Positions 1 to 64,000 of a stretch of DNA of 64,000 nt are shown here, piece after piece. The stretch covers positions 442,451-506,450 of the forward strand of contig BCIG01000025.1 of assembly GCA_001599915.1 (NCBI GenBank), read 5' to 3'. A model generated the notes under the pieces. That model worked only from the letters and a program-made list of their open reading frames with translations, did not search any database and was not told the origin of the DNA. The translations under genes were made by a program, and so were the position numbers. The DNA is from Symbiotaphrina buchneri. Taxonomy: Eukaryota > Ascomycota > Symbiotaphrinales > Symbiotaphrinaceae. Positions within the stretch are counted from its first letter, which is position 1; each line of letters opens with the position of its first letter.

Positions 1-1250
1 ACACCTGCTTCTACATTCACACCGTTCCAAGCTGTATTCCTTCTGCTATTATACCTTTTCACATTTATAAAAGAATACTTTTATAATTTATAAATAACTA
101 AGGTAAGAAATTTGTTAAAATAGTTTAAACAAGGTTTTATTTACCTTTTGTTAAAGCTTCTATTCTATTAGTTTTTAACATTAGAAATTTTTTATTTATA
201 GAATTAATTGATTTAAAAAACTATATAAGGATATATCTTCTTAGTTGTTAAATAACAAGTGTTAGGATTATTCTTGTAAAAATACTGATATAGGTTAGGA
301 TCAGGCTTGTTATTGGTATGGTATAGTATGGTATTTAAACCCTTTAAACTTACCTGTTAAGAAACTTAATTACATGTGGTAGTTTAGACCCTTAGTACCA
401 GATATCACTAGTTATAAATATGAATACTACCATTAAGTATTCATTGTATATTATTTACACTGTTTACTAAGTATTAAGTAAGTAACTTTAAGTAAAACCA
501 AATTTTATCTTGGTAAATAATCAACATTTTAATATAATAAAAACATGGTTATATAACAAATTCTTTGCTAAATAATACCCCTTTTAGAATTTTGAAATCT
601 GATTAGGAATAGTTGAGATATTATCATTTTCTAACTCTTACATTTTATGATAGCCAGTAACTGTAGGATAACAGCAAGTTAGAAGTATAAAAAGGACTGA
701 GAACAACAACTTGGTTAAAATTCAAGAAAATACAAAATACAATCATATTCTAACTAACCTACCTTTTTGAACCTAGATTACCTTGTATTTATAAACATTA
801 ACAATTAGTAAAAAACACATTAATACAAACTAATACATACTAATACACACTAATACACACTAATACAAGCTACCTTGTATATTAAACCTAATTAGGTATA
901 GCTTATTACTATAAATATGATCATGCAACTTACCAAGCTCTAGTTCTATACCTCTTCTAAAAATGGTAGTTTTAAAAGAAAGAATTTTCTTATCTTATCT
1001 TTTTGATCTAATAATCTGGTATTATACCACATTTAACACTGGTAGAATATGGTATCATGACTAAGTACCACTGGTGCCAAAATTTGATACCAGACCACAT
1101 TTAGTACCAGTGTGGTATATTTGTATTTGGTAGTATATACCATACCAACGGCAAGCCTGGGTAGGATTTGATAAATAAGATATCTTAACAAACTATCTTA
1201 CAAAGTATCTTACCTATTGTTAACTTACCTTCGTAATGGCTAAATCAGAG
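1..1250. other. AT-rich gene-free block
   Basis: This stretch is strongly AT-rich, with long A/T runs and repeated TATGGTAT-like words, and has no open frame of useful length. The change to balanced composition near position 1270 is abrupt. Blocks like this in Pezizomycotina are usually old repeats mutated by RIP, near telomeres or centromeres. That origin is inferred; no transposon domain is readable here. Confidence 0.7.
821..870. repeat. Decamer tandem array
   Basis: Five head-to-tail copies of a 10-bp unit of the form TAATACAMAC lie inside the AT-rich block; the third and fourth copies are identical and the others differ at one to two positions. It looks like a simple minisatellite with no sign of function. 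Confidence 0.85.
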
Positions 1251-2375
1251 GCAATCATTGGTTCAAACCCCTGCTAAGCGGTCGCTCTTTATGCGGTGCT
1301 ATCATCCTTTTCTTGCTGGATGCGAGTAACTGATCGCGCCTCCTGCAACCGATCGCACCTCCTGCAAGCCCCTACCAGCTGCTATTTATATAGCTTCAAA
1401 GCAGCCTCCGGCCATTGGCCAATGGCGGGATTAGTGGAAGGCGTAGAGCCATTGGCCAATGGCGAGAATTGGTGGGTCGTCTGCAACAGCTCGCACCTCA
1501 ACGTGACGTTGGAGTCTAGTAACCCATTGCACCCTGGGTGAAGCTAATACGAGCTCGCACGTCGACTGGTCACCGTTGAGACCTTCTCCGACTCGATCGA
1601 TACCCCTCCCTATCGAATCTACGATATCGGACTCCTACCAGGCTGTCTACTGGCCACTAGACGGCTTGGACTGACCAACATCCTCAAGACAGCTTCCACC
1701 CGACCGTACAACAGCCACTGCCAGCTACTAAGGCTGTGCTCGAAACTGCTGGCTGCGGATACCAGTCGGTCTCCCTTTAGAAGCACATCAGCGGAGTCAT
1801 ATACGATATCTTCTATGCAGGATTTGAAGGCCTTATGAGAATTGTTACAACGTTCAGGGTCAGGATCATGGTTAGATGTGCTAGGGACGGGGAGGATAAG
1901 GCGGAATATTTCTACCTTTCTCAATATCTCTCGTTGTCGCCAGGGCTTTGTATATAATGACATCGACCGCAACATCTTCGTGGAGGAGCGAGGAGTGAGA
2001 AAGCGTTTATGGCCCACTTTCGAATCTTATAGAGGCATATCAAAGGGTTTCTTTGTTGGTTGGATGGCGTGGTAGCCCAATGGCCACGCCTGGCGGATCT
2101 CATACCCGGGCTTAAAGAAGCCCCCATGTCTCCTCCCTTAAAATATTAAAAAAACAATGGAGCGCCGTGAGGCGGACCTTGCCCATACACCATTGAATAA
2201 CAACTGTCGCCGTCAATGGCCAACAGCACCAATTCATTTACCAATGGTGGATATTAGGAGTGGACTGCGACGTGGGGTAGTGCGGTGCACCATGCATGGA
2301 TGTTCCGCATTATGATTATCTGTAATAGAGAAAAAGTAAAGCCCGAAACTGGTCCAAAAATTGAAATTGAAGACG
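1251..2375. other. Unassigned stretch with duplicated palindromes
   Basis: Composition is near balanced here, unlike the block before it. It holds two copies of a 16-bp palindrome (1411-1426 and 1448-1463) and a duplicated 17-bp word around 1332-1368. Overlapping open frames of 68-132 codons exist on both strands between 1619 and 2127, but none resembles a known protein and no splice pattern joins them. It could be the remnant of a mobile element or the fringe of the AT-rich block; neither can be shown. Confidence 0.4.
1411..1463. repeat. Two copies of a 16-bp perfect palindrome
   Basis: The palindrome GCCATTGGCCAATGGC occurs at 1411-1426 and again at 1448-1463, 37 bp apart. Each copy contains ATTGG and CCAAT, so both read as paired CCAAT-box-like sites. 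A CCAAT-binding complex site and a relic of a repeat are both possible. Confidence 0.7.
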
Positions 2376-2384
2376 AAAAAAAAA
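2376..2384 (-). terminator. Pol III terminator (T9)
   Basis: On the minus strand a run of nine T begins three bases past the discriminator base of the tRNA-Phe gene. A T run of this length is a strong RNA polymerase III stop. It supports the view that the interrupted tRNA gene is a complete transcription unit. Confidence 0.85.
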
Positions 2385-2408
2385 TGTTGGGGTCATCGTG
2401 GATCGAAC

Positions 2409-2463
2409 CTAACCGTTGAATGAGCCGAGGTCATATGACCTAAGGTAGTGATTTGTGACTTAC
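2409..2463 (-). other. Spliceosomal-like insert in tRNA T arm
   Basis: This 55-nt insert splits the T stem of tRNA-Phe between its fourth and fifth bases. It has a consensus fungal donor GTAAGT, an acceptor TTAG and a possible branch site CTCAT 12 nt before the end. It also holds a perfect 14-bp palindrome, AGGTCATATGACCT (2428-2441), able to fold as a hairpin. Removing it exactly restores a fully paired T arm. One flanking base is ambiguous, but only the GT-AG choice gives consensus ends. Confidence 0.7.
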
Positions 2464-2517
2464 ACGAGACCTTCAGATTACAGTACAGTTGAACTGTGGG
2501 CTGAAGTGGACTTCAGT

Positions 2518-2567
2518 CTAGTGGGTATTAGTGGTGCGAACGCAATGCAGGAAATTGAATGAATTAC
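2518..2567 (-). other. Spliceosomal-like insert in tRNA anticodon stem
   Basis: This 50-nt insert falls between the fourth and fifth bases of the anticodon stem. It begins GTAATT after CAG and ends CACTAG. A branch-like ACTAATA places the branch A 10 nt before the 3' end. Length, ends and branch position match spliceosomal introns of the protein genes in this window. Its removal restores a perfect five-pair stem. Confidence 0.7.
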
Positions 2568-2597
2568 CTGACGCTCTCCCAACTGAGCTATGACCCC

Positions 2598-3361
2598 TGA
2601 TTTGTTGAAGAGCAAGACGAAATTAAAATATATGAGGCATACCCAAAGAATCGACTGCTCGCACCCACGATGTCTGCTCCCTCTGAACGTCGCCAGAAGT
2701 CAGGATGGATCCTGGTGTATGTACATCAACGTATGCAACGTCTACGGTCTTCCAAGGGGATGAAATTTCAGAACCTGGAGACGTCGCAGATACTCCTTGG
2801 TCGAGTTCCGAGCCAGAAGATGATGTGTATCTGTATGTCGGCGCGCTATTTAAGGGAACCAGAGCCAGTGGGAATCATGCGGACTCGACGTACTCACTCA
2901 GCGACGAAAGCCTAAAATGACAGCTGCGCACACAGACGATGAGGCAGGGATTCCCTATTTCTCAGCCATCATCTAGCAAGTTGCACTTTTTTGGAGTGAG
3001 CAAGTCTTTCAAAGTTTCAGTTAGTCATGCGTACGTTGTTTCTACAATACAAAGTTGCGGACAGCCTGCGTGCCTGCGGAGGAAGATTGACGCCTGCAGA
3101 GGCCGGCTCCTGTATTGTTCGGGCCCGTTGGTTATCGTTCGTTCCTTCCATCCATGGCATTACTTGCACAACTTCGAAGGTTCAAACCTTTCATGCAACA
3201 TGCCACAACTTCCATTCGAACTTCCCTACATCCTTGCTATCCTTCATTAATGGTACTGAACACGATCTCACGTGTATGCTTTTGCTGTCCATTTCCCATC
3301 GTGCCTATCTTTTGGAACCCCGTCTCTCGGATCCAAAGCCCTTCGGCTTCAGACATACATC
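2598..3361. other. Region before the SH3 gene
   Basis: No gene is supported here. A 71-codon plus-strand frame (2705-2920) with acidic, Ser-rich composition could be a leading exon or a small gene, but no splice link to the next gene is clear. The region also holds the likely promoter and 5' leader of the SH3 gene. Confidence 0.4.
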
Positions 3362-5275
3362 ATGCCCAGGAACAGAACCGAAACGTCCGACAGCACAGAA
3401 TTGCCCTTCGTCCCCTTGACTTTTTCAGTCAGGCCGGGGATTCCAATGTCCACTCAAGCCCCTGACACTGCTCAACTGACTGCCATGCCGGAGTTGCCGA
3501 TGGCGCCAGTAGTGATTCCCCCCGTGGCCAACTGGCGTGATTCACATCGATGGAAGCCTCTGATCGGAACACCGAGCAGGACCCCGATCCCCGAAGGTGT
3601 GCTTGTACCGGATCCTTCTCCGGTCCCATCTCTAGGTGCAGCTGAGGCGGGTGATGGTGCCCTCAATGCCTCGCCATCCGGCTCCTTAGCAGATGGCAGG
3701 CGGCGCAAGGAGCATGTCCATAGGCCGCCTCTGATGTTCTTACGAGAAGTGGCAACGAACTCCTTGGTCTCCGCTTCTGAAGGCCAGTCACTGCCAGTCG
3801 AAGCCAGCGAAGCCCCTCTTCAACGGTTACCAGCCGAGAACCGTCGAAATGACGAGAACATCGCACCCAACACGTTGAAGAGTGTGCGAAATGCTGATAA
3901 GGGGACCGAGGATCCGAAATATGGCTTTGGTAATGACGACCGCATCGATTGGCTTTTCGCGCGCAAGTATCAGGATGGACACCCAGACATTCAACGGGAC
4001 GCCGAAATCCTTGAAAAGCTGTTGAGTAGCACAACTCAGGCTGCTGTCTGGAGCAACGATGGAAGCCAGAATCACATGGACCAAATGCATGAAGTGGCAG
4101 AGACAATTCCCGAACGGTCGATATTTGTTGGTATGGCCATCCACGACAGTGGTCCGAACAATCAACTAGGTGGTATTGGTCAGAATGGAATTTCCTCCGT
4201 TGCGAGTGCCATCTCAACGTTTGAGGTCCATGAAGATCATGAAGATGATGGTTTCGACAAAGCAAAACCGCCCGTGTCTTCGAACAATGAACTGCCTCAG
4301 CAAACTGCTGTCGATTCTTGTATCACCGGCGGTCCTGCAGCTACCGCTAAAGGAGGAGGAGAGATATTAGTGAGGACAATTGTGGCAACGCACTCTGAGA
4401 GTGCACCGCAAGGCGTGATACAGAGCAATTCCGGCAACCAGTATACTCCGCATCTTGTGGGCGAACCGGCCTGTGCTGCCAAAGCGACATCAAGCGACAA
4501 GTATACCAAGGACGACGACAATAGTTTTAGAGGCGGTCATATTGACGTCCGCATGGATCCTAGCAAATATCTGTTGACTGACCGCATTATCAAGCCGCTT
4601 AGCAAAGTGGTATGTGTGAACGCCATCGACCTCCCAAGGGCCCACAAGCGAAACGACGATGAGTTTGATTTGCATTTCGGGGATATCTTCAAAGTTGTCA
4701 GAGTGTACAGGGATGGTTGGGCACAATGCCAGAAAGAGGACGTTCCGGAATCTGATCGGGCAGATACTGACAGGGCTCATCCGAGGGCTTCGACGATGGG
4801 TCCCCGCCGTCATTCAGCAACGTCGAAAGCAACTGCATCAGATTTGAGGTATTTGCCGCTCGCAGCAGTGACGAGAATCGAAAACCTGGGAAGATATTGC
4901 CGAGAAGTCTCCATTGACGGACAAAGCAACTCACGCATTGATGTCAGCCGAAACCAGAATGGTCAACAGAGGCCTGCATTCAAAGGTGGACCAGTCAGAC
5001 TGCCGGAGCGACAGGAGAGCCTTGGAAAGGAAGCTGCAGCTGATGAAGTTTCCATTCTCACTTTCATGGCAAAGATACGGTCGAAGTGGAGTACGTCGAG
5101 ATCAAAACTTTCCACAAGCGCTTCTGGAAAGTTGAGAAAGGCCTCTCCGAAACGCAGAGATTCAAAGAACATTATGACCATGACTTGGAACGGGGACAGA
5201 GAGTCCAAAGGCTGGGCCAGAACTTCTATCATGAAGCATTTTGCTGTGCAGGAGCCTGTCGGGGCGCGAATATAG
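3362..5275 (+). CDS. SH3-domain hypothetical protein
   Basis: Single-exon reading gives 637 residues. Residues 1-400 are low-complexity, Pro/Ser/Glu-rich and probably disordered. At about 418 a divergent SH3 fold begins: CVNAIDLPRAHKRNDDEF, then the ALYDY/diverging-turn equivalents DLHFGDIFKVV and DGWAQC, closing with YLPLAAVTRI. Between DGWAQC and the last strand lies an insert of about 35 residues rich in Asp, Arg and Ser. The C-terminal tail is basic. Fungal SH3 proteins of this layout bind Pro-rich motifs in polarity or endocytic proteins, but no partner is visible. I chose the Met at 3362 over upstream 3272, whose first 30 residues look like translated leader; 3446 is another option. Identity beyond SH3 is unknown. 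Confidence 0.7.
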   Translation: MPRNRTETSDSTELPFVPLTFSVRPGIPMSTQAPDTAQLTAMPELPMAPVVIPPVANWRDSHRWKPLIGTPSRTPIPEGVLVPDPSPVPSLGAAEAGDGALNASPSGSLADGRRRKEHVHRPPLMFLREVATNSLVSASEGQSLPVEASEAPLQRLPAENRRNDENIAPNTLKSVRNADKGTEDPKYGFGNDDRIDWLFARKYQDGHPDIQRDAEILEKLLSSTTQAAVWSNDGSQNHMDQMHEVAETIPERSIFVGMAIHDSGPNNQLGGIGQNGISSVASAISTFEVHEDHEDDGFDKAKPPVSSNNELPQQTAVDSCITGGPAATAKGGGEILVRTIVATHSESAPQGVIQSNSGNQYTPHLVGEPACAAKATSSDKYTKDDDNSFRGGHIDVRMDPSKYLLTDRIIKPLSKVVCVNAIDLPRAHKRNDDEFDLHFGDIFKVVRVYRDGWAQCQKEDVPESDRADTDRAHPRASTMGPRRHSATSKATASDLRYLPLAAVTRIENLGRYCREVSIDGQSNSRIDVSRNQNGQQRPAFKGGPVRLPERQESLGKEAAADEVSILTFMAKIRSKWSTSRSKLSTSASGKLRKASPKRRDSKNIMTMTWNGDRESKGWARTSIMKHFAVQEPVGARI

Positions 5276-6175
5276 TGGAACAATCTCCTGCGGAGTGGCA
5301 CTCAGCTCTTGACAGACCTTGATGACTCACTCTCTTTTTGACATGGCTTTGAATCGCTTGCCTGGCTGCTGACTTCCCTTGTGATTCAGCAGTCTAGTGG
5401 ACGGGTCGGTCGCGGCCCTGGGCTTGTTACTTCGTCAACCATGGCTGCTGAGCAGTGATAATGCTTCTGCGCCGGTCTAGAGTCTTGGGTATCTGACTCC
5501 GGAGCATGGTTTCTTTCTTGATATTATAGTCCAACTTGTATCACTTCTGCCTTCGGGGAAGATGCGCCTTGGATGTCATGCCCGGGTTTGGACACACCCC
5601 GTCCTCTCTTTTGATCCAATCATCACCAGGAGATAGGAGAGCTTCACTTTCGTTACCGACTTAGAGTTGTCCTGCAATAATGAAATATGTTCCGTCCATG
5701 ATGTTCAGTGGAAGACTTGTAACAGTAGCCTGCATGAATTCAAAAAAGTCGAAAGCAGAAATAAGGACTACTACTAAAGAAGTCATTGAATGTTGTTATG
5801 TCTCGCAGCATCCGGTTATAGAGTGTATATGATATCACAACCAACACAGGCGGAGTGTAGGGCACAGTGGTGATCTTTTGGAGCGTAGCTCATAAGCTTC
5901 AAGGATCATAGTTCCTTAGGGGATCAAAAATCCAGGGGATTTGAAGTAAATATAGGCTTGATGGGACTCTTTTATCTGGTGTGAGGGCTCTAACCTGAGG
6001 TTAACAGATCTACATAGCAGGTAAGTCATGTTTTGAGGCTGAGCGAGCACAAGATCGAATTGTATACAGGAAATGAATATTCTACTGAAGAATCTAATTC
6101 AAAGCGGCCATTCTACGTTACGGGGTGAGCTCACTGATATAGCATTCTAGAGCAATACTCATTTTAAAGTATTAC
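5276..6175. other. Intergenic, convergent genes
   Basis: This 900-bp stretch lies between two genes that point toward each other and presumably holds both 3' untranslated regions. No further gene, RNA or repeat was found. Confidence 0.6.
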
Positions 6176-7582
6176 TCAAATCCACTCACATTGACTGGCC
6201 TGTTTTTGGATTCCTGGACTTCGCAAGATATCATCCCAAAATCGGTAGAATGTGCTGTCCCTGCAAAGACCGCCCATAGCCGTGCTAGACGCTCCAGATC
6301 TGTCGATCTTCATAGGAGGAACTCTTGCGATCATATCACGGCGCGACGAGCCGTAGCCGCCCGAAGCCTGTTTTGAAGCCAACTCTCGCTCCATCAATAC
6401 TTCTCCCTGGTTGGTCTGAGGAACTGCAGCACTCGACTGGAGCTGGCCTGATTGGCCCTGTTTGTGTAGCACGGAGATCCCTTTATTAAGCTCAGCTAAG
6501 TCAGCAGGGTAAACTTGATTTCCCTTTATTTGAGCATGGGCTGTTTCCGAGCACTGTTCGGAAGGAAGGTTGCCATCTAGATTACGTTGACGTAGTCTTC
6601 TCGGTGAGATGGCTGGACGTCCTTTGTCATGCGGAGAGGATGGCAAGCCTTTGCAGTAGAAAGTGTCGTCCGACTCCGTGGACACCTTAGATGAGCGATC
6701 CACCTTCTGCTGCCATGTCTCGCGCACTGTGGCAGGGAAATCCGCAACACGAATGGCGCCAAGCTTCAACGGTGACAACCTGAAAGCAAATGATGGTTGT
6801 GCAGCCTCAGGGGTGCCGGCCCTATGGCCGGTAGGGATGTTGAATGTTCGACGTGGACCGAGACGTACCAATGGGTCAACGTCCAGGAAGTTCTCTCTGG
6901 CTTGGAAAGGATTGTGTTTATCCACATCTGGATAATACGAAAACGAAAACGACTCTGCAATGGGCCTGGATATCATTCGCTTCTGCGAGGCTTTCTTTTC
7001 CCCCATGAGCTTCTCGTACACCTGTCTGCAAGACTGATAAAAGAGAGCAGAGCTGGAAGGCAGTGATTTCTTGTACGTAACAACAATATCACTCCATACT
7101 GCTTTGATATGCCGGCGGAGTGCGGGCGTTCCTAGCTCACCCTTTTGCCTAGAGTCATTGGAAACGCCATAGAGTGTAGGGGCCTTACCGGTTGTCCTTT
7201 TTGTGCGAGCGGGATCTAGCTCCTTGATAGCTGTCCACAAGATCCCCCCTTCTCCGGGAGGACCCATGTAGTCCACACAGACGCTTCCTGTGGGAATCTG
7301 TGCAGCTCGTCGTGCGGACCTAGGGGAAACATCACGCCTGAGGATTCCTGAAGTAGAAATCTGAGCTGGCTGAGACGGGAGAGGAGCAGTGGAGCGAGCA
7401 TGTGGATAAGGGTGGCATGCAAGCGGTTTTGCAGCTTCCAAATAGTTATCGGGAAGGTGTGAAGATGATACCGAAGGTTGCGTGTACCTTGCTGCGGCCG
7501 GCGCGGGCACAGGTACCGGTATTTCAGTGACCTCGTCTGAGAAGCGCACTCTCCGAGAGCGATGCTGAGACGAAAAAGGCAT
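6176..7582 (-). CDS. Hypothetical protein with RVxF motif
   Basis: A 468-residue protein read without introns. The start at 7582 is preferred to the Met 27 codons upstream because the extra residues look like leader. Right after the start is RSRRVRFSDEV, which fits the [K/R]-x-V-x-[F/W] docking motif used to bind protein phosphatase 1. The rest is low-complexity, rich in Pro, Ser, Arg and Gln, with a more ordered middle part (about residues 110-260) that contains an amphipathic stretch around YKKSLPSSSALFYQSCRQVY. No known domain is recognised. It may be a PP1 regulatory or scaffold protein, but that rests on one short motif. Convergent with the SH3 gene. Confidence 0.6.
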   Translation of the reverse strand: MPFSSQHRSRRVRFSDEVTEIPVPVPAPAAARYTQPSVSSSHLPDNYLEAAKPLACHPYPHARSTAPLPSQPAQISTSGILRRDVSPRSARRAAQIPTGSVCVDYMGPPGEGGILWTAIKELDPARTKRTTGKAPTLYGVSNDSRQKGELGTPALRRHIKAVWSDIVVTYKKSLPSSSALFYQSCRQVYEKLMGEKKASQKRMISRPIAESFSFSYYPDVDKHNPFQARENFLDVDPLVRLGPRRTFNIPTGHRAGTPEAAQPSFAFRLSPLKLGAIRVADFPATVRETWQQKVDRSSKVSTESDDTFYCKGLPSSPHDKGRPAISPRRLRQRNLDGNLPSEQCSETAHAQIKGNQVYPADLAELNKGISVLHKQGQSGQLQSSAAVPQTNQGEVLMERELASKQASGGYGSSRRDMIARVPPMKIDRSGASSTAMGGLCRDSTFYRFWDDILRSPGIQKQASQCEWI

Positions 7583-8663
7583 TTCAAGGATTGTGATGTT
7601 GTATCGGTCGGCTGCTTGCAGCCAAAGCTTGAATATGAAGAAATATGGCAGATATCTTGACAATAATATTCACGGCGTGGTATTTGTAGACGGCAAGACA
7701 AAGATTGTGCTGCAGCATTGTTCAGGGCCAGGAAACAATGAGTATAAATGTCTTCTTTCATTATACTCTCCTGAGCCCGGGCTTTGACCACAACAGAAGC
7801 TCAGGAGAGGAGCGGATCGGCATTGTACCAGGGACACTACTTGACCCTTTGTCGCAGAAACCCCCTCGCACATACAATTGCCAATATTTTCGAATCAAAC
7901 GTTTGACGCTCATTGGTTCCGGAATGTTGAAATGGATCCGCAAGACTGGGATTCATTAGCATCTTGAGCTATCTTGCATCTCGATAGACTGCCCAAAACT
8001 CGATATATGAGATATGATATAATCTCGATCCCACCAAGGGCCCATAACCCCTGTGGACCAAATCTCGATAAGTGAAAACGATAGATGAAACATCCATAGA
8101 CGGAACCTCATCCCGAGTCATAGGATATATTGGATCTTGATGGCTGAATTGGACAGATGAAGTCTCATCAGATAGCATCTCGTTAGATCACATTCATAAA
8201 GGTGAAATCGACCGCGTAAGGCCATGTGATAGCGAATCACTGAGCCTTTCAATGATCATCCTGCCTACGGTTGAGTAAAAGCTGGTGATGCCGTCCAATG
8301 ACCGCAGGACGGAAAACGGATCTCCCTTGGCAGCCCCTGAAAGAACTCTAATCATAGAACCCTCGTACCGAGCACGGACGAGCATGGCCCTTGGTATACT
8401 ACGACTTGGGGGAAGATTGTACCAATAAGCGCCCAAAGGGCCAGTTTGCATTTTCTATAAAGCTGACACCGCATGCAAGCGTCGAAATCCAACCGAGTCG
8501 CTCGCTGCACATGCTATTAAGAGTGATTAGACAGAATAAATTCTAACAAGAATATATAGGCCTGGAAAAGATCCAGCCAAGTCTGAAGACAGCTTGACAC
8601 CGGAGACCGTCCCCAAACCCGCGTCCAATGGCTTCTCTTACTCTTGGAAATCTTGGAAGACAT
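7583..8663. other. Intergenic with ATCTCGAT words
   Basis: No gene is supported. Between about 7970 and 8180 the word ATCTCGAT or a one-base variant occurs several times (near 7977, 8022, 8061 and 8181), more than expected by chance. It may be a decayed tandem repeat or a cluster of factor sites upstream of the minus-strand gene that ends at 6176. Confidence 0.5.
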
Positions 8664-9371
8664 TTATAGGAAGAAAGCGCCCATCAGCGCAACAGTTGCC
8701 AGACCAGCCAACGCCGTGTAACCGAAAGATGTTGTGGAGGCATCGCCCGTGAACACAGTTATGCTCTGGGCACTCACGGAGGCATTCGCCACATGCGTCG
8801 ATGAGATGGGCGCAACGGTGCTGCCCTGGCCAAAGATATTTGCTGTGGTGCTGATAGTCGCAGGTGTTGTGGTCGCTGTGGTAGTGGTCGCTGTGGTAGA
8901 GGCTGCGACGTAGGAGCTGGCCTGGCAGGCTGTGCAGATGGTGATGGTCTCGGTGCCGGTGACGGTGACAGCGAAACCTTGGGGCAGGACGCTGGCCGGG
9001 TAGGAGGTGCAGGGACCACTGCAGGTCTCGGTCACGACGTACGTCATCGATTGGTAGCCGGTAGAGCAGGTCTGCATATAGACCGTTGTGAAAACTGTGG
9101 TATAGACGGGCGAGACGGCTGCAGCGGAGACCTCGATAGCTGCAGCAGAAGAGACACTTTCAGCATAGGCCGACGCGCTGGAGCATTGAGGGCAGTAATC
9201 GGATGTGACGGTGGCAGTCACCGTCCCCCCCATGCCGCTCACAGTGGACGAGCAATCCTGATAATACTCGGTGACCAGTGCGGTCGAAACAGTCGTCGGA
9301 GCGAGAGTTGTAGTCTGCGCGAGGGCGCCGATGGCGCCGAGGGCGATGCTGCTGGCGAGTGTGAATTTCAT
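8664..9371 (-). CDS. GPI-anchored Ser/Thr-rich cell-wall protein
   Basis: The 235-residue product starts with a signal peptide, MKFTLASSIALGAIGALAQ, cleaved after Ala-Gln or nearby. The body is rich in Ser, Thr, Ala and Val and holds eight cysteines, including CPQC, CSGPC and CTAC, in its first two thirds. A Thr/Ala-rich linker follows. The tail has small residues (TGDAS) followed by a hydrophobic stretch ending in MGAFFL, the usual GPI-attachment layout. Such proteins are O-mannosylated and linked to the plasma membrane or wall; no enzymatic domain is seen. The upstream in-frame Met at 9491 is rejected because it would bury the signal peptide. The large region behind its promoter is gene-free. 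Confidence 0.8.
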   Translation of the reverse strand: MKFTLASSIALGAIGALAQTTTLAPTTVSTALVTEYYQDCSSTVSGMGGTVTATVTSDYCPQCSSASAYAESVSSAAAIEVSAAAVSPVYTTVFTTVYMQTCSTGYQSMTYVVTETCSGPCTSYPASVLPQGFAVTVTGTETITICTACQASSYVAASTTATTTTATTTPATISTTANIFGQGSTVAPISSTHVANASVSAQSITVFTGDASTTSFGYTALAGLATVALMGAFFL

Positions 9372-10644
9372 GTTGCGGGTTGGCACGAAAGACGATTGGA
9401 AAAGAATGCGTTCACAGGGTCCGAATGGAGGCCAGGCGAGGCTTTGCAGGCAAGGTAAAGAGCGACGATAGGAAAGTTCAACGAGAGACACGAAATCTTG
9501 AGGAGGCGTAAGAGGGATAGAGGAAGGGGGGCAGCGAGCTTATAAGCCAGAGGATTAGAAGACCGACGGCGCGCATCGGAGAAGAATGAATTCGTGGACA
9601 TATTGACCATTCCAGCGGCATCAAAGGAGGAGAGGAATGGAACCCACTTGACTTCAGGAACAGGCAAGTGATCCGCGACGGTATGAAGGGGGTTTGAGAC
9701 GTTTGTCGAGAGTCTCGGTGGTTTCCTCAACGCGTGTTGATTGAAGCAAGGGATGAAGCAGCAAGCGAACGACGACAGGGGCCGTTTTGGTTCAGCGGGA
9801 AGCCAACACGAAATGTGGGAATGCATTCATCCCTTGATATACCTTGGATTGCCAGTGAGTGTGCCGTTGTGAAACGCAAAACAACAGTCCTCGAGCTCTT
9901 TGTTCAATGCTGGACCACATCATGGACCATCTTCATATCCTTACAGAGCGGGGCGCCAAGCAAGAACAGAGAGGACCAGCTGGACGAGCAGGAGAGAGCA
10001 AGCACGGCAGCAGGATAGAAATATGACCCGATGCTCGTGAATGATGACTTCCAAAATTCTCTTTGAGACCGTGGATCATGACACAAATGCTTTTCTTTGG
10101 CACGCCTTTGGGATCTGGTTCCTTTCTCTCTTACTCCCTTGACATTTGGGAAGTCCGACAGAGGCTCGGCAATCTTCATAGGGTAGCTTGGTACGATACC
10201 TACCAGCTCGCCAGGCGTATTACTCACCCGGCGACATCGGTGCATCGGTGAATCGGCGCCACACAACCGCCGTCCTGGCGGCTACCGTGTCTGGTGATTC
10301 TCGTCTGGTCCTTACGACCTCGGCCTTGGCCCCACCCCTTCGGCAAATCACATCACCTCAAATGATAATAATAATATATTGAAAAGGGCCCTCGGCCAGG
10401 CATCCTGGGATGAATGAATCACGATTGCAAGATGCAAAGTACAGTACCTTGCTAATTGCGTCCAATAATACCTTCTGCCCACTGCGGAGCATGTCCCGCT
10501 CAGTAAGGCAACTGTCCCACTCCCACGCATCGAGTGTTGCTGCACCGGTAAGTGGCTCGGACCGGGTTGACCCCGCGTCTTTGTCCGCATGGAATAATAA
10601 TAAGTGGTAAGATACAATAATACCCCAATATTATGGTGCTAAGG

Positions 10645-10661
10645 TACCTTACCTTACCTTA
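10645..10661. repeat. CCTTA pentamer tract
   Basis: TACCTTACCTTACCTTA, just over three units, flanked by GGTA and AGGTAGGT. It is one of a family of such tracts in the intergenic regions of this window. Confidence 0.8.
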
Positions 10662-11745
10662 TGCAGGTAGGTCATCTTCGTAGAAGCATTAAGCATATCA
10701 TCCTCTTGTTAGCCCATCCGAAACGACAGAGATTGGTGATCCTGGGTCCCTCATATCCTCATCCGTTCCTGAGTCGGTTGATCCGCACCTGAGGTAATCC
10801 TGCCAAAACATCAGAAGAGCCCAAGAAGAGCTGCGCTGTTGGGTAAGCTAAGGTAGCTTACTGTACCTCTGTTATCGACGTCACCAAAATCAAAAGCGTT
10901 TGCCGAGCAGTGCTGCGGTGGTACTAGCACACCGCCCGGAAAAGACGGCAATTCTGGGCTAGCCCACCCCCGCAAACTTCAGAACTGGCAGGTAAAGGAG
11001 AGAAGTTCGCAGGAAGGTACCTTACCTTACAAGGATTTTACTTCAGCACGGAGCGGCTTTCAGCATAGTAGAACTTTTGTACTGTACATAACTTCATAGC
11101 GGGTGGTAGAGCCAGACAGGCTCCAAGTCGGCAGTTGTGCAGTCGTAGAAAGTACGTTATATGTATTCAGTACGTAGGGCGTCTCACCTCCATCCGAACT
11201 TATGGAAAGCCACCTCACACGAGAATGGAAACGGAAAAGGCAGGCATCTTTGACATGACGGACGGCGGCTGGACGAGCCAGGGAACGGGCCAAGGAGCAT
11301 GCCGATGCAAACAACAGACCTACCTTAAGCTAAAGGAAGGAAACAAGCTTCGATCTGCCGAGTGCCCATCATGCTTGTTAGTGCCCATCATGCTTGTTCG
11401 ACTCTATCCCTCCCCCGCCCGTGGGAAGAAAAGTATGAAGTACCCCGGTACGACTGAAATAATACCCCAGGTACATGCATGACCAATGAAAGATTATTTG
11501 TTTCCAACTAATTCTTCAGTGCTTCGAAAAGTACATTATATACCTAATATCGGCCCGGTTTTGTACTGGTACCTTATCGTTGGCAACCATCGGCCACAAC
11601 AAGTGCCGATGCTCTCTCTCTATGGGTTAGGTACCTTAAGGTAAGGTAGGTCGAATACACACCACTCGCTACGTTAGGCTCCCTTTTGTGAGCACCTACT
11701 CATGTGGGTAAGGGTCATAAATGATACTTTAATAATTATAATAGT

Positions 11746-11775
11746 ACGGCCACGGCCACGGCCACGGCCACGGCC
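11746..11775. repeat. ACGGCC hexamer array
   Basis: Five perfect copies of ACGGCC lie about 150 bp before the transporter start. A run of a 6-bp unit outside coding DNA may change length easily between strains. Confidence 0.9.
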
Positions 11776-11924
11776 TCCTCCTGCTCCTTGCCCGCCTTCC
11801 TTCCCTACACCTCTCGGCCCATGCCTGACTGCAACAACGCGCCGAGCATCTCGTTCCTACGGGGCATGCATGGTTGGTTGACCTAGGGTCAGTGGGAGTC
11901 AGTGGGCCAGCGCATGATTCCATC

Positions 11925-14900
11925 ATGGCCGCTTCGGGAGACGAAAAAGACTACCGGGCTCCTGACCTCGCCGCCGCCGTGGCAAGCACCAACCACCCGG
12001 AGCCCGTTTTCAGTGAACCCACGCAGGGGAACCGGGAAAATGGCAGCGCTGACCCGGAGAAGGCGAATCTCCCTGCGCTGGACCAGGCTGAGAGCGCATT
12101 GACTCCAGTGACCACCAGAAGTGCGCCTCTACCCGAGGAGAAGAAGCCATGGTACAGGAAATGGAACCCCTTGAAGTGGGGCCCGCCTCCACCGGTGCCA
12201 AAGGAGCGGACGGTGTGCCCGGAATATAAAGCTGGCTTCTTCAGCCAGATCACCTTCCACTGGATGGCCCCGCTGATGAACGTAAGTCTGTGGCTCTCTA
12301 CTGGCCGTGTGACACCTATGATAACATCTGTAGACGGGCTACCGGCGGCCACTGGAGCTGAATGACATATGGCTGGTGAACCCCAATCGAAGTGCCGAAG
12401 CAATGGCGTCACGGCTCAAGGCCTCATTTGACAAGCGAGTGGCCAGGGGCGATCAGTATCCTCTCCTGTGGGCTATGCACGAAACTTATAAGTTTGAGTT
12501 CTGGCTGGGAGGCATCTGCCAGCTATTTGCCAACATCTTCCAAGTCATGTCTCCGTTTACTCTGCGATATCTGATCAGCTTTGCCACTCAGGCTTATTAT
12601 GCCGATGAAGCTGGCACCAAAGGCCCTAGCATTGGACGGGGTATAGGCCTAGTGCTCGGTATCACGGCAATGCAGGTCCTGCAGAGCTTGGGCACCAATC
12701 AATTCATCTACAGAGGCTTCATGGTCGGTGGCCAATCGCGAGCTGTATTGACAACTCTCATCTTCGAAAAGTCCATGAGGATATCGGGGCGAGCCAAAGC
12801 GGGAGGCAAAGCGATAGAGGATGGGCTCACGCAAGATAAGCCTCAGAATGGGAAACGTTTTCGATTCCGTCGTCATAGTGCAGCCAATGGACCAAAGCAG
12901 CAGCCTGATAGAGCGAAAGGGGTCTCTGGAGATGGCACAGGGTGGGGTAATGGAAGGGTTGTTAATGTCATGTCGACCGACACATATCGTATTGACCAAG
13001 CTTCCGGCCTGTTCCATATGATTTGGACCTCACCAATCGCCATCATCATTACCCTGGTGGTACTTCTCATCAACATCACCTATAGTGCGTTGGCTGGCTT
13101 TGGCTTATTGGTTCTCTGTGTCCCCCTCTTGACAAAGGCTGTCAAGTCTCTATTCCGCCGAAGGGCGGTCATCAATAAGACGACCGATCAAAGGGTCACA
13201 TTGACACAGGAAATCCTCCAAGCGGTCAGATTCGTCAAATATTTCGGATGGGAGAGCAGTTTCTTGAAAAGACTCGGTGAGATCCGGACGCGGGAGATCA
13301 GGGGAATACAGAAACTCTTGGCGATCCGAAACGCCATCAATGCTGTCTCCATGTCTCTCCCCGTGTTCGCGTCCATGCTGGCTTTCATTACCTACTCGTT
13401 ATCGAACCATGCCCTGAACCCTGCCTACATATTCTCCTCCTTGGCACTGTTTAACTCGCTCCGAATGCCTCTCAACTTGCTACCAATGGTTATTGGACAG
13501 GTCACTGATGCCTGGTCTTCCATTCAGCGCATACAGGAATATCTGCTGGCTGAAGAATCGAAAGATGAGTTCGAATGGGACCTTGAAAGTAAAGATGCGC
13601 TCACCGTTCGAGATGCGTCATTTACCTGGGAACGAGCCCCTACGCAGGACCCGGACAAAGCCGTGAATGGGAAATTTCCGTCTAAGAAGGAAATCAAAGA
13701 TGCCAAAAAGGCGGCAAAGGCTGCCGCCAAAGATCAGAGTAACGCTGCAAGGCCGGAATCTCAAGACGGCGGAATTGACAGTGCAAGTACCCTGACGGAA
13801 CAGGCTCCGTTCAAGCTGCGGAACCTGAATTTTACTGTCGGACGAAACGAGTTGGTCGCCGTGATCGGGACCGTCGGGTCAGGGAAAAGCTCATTGCTGG
13901 CTGCCATAGCAGGTGACATGCGAAAAACGGAGGGTGAGGTAGTTGTAGGTGCGACCAGGGCCTACTGCCCGCAGACGGCGTGGATACAGAACGCCACTGT
14001 CAAGGAGAACGTGCTATTTGGTAAACAGTACGATCCGCAGTGGTACTCAAAGGTAATAGAAGCGTGTGCCTTGCGAGCCGACCTCGAGATGCTTCCCAAT
14101 GGCGACCAAACGGAGATCGGTGAGCGTGGTATTACTATCTCCGGGGGCCAGAAGCAGCGTCTGAATATTGCTCGTGCAATCTACTTCGATGCTGATTTGA
14201 TCCTTCTGGATGATCCTCTCTCGGCCGTAGATGCACATGTCGGACGTCACATCTTTGATAACGCTATTTGTGGGCTGTTGAAAGACAAAGCTCGCTTGCT
14301 CGCCACCCACCAATTGCATGTCTTGCATAGGTGTGATAGGATCATCTGGCTAGAAGAGGGTTGCATTGAGATCATCGATACCTTCGACAATTTGATGGCC
14401 AATAATGAAGGCTTCCAAAAGCTGATGGCGACTACTGCTGTGGAAGAAAAGAAGGAGGAAGAAGACCACGAAAATGATAGTGAAGTCGAGGAGGAGAAAA
14501 AAGACGCAAAAAGAAGAAACCCTCGAAACGTGGCGGTGCACTCATGCAAGCGGAGGAGAGGGCCGTGAGGAGTGTCCCATGGAGTGTCTATCTGGCCTAT
14601 GTTAGAGCGTCCGGCTCCATCCTTAATGCTCCATTCGTATTCCTTCTACTGGTACTCTCCCAAGGCGCGAACATCACAACAAGCTTGTGGCTCTCTTATT
14701 GGACCTCAGATAGATTAGGCTACTCATTGGGCCAATATGTGAGTGTGCCTCGTCATTTTCGAGCTGGGTGATGCTGATTTCTGGACAGATTGGTGGATAC
14801 GCTGGCCTGGGGGCAGCCCAAGCTCTGCTCATGTTTGCTTTCTCTATATCTCTCACGATCTTTGGTACTACAGCCAGCAAGGTTCTTCTCCAGCGGGCGA

Positions 14901-16488
14901 TGACGAGAGTACTGAGAGCGCCGATGTCGTTCTTTGACACAACGCCATTGGGCCGTATCACCAACCGCTTCTCAAAAGATATCGACATCATGGATAACAA
15001 TCTCACCGACGCAATGCGGATGTACTTTATTACTGTAGGAAGTAAGGACATTACTATCATGGACGAAAGTCATGAGAAAGATCTGTGTGCTGATCTCTTG
15101 CTTAGTGATTGTTTCTGTCTTTATCCTGATCATTGCATACTTCCATTATGTGAGCCTATCTCTATTGCGGAACATCTACGTAAAGCTGATTATTTCAGTT
15201 TGCTATCGCTCTAGCACCTCTTACCTTGATGTTCTTCTTCTCGGCAGGCTATTACCGAGCGTCTGCAAGAGAGGTCAAGAGGCACGAAGCTGTGCTGAGA
15301 TCAGTCGTCTTCGCCCGCTTCGGTGAAGCTCTATCTGGGACCGCTTGTATACGTGCATATGGTCTTCAGGCCCGCTTCATCCAGAGTATCAGGGATGCCG
15401 TCGACACCATGAACGGAGCGTACTACCTTACCTTCTCGAACCAACGCTGGCTGAGTGTCAGGCTCGACTTGATTGGAAATTTACTTGTATTTACTACAGG
15501 CATTCTGGTTGTCACGTCACGCTTCGACGTCTCTCCTAGCATCTCAGGTTTGGTCTTATCCTATATATTGGCCATTGTGCAGATGCTGCAATTCACCATA
15601 CGCCAACTCGCGGAAGTTGAGAATGCGATGAATGCAACGGAACGACTTGAATACTACGGCACTCAACTGGAAGAAGAAGCCCCGTTGCACCTCGGAGACG
15701 TGCCCAGCTCTTGGCCGGAAAGAGGAGAAATCGTCTTTAGTAATGTGGAAATGCGCTACAGGAAAGATTTACCCTTGGTCCTCAGTGGCCTAAGTATGCA
15801 TGTCGCCGGGGGGGAGAGGATAGGTATTGTTGGGCGAACCGGGGCGGGGAAGTCAAGCATCATGTCGACGTTGTTCCGCTTGGTAGAACTCTCTGGCGGC
15901 AGTATAACGATTGATGGTCTTGACATAAGTAAGATTGGCCTGCAAGATCTTCGTTCAAGACTCTCGATCATCCCGCAAGATCCGACTTTGTTCCGGGGCA
16001 CCATTCGATCAAACCTGGATCCTTTCAATGAGCACACTGACTTGGAGTTGTGGACGGCCCTGCGCCAAAGCTATCTCGTGTCCGAGGACGCCCAACTGGA
16101 CGACAAGTCGCCGGGACGCATCCATCTGGATGGCAGCGTGGAGGAGGAGGGTCTGAACTTCTCGCTCGGGCAGCGACAATTGATGGCGCTGGCTCGAGCT
16201 CTTGTACGAGGCTCTCGTATCATAGTCTGTGACGAGGCGACGAGCAGCGTGGACATGGAAACGGACCAGAAGATTCAGCACACCATTGCCACGGGATTCA
16301 AGGGGAAGACGCTGCTGTGTATCGCTCACAGGTTGAAGACAATCATCAATTACGACCGAATCTGTGTGATGGATGCTGGCCAGATTGCCGAGATGGACTC
16401 TCCCCTGGCATTGTGGGAGCAGGGGGGCATTTTCCGAGGCATGTGCGAAAGGAGCGGCATCAGACGAGAGGATTTCTTGACAGCATAG
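11925..16488 (+). CDS. ABC-C multidrug transporter, Yor1-like
   Basis: Exons are 11925-12281, 12334-14738, 14789-15034, 15081-15149 and 15199-16488, giving about 1455 residues. After a soluble N-terminus the order is TMD1, NBD1, TMD2, NBD2, without the extra TMD0 of longer ABCC proteins. NBD1 has Walker A GTVGSGKSS (about 631), signature ISGGQKQ (about 722) and Walker B LILLDD, where Asp replaces the catalytic Glu as is usual in ABCC. NBD2 has GRTGAGKSS (about 1238), LGQRQ and VCDEATSSVD with the Glu. Family members export oligomycin-type drugs, conjugates and metabolites from the plasma membrane or vacuole. One base appears to be missing in the A6 run at 14497-14502: the frame before reads KKDAKRRN and stops, while the +1 frame gives RRKKKKPSKRGGALMQAEER and continues. 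No plausible intron bridges this. It is either a sequence error or a broken allele. Confidence 0.88.
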
Positions 16489-16829
16489 CAATCTTGGGAG
16501 GAGCATGTCATTTCTAGTAGAACACAATTTTCGCCACATCATACTCGAAGGTCTGTATATTTATTCCATGCGGGAAGCCGATACTTTTCAAGTACTCCAA
16601 GCTCGTCACTAAATGCTCGATTGCCTGCCCGATTGAACGATAGCCCCATGTCATCTAAGTCGCAATGCAATTGCCTCTGATCCCCATCAATCATGGCACA
16701 TACACCGGCGGTAACCGCCACTGAGCATGGTGGACCGCCATGAACCTCTTACCATGTCTCACTCGTAGCTCAACCGAAATCGGTCATCCCAGTCAGCGTA
16801 TCGTTTGAACCCACAAGACTGCGGGAACT
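16489..16829. other. Short convergent intergenic
   Basis: A 341-bp stretch between the ends of the transporter and the eIF2-gamma gene. It should contain two 3' ends; nothing else was seen. Confidence 0.6.
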
Positions 16830-18478
16830 CTAGTCTAGACTAGGCTCCAATGTCGTACCACTGCAAGGACCCGCGATCAGCCAAAATTCTGGATCATTAA
16901 TTTCGGAGATAATACGTACGCAACGATATTTGCCCATCCAATTAGCCGCCAGTGCTTTTCAATCCTCCGACTGAGAGCAATCTTCTCGCCGATTTCTGTG
17001 CAAGCCGGGCTTGTCAAACTGAGCTTGGCGGCATCGGCCCTCACGCCCATGACCTTGGCGCCAGTCGCAGTACTGCCTATATTGACCATGAGAACCTCGT
17101 TCTTGGCGAGTTTGGCGACCTTCGCCTGCTTGCCGTCTGCTGTTTTGACACCGAGCAGTCGCCTAAGGAGGAAATAGTTGACCTCGAGCTCTGTGTAGAT
17201 GGCCGGCAAGCGGCCCTTGAGACCGAGAACGAAGCCAACAAGACGATCCGCGCGGCATAGGGTAGGGTCTACCCGGGTTCCCACGCCTATGAGACCTCCT
17301 GGAACTGCAAACTTCAGATCGTTGTGTTCGGCAAACAGGGAGACAACCCGACTGAAGATAGGGCGACATTTGATGGCACCCTTCTCGTCCTTTGTTACGA
17401 TACCAGGACGGATCTCAATCTCGTCACCCAGTTTCAGGACACCGGTCAGAATACTGCCTCCAGCAACACCTCCTTTAAGGTCCTCAATCTCGGCACCCGG
17501 CTTATTGACGTCGAATGAACGGATTACGATCATGTGAGGGGCCGCGGTGAAATCTCTGACCGGGACCGGGATTTTGGTGACAAGATATTCATTGATCGCA
17601 TCAATGTTATATTTGAGTTGCGCTGAGATGGGGATGATGGGAGACCCATCGGCGACAGTGCCCCGAATGAATTTCAGGATTGACTGATAATGCTGTTCAG
17701 CACCCTCTTCCCGCATGAGATCTACCTTGTTCTGCAGGATTATGATATGGTTGAGCTTCATAATCTCAATAGCGGCAAGATGCTCAGAGGTCTGCGGCTG
17801 CGGGCAAGTTTCGTTTCCAGCAATGAGAAGTAATGCAGCGTCCATGACAGCGGCCCCGGACAACATAGTGCTCATGAGAATGTCGTGACCAGGGCAATCC
17901 ACGAAGCTGAACGGTCTTAGTCTTAGGACAAGCAGGGAACTCAGAAACACTTACGAGACATGACGCAAGAGGCGGTATGTTCCACCACACCCTTCCCTTT
18001 CACAAGGGGGGTCCACCTCTTTCTCACTCTTGTAGCTTCTGTAGCAGGTAGGCCGTGGGCACTCCTGGTTATCACACTTGTATATCTTCGCATTCGCATA
18101 ACCCAGCTTGATGGTGATGTTCCTTTCTAGCTCATTCTTGAAGCGGACCGTCTGGACTCCCGAAATAGCCTTGACGACTGTGGACTTCCCGTGCGCGACA
18201 TGCCCTATTGTCCCTATATTGATGGTCGCTTGCCTGGCTATGATCTCAGGTGTGAGAGGGGTGAGGGCAGAGACGTCGAGATCCTCCGGATTCGGTTGAG
18301 GTGGCAGCTCTGGCCGGGCAGGCTCGGGCGGTGGTGGCGGACGTGCAGTCTTCTTCAGCGCAGATTTGGGCTTTTCCTGGATCTCATCGACCTCGTCATC
18401 GAACCCGTTGGTTGGTTTGAGACCTGGCGAGGCGGGAGGAGATTCGTCTTCCGAGGGATAGTCGCCGTTACTCGCCAT
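16830..18478 (-). CDS. GCD11: Translation initiation factor eIF2 gamma
   Basis: Exons 18478-17955, 17906-16920 and 16860-16830 encode 513 residues. The factor binds GTP and initiator Met-tRNA and delivers it to the 40S subunit in the cytosol. G1 is GHVAHGKST (92-100), G3 is DCPGHD (about 178) and G4 is NKVD. A Cys4 zinc ribbon (CDNQEC and CEREGC) lies between G1 and G3, as in the family. The C-terminal beta-barrels follow. The last intron leaves a final exon of only 31 nt, coding [10 protein letters not shown]; this matches the conserved family tail and argues against stopping at the unspliced frame. The N-terminal 75 residues are a Pro/Glu-rich extension of fungal type. Introns have consensus ends (GTAAGT, GTACGT; TTCAG, TGCAG). 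Confidence 0.96.
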
Positions 18479-19252
18479 GTTTGCTGCCGCTCAGAACACC
18501 GTGGAGGATGATGATGCTCGGAAGTTAGCGGTGTGTTGAAGCTGCTCCTGGGGCAAGCTTCGGCGTTTTGTGTATTGTGGGTTGGTGATGTAGAAGAAGT
18601 ACGGTAAGGTAAGGTACGGTAGGAAGAGGCAGTGATGGATGGTTGGGCAAATTTAGTGGTGGGGTCTACCGTCTATGGGTACTAGGTAGGTAGTTTAGTC
18701 TTAGCCTGGAGTCACAGCGAGATACATAAGAGGAAAAAAATTGTAGGAAAGCAAGACGGATGATTTTGGACCGATCAATGAATTTAGATAGAGTTTCAGT
18801 ACATGAGGTCTAAGGCAACAACAGCAGGAGAAGCTGCATGGTCATAATGATCTGAATACTACTACTGAAAAGGATTTGCATGTTGCTGTTCATCGTGGAG
18901 ATTTCTTTTCCGTCTCTTTTCCTACTGAGGTACAGTGTACCGTGTGCTGCTGAGTCACCGAGCCACCAACCTCCATCTCTCTGCTCCTCTCTGCGCCTCT
19001 GCCCCTGTCTTCCAGAGGAAACGGACTTCTTACGTGCTACTCGGTGCTCTGCCAACGATAAGTGTCCACTTTCTTTTGCAGCCCATGCCACGCACGAAGA
19101 ATGGTACAAGAGGATAAGATATGCACACTTGACAGTTTCACTTGAAGTGCTCTGTATCTGTTCGATGCAGAAGGTCATGACCTATGTCACCTCACCAACG
19201 CCACGGACAGGCTATGCATACAATAAGCTAGAACCGCCTCTCTATATGCAAT
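18479..19252. other. Intergenic between eIF2 gamma and MAK11
   Basis: This holds the eIF2-gamma promoter, with a GGTAAGGTAAGGTA tract at 18603-18616, and the 3' region of MAK11. A plus-strand frame at 18880-19302 has no recognisable product. Confidence 0.55.
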
Positions 19253-20841
19253 TCATCCACTTTCCGACTCGTCACTTACGGTGGAGGCACCGTCCGCACT
19301 GAACCCTTCAAATGCATCTTCCCCGTCCTCTGCGCTTTCCGGAGTCATGATAAAAGCTCCCAAACAGGTGATTCTGTTGCCCGTTTCACAGCTGCTGAGG
19401 AGTTGCCCTATTTGCCGCACAGCACCGTCACTGTCCTGCTCCGAGAAGGATTTGGATTCTGTCTCAGCATCGGGATCCTGCTCCTTCAATGTCCTCTTAG
19501 CCTTGCCCGCATGCTCAGATGTGCCAGAGCGTCCGAGCTGGCCGAGTTCGTTTTTCTCAACGGACCACAACCTCACCACACCATCACTGCTGCCCGTTAC
19601 GACCAAGAGTAAGGGATCTGCGCCTTGCTCATTACCAGTAGGGAGTATCACGAAGTCCTTGATGCGTCCATGAATATCGGCGTTCCTTCCACCAAGTTGT
19701 CCTACTGCTTTAGCGTGCCTGAGCGAGGTCTGCTCCTCATCACCGTCAGTCCCTGGGCCTGTGGAGTAGAATATGATCCTCCCATCTTCGGTTGACACCG
19801 ATATCACCGGGGCTTGATCCTCTTCAGGCGATGGTAGGTAATGCATTTGATGGACTTTTGTGCGAAGTAGGATGTGACATTTCGGTTTCGAATCCTGCCT
19901 CAATTAGCGCGCACTCTGGGCAAGCCGTTGAGGTCTCCTACCAGGCCGAAGATCACAATGCTTCGGTCAAAGGCCACGGCAAACTCCTCTCCTCGTGGAT
20001 CCCACACGACTTTCTGCCCCTCACCAGCGGACCTTTTATCCTCCTTCACCGTCTGCAGCAGCTCTTTGCCAAAATTCAACACGCCAGCTTTCTTGCCCGT
20101 CACCAGGTTCCAGAGCCGCATACACTTTTCTCCCTTTCCCACACTGACCATCAACTTCATGCTCGGATGGACCGCGAAGTCATTTACCCCCGCTGGCACT
20201 TCGCCTGGCGCGGCTGTGTCTCCACTGGGTCGGCCCAGAGGCCGAGGTATAGGAGCCTTGATCGTCGACAAGACGGTCCAGTCCCGTGTCCTTGTAATGG
20301 CAATTGTATTATCTTCTGCTGCGGATAAGAGTTTTGAGTGGGTTGGAAAGTATAAGGCGTTTATGCTCGAGGAGTGATGCAACAATGTGCCCAATTCGCG
20401 GTTCTTCGGGTTCTCGGTGATCGCGTTGTTTGCGAGGGTAGGGAGCGGGACTCTGTTTCCTGCTGGTGGAGGACTCGCAGACAGATGATAGAGGTTGATG
20501 CGTTGATCGGTACTGCCTGTCGCGAAAATGACCTTTCGCGCCTGGGAGCTCTGATCGTCTGAGGGAGGAGGCGGTGGGGAGAGGGCCAGACAGCGAATTG
20601 CGGAAGCGTGGGCATGGAAGAGAAAGGTGTCGGCAAATTGAACAGGGTCTGATGACTCTGAACTAGGCAAGGTCACGGTCGCTGTGAAGCCATGGAGCAC
20701 CCGCTCGTAGGATCCAGTAATGATCTGGACCGTTGTGGGCTTTGAAAGGCCAGGGTCCTGATGGGAAGGCAGCACCTTTTTGCGCTGGGCAGAAGAGGTG
20801 ATTTCAGCGGTTCCACTATCCTCCCTCTTCCTTTTGCCCAT
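19253..20841 (-). CDS. MAK11: WD40 ribosome-biogenesis protein Mak11
   Basis: Exons 20841-19942 and 19894-19253 encode 513 residues. Mak11 (PAK1IP1 in animals) is a nucleolar WD40 protein needed for 60S subunit assembly. Family marks are GSYERVLHGF near the N-terminus, HHSSSINALYF, VHPSMKLMVSVG, WDPRGEEFAVAF and CETGNRITCLGAF before the tail, all matching the animal homologue segment by segment. The 47-nt intron runs from GTAGGA to GGCAG with branch GCTAATT; splicing gives FGLDSKPKCH, a conserved junction, while read-through hits a stop. A possible donor GTAAGT sits near the 3' end (about 19277), so a short last exon cannot be excluded. MAK11 and VID21 are divergent. Confidence 0.93.
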
Positions 20842-21786
20842 TACTGTTGTGGTGGGTGTTGCGAAGCCCTTGTTGAAATGCTCCTGATATACTTACAATT
20901 TCGAATCCTCGATCCTCAAAAAAAGTTCCCTACTGCATGTGAAGCTAGAGTGAGGGACAAAGGCTAACCGTATTGGGATAAAACAGCCAAGGTGTGTTTG
21001 CACCTCCCTGAGCTGTACAGATACTCTCTAACTTGACCTTAACTTTAGTGCTATTGATATGATATATTGATACCTTATTATTGTTTGTGGCCTAAGCTAG
21101 GGTCATGGAAATTGGTTTTGTTTTTTGACATCTTTATTCACCGGATACTAACAATAAGAATGAGATTGAATGGTTCGCAGGGCGCTGGATACTGCGTGAT
21201 TGAATTCTGCGAGTCATGTGACCTACTCCATCTTTCATAGGATGTTTATAGGTACTTACTGTACCCATAGAAAAGATATTGGGTGATTTGTACCTACCTT
21301 ATCTAAGGTATCTTTGCGCCCCCTTTGTGACCCTTATCTTACCTTGAGGTACCTTAGGTAATCGATGTGCGCCCGAATATGGAAGAGGCACAAAGTACCT
21401 GGGGTACTTGAGAGCAGCACCCTGGTAGTATAATAAGGTACTAGTACTTGCATATCTTATGATATATATATTAAAATAAAGTATAGATACCTAGCAACCA
21501 ATGGATGTACTTTCTGTTGCGCAAGCTTTTTATACCAGAGGTACCTTGGCACCTATCTCTTGCACTGTGCACTCACTGTGTGCACCTCCCCTTCTTTCCT
21601 TGCAAATTCCCACTGCACACCCCCCTCCCCCAACCCAAACGTTTCTGAAGCGAGAATTCCATCGATGATCGGGCTGCGTGTCATCTACTCTCTCACCAAC
21701 AACTCGCCTTTTCAACACCATCACCAGCCCCCTAATCTTCCGTTCCGACCAGATTAACGGATGTTTTTCGGTCGGAAGGTGGCTAC
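20842..21786. other. Divergent promoter region MAK11/VID21
   Basis: About 950 bp between two divergent starts. It is AT-rich around 21050-21150 and 21440-21490 and carries TACCT/AGGTA words at 21290-21360, including a GAGGTACCTTAGGTA stretch. No gene is supported; the short frames at 21530-21757 are pyrimidine-rich leader. Confidence 0.6.
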
Positions 21787-24700
21787 ATGACGCTCGACGT
21801 CGAATCCAAAAGACGCGAGATCGCGTAAGTCGTCCAATTTACCATCGTTGCAAAGAGCTCGCTCGAGCGAAAAGGAAAAATCGCTGATTTTGATTATCGG
21901 CGTTGTTGCCGTGTTGTGGTGTTGATTTAGATCCTCCGTTCAGTCACGCAAACGGAAGTTGCGAGAGCTTTACGCGGTCGCACAGTATGCCGAGCCAATA
22001 CCCCAACACCGCGGCCTGGCCGTTGAGGTGCCCTACGACAACGGCGAAATCGCGTTCTTAGAAGCCAACGACATTACCAAGTACGATTCCCGCGCCGTAT
22101 TCTGTTTGCATCTGTATTCGACTTACGTTGATTGACCATGTTGCTGTTGCTAACGCTTATCGCACCTTTAGAGGTCGCTACTTCAACGAGGCTACTCTCC
22201 CAGAACGCCCACAATCTTTCGTCAACATCATTGTCAAACAACAGCCACCGGAGCCGCCGACGAAATTTTCAGCAAAAAATGGGCTTATCCCAAGCAGCCG
22301 AGACGGTACACGCAGGGCGACCACCAGTTTACAGACAGTCGGCGGGAGCGATGGAAGAGGAACTGCTAACGAGCTGGTTGCGCTGTCAAATGGTAGCGAT
22401 GTCGGTGTGCTGGAGCAGCGGGACGCGCATAATCGCACGGAACCTACACTCAGTACAATTGGTGCGCATGGAGGGCATACTGTGATTGGAGATCATGCGA
22501 CAAGCCAAGGGCACAGGAATATCGGAGAAGATGTGCCTGCAGAATCAAGCACGGCTGGTTTCTTGCCGTCCGCTGCTGCAGAGGCGGGTACGGTCCTGGA
22601 ACGAGACCGGGTCTTGAGGATTGAGAGTCCTCGGGGTAGCCCTGGAGTGGACCCTCTTGAGGCTGCGCCTATGCAACCAGAGGATGCTGCTGGCTCGGAT
22701 GCACTTGCAATGACTGCCTCAGAAATTCAAAGAGAGTCTGAAGGCCCTCGTACAGTACATCTTCCTCCTCTCTCAGAAGAACCAGGACCTATACGGGACA
22801 GGGAGAAGGAAAGCAGTAGAGCCCTTGTGCAACAAGGCAAGGAGGATGATAAACGGACCTTGGCAATGCCTACAGCTGCAACTGAACCTTTGTCCTCACC
22901 AGTCTCAGCCGCAGATCCCTACTCCGCTACTACGCCTGGTGTTGATGCTCCTTCAACACACACAAGTCCGGACATAGAGCGGTCCCCAACAAGGGAAGAC
23001 GTCCGTCGAAAGTCCGGTTTGGAACCTTCGCTGAATGTACCCAAAGCCTCGGACGAGGATGAACACCATAAGCTCCTGCATTCCCAGATGGATATTGCTC
23101 GAGAACATGCGTTCCAGCCTTCTCCGGAAGGCGCCGGCGACAGGACAACGGACGCTGGTCGTGGGATTTCTGATGGTCTTTCAGCTGACGTTCCACCCGG
23201 CCCTGAAACCGGGCCTCTACCTGAGTCGGTGCCTACAACGGAGGAAGCTTCCGGTCACACCGGTGAGCCCACTTTGACGACCTCTGCTGAGACTCTAGCG
23301 AAAGATATTACCGAGGAAGAAGAGGACGAAGTGGTTGGCGTACCGACGACCAGCGGCGATATAGCGCAAGCTGAGGCAGGAATGCAACCGCCTGCTGAGA
23401 ATGTTGAGCAAGAGAGACAAACAACAGTGGCATCTAACAGACCATCGCACTTGGATGCAGCTGTGCAAGATGATGCGATGGACATTGATATTAGAAGGCC
23501 GAGTGAGGAAGCGGATGGGAAAGTTGGTAATGAAGAGTTGAAGGCTTCCGAGGAGCAGGACGTGGATATTCAAATGACTGGGACGGCAGACGACATGACT
23601 CGAGGCTCGGAGCACGGCGGAGAAGTGCCGGATGCTACTAAGGCTGCGATGAATGGTGACATGGCGGCAAAGCCGCCCTCAACGCCGCTACCACCCTCTG
23701 CTCCACACTCAACGACGGCACAACATGTCCCCGAGAGGATGACGACCCGCGTCTCCTCGGGAGCTATCCGGCATAAGTCAGTCTCGGAGATCTTAGGAGA
23801 GACTCCGAAGTCTAGCAGCTCTCATGCAGATCGTGCGGCTGCGGAAACCGCGGTTAGTGATTCAAGCAGAGCGACATCGGCATCGAACATATCGACTCCT
23901 GGCTCCACGGCTCTTTCACCGCGCTCGACAATAGCTCGTTTGCGCAAAGGCGAGCAAAAGGAAAAGGAAAGAAGTAAATTGTCAACCGTCATCTTTGCAA
24001 AACCAACCTCTACGTCAAAAGGCGATGGCCACGCTCCTGGAAGCCGCGAACTCTCTCGTTTAGGGCAGGATGACGTTGAGGGAGAAATTCGTGACTACTT
24101 CCTTCCACTTTTCGCAGCTCAAGCGGCTCATCAACCCCGATGCCAACCTCTGACCAATCTTCTTGCATCCGCCCACAAGACTTTGACCACACCAAACCAC
24201 TATGTCGACTTTCATGAACAGCAAGATTGCCGTATACTGAAACGTATCTACTCACTCCAGTACGCAAATCGATGGTCTTTACGGCAGCTTGAAAGATGCC
24301 CCGAACCTGCTCGGCCGGCAACCCATTGGGATTCTCTGCTGAACCACATGAAATGGATGAGAACCGATTTTCGCGAGGAGAGGAAGTGGAAACTGACAAT
24401 CGCTAAATGCCTCGCCGATTGGTGTGCTGAGTGGGTCGCCAGCACCCCGGAGGAGAAGGCCCTCCTGCAGGTGAAAAGAACACATGTCACGCCGAACAAA
24501 AAGAGTTCTCAAGATGTAGTGATGGACGAGCCTTCCTTGGAGGCCGACACGAAGAAAGAGGATGATTTGCTGCCAGCAATTCCGGAGCTTGTGCCCTCCG
24601 GCGAGAATGAGTCGAGCAGTGACATGATGGAAGAAGATGACGCCCAACTAGAGCTCTACAGCCAAGGACCTCCTGCCGCTGTTTTCTCCCTCGCTGCAGA

Positions 24701-26906
24701 CGATGTCATATTTGGGGTTAGAAAGACACCGGCGGCTGATAAGCTACTGGCAGAATTGCCCCTATATGAACCGAGCACCGATGTGTCTAGCGGACAGCTT
24801 TCGACCATATCGGTATCAGCTGATGCGGAGTGGAAGTTGCCTGTTATTCCACTGATGAAGTTTGTTACTGGTAAAATTGAGATTCGGGATGAGGGTCCTC
24901 CACGCACGAGAAGTCGATATGAATACGAGTCCGAGGAGTCCTTTGATGAAGACACCGTTGCACTTCAGACGTATTATGGGTCCTCCAAGGCGCCACCTTT
25001 TGAGCTCCCGCCCGAACAAGACAATGTTGCTCTATTCACTCCCGAGAACAAACACATACGGGATCGGATCTATGCAGGACACGCTTTCAGACCTCCTTCG
25101 GAGCACAACATGCCATCCCATGCCTTCTTTGAGAATCGTCTTTCTTCTCAATGGACCTGGGAGGAAGACGACCAGTTACGGAAATTGGTTCGGGAATACT
25201 CGTATAATTGGTCTCTCATTTCAAGCATACTTTCTGCGCCGTCCATGTACTCGTCTAGTGCTGAGCGGAGAACACCATGGGAGTGCTTCGAAAGATGGGT
25301 GGGACTTGAAGGACTACCTGCTGATATGCAGAAGACTCAGTACTTTCGCACATATCATTCTCGCTTGGAGGCTGCGCAACGCAATTTGCTTGCACAACAG
25401 CAGCAATCGCAGCAGCAACAAGGCGTCAGCGCGACAAGTGCGCTGACGCCGAGGCGGAGGACTGCACAGCCTGTGCGCGTTGATCGTAGGAAAAATAGCA
25501 GACATCTCGCTATGATTGAAGCCATGAGGAAACTTGCGAAGAGAAGGGAGACTACGATACAGAAGCAGCAAAATGGTAAGTACATGTCCAACCTCACTGC
25601 ATGTGCTACGGGCAAGCCGCGGTGCTGATACAAGAACTCAGCTGCTGGACTGGCCGCCATGAGGAAAGCCAATGAGCCTACACAGCCACGCACCGCCGTT
25701 CATACTCCGGCCGATTTTAGTCGGATCAAGCACGAACGAGAACTGAAGGCTGAAGCTTACAAGGCACAATTATACAGGGTAACGCCATTATCGAATGTAG
25801 TGTGATGGACTGCATGCTGACTGATGTGCTCACAGAATGCCGTGCAGCAGCAACGCTCAGCTCAGCAATCTGGTCAACAGTCTGTGCCACACAATGCGCC
25901 ACCGCAGCCACAGCGAAATGGTGCACAAGGAACACCCAATATGGCGAGTCCCCTGGCTGTCCCACCCCCTATGCCGAACGGTCAGAGTCCTGCGCAACTG
26001 CCTAGTCAGCCAAGGCCGAGCCATCCTCTGCAAGTCATGCAACAGAACATGCCGATGCAGTCTAATCCGGCTTTGCTGGCACAGATGAGCATGAAAGCCG
26101 GACAACAACCGCAGATGCCTGCCAATATACATGCTCAACAGCGCATGACTCCCCATATGACTCCAGAGAATATGCGGGTTTATATGGAGGCCAATCATCA
26201 GCAACAGCAGCAACGTTACCTGCAACAACAACAGCAGCAACAACGTCAGCAGCAATTACAGCACTTCCAGAGTCAGCAGCAGAACCACGCTCACGCGACG
26301 TCATCTTCGTCGCCCAATCTTGGAAACATGAATCCTCAGGTGCCTAATGGCACCGCGATGCTCAACGCCCGTCCAGCAGGGCCGAATCCGAACGGCATGC
26401 CGAGTCCCTCCGCCAATGGGTTAAGTCACAATGTCGCAGCATCGGTGTCGCCGCACCTTGGTCAGGCTCACACGAATATCCCAACTCAGCCTCAGCCTTT
26501 GTCGAGCGGAATGGTACCTGCAGTCAGCTCCATCTCGCATCAGCTCAAGGCGCGGAACCCTCAGTTGAGTAACGAACAAATACAGGAGCTGACAAACAAG
26601 CAACTCGATCAGCAATACCACCGCATGTCTCAAGCGGCCATGGATGCCGCCGCGGGCAACGCCAACGGAAACACTCTGCCGCTCCAGCAGAACCCGGCAC
26701 TTATGGGCGGGGTCCCGCCTGCACAGAACCAGCAACTATATGCGCAGATGCTGAGGCAGCAACAAGCCAGTCAGTCTCGGGCCGCCAGTGTTGGACCGAA
26801 TGGGGTGAGGCCTCCCAGCAGAAGCGGGACACCTCAGACGCAGCGAGTGCCAGGCCAGTCGCAAAGCCCTCGACCTCCGCCAGCTCAGATGGCAGCAGGT
26901 CAGTGA
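21787..26906 (+). CDS. VID21: NuA4 scaffold Vid21/Eaf1
   Basis: Exons 21787-21824, 21931-22080, 22172-25575, 25642-25778 and 25836-26906 give 1599 residues. Eaf1/Vid21 is the platform subunit of the NuA4 histone acetyltransferase complex. Conserved N-terminal parts are KRKLRELYAVAQY and FLEANDITKGRYFNEATLP. Residues about 200-650 are acidic and disordered. An HSA domain (around WDSLLNHMKWMRTDFREERK, about residue 790) binds actin-related proteins. A SANT/Myb domain (WTWEEDDQLRKLVREYSYNW, about 1060) follows, then a Gln-rich tail of some 350 residues. The very short first exon (38 nt) is set by donor GTAAGT and the frame of exon 2. A donor GTCAGT just before the stop could lead to another short terminal exon ending near 27014, so the C-terminus is not certain. 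Confidence 0.93.
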
Positions 26907-27675
26907 GTCCGGGCCAGTCACAGGTTTGTAAATATGTACATAATGATTTCAGCAAAAACGGAGTCCTTTGCTCCCGCAGGGTGCGGCGATACGGGTGTTC
27001 ATGTCGTTCATTGAAAAGGAGGGGCTCATTGATTTGATTCCGAGGCGGTCGGGTTTGCCGCGAGAGCTCTTCCGGCTCCTGCGGAGGGATGTTTTTTGTT
27101 TTTGACTGTCCACACAAGCATCACACTGTAACAGGAATAAACTGGTTAGGGCTACCAGCCATGAATCCAGTTTGGTTGGCTTTGCCAAGTGTCGTCGATG
27201 GACGCGGATCGAGATAGTGGTGAGCGTACGGTGTAGAAGAGGTGGTTGTGTTGTTGGATATCATGATTCAATCCATGATCCTTTCAAACACTTGCCTCTT
27301 AATGATGATTTTGATCGTGTAAACTCTGATGCGGAGAATCCCATCTAGATGCATTTCGTATGAACCCGGTGTCTCATGCCGTCCTTACAAGTCAGTCTGG
27401 ATCCTTCATGAATCAAAGTGTTCGTAGCACTGCAGTTTTATCATTATTACCTTATCGGCTTGTTTCTGGAGGTTTGGAAGCCTGGAGGACGCTTGGCGTT
27501 GGCCCAATCAAAACGGCCACAAGCGCCGCCAAACAACCGGTACCTTTTCTTTTGCAGCCTCGTGACGCCACACCACACCACATCGCACTGGCCTCTGCAC
27601 GCGCAGTGGCTGGCAGGGCCTCACGGAAGATCTTTAATCTTGAAGCACAGCTGCCATCCGACGGCCACGTTCACC
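26907..27675. other. Intergenic VID21 to SPP2
   Basis: Contains the 3' end of VID21, possibly a last short exon (26954 onward), and the SPP2 leader. A long in-frame extension upstream of the SPP2 start (27418) is open but reads like leader. Nothing else was found. Confidence 0.5.
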
Positions 27676-28791
27676 ATGCCATCCGCCAGTCCCGATGACG
27701 CCAACCAGTCTGGCGCATCCTCCTCTCAACCCTCGACCAAACCGTTCTCCCTCTCTCTAGGATCCAAGCCCACAAAGTCCGTGTCGACTTCTTTCAAGTC
27801 GTCCTCTCGCCCGTCCTCCACCGGACGGACGTCCTCGTCGCGCAAGAGGCCGCATTCTTCCCTGCATGAGTCGGATGACGAGGGCGAGGATGGCGCACCA
27901 CAGCCGCAGCTCATCTCTGGCTTCGACCGGGAGGCTGGCGGAGCCATAGGGCTCGCGGGCAAGTCGCAGGCATCGGCGAAGCCAAAGCTGGTCATCGAAG
28001 GACCAAAGAACCGCGATTTTCGAGAGGAGGCCAGGCGGAAGAGAGGCCGGAAGAATCTGCTGCCCGCTGAGGTGCAGGCCATGCGCAACGGGAACGGGAG
28101 GGTGGGCACGACGGAAAGCATAAACGATAGTGCGCCCGCTTACGGACTCACATTTGTTGGCAAGGCCGTCGAGGAGGGCGAAGACACGCGCGATGTTGGC
28201 GGCCAGGAGGAGCAGGACAAGGTTGGCGCGGAACAGCCGCGAGACAAATCGGAGGACGAGGTGGCCATCCAGGCGCTGTTGGGCAACAGTGACGCTGCAA
28301 GAAAGTCCAACTTAGTGCTCCAATCTACTGAGCAGAAACGCGTGGAGGAAGCCGAGTACGAGGACTACGTCGACGAAGATGAGGCCTTCAGGAGGGATGT
28401 CGCGTCCCGGCCGGACGCTGCGACGCTGGCTGACTATGCCGCCGTCCCCGTCGAGGAATTCGGTGCGGCATTGTTACGTGGTATGGGATGGAAGGAAGGA
28501 GATGCGGTCGGGAGACGGAAAGATGCCATCGTGAAAGCACGTGTGCTCGAGAAGAGGCCCGCCCATCTAGGTCTGGGGGCCAAGCCGGACGAGTTTGGCA
28601 TGGTGGGCAAGGCTGCAAAGGACATGCAGCGGGACAAGGAGTCAAGGTCGAGAAAGACCGGCGGGGACTACCACAGGTCCTCTGACAGGGACCGGTACGC
28701 ACATCGGGACTCTTACAGGGAACATCGCGATCGCCGCGACAGATACAGAGAGGAGCGGGACTCCTACCGGGATTCTCGGTCGCGGCGGTAG
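27676..28791 (+). CDS. SPP2: Pre-mRNA splicing factor Spp2
   Basis: A 371-residue intronless gene. Spp2 (GPKOW in animals) is the G-patch partner that activates the DEAH helicase Prp2 in the spliceosome. The G-patch begins at VEEFGAALLRGMGWKEGDAV and continues through KARVLEKRPAHLGLG, the Spp2-specific form where the Gly-rich end reads HLGLGAKP. Before it come a basic stretch (RKRGRKNLLPAE) and an acidic linker; after it is an Arg/Asp/Ser tail of RDRYAHRDSYR type, as in many splicing proteins. The Met at 27676 starts the Ser-rich N-terminus; the upstream in-frame Met lacks support. It is convergent with SAD1, another spliceosome gene, with only 102 bp between stops. Confidence 0.92.
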   Translation: MPSASPDDANQSGASSSQPSTKPFSLSLGSKPTKSVSTSFKSSSRPSSTGRTSSSRKRPHSSLHESDDEGEDGAPQPQLISGFDREAGGAIGLAGKSQASAKPKLVIEGPKNRDFREEARRKRGRKNLLPAEVQAMRNGNGRVGTTESINDSAPAYGLTFVGKAVEEGEDTRDVGGQEEQDKVGAEQPRDKSEDEVAIQALLGNSDAARKSNLVLQSTEQKRVEEAEYEDYVDEDEAFRRDVASRPDAATLADYAAVPVEEFGAALLRGMGWKEGDAVGRRKDAIVKARVLEKRPAHLGLGAKPDEFGMVGKAAKDMQRDKESRSRKTGGDYHRSSDRDRYAHRDSYREHRDRRDRYREERDSYRDSRSRR

Positions 28792-28893
28792 GCGTACTGA
28801 TACACATAGACCTCATGAAATTTACAGACGATACCCATTGGGGCAGCGGGACTTGATAGACTGCGGAATCTTATAAGATGTCTTGGGGTTATC

Positions 28894-30647
28894 CTAGCCC
28901 GCTGGCTTTTTCTTGCTTTCCCTTCTCCGCTCCCAGACCTGGAGGTAGCTTTCCTTTGTGAAGAGAGTCTCTGTTCTGGCCGGCTCAACGAATAGATTCT
29001 CCACTTCGAACCATTCGCTTCTCGCTCGATCAACCAGTTGTACCTTCCACACCTTCTTCTCCGCCTCGCCTTCCGTAGAATCATCACGGACTCTTTGAGC
29101 CTCATGGATGACGTTCGCGACAAGGTCGTACCAGATGGGTTCCCCTCCTGGATGCACGGAAGGATTCGGCTCCACATACGGAGACATGTCCAGCGAGCGC
29201 GTGGGGAATGTAACGATCGTCGGATTGCGCTCAGAAACAAATTTGTTCTGGGAGAAGCGCTTGATATGTAGTAGGAGATAAGGCGGTAGCGGATGTAGTA
29301 GTCGGTATCTCTTGCGGGTATTCAGGTGCTCCTGTGCCCTTCTTCCGTCATACTTGGAAAGTATGCTAGTCAACGGCACTTGTGGAATGATGTTTTTGTC
29401 CAGTTCATCCTGGAATAATGGCGCCGGGGGAAGATCCAAAGTCAGCAAAATGAATCGGCTTATATCAACCTTGACCTCGGCGGCCTCCTCGAATCGCAGA
29501 CGATCGCCTGCGTCTGCTCTCGCTGTGATTTGTTGGCTCTCGACTTTCAGCCTACCTTGGAAGACCTTCTGGATGATGCTGCTGCCCGGCTTTGTCTTGC
29601 TCCCTCCCAGCGCAAGGTGCAGACTATTCAAGAACCAACTGAGGAACTCCACGGGATCGGACTGGTTCGTGAGGGAGAACTTTTTATTCGAACGCAAGGA
29701 TACTTCCTGCAGAAGCTCGTGGGGTGAGACGTGCGATTTGAAGGCCCGGGGGTTCCATATCTTGCGCACGAGAATAGAGAAACGCTGCGCTAGTTGAGGG
29801 CGACCTGATAGATCCTCGAGCATGAAATAATTCCGCAGGGGCGGAACGTGCGCCAAGGCCTGGATAATTACATTGAAGTAGTCGTTTGCTTTGATATCGT
29901 TCATCCCAACGAACCCTGGCTGAATCAGCCGCTGTGAAATGACAGAAATTCGTGATTCTAGACATGGGACGTACCTGGAATGTATTTCTTGCCGTTCAGA
30001 TCCCAGGCTGTTCGTGGTTCACGGTCAAGCTTCGCCACTTCTTCCTTGGGCAATTTAGGATCGACTACAAACTTGATGTCCTCCAAGCTCTTGTTCTTGA
30101 CTTCATACCCTTCTGGAAGCACATAGGCTTTTTTGGTTTCCATATTGATGTAGACATGGTGGTCCACTTCGAGGGCATGGAAATAAGCTTGTGACTTCGG
30201 GCCCCTTCCCTGGAAGTATTTGCCGCAGACTAGACAGGCGTAGACGTTTATATTGGACAAGGTCACTGAGCATAGCTTCTCGAAGTCAAAATCGAGCACC
30301 GCGCGATTTATGGTGTCCAGATAGAGATCCGTATAACCTTCTGCCGGTTCGGATTGGCGGACTGGTGCAGCGGCTACCGGCTGGTCTTCGTCCTGGTCCA
30401 CGGCCGTTTCGGCAGCTGCCTCCTCAAGCTCTTCTTCTATCTCATCGGCAGCTGCCAGGATGTCGTTCCCATTCCGTGCGTCATGCTCGAATGTGTGGTA
30501 GCTGTCAAGAGCACTGCTGGGAGTGCCGCCGCCATTTGCTGTTGCGACCTTCTCCACAGCGTCTTCTTCACGGGCCTTCTTCGAGGCAGGCGAATCTGAA
30601 AGTGCCGTCTGCTCTAGGCTCTCCTCAGCCGGCCTTTTTGCCATCAT
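28894..30647 (-). CDS. SAD1: Tri-snRNP factor Sad1 (USP39-like, inactive)
   Basis: Exons 30647-29975 and 29915-28894 encode 564 residues. Sad1/USP39 helps hold the U4/U6.U5 tri-snRNP together in the nucleus. An acidic N-terminus is followed by a ZnF-UBP domain (CLVCGKYFQG at 138-147, then HALEVDHHVY) and a ubiquitin-peptidase fold. At the place of the catalytic Cys the sequence reads MNDIKANDYFNV, so Asp stands where active enzymes have Cys; the family is known to be catalytically dead. The 59-nt intron splits a Gly codon and gives the conserved junction KKYIPGFVGMNDIKAND. The Met pair at 30647/30644 (MMAKRPAEE) is chosen; an upstream Met at 30737 would add 30 residues lacking conservation features. 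Confidence 0.95.
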
Positions 30648-31066
30648 GGCAAGGTTTTTGACTTGTGTGGTTGGAGTGGAGGGCAGCAGGAAGATTTCAA
30701 AGCAAGTGTGAAGCTCTGTTTGGATCGTCAGGTCCATCGCTTCTGCGCTACGATACCGGTACCTTTACCCACACCGCACGCAAAAGTCCCGATCTGAGCC
30801 AAGCCATGAATATAGCAACCTCGGACAGCTCTTGAGCTCCAGGCCCGCAAGCTACGACGAACACAGAACCGTGCGCGCATTTCAGCAGAATCCTTCGAGT
30901 CGGTCCAGGAAGAGGTGATGGCGCAGTTTTGCATCTCTAAAGTAGGTACATACATCATGCAGGGAGGGTATCATGCTAAGTTTGAAAAGCCATATCCCAA
31001 ATCCATGGCGTGGGCATGCTATGCCTGACCCGAGCTCAACGCTGGCCATGAACGTCCTTTGTTATG
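30648..31066. other. Intergenic upstream of SAD1
   Basis: A 419-bp stretch holding the SAD1 promoter and the 3' region of the membrane-protein gene. No further feature was seen. Confidence 0.6.
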
Positions 31067-33483
31067 CTAGAGGTCGAATGGGATGAGTCGAGTCTTTCCC
31101 CATCCGAAATATTTCTTCCCAAGCCACAGGGAGGTCATGTAAGTCATCTCCCATAACCCGAAACTGGTCACTGCCTCAAAGCCCACACATAATAAGAGCC
31201 TGCCCATGTACCCTGCCGCGCTGCTGCAGGCAGCTCTCCACCCTGTCGTGCCGAGCTCAATGCCAAACCAAACCGTGGGGGAGTATAGCTGCGCCCTAAC
31301 CAAGGCAGCGTTGGCCCTCTGCGTCGGCGTTCCGGCAGCGGCGAGAAAGTGAAATGCAATGGTACGGATGACGAAACTCTCCAGAGGCAACACCACCAAC
31401 CGAGCAATATGCCTCGAGATCATTGTCGCCAGGGAGTCTGCTGGTAATGTGGACAAGCATGTCAGGCGATGCTGGGGCAAGGCTGCCTCTGGCGCATTTC
31501 CTGCCCTGTGACCGGAACTCGCAACAGACTGTCGAGGGCCTCCTTGGTTCGCTTCACCACCAGCAGAGTCTCCCATGTACTCTGCGGTGTTAGGGAATGG
31601 ACTGGTAATGTCGACTTCGACTGTTACCGTTTCCACACCACCTTCGTGGGATGTAACGCGCACGGCATTTGAAGCTCGCTCCATTGGAGTGTCCTCAGAT
31701 CCGGAAGACGAGGCATCAACTTCCAGTAGGTCCATCTGTTCATTCGTCTGAGGTGCAACATCCACAGAACCTCCTAATGTAATCTGCGCTTCACCCTGTG
31801 GTCCGTTTGCCTGCGCGGCATGATTAAAAGTTGCATGTGAGACACCTGGCTCTGTATCCCGCTCTCCTCGATTATTGTTACCATTAAGTAATGCCATTTC
31901 AGCAAATCCCGTCAATGCTTTGACCCTAAATAATTCCCCAAGCCATCTCCGAAAGATTTGGATATCATCCGTAAACCTAGGCAAAGCGTCGATCTTGACA
32001 ATCGAGCGGTCCGACGGATCCTGCATAAAGCCTATACCTGGGATGGTATGTTCGTCGAGTTCTTCTTGAACCGCCGCGGTGATTGACTGCTTGTCTGGAT
32101 TATCAGGTTTCGTGATCAGTCGACGAAGATACATGTAAATCCGATGCTCGACTCGATGCCTAATGTAGAACGAGCAGTACGACAACACGATTGGCGAGGC
32201 TGCAATTGAGCGCATAAGGGATATGACCGTCAACCTAGAGCCATCTCCCGCCGCGACAGGGAGTTGAAGCGGAGATGTGGATGTGAAAGGGAGCAATGAC
32301 CACAATGACGGGAGTATAGGCCACGCCGGGATGAGCCCGACCCCCTGCAACATAGCAAAGACACGTAGCGGCTCTATGATAAGGGAGGTTGCTATGTTTA
32401 TGCTGTAAAGCGGCTGTCAGCTTCAAGAATGGGACTCTCCCCGGACTGACTCACCAAACGCTTCCTGTGGATGCCACGAAACGAGCAAACGACTTACGGC
32501 TACGGTGCGACGTATCCTTTAGAGACTTGACGCTGACAAATTCACGAATACGGAGGCGAGAGTATTCTCGAGCCACATCCAGACACATGGTCACGAATAG
32601 AGCCGGAGCACCGGTGAAGAAGAAGGCTAGGGGCCCCGCGCTCTGATAACGTTCTTGCAAGATTTGGAGGAATCCCACTTCGGCAGGACTTCGAAAGAGC
32701 TGCTCCGCCCATGTAAGCTCGCTTTACGTCCCGCATAAGAAGATAAGGATAGTACCTGCACCCGAGCTCTTGCTGCTCTGAGCCAGAAGTGGTTGGCATA
32801 TTGCAAACCGATATCGCAGGCTGAAACGAGTAAGCCTACTTCATTTTCTTCCCTCAACGTGGCCACCAGCTCTCCGTCATCGTTCACCGAGGCCGACGCT
32901 GTGGAAGGCTGCTCTATCCTTTTGCCATCTGGCCGCACTCCCACACATACACCAACTGTCGCTAGAACGTCATTCTGCGCCCTAATGAGCGACCTTGCTA
33001 TCGCACGGGAGGCTGAGTTTCTTGGATGGCCGTGAGCATCGTACCGCTGCACGCGTCGCTCTGTATAGACGTTGTTGGAATCCTCAGGCCGCCTTTGAGC
33101 TCTGTCCTCATCCTCAGCTCGCTCGGCCTCTGCACGAGCGGCCGAATCAGGAGGCTCGAAAGCTGATCGGCCCTAAATCATGGAATAAGCGGTGAAGCCT
33201 CTATAGAGTAGCCGCTGGCAAATACAGGCTATGATTCAGTGTAGATAGACAGTCTCACTGGCATAGAGAAACTGTACAAGTACAGACACTCCGTTCTGGG
33301 TATGCCCTCCTTAGGGGAACTAGAAGCACAGCCGAACAAGATCGTATGGAGAGAAACATGTGGATATATAGAAGCGGAGGCAGTATCTCACCGCCCGCAG
33401 TAATCACAAAGAGGAACAATTCATAAGATGCAGAAGAATGCACTCACCAGGGCCAGTCGAACAGTGTAGGGCTGCCTGCCCAT
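31067..33483 (-). CDS. Uncharacterised multi-pass membrane protein
   Basis: Exons 33483-33448, 33172-32756, 32699-32455 and 32402-31067 give 677 residues in a continuous frame. The N-terminus MGRQPYTVRLAL is followed by a charged region with GRSAFEPPDSAARAEAERA. Hydrophobic segments occur at PLAFFFTGAPALFVTMCL, INIATSLIIEPLRVFAMLQG with a following proline-rich hydrophobic part, SPIVLSYCSFYI, and two or three near the C-terminus (ARLVVLPLESFVIR and RLLLCVGFEAVTSFGLWEM). A polar loop of about 170 residues separates the two halves. I do not recognise the family; an organelle membrane protein is likely. The first intron, 275 nt, is unusually long here and its placement is the least sure; the NAGNAG acceptor of exon 3 leaves one Gln optional. 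Divergent from UTP13. Confidence 0.7.
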
Positions 33484-34000
33484 GGTGAAAGTAGCCACGA
33501 AATCACCGAGTCAAATCCATAGATGCTGGGCACTACGGGTGCTCAGCCTTAGCTGGGACGACGCGTTTGGCTGAACCGTAAGGTAGGTGGTATTAAACAG
33601 AATATCCCGTAGTAAAGTAGCTTGGCAGAGGTTGACACCAATGTGGGATGTGCTGTTCTGCCGTCGGTTCTGTTTGGAGGAGGAAAAGGCATGAGGTACC
33701 GTTACCTGTCTCGCCGTATTCGTATTCGTACCTACCTTACCTTACCTTACTATGGCACCTAAAGAAAGGTGGAGAAGCAAAGTGCGGCTCAAAAGCTTGT
33801 AAACGTAGCTTAATCACTCTAGCGTGAGGAACGCCTCGCAGAAATTCTTAATTCTTTTAATTTCTTAACGAATTGCCAACGGACTCGAGGACCGACCGGT
33901 TCGCCTCCACACTTGCAACGACCCTCATATTCAAGGTCGTCCTACCTTCGCCGTCTCCATTCGTCATGCCCTCTGCCCTCTGAAAAGCCAGCATCACATC
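33484..34000. promoter_or_regulatory. Shared divergent promoter with CCTTA tract
   Basis: A 517-bp region between the divergent membrane-protein and UTP13 starts. It includes TACCTTACCTTACCTTAC at 33733-33750, the clearest copy of the pentamer tract seen across the window. Pyrimidine-rich leader precedes UTP13. Confidence 0.6.
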
Positions 34001-36781
34001 ATGGCGACCAAAGCCAAACCAAAGACCACGTTCGAGCCGCGCAATGTCATTAGGCCCATCTACACCGGGGGTAGTGTCTCACTTGATCGAGATGGCCGCA
34101 TTCTGGCGACATGCTTGGGAGAAGATGCTTTGCTCACCGACCTTGCGACTGGCCGGCAGCTGGCCACCTTCTCCGGTGATGGGGAGATTGTCACCACACT
34201 CGCTCTGACTCCCGATGCATCGCACCTCATCGTTTGTTCGCGATCCTTCTCTATGCGCATATATGCGCTTCACCCGTCGATAGACGACATATACTCGGTA
34301 GAACCTGAGCTTATTCGGACCTTGAAGGCCCATACCGCTCCGGTCGTCACGACGGCGGTGGACTCTACAGGTACACTTCTAGCCACAGGAGGAGCCGATG
34401 GCTTGGTGAAAGTATGGGATATAAAGGGTGGCTATATCACCCACACATTTCGTGGCCATAGTGGGATCATATCGTCGCTACGCTTCTTCGAGACCGCAGC
34501 CGCTCAAGGGAGCGAGGCTGTTCTTCCATCGAAGAACAAGGAAAAGACTAAGAGGACGAGCAAGCACGAGAGTGATGATCAAATGGATGTTGATAACCTT
34601 GCGACCGATCCTTCTACAAGAGGTTTCCGCCTTGCCTCTGGTGCAGAGGATGGCAAAATAAGGATTTGGGATCTATATAAGCGCGTGTGCTTGTCCGTTT
34701 TGGATTCTCACGTTTCTGTGGTTCGAGCGCTGGACTTTTCGCACCAGGAGAATGCCTTGATGTCCGCTAGCAGAGACAAGACCATGATATTGTGGGATGC
34801 GCGAAGCTGGAAGGTCCGCAAAATTATTCCGGTTCTGGAGACGGTAGAGAGCGCAGGCTTTTTTCGAGGAGGGATAGCATGCTATACCGGCGGAGAAAAT
34901 GGAGTGATCCGCCTATGGGAAGCAGACACAGGGAGAGAAATAACTAAAGAGCAGCAACCTAGACCGGAAAGCGAAGGTATCGTCGATCTTATATATCAGC
35001 CAGATCTGCCCTACCTGCTATCCGTCCGCGTCGATCAGACCTTGGATTTCTATTCGTTGGAGGCGGTCCGAGACATCTCCTCCGAGTCGACACTTGGACC
35101 TCTACCCGTCCTCCGCCGCATAACTGGTACATATGATGAGGTAATAGATCTAGCTTATGTCCATGACAACTCGCTGCTCGCTCTCGCGACGAACACGGAA
35201 GATATCCGGATTATCTCGCTTTCTCAAGCGGCTACCCCGGACCGTGCGACGGACGATCCCAGTTCTTCTGTCCTGAATGCCAAGTACTTTGGTGCTGATG
35301 TGGCATTGTTGACTGGGCATGAGGATATCATCATATGCTTGGACGTGGATTGGTCGGGTCATTGGTTAGCAACGGGTGCGAAAGACAACACAGCAAAACT
35401 TTGGAAGCTGGATCCGGATGGAAATTCGTTCATCTGCTATGCCACGTTCAGTGGCCATGCTGAATCATTAGGAGCGATCGCGCTGCCGTCGAAACCCCCG
35501 CCGAAGGACTCGGCGGCTTACAACAAGCCTCTCGAACACCCTCCTCCTTTTCTGATCACTGGTTCACAAGATAGGACGGTAAAACGCTGGGACGTTTCCA
35601 AAACCCAATCGAAGAACACAAGAGCTCTTTACACAAGAAAGGCACACGACAAGGATATCAATGCCATCGACATCAATCACAACAACACTCTTTTCGCCTC
35701 GGCATCCCAGGATCGCCTTGTCAAGATATGGTCTCTTGAAGAAGGTGAAGTCATCGGTGTTCTTCGAGGACACCGACGAGGTGTATGGTCTGTCAAGTTT
35801 GCGCCGAAGGACACCCCAACGGTAACCGGCGAGGGCGGTTCCGCCAACGCGAGTAAGGGACTGGTCTTGACAGGAAGCGGGGACAAGACGGTCAAGATCT
35901 GGAGTCTGTCAGACTACAGCTGCTTGCGGACCATGGAAGGCCACACAAACAGTGTTTTGAAGGTCGTCTGGCTGGGTTTATCGGTTGGCGAGAGCAATGA
36001 GAAACGGGGGTTGCAGGTCGCCAGTGCTGGTGGTGACGGGCTGGTCAAGGTTTGGGACGTCAACACGGGGGAGCTTGAATGCACGCTGGACAACCATGAA
36101 GACCGTGTCTGGGCGCTTGTGGTGCACCCGAAGACCAACACTCTCGTTTCTGGCGGAGGTGACAGCATCATTACGTTCTGGGAAGACACCACGTCGGCCA
36201 CCGTAGCCGCTACAGTGGCGGCCTCCACTGCCCGGGTAGAGCAGGAGCAGCAACTGCAGAACTACATCCGTTCCGGGTCCTACAGGTCTGCCATCACGCT
36301 GGCCTTGCAGCTCAACCATCCTGCAAGGTTGCTGTCACTCTTCACTTCAGTGGTCAGCAAGCGTCCGCCCGAAGCTGGCAGCCTCTCGGGCGTCCTTGCC
36401 GTGGACGAGGTCTTGCGCACTTTGGGGGAAGAGCAGCTCTTCACCCTACTTCTACGACTGCGAGACTGGAACTCGAACGCGAGGACGGCTCCAGTGGCGC
36501 AGGCAATCTTGTGGACTCTGGTGAAATTGTACCCTGCCTCGCATTTCAGCAACCTCCGAGGGAGGTCCCGCGCGGGTGGGGTCAAGGGTGGCAGCGTGAA
36601 GGAAGTGCTGGACGCGCTGGCTGCCTACACTGATAGACACTACAAGCGGATGGAGGAGCTCGTTGATGAGAGCTATCTGCTCGAGTACACCCTCAGAGAG
36701 ATGGACGAGGTCGTTTTTGGCGATGGTGTCACCGTTGGACAACGAGAAGCACTAGGGGACGGGGATATGGTCATGGTTTAA
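34001..36781 (+). CDS. UTP13: U3 snoRNP WD40 protein Utp13
   Basis: An intronless gene for 926 residues. Utp13 (TBL3 in animals) belongs to the UtpB part of the small-subunit processome, which matures 18S rRNA in the nucleolus. Two tandem WD40 propellers fill residues 1-720; clear repeats are LLATGGADGLVKVWD, LMSASRDKTMILWD, WLATGAKDNTAKLWK, LITGSQDRTVKRWD, FASASQDRLVKIWS, VLTGSGDKTVKIWS and LVSGGGDSIITFWE. The helical Utp13 C-terminal domain (about 760-900) starts near QLQNYIRSGSYRSAI, followed by RDWNSNARTAPVAQ. Length and layout match the family. The start at MATKAKPKTTFEP fits the conserved N-terminal strand. Confidence 0.96.
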   Translation: MATKAKPKTTFEPRNVIRPIYTGGSVSLDRDGRILATCLGEDALLTDLATGRQLATFSGDGEIVTTLALTPDASHLIVCSRSFSMRIYALHPSIDDIYSVEPELIRTLKAHTAPVVTTAVDSTGTLLATGGADGLVKVWDIKGGYITHTFRGHSGIISSLRFFETAAAQGSEAVLPSKNKEKTKRTSKHESDDQMDVDNLATDPSTRGFRLASGAEDGKIRIWDLYKRVCLSVLDSHVSVVRALDFSHQENALMSASRDKTMILWDARSWKVRKIIPVLETVESAGFFRGGIACYTGGENGVIRLWEADTGREITKEQQPRPESEGIVDLIYQPDLPYLLSVRVDQTLDFYSLEAVRDISSESTLGPLPVLRRITGTYDEVIDLAYVHDNSLLALATNTEDIRIISLSQAATPDRATDDPSSSVLNAKYFGADVALLTGHEDIIICLDVDWSGHWLATGAKDNTAKLWKLDPDGNSFICYATFSGHAESLGAIALPSKPPPKDSAAYNKPLEHPPPFLITGSQDRTVKRWDVSKTQSKNTRALYTRKAHDKDINAIDINHNNTLFASASQDRLVKIWSLEEGEVIGVLRGHRRGVWSVKFAPKDTPTVTGEGGSANASKGLVLTGSGDKTVKIWSLSDYSCLRTMEGHTNSVLKVVWLGLSVGESNEKRGLQVASAGGDGLVKVWDVNTGELECTLDNHEDRVWALVVHPKTNTLVSGGGDSIITFWEDTTSATVAATVAASTARVEQEQQLQNYIRSGSYRSAITLALQLNHPARLLSLFTSVVSKRPPEAGSLSGVLAVDEVLRTLGEEQLFTLLLRLRDWNSNARTAPVAQAILWTLVKLYPASHFSNLRGRSRAGGVKGGSVKEVLDALAAYTDRHYKRMEELVDESYLLEYTLREMDEVVFGDGVTVGQREALGDGDMVMV

Positions 36782-36992
36782 TCGTTGCACTGCATGCATA
36801 TGACGGCGTCATGGGCGGATTTGTACAGCATTCTCCTGTGGGCTCTCCACTGCGAAGATTTAGATGGCGTCGGGAGAAAGTCATTATGGGACATAGTGTC
36901 AGCCATATATGAGAGCTCGTCAACGCGGACACTATCCGACAGCATCGCGCGATTGTTAGGAGTCTATGCTGATAGAGTATCTGTGAGCTATA

Positions 36993-39900
36993 TTATGACT
37001 TTATCTTTAGTATGCCATCTAGAGCTTCTTGCCAGCTATCCATAAGGCTGCCCACGAACGTCTCAATCCACGGTTCGCCCAGTAATTCTTCCAATGCCAT
37101 GCCCACTTTAGTTTGACTGTCACCGTCCCGCCCCAACACACCTTCTACCAGACCGCCGACAACGCCACCTGCAGAAAACCTGTTTTTGTGACGAATTGCT
37201 TTGGCCCTCAACGCGTCTTGAGCCGAGGCCACGGATGCCTCCAGCTCTTTTAAAGGTACTGATAAGTTGGCAGGAAGCTTCTTGACCTCTTTCTTTACAT
37301 ATTTCAGATATAAATTTGTCAACTTGAGGTGGTCAAGGGCCACAAATGACTCATGGAACATGACCCAGTCGAGACAGGGAGCCGAGTCGAGATTTAACAA
37401 CGCCATGTCGCCTTCCGGCCCAGTCGAAACTTGTGCACCTCTCAAAGTATCGGTAATAGATATGATCTTTGCTTCCAGAGACTCATCCACACTCGATGGG
37501 TTCTCAACAGCTTTCGAAATCAAGTCTGGTAAATAAGCCCAGCTTCGTTCCACAGGTGTCATGTCCTCGCCGTCTGAGACGCTTGAAGGTTCATATGTCG
37601 GCAGTTTATGTCGATCAGATACCGCCCCTTGTGTCGCATCAACTAGTTTCTGAAACAAACGATCGAGCTGCAGGTGCCTCCCGATCCAGTGCCGCTAAAC
37701 ACCGGGTTAGCATGCTTGTATATGGAGATAAGGGACGACCCGCAAGGAGGACGCGGGCAGGAATCCTACGTTCTGTCTTGGACCCACTCTCAGATACTCT
37801 TCAAAGCGAGGCCGGCCCGTTGCTTCAAGATTGATCACAACGTCGAAATCTCGATTGTCTGAGAGTGTATCCAGGATATCCTCTGCAGTACTGTCAATCG
37901 TACTCTAATCGAAAGTCACAAGGCAGAGAAGCTGGTAATACATACGAGGCATGTCAGGTAGATCGTCATGCACCTGGTTACCGACGCTCGTTAATCGAGC
38001 AACACGTCGTCTTTCTAGGAGCCACATCCACTTGCAGATACTCGTCTGCACACGCTGTTGGAATTGGTAAAAGCCTTCGATCTGACTGTAACTGCCGTGC
38101 TCAAGTGCAAGTTTCTTGAGGCGGGGTAGCTGCGAATCGGATCTGTCATACACCTGCAGAAGCCGCTCAAATCCAGCAAATGGTTCTGTATCTGACTTCT
38201 CCATATTATCCGGTGACAGGGTGATTTTCTGAGGATGGATGCTTGCTAATCTCGAGAACAAGTAATGGGCCAAAGTGTCGTTTTGAATTTGCTTAATCGC
38301 CAGCCGTGGATAGGTTATCATTGCCCGTGAGCCGGCACCCAAAAGCAGGTAGCACCGAACCAGAAGTAACAACCCCTGGTAGTTGTGCTTCGAGTCCGAA
38401 ACAAGGAATTCCAGTAGCAGGGTTGCTTGAAGTAGCATTAGCCTGGTCTTAGCGGATGATAGTACATCGCCGTCGAGCCTGATCAGACGGATCAAGGCCA
38501 TGACGGCTAAAATGCATGCATCGTCCCCGGGACGGTTGTCGGTAACAACCAAGTCCCGACCTAACGGTAAGGAGGATAGGTAGGTTTTGACGCAGTCAAC
38601 GGCAAAGTCTTCCAGAGCGGGTTCCGAGACATGATCCGGGATAGAGAAGTCGAGTAGATATCGGAATTTCAACGCGTTGATCTTCGCCGTGAGGAAGTCG
38701 ATCTGGGCCTGTATGAGGTCAGACAGCTGCTCCGAAACACGGGATGTTACGATCTAATTTACGTTTTTCGACATATCCTCCTGCGGCAAAAGCGAAGTCC
38801 GTTCCCGTATGTGAGACTTGAAAGCGGCTTGGGAGTCATGGGAGAGTTTCTCCACGAAGGGTTTGAGGTCGTCGAAACATGCGAGTGTCCTCGAATTTGT
38901 GTCAAAGTAGTTCTTGCAAGACGACAAGAACTCTTCTGAACGCGGTGAAGCAATGGAGGATAGGAGGACTAGGCCCAGTTGAGTATTGCGAGACTTCTCC
39001 ACCACCGACTGATAACGAGCTATGACTTTTTCAAGCGCATCAGGATCACTCCAGGGCAGTCAGTATCGAGAGTGAGTGTACTAATGTAGGTTCTTTGAAA
39101 GACACGGTGATAAGATCACGCACCCCGTAGTAAGACCGTGCAGGGCCCTTGCCAGGCCTTGCCAGACCCTCCAGTCATCGCCACTCATGTTTGAAGCAGA
39201 CCCATCCCCTTTGCCTTTCTCAGCAGCCTCGGGATATGCACTATCGATCAAGGATTGGCAGAAGTCGTATTCTTCCTGCCAGGAAGCTTCCTCTTCCAAG
39301 AGGTCCAGCTTTTGCCGGACGAGATTCCAGTCACCCTTCGCCACCTTTGAGTGAATCCCTAGAGTCTCGCTCTTGAGGAGATCTAACGACTCTTTTGTCC
39401 TCCCTTGCCGGCGGTAGATGGCCAAAAGCAATTGCAATTCCTCCGAGGTCTGGACCGCTCGAGGTGGGCTAACGCCATCTTTCTTCAACGAATGTCAGCT
39501 AATAGTCCACTACAGCCTGCAGCAACTCACTAACAGGGTCTGATGGCACTTCTGAAGCAGCTTTCGATATCATCCGGTAGGCTAGCATGCCGAATAACTT
39601 CCGGTCGGAGTCCGAAGTATCATGGGAGACATTGAGCAGGTGGCAGCAAAGGACAGCCCAGAAATAGTAGGCTCGATTCTTTGGGAAAGCTTTCTGCAAT
39701 GTCATGGCAGCTTTCTGTGCATCCTTCCAGTTGCTCGTCTGGAAGGATGTGAAGAACCACTCTTTCGGGAGCTCTTCATCCTTGGGCCGGGCTCTGACAG
39801 CCCTTTCCCACATACCCGAGACATCTTGCTGATTTATATCTGCTGCCTCTTGCACCAGGGTTAATACATTGACATCTGTTATAACCGGTTCCCTTGATCC

Positions 39901-40167
39901 CAAGGACTTAATCTCGGCAGTCGCTTCCGCCTTTGTCGCCGCGGATGGACCATGTGCAAGAATGCACGCGCGAAGGGCCTATGTGGATGAAGGTTGATCA
40001 GTGCCATCAGACGCGATGCAGTCCGGCCAAAGGGCGCATACGAGCAGATATTCTCCCTTTTCACCCCTTTTGATGCGTTTCTGGCATAGCTGCAGGGCTT
40101 GTTTCAAGTTGTCATGTTCAATTGCATCCCAGATCTGCTTGTCCCGCCGATCCAGGATGGAGGACAT
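36993..40167 (-). CDS. NAA25: NatB auxiliary subunit Naa25/Mdm20
   Basis: Seven exons (40167-40042, 39978-39535, 39482-39124, 39048-38763, 38708-37946, 37882-37770, 37694-36993) give 930 residues. Naa25 is the ribosome-binding, TPR-like subunit of the NatB N-terminal acetyltransferase, which acetylates Met-Asp/Glu/Asn starts. The N-terminal repeat IWDAIEHDNLKQALQLCQK is typical. Helical repeats continue (RPKDEELPKEWFFTSF, AYYFWAVLCCHLL, EELQLLLAIYRRQGRTKES), and the conserved end includes PRFEEYLRVGPRQ and RHWIGRHLQLDRLF. The sixth exon acceptor CTGCAG skips an in-frame stop. The third intron ends in the less common GAG. The total frame is continuous. Most introns have CTGAC-type branch sites. 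Confidence 0.92.
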
Positions 40168-40870
40168 TATTAGTTCACTCCTCGAACTGTGCAGCTCGGA
40201 GGGGCGATCTAATGTCGGTAGTTGTACCTACCGATGTCGCTTCTTTAACTGGCTGACAGGGCAAAGGATTTAGAGTTCGGGAACTACCTTACCTTACGGT
40301 GCACGAGCCAGACCAACAACAGAAACCACGCAAATAACATCATAATTTTTCAAGCATTTCCAGAGATACGAAAGAGTATTATTCTGAGCTGTGCAATTTA
40401 TTCTCCAAGCATTAAGCTTGTTAGGCTGCCGCACGGCCTTCAACACTTTAGAGCTCTCTCTAGTTTTCCGTACAACCAGCCATGCCTTGCATTCTGTCCA
40501 GGCTTTCCATGGCATTTGCCAGTTACCTATAATGCAGCCGCTGATCACTATGCCCCATTGGAAACGTCCTTGATGATGCAGATACCGACACGCTTCAAGA
40601 TGACAAGAAGGGAAGCTCATCTACATATGAGCCCGTATAATCGCCAGAGTCCATCGCGCTTTTCCTTAGTTCCAAGCCCAGCAACGACATATGCTTCTGG
40701 CAGCAAAGTGTTCTTCGACAACCACCATGTGCCATTTTAAGACGTTAATGCCGCCATAATGCTCAACGAGGGCACTGCTTCGGGGTTGCCTTATTTCAGA
40801 CTCCACTTTATCCGCCGTTGAGGCCATGTCATATCGCTGGCAAACCCCCAGTTCTTTCATTACCACTCGA
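40168..40870. other. Intergenic NAA25 to COX23
   Basis: Holds the NAA25 promoter, with TACCTTACCTTAC at 40285-40297, and the COX23 3' region. No gene is supported. Confidence 0.55.
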
Positions 40871-41388
40871 TCAAAGTAGCTTCCCTTCTTTCCGTCTTGC
40901 TTCTCTTCGCTCCGCGATCTTCGAAAAAGATGATCAGTCAATCATGCTCTTTCGCATAGGAGCGCTAGACGACGGATCAACAGGAGCTTGTCATACCCAT
41001 TGTTTCTTGCAATCTCGATACGCTCTATGGGACATTAGTTCAGTATGTCCTTCGGAATAACAGGCAGGATCTCGAGCGTATAAATCGGGCGCAAAAGCTG
41101 TCCGCCCTCAAAAAGCTGCGAGATACCCGATCGGCAGATGGGACTTACTGAAAATAATCAGTGCACATATCCCTATCACCTCCGTTGCGGTGCAAGCATC
41201 TTAGACTTCTCGAAGCAGCTTCCTGGCATGGGTCAAAGTACTCGCTGTTCTGCTTGCTGAGCGGAGGTCAGCCACCCGGCGAAGGCTCGCGGAGAGTGGA
41301 GGCGGCAGACGAGAAATGACGGCATAACATACTTGAGAAACTTGTCCTTGGACCGGGACCAAGCGGTCTGTTCTTCTTCATTCGCCAT
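40871..41388 (-). CDS. COX23: Mitochondrial CX9C protein Cox23
   Basis: Four small exons (41388-41333, 41244-41149, 41024-40997, 40918-40871) encode 75 residues, too split to show as a long open frame. Cox23 is a twin-CX9C protein of the intermembrane space, imported by the Mia40 relay and needed for cytochrome c oxidase assembly. The spliced protein reads [18 protein letters not shown], then a Cys in DRDMC and a final AYRDCKKQW, giving C-x9-C twice, and ends in a basic helix [15 protein letters not shown]. All frames join exactly and each intron has GT-AG ends (88, 124 and 78 nt), with branch-like CTGAC words. A further short upstream exon is possible, but the Met at 41388 gives a normal N-terminus. 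Confidence 0.88.
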
Positions 41389-42842
41389 TTGTAGGTGCGC
41401 ACAAATGTTGGTGCTGGACGGGCCCGCACCTCCTGGCAATCCGTCACTCACGCGTGGGCACGGGATATTATTCGCATTAGTTATTTCGCTGTCGAGCCAG
41501 TATGGGGGTTGTCTCCAATTGTACGGAGCGGGGGAAAAACAATGTTCCGGGGTGAATTGTGATGCCTCCCAAGCGCGGGCGGTCATCCTAGTCGGAAACG
41601 TTTCAAATTCACAATCGATTTTTGTTGCTCTATGCAGCGTGCCGCGTACAGTTTCTTGTTGGTTCTGATTTACTGGACTCGAGCCATTTCAGCCGCTTAT
41701 ACAATATTTTTGTTTAATAGAATAGCATTTGGGGTTTAAATAGAATAAGGTAGCATTTGGGATTTCACGGAAACCCAGCAATCCTAGTCAGTTTTGTCTT
41801 TCACTTACTTTAATGCCGGATGACTGTGTTGGAAACTGTCCGCCGGGTCTCCGATCTCTCAGGAATATATTATCAATTTGCAGAGTATCAGCTGGGAATC
41901 CTTAAGGATCGAGTCTGAGAGGCCCTTCGACAGTTGCGTGAGAGGCGAAAGGGAAATAAAAAGACAGACAGCAAAGCATTGAAACATCTCATCAAAGACA
42001 AGAAATTTCCTTGTTAGGACAAGAGAGGAGATGGTCGATGAGGCCAACGTTGTTGATGGACATCACAAGCCAGAGCAGGCAGAGGGTCGAGCGGCAAAGA
42101 GAGTAAGAGTCCTTTGAACCGCCATATCAGATATGGAGTCGTCAATATTAGGAGAGAAAGAAGGTGAAACGGTACAACCATTGGCCGTTTGTTGCCGAAA
42201 CCTTGCTTCATTTCGTGAATAGGTGAGCTGTGACACCAAAGCAGCCAGAGTGCTGTGGCACCAGCAAGTAGGGTAGTGTTTGCTCATCCTTGCCATCAGG
42301 CTAGCCATTGTTATACGTGAGGGGTGAATCTGCAAACTGCATTTGTGTTGCGCAGCACCTGGGATATAATAGCAAAGTAGGTTCCGAATGATATCTTGAA
42401 CGGGGACAGGAGTGAAACACAGATATGCCCTACCTTCTGTTGGCCAATAATGACTGGTGTGGCCTGTGTATTCGTAGGTGTGATGGATGATGGATCATAG
42501 GGCAGGATAAAGAAGAACACGCTAAGCTTCGTTTGAACCATGCAACCTTGAAAGCTTGTGCTCTACCAATGAGAACGGCGTGCTCAGGACCAACACTCAC
42601 TCTCACCTTATCCGTACCCTGAACGTCGCCTCGCCTTGTATCAGCTGGAACCTCATATCTCAGATTCAGCCGGGTCTGAACAATCAATCAACAGGCACCT
42701 TCTCGTCTTCATCATTCAGAGACGTGACTGCCGTCGTCACTTCGATCGTGGTCAAAGTCATCGACATCCCCCCCGGGGATCAGCCTCTCCGGAGGCTAAT
42801 CACTGCCGAGCAGGCTTGGATTTGGCCTGGGGGTCGCCCGAT
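41389..42842. other. Long divergent intergenic COX23 / RING gene
   Basis: About 1.45 kb. At 42515-42585 (minus) is a 71-nt tRNA-like sequence that fails in the T stem (see rejected items). A minus-strand frame at about 42014-42290 has two hydrophobic stretches but no recognisable family or start. The remainder looks like promoter and leader. Confidence 0.45.
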
Positions 42843-45800
42843 ATGAACATGGATCCTTCACGGGCCAGGACCACCACAGCAGCAGCTGGACATCCGACTT
42901 CAAGAGATGCAGATGCCAGTGCCCACACTGAGAGCAGCGGCCCTATCTCACCAAGCCATCTAAACTCGACCCAAGCGCGTTCGAACCCACCACAACGCCA
43001 TCCGTCTGTCTCACTGACAGCTGCCCTATCTCGTGCGGCTCAAAACCACGCACAAGCAGCGCATCGATCCAGCCAAGGACCATCTACTTCTACGGTGCGT
43101 GTAGAGAGCGTTGCCAACAGACAGTCGACTTCGACAACCACCAACAAGGAGACACCACCGAAAGAAAGCAGAGTCAACCACCACCAAAACGCCGACCTCG
43201 CCGCTGTGAAGACGGTTGATGGTGACAAGCCACATATTCCAGTAGCGAAGGCGGACAAGGAGAAGAATAAACAATTGAAAATGGCCGAAGAAAAGGCAGA
43301 GAGGGCTCGAAAGACCCAGCAGGACGAGGTAGACCGTTCTTGCCCGTGAATCATTTCCCTGATGCTTGTCTAACACATCTTGGCATTTAGGCGTTGCAGA
43401 ACCTCAAATCCGATCTTGATAATCTTCGAACAATGGCGACATGCCGCGTCTGCGTCAGACTGTTGTACGAGCCCTACACGCTGGCCTGTGGACACACATT
43501 TTGCTATAGCGTACGTTTACACAATACACCTACTCTTCAAGCTCCTAACGGCTTCTAGTGCCTTTGTCAATGGTTCGTCAACAATAAGAAGAATAAGACC
43601 TGCCCGGACTGCCGTGCGCGAGTGATGCAACAGCCGGCTCCGGCTTATTTGGTGAGTTTATGTTGGATCTCATCAGCCTTTCTTTGCGACTGACATGCTT
43701 CTACGAAGATCCGTGAGATGACCGAGATCTTCATCAACCGAGCTGAAAATCTGCCGTCAGGAGAGACGGCTGCTCAGCACCGGAAGTGGCAGAAGGAAGA
43801 ATCTGAGATGGTTGAGCGCGATCGTTCAAGTACCGATGTGGCTGTTGGTGGCCTGTTCAAGGGCTGTTTCAGGTCAACAAGACCCGGGCTGGATCTGAGG
43901 GCCATAAGAGATGAAGGGATGGCGTCGTCCGGTGCCCGAGGTGCGCCTGGGAGCTTGAAGAAGGCTTCTGCCCTGGATGCGCGTTGCGTTTCGACGACGA
44001 TGGCAGGGTGGCATTTGGCGGGTTTAGTGACATGGACGAGAGCTCGGACCGGGAATTTTCTAGTGAAGAGTTGGATGAAGAAATCGACATGGAAGATGCC
44101 GATGCGATACTTGGCTTTGACACATATGATGACTACACAGGATATTCGGATGATGGATCAACGCAGTATCAGGGCTCTGAATACGACTTTGCAAGCGCGA
44201 ATTATGCCATACAGAGAGCCTTGGCAAGGGGACATATAGGGCCACCTCCACGGCGACTCGCAGCACATAGTGCAGCCCACAGCTGGAGAAGGAGTAGGAG
44301 CTATAGCGCGAGCATTGTTTCTGATATGCAAACTTCCGAAGATGGAGAGATGGAGACTCTTGAAGAAGAAAGCGAAGAAGAAAGCGAAGAGGCCAGCTCG
44401 TTGAACAGTTTTATCGTCGATGATCAGCCGGATGAACAGAGAACGAGAAACCGAGCAAGTGCAACGCGGCTTGGAGCCGGCCGAGAGAGAGGCTTACGAC
44501 GTGTCGTTACCGACTCTACGAGCGGGGAATCACAACACCAAATTGACGATGAATTTGACGAAGGGGGTGATGTATCGAATGGTAGACGGCGTAGACCTCC
44601 AGCAAGGACGCAGTCAGCTAGGAGGCTTGTGAATAGGAGGCCTGTGGCTCCTTCCGTATCGACTGAAGAAGATTATGAAGGTCGCGACGTCGAAGAGGAC
44701 ACTGAAGCTCTTTTAAGAGACGGATGGGCTCAGCTGGGCCGTGGCCCCGATGATGAGTTGCGGGGAGACGACGATGACGATACAAACACCACGGTTGGGT
44801 GGCCTCCGAGTAGTATGGTCCTGGATAGGGAAAGGCTAGGCGACTCAATAACACCAACCGTTGAAAGACTACGAGCACGTGTGCGGCCCGCTTCGCGTAC
44901 GGCGACTCGCCCACTGGCCGATGGCTCCAGGGGACTACGGCGACGGAGTTCGGTCATCTCTATCGCCTCGACTGCGAACTATGAGAACGGCGAAGCTGAG
45001 GACGAAGATTCGGATGACGGCTCCGTGAGCATGGACCCTGACGGCGATGTAGAAATGGAAGGCTCGCCAGACAATCAGCTACATACACGCCATATTGGAC
45101 TTCCGCCGAACCTGTCAGGCTTAACTGATACTCGCCGCGCTATTGCCCCTAGAGGGACGTCGGCAGCAGATGCCATCGACGCTGAGAGTGACTCAACCTC
45201 TGACGCATCAGTAAGAGCACCGAGGAGACGGCGCCCGACCCGGCGACGGCAAACTGAGTATGACCCAAGAATTAGTCTCATGTTTGCGCAGCATCAGGAA
45301 GAGCTAAGGGGGGCAGTGAGTAATTTTACCGACGCATCCTCTCTGGACCAGCTAGAGACTTTCCGTACGACGACTCCGACGATAACTCGACCGAGGACTG
45401 CCAATCGGCGACGCTCTTCACAGCAGCTGGCAAGTCTAGACTCAGTCATCATGCCATCCGCCCAGAATCCTGTGCAGTCATTGTCTCCATCGACTACCGG
45501 CTCAAGGTACCCCCGTGCTGGCTTTTCTGCGTCTGGGGCGGGTCTTATGTCTGGCCTACAATCAGCCTCTAGTTTCCCAGGGCATTCAAGTGGCATTCGT
45601 GCACAGTCGGGCTTTCCAGATCCAGTTACCAATCCTGACGCAAGTCTTCGACCATTGGACGTACCGGTAGCTGGAAACTCCTCGCAAAATCAACCAGGAG
45701 GATCAAATGATTTCGGCCTCCATGCTTTCCCAACTGCATCTCACTCTAATTATTTGGGTCTGGACCGGCCAGCTAGTAGAGCGGCTTCGTTGTCTGCTTC

Positions 45801-46737
45801 CGCTGGTTCTGTCCGGTGGAATCCTGCTAGTCGAGATGTTGGTCTATCCTCATTACCTCATCCCTGGATTGCTCAAACACCTGGGTTGAACTTTGCCGCC
45901 CGTCAGCTACGCAACCCCTGGGCGCGCTTCGTCAGCCCGAGGCGGTCCACGCGGACGCTAAGAGAACAATCATCAACAGCCACCCTGCGGCCCAGCAACT
46001 CTCGTCGAACCTTACGCGAACAACCTTCTCAAGCCAGTGTTAGGAGTGGCGGCATACCATCGCAGTCAGTGAGAGTTCAACCGTCTAGGACGACGCTGAG
46101 GCATGCGCCGTCTCATAATCGTATACGTTCTCAGGGGTCCATCAACTCCATGCGGTCAGTATCAGCGACCCCGACGCCTCAGGCTCAGATCTCTCAAGGG
46201 GCGGTTCCTGGTACGCCAACACATCGGCCACCCCCTAATGGAGCCCGTAGACTGTCCGACGAGGAAGCCCGACGCCGTGGCAGCGAAGTTGTGCGGCGGC
46301 GCCAGGAGGAGCTTGGCGTAGGCCATGGTCCCAACAATCCATTCTCTCGTCAGCTCTCCGGGCAAGGGGGTAGAGGTGACAGTGCTGCTCCTTCAGTTGA
46401 TGGACAACGGCCCCATGCCGAGATGGGAGGACATACTTCGTTGTCTACCACCCAACGCAGTACATCCGCCCCAATCAGCACAGGCCTGGCAGCATCCTTG
46501 CACACAACTATCGCGGAAGAACGTCGCGAGGCGACTCTAGGACGGAGAGGCAGCCATCGGAATATCAATGCGGCCAGCGGAGCGGCGGCAGCCTCTGCTG
46601 CCACTGGCGGCTCTTCATCTGGACTCTCTGCGGGGGTCAGACGTACCAGAGCTGGTCCCGGGGTGGGCACTTCAATCTACGGATACCATGTTGACAACCT
46701 GCGCATGAGCTTAACGAACCCTGTGGCCAATACTTAA
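42843..46737 (+). CDS. RING-finger protein, Psh1-like E3 ligase
   Basis: Exons 42843-43328, 43391-43510, 43559-43651 and 43709-46737 give about 1242 residues. A RING finger at about 180-226 (CRVC, then LACGHTFCYSCLCQWF and CPDC) follows a Lys/Glu-rich helix. After it come REMTEIFINRAENLPSGET and a second Cys4 zinc unit, RCPRCAWELEEGFCPGC, an arrangement like the ubiquitin ligase Psh1 that acts on the centromeric histone H3 variant. The long rest is acidic, then Arg/Ser-rich and disordered. One base seems missing at the G3 run 43916-43918: the frame before reads AIRDEG and the frame after DGVVRCPRC. A 44-nt intron with donor GTCAAC could also bridge this, but would remove residues that look conserved. 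Whether it is a true Psh1 orthologue is uncertain. Confidence 0.78.
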
Positions 46738-47052
46738 CATGATAACTTTTATTATTTCTTCGCTCCTTAAAGTATGGGGCTTCATAGCACTGGACGGCGT
46801 TCGGCAAGGCGTGTGCTGAAGTAGCTAGCATTTTCTGGCGTTACGTCTCTCTGGGAGGGAGGCGTAATAAGGTCCTTCTTTACATTGCACAGGACATTGA
46901 TGAATCTAACGTCGTGCGTACGGCCCTTGCTCTTATCACACAATGCAATAGGTGGCTACGACTGGGGCAAAGCATGCACGTAGGCACGTGTATCATGACG
47001 ACTGTCAACAACGATTGTAGCAGTAAATAGCTTCATTTGCTGGTATCATCAC
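46738..47052. other. Short convergent intergenic
   Basis: A 315-bp stretch between the RING gene and RRP9 stops; presumed 3' ends only. Confidence 0.6.
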
Positions 47053-48882
47053 TCATGGGACTACCTGCCCCGAAGGAACCCCTGATGGATCGTTGCCATC
47101 ACCCGTCGGATCGTCGCCCAGTTCCTGCACCGGTACAGTAAGCACGAGCGCTCCATTCTTGCCCTTCACCTTGAACCACCTGCCGAGCCGGTTCTCGCAA
47201 CCAATTCCCACAACGATGGAAATCCCTTGCCTCCCTCTCTCGCCTTTCTCTAATACGGCAATGCCATTGACCACGCCCCGCACTAGCTTGCTTTCAGAGT
47301 TAGATGCCTGGTTCGAGTCGTCAAGCTCAACACTGCGACCGTCGGCGCCGTTGTCTCCAGGGAGCAGGCCAACAGGACCCAGAGGCTCAAGCTTGCGCTT
47401 GTCGTCACTGATCTTCCAAGCTTGAATCCATCCATCCCAACTTCCGCTGAGGATAAGGTCCGAGTAGGGTACGGTTGCCAGGGCGGTAATCCACCTCGGC
47501 TGCGGTGGGGGTGGCACGAATTGGCTAATGTCCTGCTCAGCGGAAGCCTCTTCCGGGGGCAAGGGCGGATCGATGCCATGGGCGAGAGGATATGTGAAGA
47601 CGGGTTTCTTCTTGTGTATGGACCATAAAGACAGCGAGCCATTGTCACTGCCAGTCACGAAAGTATCTTCGTCCACCATGGCGACGCGGTCCATGCTCCC
47701 CTCTGTGAATTGCGGCCTCCCGCTCTGGCCTGCCTTGCCTTTCTTTTCACCACCACCGCCACGAAACACCAGCTGTGTCTCTTCTACCACTTTCCATAAC
47801 CGTGCTGTGCGATCTCTTGCACCCACGCTTACGCACCGTTCTTGAGCTAAGGTGGCGACATCAACCACTTCATCTTGGTGGCCGAACAACGTCTCGATAT
47901 AGGCCAACTCATCCAAACTCCAGACCTTGACTGTGCGATCCTTCGAACTAGAGTAGAGCTGATTCGTGCCTCGACGGAATGCCAAACCAGTGACAGCATC
48001 TCGATGTTGAGTAAAAACCTTTATCGGGCTGAGGTCATCGGCGTCCCATACTATAAGCCGTCTGTCTCGTCCACCGGTGACGACAAACTTCCCGTCTTGG
48101 GAAGCGGCAACGGCAAGAATTTGGTCAACGTGACCTTTGTAGGTCGTATCAGTGGCTTTGTTCTTATTTCCTTTAGTGTAGGCCAGCTGTTTGGGCCTCC
48201 GTCGCTGTGGCCGCCGCCGCCTCCCCAGGCCATCTTTGGAGGGGTTATCCTCCTGTCCAGCGGGTAATTCCCATTTGATTAAAGTCATGTCCTTGGACAC
48301 AGTATACGCAAACGCACCGCTCACCGCTACCCCAGTTGTCGAGAGTGTATCCGCCCTGAAGGCAGTACAGGAAGCCTGACTTAGAGAGAGATTCGATGCT
48401 ATCCGTCGATAGAGACGGCCTTTTGTTTCAGCCTACACACATTGTCAGCCAATCCGTGCAAAAAGAATATATGACGGCCATGAATATCCATGGTGCAGAC
48501 ATACAACATCCTCTTTTAACCTTTCAGCAATCAAGTCTCTGTCAACATCTGCTGCATCAAATCCAATTGGCTCGTCCACTTCTTCCCTGATGTTCTCAAG
48601 ATACCGCTCGGCAAGCCTCAGCCTCCGTTCTGCTGCGGTCTCATCTCCGTGCTCCGATTCTGAGGTGTCATGTTCTTCGGCAGCTTCGCTGGCAGCCTGT
48701 GAGGAGATATCGTCTTCCAAATCACTGCCAGATATAGACTCGTCCCGGTCTGCTCTTGCCATTTTTTGGCTTCTCCCATTCGTGGTTGGGACGGGGCCCT
48801 TTTGTTTCGATCCGTGGGTATGGCCGGTGTCTGCACGCTTCCGCTTTCGTTGAGATGCCGGGGTAGTAAAAAAAGACGACAT
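47053..48882 (-). CDS. RRP9: U3 snoRNP protein Rrp9 (U3-55K)
   Basis: Exons 48882-48505 and 48432-47053 encode 585 residues. Rrp9 binds the B/C motif of U3 snoRNA and is part of the small-subunit processome. After a basic and acidic N-terminus comes the conserved RRLRLAERYLENIR helix with FDAADVDRDLIAERLKEDV, then the WD40 propeller. Repeats include FVVTGGRDRRLIVWD, LYSSSKDRTVKVWS, CVSVGARDRTARLWK, FVTGSDNGSLSLWS and LILSGSWDGWIQAWK. The spliced junction LKEDVAETKGRLYRRIA is the family's expected segment. The 72-nt intron runs GTATGT to TGTAG with CTGAC branch. Divergent from PRE1. Confidence 0.95.
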
Positions 48883-49310
48883 GGCTGGTGCTATGACTCT
48901 GAGACGTCAAGCTGATCAGCTCTTTCAAGCATGCCGCGCAGCCCTTGGAGTGTCAAGCTGGTATTATTAGGGCGGGGAGGCGGCAGCGCTGTCTCCTGGA
49001 CCTTCAATCTTGAACTTTTTCTTTAGCGGCTTTTTGAGTCTTTTGACGTTCTTGGTCCGAGCGTCTCGAGGCTGCATAGAATCTTGGCATTCTTTTAGCG
49101 CGAGATTATGTAATCGGGCTTGAGCCGGTCGGTGAAGGTGCAGGCACCGGAGCTCGCGCGTTCACCTCCATGCAGCCTGTCGACCAATACTGACTGCTAC
49201 CGACGTAGCTACCTTACCTTACCTTAAGCTTCGCTCTCTCCTCCGCCCCATAGACTCAGTGTTCGCTGCAACTGTCATCTCATCTCTCTTTCTCCCTCTG
49301 ATCCTGCATT
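48883..49310. promoter_or_regulatory. Shared promoter RRP9/PRE1
   Basis: A 428-bp divergent region containing TACCTTACCTTACCTTA at 49210-49226, about 85 bp before the PRE1 start, and a CT-rich leader. I see no gene in it. Confidence 0.6.
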
Positions 49311-50183
49311 ATGTGAACCATTCTCCAACCCAGGTCCAGACTAGAATGACGTTGGCTAACTCTTCCTAGGGAGGTCCTACTTGGGATCACAGGCAGGGAC
49401 TTCACAATCATTGCAGCCTCCAAGGCCGCGATGAGGGGGGCTACCATACTTAAAGGCTCGGACGACAAGACAAGGCAGCTCAATAAGAATACCTTAATGG
49501 CATTCTCAGGCGAAGCTGGCGACACAGGTACAGATCAACTGTCTGGTAGAGAAACAGAGCAAATCTGACAGGGTGATTAGTACAATTCGCGGAGTTCGTA
49601 CAAGCAAATATACAGCTTTACTCGATGCGAAATGAGACCGACCTGTCTCCCTCGGCCGTTGCAAGCTTTGTGCGAAGTGAGCTAGCCAGAAGCTTAAGGT
49701 CAAGAAAGCCATATACGGTCAACCTGCTCCTGGGTGGTGTCGACCCCATCACCGAGAAGCCTAGCCTCTACTGGTGTGACTACTTGGCCTCGCTGGCGCC
49801 TCTTCCATACGCGGCCCACGGATACGCGCAGTAAGCTATCCTCTACTACTTTACACATAATGCAGTTTCGATGCCGCAAAGAATACGGGTTCGCCATGGC
49901 TGACCTGTGTACTACCTAGGTATTACTGCTTATCCATACTCGATAAACATCACCACCCAGACATCGACTACGACAGAGGCATGGAGATCTTGAGAATGTG
50001 CACAGATGAGCTGCAGCGCAGGCTACCGATAGATTTCAAGGGCGTATGTTGCCGCCGCTGTGTCTTCCTGTCCGCGTGTTGTTGCTAACTGTCAGATTCG
50101 GGCAGGTATTCGTAAAGGTGATTACAAAGGATGGCATCAGAGAGGTCGACTATGATGATAGCAAGAAAGTCTACAGTGCATGA
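49311..50183 (+). CDS. PRE1: 20S proteasome subunit beta-4 (Pre1)
   Basis: Exons 49311-49312, 49370-49527, 49581-49830, 49920-50043 and 50106-50183 encode 203 residues. Pre1 is a non-catalytic beta-ring subunit of the 20S proteasome. Family marks are [62 protein letters not shown] and [15 protein letters not shown]. No N-terminal catalytic Thr is present, as expected. The start codon itself is split: AT lies in the first exon and G in the second, separated by a 57-nt intron with donor GTGAAC, branch GCTAAC and acceptor CCTAG. No other Met would give the conserved EVLLG start. The last intron's acceptor could also be one AG earlier, but that breaks the conserved end. Confidence 0.93.
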
Positions 50184-50641
50184 ATGGGCGTCGCATCGGG
50201 GTTCTGGACCGTTACATTGCTGGGTCATCGCCTGTAAATCCGTTACGAAAAGTAATCCGATGGAATTTTCAAGGCGGAATTGATGGCAATATATTGGGCC
50301 TTTCGCATGCGTTCAATGCTCCGGTAGTGCTTTACGTCCGTTGCGCACTGTGCAGTCACTTCCAACCCGAGTCACGGGTTGCACGCGTCGAAAGGTAGTT
50401 CTGCTACCTCGACGCGCCTCGTGCCTGAAGCTGCACCACCGTAGGGCTATTTAATCCCTTCCTTTTCTCCCTCTTCTTCCTGATTTTCCATCTCACGCTG
50501 TCTCACACTATCTCACACTATCTCACGCCACCCTATCTCCACGCTCCAGGTCCCATCGTTCAATATCTCAGATATCCGCTGTCCACAACTTCTCCGCTAG
50601 ACACCACTAAACGTCTGCATTTTCTTCTGCATAGTCAGACT
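50184..50641. other. Intergenic with hairpin and CT decamers
   Basis: Two structures are visible. An inverted repeat at 50384-50416 has 13-bp arms with a two-base bulge and a five-base loop. Four copies of a decamer like TCTCACACTA lie at 50491-50530 within the pyrimidine-rich leader of the next gene. Confidence 0.6.
50491..50530. repeat. TCTCACACTA decamer array
   Basis: Four adjacent 10-bp units, the middle two identical, in a CT-rich promoter about 110-150 bp before the start of the HMG/YABBY-like gene. Confidence 0.8.
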
Positions 50642-51123
50642 ATGGCACCGGGGCCTTCGATCTTTGGCGGTGGTATGCTCCACATCCTGAACTCGCTCAT
50701 GTTCTACTCGGCATCAGCCCGATCATGTCCCTTTCCCCACTGACCAGTATCTTATGCAGGCGGAGCTGGGGCGTATGGTACTGCCGCAAGGGTGGCGAAG
50801 TCTGCATCGTCAGCTAAGAAACGCCGTGATGCCAACCGCAATTCAATCCGGTCAAAGCCCACAGCTTACAACAAGTTCAGTATGTCAGCTTTATTCACGT
50901 TTGGTCACTATTATTTTTGCTCACTGCAACCTTTACAGTCAAAGCGAAGTGGGCCGATCTGAAAGCTGAAAACCCAGAGAAAGACCATTCTGAGCTCAAG
51001 CAGATGATTTCAAATTTGGTAAGTCGTGCGGTCTTGTCTGTAGTTACCTATGACACGTGCTGAACGCACCACTGGCAGTGGAAGGAACACAAGGCACAGC
51101 ACGGCAACAACTTCAGCCCCTGA
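50642..51123 (+). CDS. Small HMG-box/YABBY-like protein
   Basis: Exons 50642-50672, 50760-50879, 50939-51018 and 51079-51123 give 91 residues. After a Gly-rich start and a basic patch (SAKKRRDANRNSIRSK) comes a half-HMG fold, PTAYNKFIKAKWADLKAEN, followed by HSELKQMISNLWKEHK. This resembles the C-terminal half of plant YABBY domains and HMG boxes, which bend DNA. Small fungal proteins of this type are found in the family, but their role is little known. All exons join in frame; introns are 87, 59 and 60 nt with CTGAC-like branch sites. The gene follows PRE1 on the same strand and converges with ILM1. Confidence 0.8.
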
Positions 51124-51348
51124 TTTCAGACAGACTGCGCAATCACAGATATTTTCAGCTTTGATTTGTATCTGTCAACTTGGCAGGGTTCACATCGCTG
51201 TCAAGAGGCCCCGGCTAGCTTGAAGGATCAAACTGCTGGGCGCATTGCTGTACGATGGAGCTTTGAGACGACACCATAGGCCCAATCGGGCCGCCACAAT
51301 AGGCTTTTGCAAATCTCCTCGCTACTGCTGAATGATAAAGGCGCTGAA

Positions 51349-51969
51349 TCAATCCAATTCTTCCTCCGCCTCCGCCTTCTCTGCTGCTTTCGTAGCACTC
51401 TTCCCTCTTTCGTCCCTGATGGTAACAAAAATCTGCATCCGTCAATGTTAGCAGGTTTGTTGAGAGGTCTATGATTTGAGATCGAGTAGTCTCGGGAACA
51501 TCTGCATCCCGGGGATCCGGCTGTGACGTACCCAGAACCAAGTGACCATTTCCAGAAAGGCCCAAGTAAAGACAAATGCGTTGCTTAAGAGATGTGCAAG
51601 TCCTTCGGTCTTACGTGGTCCAGCCATACTATCTGGCCTAGATAGATAGCTATACCCGGCGACAATGAAAAAGAATAGTAGGCGGATAGGCGCCTGCGTC
51701 GACCAATGCCACCTTGCAACCTCTTCGGGCTGAGAGACTGCAACAAGATCCGACACGCCCAAGAAGATAAGCAACAGAGACGCAAAGGCCGAGATGGGAT
51801 TGGTCTTCATGAAGCTAGACGGTGGCTGAGGAAGGTCCATGGCCTCGCCGAGAATGAACACCAGGTTCTGGTCGACTAGGACCCGAGGCGACGTCAGGAG
51901 GTAGAAGGCCATGGTGAGGTGGAATAGGGACAGCCCGGTGATGAGCATATAGGAAGAGAGGACGGCCAT
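51349..51969 (-). CDS. ILM1: Ilm1-type ER/mitochondria-related membrane protein
   Basis: Exons 51969-51532 and 51432-51349 encode 173 residues. The protein has four hydrophobic helices: around LITGLSLFHLTMAFYLL, AFASLLLIFLGVSDL, APIRLLFFFIVAGYSYL and NAFVFTWAFLEMVTWFW. Conserved words SPRVLVDQNLVFILGEAM and YSYL match the Ilm1 family. In yeast, loss of Ilm1 raises loss of mitochondrial DNA; the protein sits in the ER membrane and its mechanism is unclear. The tail is a charged helix (IFVTIRDERGKSATKAAEKA). The 99-nt intron has donor GTACGT and branch GCTAAC. An upstream open stretch to 52066 is in another frame and rejected. Divergent from CDC43. Confidence 0.88.
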
Positions 51970-52332
51970 GATCGCTAGGTAGTACCACAAAGAACCAATG
52001 AAAGAAGTCGAGACACCAGCGGGATGCGATGACCAACTTGAATATCACGTCCAGCTGCAGTTGCATATGGTAGCGAATGTGAAGGCTTGATCTGATGGCG
52101 ACAAATATCTACTATCGGTCTTTGGTGCCGGCCAGTATTTTCCCCGGGCTCCGACTGTCCTCTAGCTTGATCGGGATAGCGTCAGCGGTATCCCCGAGTC
52201 CCAGAATATCTTGTATGAGTTTGTACAAGACGTCGTAACATACCAACCTGCGCAGGTCCTGTTCACGAGCGACTGTACTCTCAATGGAGTCTTGAAGGTC
52301 CCATTTATGCACAGTGATATGACCGCCTCGCC
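51970..52332. promoter_or_regulatory. Shared promoter ILM1/CDC43
   Basis: A 363-bp divergent region. A 66-codon minus-strand frame (52112-52312) fills much of it but has no family resemblance and would leave only 20 bp before the CDC43 start, so it is taken as leader. Confidence 0.5.
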
Positions 52333-53820
52333 ATGTCGGCGACGGATCAAGATGTCCTGCGAAAGGACCGGCACTTGAAGTATTGGCTACGCTGCCTCAG
52401 AACGTTGCTACCCCACTACTACACCTCCAACGACAGCTCTCGTATGAGCCTTGCCTTTTTCACCATCGCCGCTCTCGATCTACTGCAATATCTGGACAGT
52501 CAGGTTTCGGACGCGGAGCGCCAGGGCTACATAGACTGGATCTATCATTGTCAGCATCCCACGGGCGGATTTCGAGGATTCCCAGGAACTGACTTTGGAT
52601 CTCTACGATCTGAGGAGAACGCCCAATGGGATCCAATAAACTTGCCTGCGACATACTTCGCTCTCACGACTTTGTTAATACTCGGGGATGACCTGACCCG
52701 GGTGGATCGGGATGCTTGCCTGAGCTGGCTGCCCCGGTTGCAGAGAGCGGACGGAAGCTTTGGGGAAATAGTCGGCTCAGATGGCACTGTCCTAGGAGGC
52801 CGAGACTTAAAGTTCTGCTATTGTGCGTCGGGCGTCAGATGGATCTTGGGCGGTTCGCAAGGCCGGAATATCGAACCCGGCAATGATATCGACACAGATA
52901 AACTAGTGGAATACATAAACAGTGTAGAGGTATTTCGTCCCAAACAATCACAGTCTTTCAACAGCTGATGGCATGCTGACAGACCTACGAAGGTGGGATC
53001 TCTGATGCTCCGTATCATGAAGCCCACGGTATGTCCACTTGTCTGCTGGTGGAAGTGCTGAAGTTCTGCACTGACCCTGGCCTTCCAGCCGGTTATACTT
53101 ACTGTGCTATCGGCTCTTTGTCTTTCCTCGGCAGAGGATGCGAGGCCAGTCGAGCAGCCGAGAAGGGCGGTTTCGAATACATGAAGTTAAAATGTCCCGA
53201 GGACACAGTAAGATGGCTTGTCGCCAGGCAAACGTCGATGTTGGTGGACTATCGAGATCCCGAAGACGACGACGCTGATGAACCGAATCCTGCTGCCGGC
53301 GGCGTGATGGACGGGGTGTGGAATGTGGATCTAAATCGTCCAGCCTCGCCGTCCATTATTCCGTCTGATGATGATCTACGCTGGGCTGGCTTCACAGGAA
53401 GGTGTAACAAGGTCGCCGACACCTGTTACTCCTTCTGGGTGGGAGGCTCATTAGCGGTACGTAACTCTACATAATTGCTCTCTGAGATGCGCAAGCTGAT
53501 GGTTTGCCAGATACTTGACAGGTTTGACCTCACGGATCTGGAGGCGAATCGCAGATATCTGCTAGAGAAGACCCAACACCCCGTCGGAGGCTTTGGGAAA
53601 CTGCCAGATGATCCGCCGGGTGAGTCGAGTCATGTCCTGTTCATATGACAAACCATCCTTGATACTGACTGAGTGGTAATGAATAGATATGTATCACGGC
53701 TACTTGGGTTTGGCATCCCTTGCGCTGCTTCGCGAGCCGGGTTTGAAAGATTTCGACCCCACCTTATGTGCGAGTACAGATGCCAAGAACCACCTTGAGA
53801 GCCTCCCGTGGTGGGGCTGA
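52333..53820 (+). CDS. CDC43: Geranylgeranyltransferase I beta subunit
   Basis: Exons 52333-52929, 52983-53028, 53089-53456, 53511-53619 and 53687-53820 give 417 residues. The enzyme (with the shared alpha subunit Ram2) adds geranylgeranyl to CaaL proteins such as Rho GTPases. The alpha-alpha barrel repeats show as IYHCQHPTGGFRGFPG, WLPRLQRADGSFGE and KTQHPVGGFGKLPDDPP. Zinc ligands by family alignment are Asp325 and Cys327 in ADTCYSFW and His377 in DMYHGYLGL. TYEGGISDAPYHEAH spans two exons, supporting the 46-nt exon 2. All introns have consensus ends. Loss is harmful in fungi because Rho1 prenylation depends on it. Confidence 0.95.
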
Positions 53821-56456
53821 GACTGCGGATTGAGACACATTCGCAACGATGAAGCCCAGTTGTCAACTTTTTTGCCGCATATCGCGTTGGACGACGGCTG
53901 ATGTCGGTGGCAATGGTGCTGGTGATCAGTAAACGGCATGATACGACTAGAGATGTTCCACGAAACCGAACTGGCTGGATCATAAGTGCGTAGCTTACAC
54001 TTGTCCGCCAGCGGGTCAGATCCCTACATTGGCAAAGGATCAATGTCTGAGGCTACGAACGGCAGGTGATGCGAGATAGAAGCGGGAGATGTGTGAAAGC
54101 AGGGCGAGCATCTCACTTGCATAAGAGTGCCGGCGGGATCGTCAGGTAGATCCTCGAATTCTAGTCCATAACGACTCCACTCATGCTCTGAACACGATAT
54201 GTCGGCATAATTTATTGAAGTATGGTCGTAAGGTACCTTATGCAGTCAAAGCTTGACCTGGCGAGCTGGATCGCCATGCTCGGAAAAGCCGACTGCAAGC
54301 TCTTGGCGCCTATGGGACCCCTTTAGCCCCTTTTTTCTTCTCGGACGAGTGAAACTGAAAGCGACACAGAAGGACTGAGGAAGCCTAGACCAAGGGCGGC
54401 GAGCCGATTAGCCGGGCGGTAAAGAAGGGCCCAGCCGCACGCACCACCCTTTAGCACTCCGCTTCCGTGCACGGTACGTAGGTATCTGTACGGAGTATTC
54501 ATACCGCTCGATACCTGACTCTCACAAGCCGATGATGAAAATTGGAAGGCAGACGCGCCAGTGCACCCACGTTTCGATTGTCAGGGAGAGATAGATGCCT
54601 TGTTTGCCGGAGGTCTGACGACGCTCCCAGTTATCCTGGACCGTGGTATCTATACAGCCGTACAAGAAGCGGAGTGACACGAGTCAATGATCACGCCTTC
54701 CCATCGAGCTCTGATGCCGGGAGATCTAGACCGGGCGGGATCAGTTCGTGCGTTTCATCACTACAGTTCTGCCCTCGATTATCCTTTCCTCTGCTTTTGC
54801 ATCTGCTCATGGCTTTCGATAATCTCAAAGGACCGAGTGCAGCGCATGTCCACAGTTAACCGTAGACCACCTATTTGAATTATATTCGGATGATTTCTCG
54901 GGGAGTAAGATGAGGGAGGGAGAAAGCTTCCCAAGCAACAAAGAGTAAATCGTACGTGTCTGCCCAGTCAAACCCACTGCCAGCCAAGTGTCAAGAGTCA
55001 AAAAAAGGGTCGGGGCGTTCCAGCCACGAAATGAGTTGGTGCAGCCACCGACGTCGCTGGGAAGCCACCGGGGCCCGGTAGCCTGATTGCGCATGGTCCG
55101 ATTGGCTGGCTGGTCTAGACACAACGGCCCGACCAGAGTCTGGACCGTCAAAGCCTTTGTTCCCTTTCTTCTTGTGTGAGTCGACTTGTACCTTAAGGAT
55201 ACATACATGAAATGGTGATAATCATACATGAATTGTGGTTTAAACCACTTTGATTGATAATGATAATAAAGGTAGCAGAAGCGTGCGAGTCTGACGTGTT
55301 CGTTACAGTACCTTAGGTATATACTACAAAGTGCGGTGTCCTTTTGCCTGTGTCTTCTTACCTTACTGGTGACACAGGCGCCCACGAAACGGCTTGCTTC
55401 CTGTGATGGAACTGAGGAATCTTTTATCGTTATTATTAGGTTTTAGACAAAGACCCAAGAAGCTTTTCTCTTCCGCCCTCATTCTGGTTGGCGTTCGATA
55501 CGACCGCACGTGTCCCCGACTCCCGCAGTCAATGCAACTTACCTGGTAATCATTTGGTTACAGCGTACAGTATCTCGGGCGGGATATTATTAAGGTATTC
55601 GTGGTGTATCTTACCTGTGCGTCTGGGTACCTGAGGGACCTTAGGTTTTCTTCCCTTACCAAGACAGGTAGGGGTTCCTTCGTTGGACCGGGAATAAGAG
55701 ATTCGCGGCATTGGCACCTTACCGCTTCGGTCCATGATCAGCATCCCGCCGCCGATCTGACATTCTAGACCGGCGCAACCCCCAGCCAAGCCGGCTGCCC
55801 AAACCGTGGTACGGAAAAGTACCAAGAATCAGCAGCGACGTCTGCGGTCTGCTCTATGTGCCCTTTGCTTTTCTGCTGTATCGAGATGCTATGTTCAGGT
55901 TCTTTTCCCGTCCGATATACCGCCTAGTGCTGTGTACCGCGTACGTTGTAGTACCAGACCATCTACCAATAATCTCCATACCGAGAGTACCTTAGGCAAA
56001 GCCGATATCTCTGGTAGCACAGGAACAGAAAAACGCTCAGCCGACTGTGTGCTTTTCCATGTTCTGGCCTGCCTTTCCGATCATTCCCCCTACTGATCTT
56101 CTCTGACATACCGCCAATCGAACACGGTCCAGCTGCCTTGATCTCTTACATCTCCAGCTGCTTGCCATCTGGCCCATGCTCCATCTACACCGACGTTAAT
56201 TGATCTTGTCTTCCTTCTCTCCTTGTCATCTGTACGCATCGCATATCGCGTGGAACTGTTTCTGTTGACCTCAAGAGTCGGGACTGAATAGCCTGCTCTC
56301 ACGCCAACTCTGGATCTTCGTCAGCCGGCTCTGTTCGTTGTTTGGTAATCTTTGTGTACTCGTCTCCTGTTGACTGTCCCTTGGGGGTCCCGCCGGACAA
56401 GCTGGCGACGCTTGTGCGCAAAAGGAGCTGCGCGGTGAAGGGTTTGCTGGGCGGAG
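53821..56456. other. Long gene-free stretch
   Basis: About 2.6 kb without a supportable gene. It contains a few AGGTACC/TACCTTA words (54234, 55311) and AT-rich patches around 55190-55280. Short frames exist on both strands (for example 54542-54859 and 54825-55385) but lack codon-like composition, recognisable motifs or splice structure. Part is likely the long leader or promoter of the histidine kinase. Confidence 0.5.
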
Positions 56457-59252
56457 ATGCAAGGCTCGGACCACACCACGAGTCCGATTGAGCGTGAAAC
56501 ACTCTGTGTGCCATGCAGTCGCACCGGTCAAGTCTTGAACCATGGGGATGAGGGGTTTGGGGACGAGTTGCGGCGGCTTTATATTACCTCGGAGAACGAC
56601 GCGGCGGAGAAGCTGGTGAAACTCAAGGCCCGGTTGCGATCTACAACGCACGATTTCTGGAAAGTCTTGATGGAAGGGTTGTTGAGTTTGACCGGGTCAC
56701 AGTTCGGATTTTGTAGCAAAAGACTGGTGGTGGATGATCAGGACCCGGAGGTACCATTACCTCGCATTGGCGAACCCAATTCCTACCTGATGGCTCTAGC
56801 CTTGTATTGGGATGACGGGCACGGCATCAAGGACATGCTGCTGGACTTCAAGTATATGTCTTATGGCGCTCCTTGCGGTTTCATGTGCCATGATAAGGTA
56901 TTCCTGGCTCCGAAGGGACTATCTGAGCTCACCCGGGATAATCCAAACGAATTGCCTTTTCCGTGCGAAGCTTACCTAGGAATACCACTTTTCCACGATG
57001 GCGCTTGCTTTGCACACTTCGGGCTGATGTGGACTGCTGAAGGGTTGGAGAACCGTTCCTTGAGCTGGGGATATCTCGAAATGGTTATGCATTCGCTAGA
57101 GGACATAGTTCTCCACCGCATCCTGGAGGGCACCTCTTTCACCCGACAGCCTCGGAAGGCCAGCGACTCAACGACAAACATCGTCTCTGAAGCCTTCACA
57201 GGACCGCTGAGTTTCAAGCCGTACGCCCGCAGCCTCTCGCACGAGTTGCGGACACCGATGCAAGGTGTTGTAGGAATGCTGGATATCATGCAGGCTACCG
57301 TACAAGAGGCTACCGAGTCCAACCCGAGCGAAGGGCTGCGGGACATCTTTAAGAGTCTGAAGGAGAGTATCGAGGTCGTGCAAGGTTAGTGAGATCTTCA
57401 TAAAACATCATCTGCAGTTCCTAGTCCGACAGCAGCTGACTCAATGCAGATAGCTCCCGGCGTGCCGTCGAGGCGACCGATAATGTTGTGCACGCTTATG
57501 CTTTGAACATGCAAATTCCAGATACGCCAGTTGATGCCCTCGACGAGCACGAGTCTAAGCCTTTGCGGCGGGCCACTACCGGTGACGCTCAATCGGAGGC
57601 TTTCTTACAACCTCAACCTCCTCTCACCAAATCAGGCGCCCATAAACGAAGGCGTGCTAGCTCTTCGGGTTGGGAGCGAAGTGGACCTTATAAGTTTCGA
57701 GCAGTTGAGCAGTCACCGTCGGCGTACCTTAGAGGCAGGTCGATATCACCTCCTCGCACTGAAGCGATCCGGCAAGCTGTCCGCGAGAGCGAGCAGGTTA
57801 CCACTCCAGTGACCCCGGAAAGGTGGCGGGATGTGAGAGTGGCTCTGGGATCAGCGCCCACTTCCGGCCAGATGGATGGAATGCGGCCCGTCTCAGAAGG
57901 CGAAGGTACACCTGGGCCTACATTCCGGTATACCCGCATTCGCGATTTGTTACATTATGTCATCACGGAGTCTTTACGGGTTGGAGGCAGGCCCGACTCA
58001 GCAATCGCTGAAAGCACCTTACTCGGTGAGTTAATAGAAGTGAGGACGAAAACGTCTGCCGGAGAACCGAAGACGACCATGATCGAGTGCTCGGTCGATC
58101 CTTTTGTTCCAGAGACAATCCTCGGTATGCCCCCCTTTGATCATCGGCCTTTCCCATGTACATGCAGCTAACGTCAACAGTCGATGAAAGGGACCTGAGC
58201 AAATTAGTGTCCTGCGTGCTCCTCAATGCCATCAAGTTCACTGATTCGGGGAAGATCACGCTCAATGCCCGCCTCAGCCACGATCATCGGTCTATCTTGC
58301 TGAATGTGGCGGATAGTGGCCCAGGAATTCCGAAGGAATTTTTACCCAAGTTGTTTAAACCATTTGCTAGAGGGGACGACTCTTTGACCAGACAGAAAGA
58401 TGGGCTCGGTCTCGGACTTTTGGTTGCCAAAGGGATCGCTAGAAAGATACGTGGCGACCTAAAATGCGTGCGCTCTGAAGTTTCTGGACCGAACCATGGG
58501 ACGGAATTCGAGATCAAAGTTCCAATAGCTTCATCAGATGGCGGAAGCTTTCCTGGAAGTCCCCTCGTCCGCACGCCTACACCGTCAGGAAGTTCGCCGG
58601 AGCTAGATGTGGGTCCGGCGGAAGTCGATGTCAAAACCGTGACTCGTGGGTCCAGTGCGTTGACAGAGACGATTGTTCTTGGTCCCGCTCAGTCCGACAA
58701 GACGGCTTCTCCACTCGATTCGTTTGCAGCGTCGCGTCGAAATAGTCAAGCAGGTCGACCAAGCCCTCCGACGAAGCTGGAATTTGACAAGAACCTCGCG
58801 CAGAAGTATCCGTTGACGTTCCTTGTGGCTGAAGACAACAAGATCAATCGCAAACTGCTGGTCAAGATGCTTCTGAAACTTGGTTACTCTCGAAACGCCA
58901 TCTACGAAGCCTATGACGGGGCTGAAGCGGTTCGACAGATGGCTGTAGACCGTGATGTGCCGGTGGACCTTGTCCTGATGGATCTTGGATGCCGACCATG
59001 GATGGGTATGAAGCCACGGAACGGATTCTAGGCATGGAAAAGTATGCACATGACAATAAAGTGACGGTGCTAGCGGTCAGTGCAGATGTTACGGAAGAAG
59101 CTTTGACAAGAGCAGCTGAAGTGGGCATCGAAGGATTCATGACCAAGCCCTACAAGCTCACGGATCTGGAGCGATTGATAGCGGAATACTCGGTGAGAAA
59201 GAGAGGGGATTTGTTGGTAAAGCAGAACGGCCTGTTTTTCATTTCATCATAG
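56457..59252 (+). CDS. Hybrid histidine kinase
   Basis: Exons 56457-57384, 57450-58124 and 58181-59252 give about 891 residues. Order: N-terminal GAF-like sensor region (about 55-235), dimerisation domain with phospho-His in SHELRTPMQGVVGM (about 262), a disordered Ser/Pro linker, ATP-binding domain with N box LLNAIKFTDSGKI and G boxes DSGPGIP and DGLGLGLLVAKGIA, and a receiver domain (FLVAEDNKINRKLL; phospho-Asp in LVLMDL; Lys in MTKPYKL). No membrane helix is seen, so it is likely cytosolic and feeds the Ypd1 relay. One base is missing at 58985-58986: the frame before ends in MDL and the other frame starts MPTMDGYEATERIL; adding a T gives MDLWMPTMDGYEAT, the usual form. The HHK group is not assigned. 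Confidence 0.88.
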
Positions 59253-59714
59253 ATCTTCCGGCGGGAGTTCAAAGGCTGGACCATATAGGGTGCATACTGG
59301 CGGCGTTCTGAAATGGCACTGGATATGGCACGTTTTGTCGCATACACTGGACCGGGTTACATCGGGTTGGGCAAGCATGGAACAGGTGTCAGGAGAGTCT
59401 TTTCCAGCGACATGCATATCAATATATAATAATAATGATACCAACATTTACAAGCAATAAACAAGACCGACATCTGTTATTGAATTTTGAGGATCCTCAT
59501 TCTTTTCTTGCCCTGAGCGGCTGCGCTGTCCCATCCTCAGGGGCTTCCTGGATGTTGCGGCAAGTCTTGGCTTTAGGGCAAAGCCCTACCATCACCCTCG
59601 CTTAGCCGCGACCCACTCCAGGCCCCATCGCGAACACCAGGCCCAGTGGCACTTTGACGACCACGACGCAGCGAAGATTCAACGACAATCCTCGCCATCA
59701 CCCAACGAGTCACA
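59253..59714. other. Intergenic, RPL36 promoter
   Basis: A 462-bp stretch with the 3' end of the kinase gene and the RPL36 promoter. Nothing else is visible. Confidence 0.6.
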
Positions 59715-60450
59715 ATGGCGCCGACACAGAAGTCCGGCATCGCCGTCGGTCTCAACTCTGGTCACGTACGTGGAATCCAGATCTCCCTTAGCCCTGCGGT
59801 GTCTTCCCTGCCGTTTGTTCATTCAATCACTTGTCGAAAGACTCTGCTTTCTTCTCGGGGGCTTCTCATGCTGACCAGTGCTGTCCTGGGGTTAACAGAA
59901 AGTCACACCTCGCGATGTCAAGCCTCGCATCTCGCGGAGAAAGGGTGCCCTCAGCAAGCGGACGGCTTTTGTCCGGGAGATCGTGAAGGAAGTCAGCGGG
60001 TAGGTTCAGCCCTCTCTTCGATTTTGGTGGACGGGTAGGAGGAGGGACGCAACGGCGAAGGATGTGGCAGCATGGGATCCTCGAAAGCTGCGCCGCAAGA
60101 TGGGAATTCGGCCGGAGAAGATGGGGTGGCGTGTACTGTCTTGGGGATGGGAGACCGTCTCATGCGATTTGACATGGGATTACGGATACAGATGGCTGAC
60201 TCGCTCCCCTCCAACAGGCTTGCACCATACGAGCGCCGCGTCATTGAACTTCTCCGCAACAGCAAGGACAAGCGTGCCCGTAAGCTCGCCAAGAAGAGGG
60301 TATGTTCGAGATAATGGATTCCTATATGCTTGTCCAAGGATTATACTGATGCTTTCCCAGCTCGGTACCTTCGGCCGCGCCAAGAGAAAGGTCGACGAGC
60401 TTCAGCGGGTGATTGCTGAGTCGAGGAGGACGGGTCACCCAACGCACTAA
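59715..60450 (+). CDS. RPL36: 60S ribosomal protein eL36
   Basis: Exons 59715-59765, 59899-59999, 60218-60299 and 60361-60450 encode 107 residues. eL36 is a basic protein of the large subunit. It reads [58 protein letters not shown] and [20 protein letters not shown], matching the family along the whole length. Introns of 133 and 218 nt are longer than others in the window, as is common in fungal ribosomal genes. I looked for C/D-box snoRNA signals (TGATGA with CTGA) in both and found none. Confidence 0.97.
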
Positions 60451-60782
60451 GGGATGGGTTGAGTGTAGGAGAGAGTTCTGGGCATTTGCTGGATCGTTGC
60501 TCGGTGCAGGTGCGGAAAATTCACGCTAGTTCACAGACAGTGGGCAATCAAGGATCTTGCATTCACGATGAAAAGCATTCATGAAACTGGCAAAGTGATA
60601 TTACTCGTTGCAGTTCGATCTTCACATTTTCTTGCCATACATACGCCTCGGATGATGCAATGCTTCCCAGACCCTGGAGAAACCCAACCGCTATGGCCAA
60701 ATTCGTAATGTCATCTCTATCAATATTTCAGCTTATAACCTGCCAATGCCACATGCAAGCCTTTGTTCAGTTGAAATGCAGG
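60451..60782. other. Short convergent intergenic
   Basis: A 332-bp stretch between RPL36 and UBX4 stops, probably 3' ends only. Confidence 0.6.
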
Positions 60783-62399
60783 TCACTTCTTCCCTGGCAA
60801 TTTCAGCCACTTGGGCATCGCCTTCTTCCCGTCACCCGTTCCCCGGTTGGATGTCTCCTTCTCCTTCCCCTTGCCAGTCTCCTTGGGAGGCTCTTCCTCA
60901 GGCACTTCTACGGCTTGGATCTCCTGCACCTTGATCTCCTGGGCGGCGTCTCGGAACTGCTGCTTGAGAGCCGGTTGAGCCTTGGCCTCCATGGAGGTGT
61001 TCTCATCCCACACAAAGTTCACTAGCACCTTGCCCACCAAGCCCAAATCCTTGATGAGCCGTAGGTTTGGATCGTCGCGGGGTACCTGCCGCGGTCCCTT
61101 GGGCGAGGAGTACCTTAGAAGGAAAGGCTCCTTCTCCGCGGTAAGCGTCTGCCGTACGAAATCGTACAGGGTGGCCGCCGTATCGAGTGCCGTGAACTTG
61201 CTGACGACCTGGGTCTGGTCCGGATACCGAATCTTGATCTCGACTTCTGACACCGCCGCCAGCTTCTGTGCTGCTGCCTCTCTTTGCTGCGCCATCTCGG
61301 CCTCGCTGGGCAACCGCACGTTACGTGCACTGGCAGAGAGCCTTGACTGATGCAGCTTCGCATGATCAATTGTAGGTTCGTAGTCAGCATCGTCATAATT
61401 GCGCCGTGCGGCGTAAGGCGTGGTCGAGGAGGAAGGCGCAAATATTGTCATCGGCCGTTGACCTGGGCCTACAATGTCCGGAGCTGGAGTCTCGGTCGGC
61501 TTTGCTGCAGTGTTGGGCCCCTGATCTATGTTGCTTGGTATTTGTGGGTCAGGAGCATCGACGTTCATTGCTTCGGACTGAAGTCCTTCCTGAAGACTCC
61601 CAATATTGTCCTCACCCCGAACTTCGTTGCTCTCTGGTTTCGACTCAGCGTTTCCAACATCCCCTGCATGTGCTCCGCGGGCGTCGTTCGTGTGTGATGC
61701 GCTTCCTTCAGCTTCAACCGATTTGAAATATTGCCCTATCTCCTGCATAGCCTCTTCCAGAGGGGTGTCTGACGCCTTGAAGCTCATCCGTATCAGGACG
61801 CTGCCGCCATTATACCCCAACTGGCCCAAAGTCTTCTGCAAATCCGTGAAGGAGGACAGTTCTCGGCCCATGATGTTCAGCACCGGCCTCTCATAGTACA
61901 ATCTACCTGCTCCTCCACCTTCTATCCGCGGCACGCCCCTTGCGGTGAGGTTCTTGCCCGACCCTCCAACGCCTGCCGCGCCGGCCTCGAATTTGCGGAG
62001 AACTAGCCATAACGTAGTGGAGCTAGGGAATTTGTCCACCAGTCGACCGTTGGGCACACCTTTAGCTTCTGACTCGGGGAGCTGCAGAGCCACAGACACC
62101 ACTGCTGGAGACCGCGATTGTTGGACCAATTCTAGCTTCGCACCGGAGCTGAGCCCCGATAACCGGAAGCTACGTGACAGGTCGACTGGTTTGTTGTTGT
62201 TCCTGCATCGGTGAGCCGGTGCTCGACGCTTCCAGATCCGGGGAGATAGCAGTTGCACTCACTTTAGCCCATATTGGGCAGCATTCAGGCCCAGCTTCGT
62301 GCAAGCCTCCTGAAGCACATCGCTGAGCGGTTTGTTGGGTGTCACTTTGACGGTGGCGCGCCGCGCAGTCGAGTCGATTACCACGACGTGCGCAGACAT
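60783..62399 (-). CDS. UBX4: UBX-domain Cdc48 adaptor, TUG/Ubx4 type
   Basis: Exons 62399-62263 and 62202-60783 encode 518 residues. Members bind the ATPase Cdc48/p97 and act in ubiquitin-dependent degradation and membrane traffic. The N-terminus is a TUG-type ubiquitin-like domain (HVVVIDSTARRATVKVTPNK, LSDVLQEACTKLGLN, then KPVDLSRSFRLSGL). A middle region includes the LQKTLGQLGYNGGSVLIRMS segment of the family. The UBX domain lies at about 365-440 (VEIKIRYPDQTQVVSKF, ATLYDFVRQTL). The tail is rich in Glu and Lys. The 60-nt intron joins GLK to NNNKPVDL in the conserved place. The name follows the yeast member; ASPSCR1/TUG is the animal one. Divergent from PUP3. Confidence 0.92.
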
Positions 62400-62955
62400 G
62401 GCGGATATGGTTGAGGTTCAATGTGTGTCGCCGCAAGCCGGAGGGGTTGATCTGGATGGAGTTCCTATAAGACTAGAATCCAAGCTCTTGAGCTGCCAAA
62501 TGCACAGTTTCTGGACCACTTAGTAACACAATATTGCTGGTGAGCGGTGGTGGTCGGTGTTCTTGGAAAGTTCTGGCTTGTTTATCGAGGTCGCCAGGCA
62601 CACGGGAATTCGTCATCAGGCACAGCTAGCTAGCTACCTGGTACCTTATCTGTCCGCTTAACTGGAGTTGAGGCGCAAGTACAACTTAAGGGTAAGCTCA
62701 GGTACGGAGGTAGTCGCCCGCGCTATCTGAACCTCTGGCCTGTAAGGAAGGGTACTTCGTACTTCACTCCTCCACTGACTACACCTCTGTACAGCTGTTC
62801 TCGCGGAGCTTTACTTCTGCCTCACCGCGTACGCATTGTCAACCTGGCCAAGCTGCCATTTACCGTCTGCTATCCTCAGAATTTGCGCCCATACTGAGGA
62901 GGTTCCTTTTGCACTGCACCTTTCTTCTCCTTTATCCTGCTGACTGGTAACAGTC
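62400..62955. promoter_or_regulatory. Shared promoter UBX4/PUP3
   Basis: A 556-bp divergent region with GGTACCTTA and AGGTACGGAGGTAG words (62640-62715) and a CT-rich stretch before the PUP3 start. Confidence 0.55.
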
Positions 62956-63750
62956 ATGGTCAGTCTCTCTTACTGTCTTCAATGCGTTTGGCCCTACTGA
63001 CATCTGCTGCAGTCTTCCCCCTTCTCCATTAGTAGGATGTCCCATCTTCTTCGAAGCTGAATCGATGCGGACACTGTTTTGCTAACACCCTCTCCAAGAT
63101 GGCGGTGCCTGTGTGGCCATGGTGGGCAAGGACTGCGTCGCGATAGCCTGCGATCTGCGGTTAGGCATGCAAGCGCTCACGGTCTCCAACAACTTCCCCA
63201 AGATCTTCAACTACGGCGACGTGTACCTAGGGCTCACCGGCCTCGCGACCGACGTCTCTACAGTCTCGGAGCTCTTCCGTTACAAAGTCAACCTCTACCG
63301 GCTGCGGGAGGAGCGGCCGATAGCACCACAGACCCTGGCAAACCTAGTCAGCTCCAGTCTGTACGAGCGACGGTTCGGCCCGTATTTCGTGAGCCCCGTG
63401 GTGGCAGGTATAAACAAGACCACCGGCAAGCCTTTCATCTGTGGCTTCGACAGCATAGGCTGCATCGACTTTGCCAAGGACTTCATCGTGAGCGGGACCG
63501 CAAGTGATCAGCTTTTTGGGACTTGCGAAGGACTGTGGGAACCTGATCTGGTAGGTGTAATCTGTCCATCTCGGACGTTCTTCGAGTGCTAAACTTCGAC
63601 TATTAGGGCCCTGAGGACCTTTTCGAGACGATATCCCAAGCGTTGTTGAACGCTGTGGACAGGGATGCGCTGTCGGGTTGGGGTGCGCATGTCTACATTA
63701 TCGAGAAGGACAAGATCACGAAGCGTTTACTCAAGGGCAGGCAAGACTAG
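62956..63750 (+). CDS. PUP3: 20S proteasome subunit beta-3 (Pup3)
   Basis: Exons 62956-62958, 63013-63031, 63099-63550 and 63607-63750 encode 205 residues. Pup3 is a non-catalytic beta-ring subunit of the 20S proteasome. The family shows as [72 protein letters not shown] and [19 protein letters not shown]. The first coding exon is only the start codon, followed by an intron directly after ATG (GTCAGT to TGCAG), and the second exon is 19 nt. Frames join exactly to MSSPFSINGG, the normal start. Branch sites CTGAC and GCTAAC are present. The next proteasome gene in the window, PRE1, shows a similar start-codon intron. Confidence 0.95.
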
Positions 63751-64000
63751 GGTAGCATTACACGGGAGTACTGGTTTATGAAATGAAGCAATTTCCAGTT
63801 GTTAGGATGCCAGACTCATTGCTTGCTCTGTACTTTTAGACGCCAAAAAGAAGAACATCATGGCAGGCATCATGATGTTGCCGATTCATACAGGCGAAGG
63901 TGTCTAGAACATGCTTCCGAAATCTATTGTAATCCAACATCCGTCTCTAGCTCTACAACGGACTTGGGATTATTGACTATGTACAATAAGATGGGTGTAC

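Follow-up and report, generated by a model that had tools for sequence, protein, structure and literature searches.

Putative spliceosomal introns in the only detected tRNA-Phe(GAA) gene and in further tRNA genes of Symbiotaphrina buchneri

Ascomycetes, lichen-forming species among them, have been described as carrying small spliceosomal introns in their nuclear rRNA genes (Bhattacharya et al. 2000, as cited in PMC8527467), and according to the same text a 57-bp intron of lichen origin is spliced out of a Pol I transcript by yeast. mRNA-type introns are also present in U6 snRNA and U3 snoRNA genes (Tani and Ohshima 1989, 1991, cited in PMC10484740; PMC5832005), the intron of fission yeast U6 lying in a Pol III transcript (PMC10484740). 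According to PMC5832005, frequent interruption by an intron is so far known from only two small structured RNAs, U3 and U6. Multiple introns within one tRNA, up to three, are reported from archaea, nucleomorphs and Cyanidioschyzon, with archaeal insertion sites that include positions 30/31 and 53/54 (PMC4090602, PMC3978253, both in excerpt). Introns of archaea and Cyanidioschyzon rely on a BHB or a BHB-like motif, and the inserts of the Guillardia nucleomorph are 3–24 nt long, many of them without a defined BHB (same excerpts).

Among the titles, abstracts and text passages of the open-access papers searched, none reported tRNA genes with spliceosomal introns, and the exact phrase 'spliceosomal introns in tRNA' had no match there. 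None were described in the accessible portions of PMC8527467, PMC10484740, PMC11782384, PMC4090602, PMC6461891, PMC3978253, PMC5832005, PMC8450103, PMC8393795 and PMC11889510; in the portion of the tRNA-intron review PMC4090602 the string 'spliceosom' is absent. As far as found, spliceosomal introns are known in non-coding RNA genes and have not been reported in tRNA.

The tRNA-Phe(GAA) gene of Symbiotaphrina buchneri shares features with each of these systems. Like the rRNA genes, it would combine small spliceosomal introns with an ascomycete gene for a structured non-coding RNA; it differs in that the host is a tRNA of the Pol III type, about 73 nt long, which also carries a canonical tRNA intron. 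With fission yeast U6 it would share an mRNA-type intron in a Pol III transcript, whereas here the RNA class is tRNA, two such introns would occur in one gene, and several isotypes are concerned. The insert sites 30/31 and 53/54 and the presence of multiple introns are reminiscent of archaeal tRNAs. In contrast to the archaeal, nucleomorph and Cyanidioschyzon introns, the inserts have GT-AG ends and branch sites, are 50–69 nt long, and show BHB-like pairing at chance level. The sequence data make a strong case for putative spliceosomal tRNA introns.

The window, i.e. the whole 64,000-nt stretch of DNA that was analysed, corresponds to C25:442451-506450 of the 23,383,419-base assembly G000 in 82 contigs. 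A sequence-only reading had proposed that a 73-nt tRNA-Phe(GAA) with perfect stems is encoded on the minus strand at positions 2388-2597, and this was confirmed by a brute-force structure search and by ARAGORN run on the spliced form. In this search the canonical 32-nt intron was taken out first, two more introns were left free in place and length without assuming GT-AG, and all placements giving a mature length of 71–74 nt were scored for cloverleaf formation. One top mature sequence was obtained (73 nt; score 71; pairs 7/4/5/5), in which all stems are paired; the tRNA-Cys of this genome, which is uninterrupted, has the same score. ARAGORN identified the spliced form as tRNA-Phe(gaa) and called no tRNA in the unspliced gene; when the spliced RNA was folded by minimum energy, no textbook cloverleaf resulted, so that the cloverleaf rests on the pairing score and ARAGORN. 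Across the whole window, neither ARAGORN nor Rfam at gathering score found a tRNA, and a model built from the genome's own spliced tRNAs, Phe included, gave the unspliced gene only 14.5 bits. The gene is adjoined by an AT-rich stretch (36% GC at window positions 1-2000, as compared with 48.5–56% in the other 2-kb steps).

Four exons and three inserts were delimited in the gene by sequence and structure search. Exon 1 (nt 1–30; 2568..2597), which was fixed by the free structure search and by ARAGORN on the spliced form, contains the uninterrupted A box TAGCTCAGTTGGG (2578..2590). It is followed at 30/31 by the non-canonical insert A (50 nt; 2518..2567), defined by structure search and splice signals, which begins with GTAATT, ends with CACTAG and has a branch-site-like ACTAAT (2527..2532) 7 nt before the AG. 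The structure search further located exon 2 (nt 31–37, ACTGAAG, anticodon GAA; 2511..2517) and exon 3 (nt 38–52; 2464..2478), which are separated by the canonical tRNA intron at 37/38 (32 nt; 2479..2510). Non-canonical insert B (55 nt; 2409..2463; GTAAGT..GGTTAG) is placed at 52/53 or, equivalently, at 53/54, and exon 4 (nt 53–73; 2388..2408) was positioned by a 3' exon site search together with the structure search. Since the first G of the B box GGTTCGATCC (2400..2409) is the last base of insert B, this box is intact in the DNA. A T9 run resembling a Pol III terminator lies at 2376..2384; all of these features are on the minus strand. For inserts A and B there are three equivalent placements each, one of which is GT..AG, and no GT-AG placement exists for the canonical intron. 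The details proposed from the letters alone were recovered, namely GT-AG ends on the 50-nt and 55-nt inserts, a normal tRNA type for the 32-nt insert alone, a fungal branch site in one insert, and intact A and B boxes with a T9 terminator.

Other tRNA genes of the genome were inspected for inserts of the same kind, and for genes left unexplained by one canonical intron two-intron parses were made in which one intron stayed at 37/38 while the second was free, without any splice rule. Four more genes with one GT-AG-type insert each were found in this way: (i) Ile(AAT) copy 2 (L026), with 69 nt at 53/54 and two possible placements; (ii) Trp(CCA) (L027), with 57 nt at 51/52 and three placements; (iii) Arg(TCT) (L039), with 57 nt at 52/53 and five placements; (iv) Arg(CCG) (L025), with 53 nt at 19/20 and 14 placements over mature lengths of 72–74. 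In every case one placement is GT-AG. The inserts cluster at the 5' edge of the B box (4/6 at 51–54). When the spliced forms of the five genes were submitted to ARAGORN, they were called Phe, Ile, Trp, Arg and Arg, and the unspliced forms were missed or miscalled. A sister gene of Ile(AAT), L006, has no T-arm insert. The insertion seen in the Phe gene is no single oddity, and at least these four additional genes are best read as carrying one putative spliceosomal intron each.

The list of tRNA genes used here is incomplete and derives from loci L001–L058. The Rfam tRNA model gave at least 30 places in the genome at E≤10 and at least 27 at E≤0.001, with 62 of 613 candidates scored; further genes were added by a script scan of loci. 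A B-box pattern matched 91 genome sites as compared with 90 in the reversed control, and of the 91, 30 were read and some lie in loci of this list. A BLAST-like search with fungal tRNA queries yielded one match only, and a 24-base pattern for initiator tRNA-Met had no match in the assembly. Several loci were set apart. L046, probably Thr(TGT), has a possible 58-nt GT-AG insert at 32/33 that structure does not fix: there are 15 equally good parses, several of them GT-AG, and the one compatible with a seventh insert was chosen with GT-AG in mind. L018, a 162-nt tRNA-like locus (C12:528725-528886, minus strand) whose middle part poorly fits one canonical intron, had no GT-AG insert in its best two-intron parses. 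L044, L037 and L038 did not qualify as ordinary tRNAs; the last is a 47-nt tRNA-like element (C20:294745-294791, minus strand; 23.3 bits, below cut-off) in which, by eye, acceptor and T arm pair and the D arm and anticodon arm are absent.

The canonical introns of the same genome served as internal control. Such an intron is present at 37/38 in most tRNA genes resolved (24 counted, leaving out L018, L037, L044, L046 and L038), and none was seen in six loci (L001, L002, L003, L004, L007, L014). It is absent from Cys, both Arg(ACG) loci, Thr(AGT) and two mitochondrial-looking Met(CAT) loci. A GT-AG placement was available for 6/6 structure-determined non-canonical inserts, from five genes, as opposed to 0/24 canonical introns under sequence-equivalent sliding (Fisher p 1.7e-6). 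The former count leaves out L046 and becomes 7/7 if that locus is added. From placements and dinucleotide frequencies, the chance of 6/6 was estimated at ~1e-11. Under a looser rule, allowing any placement of equal structural score, 1/24 canonical introns was GT-AG; this 12-nt intron of tRNA-Asn is too short for the spliceosome.

The inserts were then compared with the consensus sequences of 5' splice sites and branch sites. Their 5' splice sites read GTAATT, GTAAGT, GTAGGT, GTGAGT, GTTAGT and GTAAGC. A CTRAY branch site was found in 5/6 inserts and RCTRAY in 4/6, the hexamers being ACTAAT in Phe insert A, Trp and Arg(CCG), ACTGAC in Arg(TCT), and TCTGAC, 15 nt from the AG, in Ile; in Phe insert B no clean CTRAY site was present, only GCTCAT. 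The summed 5' splice-site and branch-site score of the six inserts was 54, as compared with a mean of 33.8 and a maximum of 46 in 20,000 shuffles in which the interiors were permuted and GT and AG kept. Spliced alignment of four protein genes of the window, with only GT-AG fixed, placed seven introns, a yeast PRE1 sequence being used for one of the four alignments. These introns span 44–89 nt (n=7), the 44-nt SAD1 intron having a weak donor and being possibly misplaced, compared with 50–69 nt (n=6) for the inserts, and 5/7 have a CTRAY site in the same range. The inserts accordingly share with U2-type spliceosomal introns the GT..AG ends, the splice and branch consensus and the length of local protein introns. 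There was no sign of introner-like copies, as each of the six inserts matched itself alone in the genome; given this absence of near-identical copies elsewhere, introner-type dispersal was rejected. A common origin of the inserts was likewise rejected, the best pair score among seven inserts being reached by 96/200 shuffles.

It is unlikely that the tRNA splicing endonuclease instead cuts out the inserts as non-canonical tRNA introns, in the manner of Crenarchaeota, nucleomorphs or the red alga Cyanidioschyzon. Such a route would be in line with 30/31 and 53/54 being known archaeal non-canonical sites and with the two introns of tRNA-Phe(GAA) in the Guillardia theta nucleomorph (both in the accessible text of PMC4090602), and many nucleomorph introns are excised although they have no defined BHB (PMC3978253, excerpt). 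However, BHB-like pairing of the inserts was at chance level, whereas canonical introns were above shuffles. In strict geometry, the mean core helix was 1.43 pairs for seven non-canonical inserts (L046 included) as compared with 1.44 in shuffles, and the 24 canonical introns averaged 2.17 pairs against 1.44 (sd 0.19) in shuffles. A core helix of at least three pairs occurred in 0/7 inserts, and the full 4-pair core in 0/7 inserts and 1/24 canonical introns. With a relaxed score maximised over sliding placements the six inserts reached 5.67 versus 4.19 (sd 0.54) in plain shuffles, a comparison that is biased because plain shuffling destroys sliding. When end bases were kept or sliding was disallowed, 347, 812 and 706 of 2000 shuffles were as good as the six inserts, whereas the 24 canonical introns were equalled by 0, 0 and 5 of 2000. 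The inserts have no BHB beyond chance. BHB is weak evidence, with a full 4-pair core in 1/24 canonical introns, and, as many nucleomorph introns are without a defined BHB, its absence only lowers the likelihood of the endonuclease route. That route also leaves GT-AG ends and branch sites unexplained, and the nucleomorph inserts of 3–24 nt (PMC4090602, excerpt) are at odds with the 50–69 nt observed here.

Signals for transcription were scanned with the A-box and B-box consensus. The A box is uninterrupted in 5/5 insert-bearing genes. In the DNA of Phe, Arg(TCT), Trp and Arg(CCG) the B box GGTTCRANYC is intact, and that of Ile, AGTTCGAGCC, is one base off consensus. As the first G of the box is the intron's last base in Phe and Arg(TCT) alike, intron and exon together rebuild the box in these two genes. 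A run of at least five T was present within 40 nt downstream of 5/5 genes; within the five genes, a run of at least four T was found in Trp only, where the T5 in the insert might stop Pol III. Cloverleaf, A box, B box and T-run terminator, as known from functional Pol III tRNA genes, are hence all in place. These signals speak against removal of the inserts by an unknown route or transcription of the locus by Pol II as a spliced non-coding RNA, which is hardly probable at all, even if the splice signals of the inserts are those of Pol II transcripts. Among other Pol III genes, no intron was seen in 16 of 17 listed 5S rRNA matches, those over the cut-off (full length, 120 nt), or in the one U6 match that passed the cut-off with 85.8 bits (99 nt, full length), so that U6 of S. 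buchneri is uninterrupted, unlike that of fission yeast. Copies of the 5S rRNA gene are scattered among the contigs, and two pairs lie close together (C2:1015572 and 1016113; C27:142604 and 143214).

The copy number of the interrupted genes was assessed with exon probes. The Phe 5' start GGGGTCATAGCTCAGTTGG had eight assembly sites at ≤3 mismatches (one exact; five in the reversed control) and the Phe 3' exon one site, and a scan around all eight 5' sites and the 3' exon gave a tRNA gene at the window's own locus only. For Trp, one 5' exon site and one 3' exon site were found in the assembly. Hence no second copy of Phe or Trp, and no ordinary tRNA-Phe(GAA) gene elsewhere, was detected by these probes at ≤3 mismatches. 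If the assembly is complete, decoding of Phe and Trp rests on interrupted genes. The search yielded no gene for several isotypes that would be expected (Glu, Pro, nuclear Met and others), and therefore the tRNA search or the assembly is incomplete. With the assembly in 82 contigs, these isotypes missing and 62/613 candidates scored in the Rfam search, a copy with more than three mismatches in the probed exons would escape, which leaves some room for the locus being a pseudogene or broken allele, with the real tRNA-Phe coming from elsewhere or its gene missing in the assembly. This is very unlikely, as inserts with splice signals occur in five genes, the stems, boxes and terminator of the Phe gene are perfect, and no second Phe or Trp copy was detected. 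The sound stems and the lack of a detectable redundant intact copy, the latter limited by assembly completeness, are not the marks of a tRNA pseudogene, and the decay that could have undermined the initial proposal was not observed.

At a probability of roughly 0.84, the two GT-AG inserts are spliceosomal introns that would be removed by the spliceosome, within a working tRNA-Phe(GAA) gene that is the sole one detected. The route suggested here for transcription, splicing and their order is inferred from the observed anatomy, intron signals, recurrence and detected copy number. Pol III would transcribe the whole Phe gene from the internal A and B boxes to the T-run. U1 and U2 snRNPs would recognise the GT-AG introns on this transcript, and the spliceosome would remove them in the nucleus, thereby rebuilding the anticodon stem and the T arm. 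Because end processing and export depend on the T arm being complete, the spliceosome is expected to act first, followed by ordinary end processing, export and the tRNA endonuclease; the canonical 37/38 intron would be removed by the tRNA splicing endonuclease and ligase. The principle has precedent in the U6 intron of fission yeast and the removal of an intron from a Pol I transcript in yeast. Dual processing by tRNA endonuclease and spliceosome, as envisaged in the sequence-only reading, is thus supported by the recurrence in four genes, the lack of a detected ordinary Phe gene and the absence of decay, and production of a single tRNA probably requires two different splicing machines.

Proteins encoded in the window point to Pezizomycotina. 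For eIF2 gamma, the two matches with the best E-values were a transcript entry (77% identity, 63% coverage) and Verticillium longisporum (84%), and a 98% match and Thelocarpon impressellum (95%) came next; nearly all named matches listed are ascomycetes. The SAD1-like protein was nearest to Candelaria pacifica, and the nearest named species for the RRP9-like protein, after two other entries, were Glutinoglossum americanum and Pycnora praestabilis. Several of these nearest-match species are lichen-related. The window also contains, at 28897-30764 on the minus strand, a gene for a U4/U6.U5 tri-snRNP-associated (SAD1/USP39-like) spliceosome protein.

It is likely that this fungus depends on the spliceosome for essential tRNAs, given that its only detected Phe and Trp genes, and others, are interrupted; two unrelated splicing machines would act on one Pol III transcript whose internal promoter stays readable. 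If true, spliceosomal introns would extend to tRNA, a major RNA class for which no such report was found, and could settle in essential Pol III genes with internal promoters unbroken. The genes would provide natural substrates for asking whether the spliceosome needs Pol II, for resolving the spatial order of spliceosome and tRNA endonuclease, and, with an insert in one Ile paralogue and none in the other, for studying intron gain. Several of the interrupted genes are missed or miscalled by ARAGORN and the Rfam tRNA model in the form used here, so that the tRNA sets of similar genomes may be under-counted.
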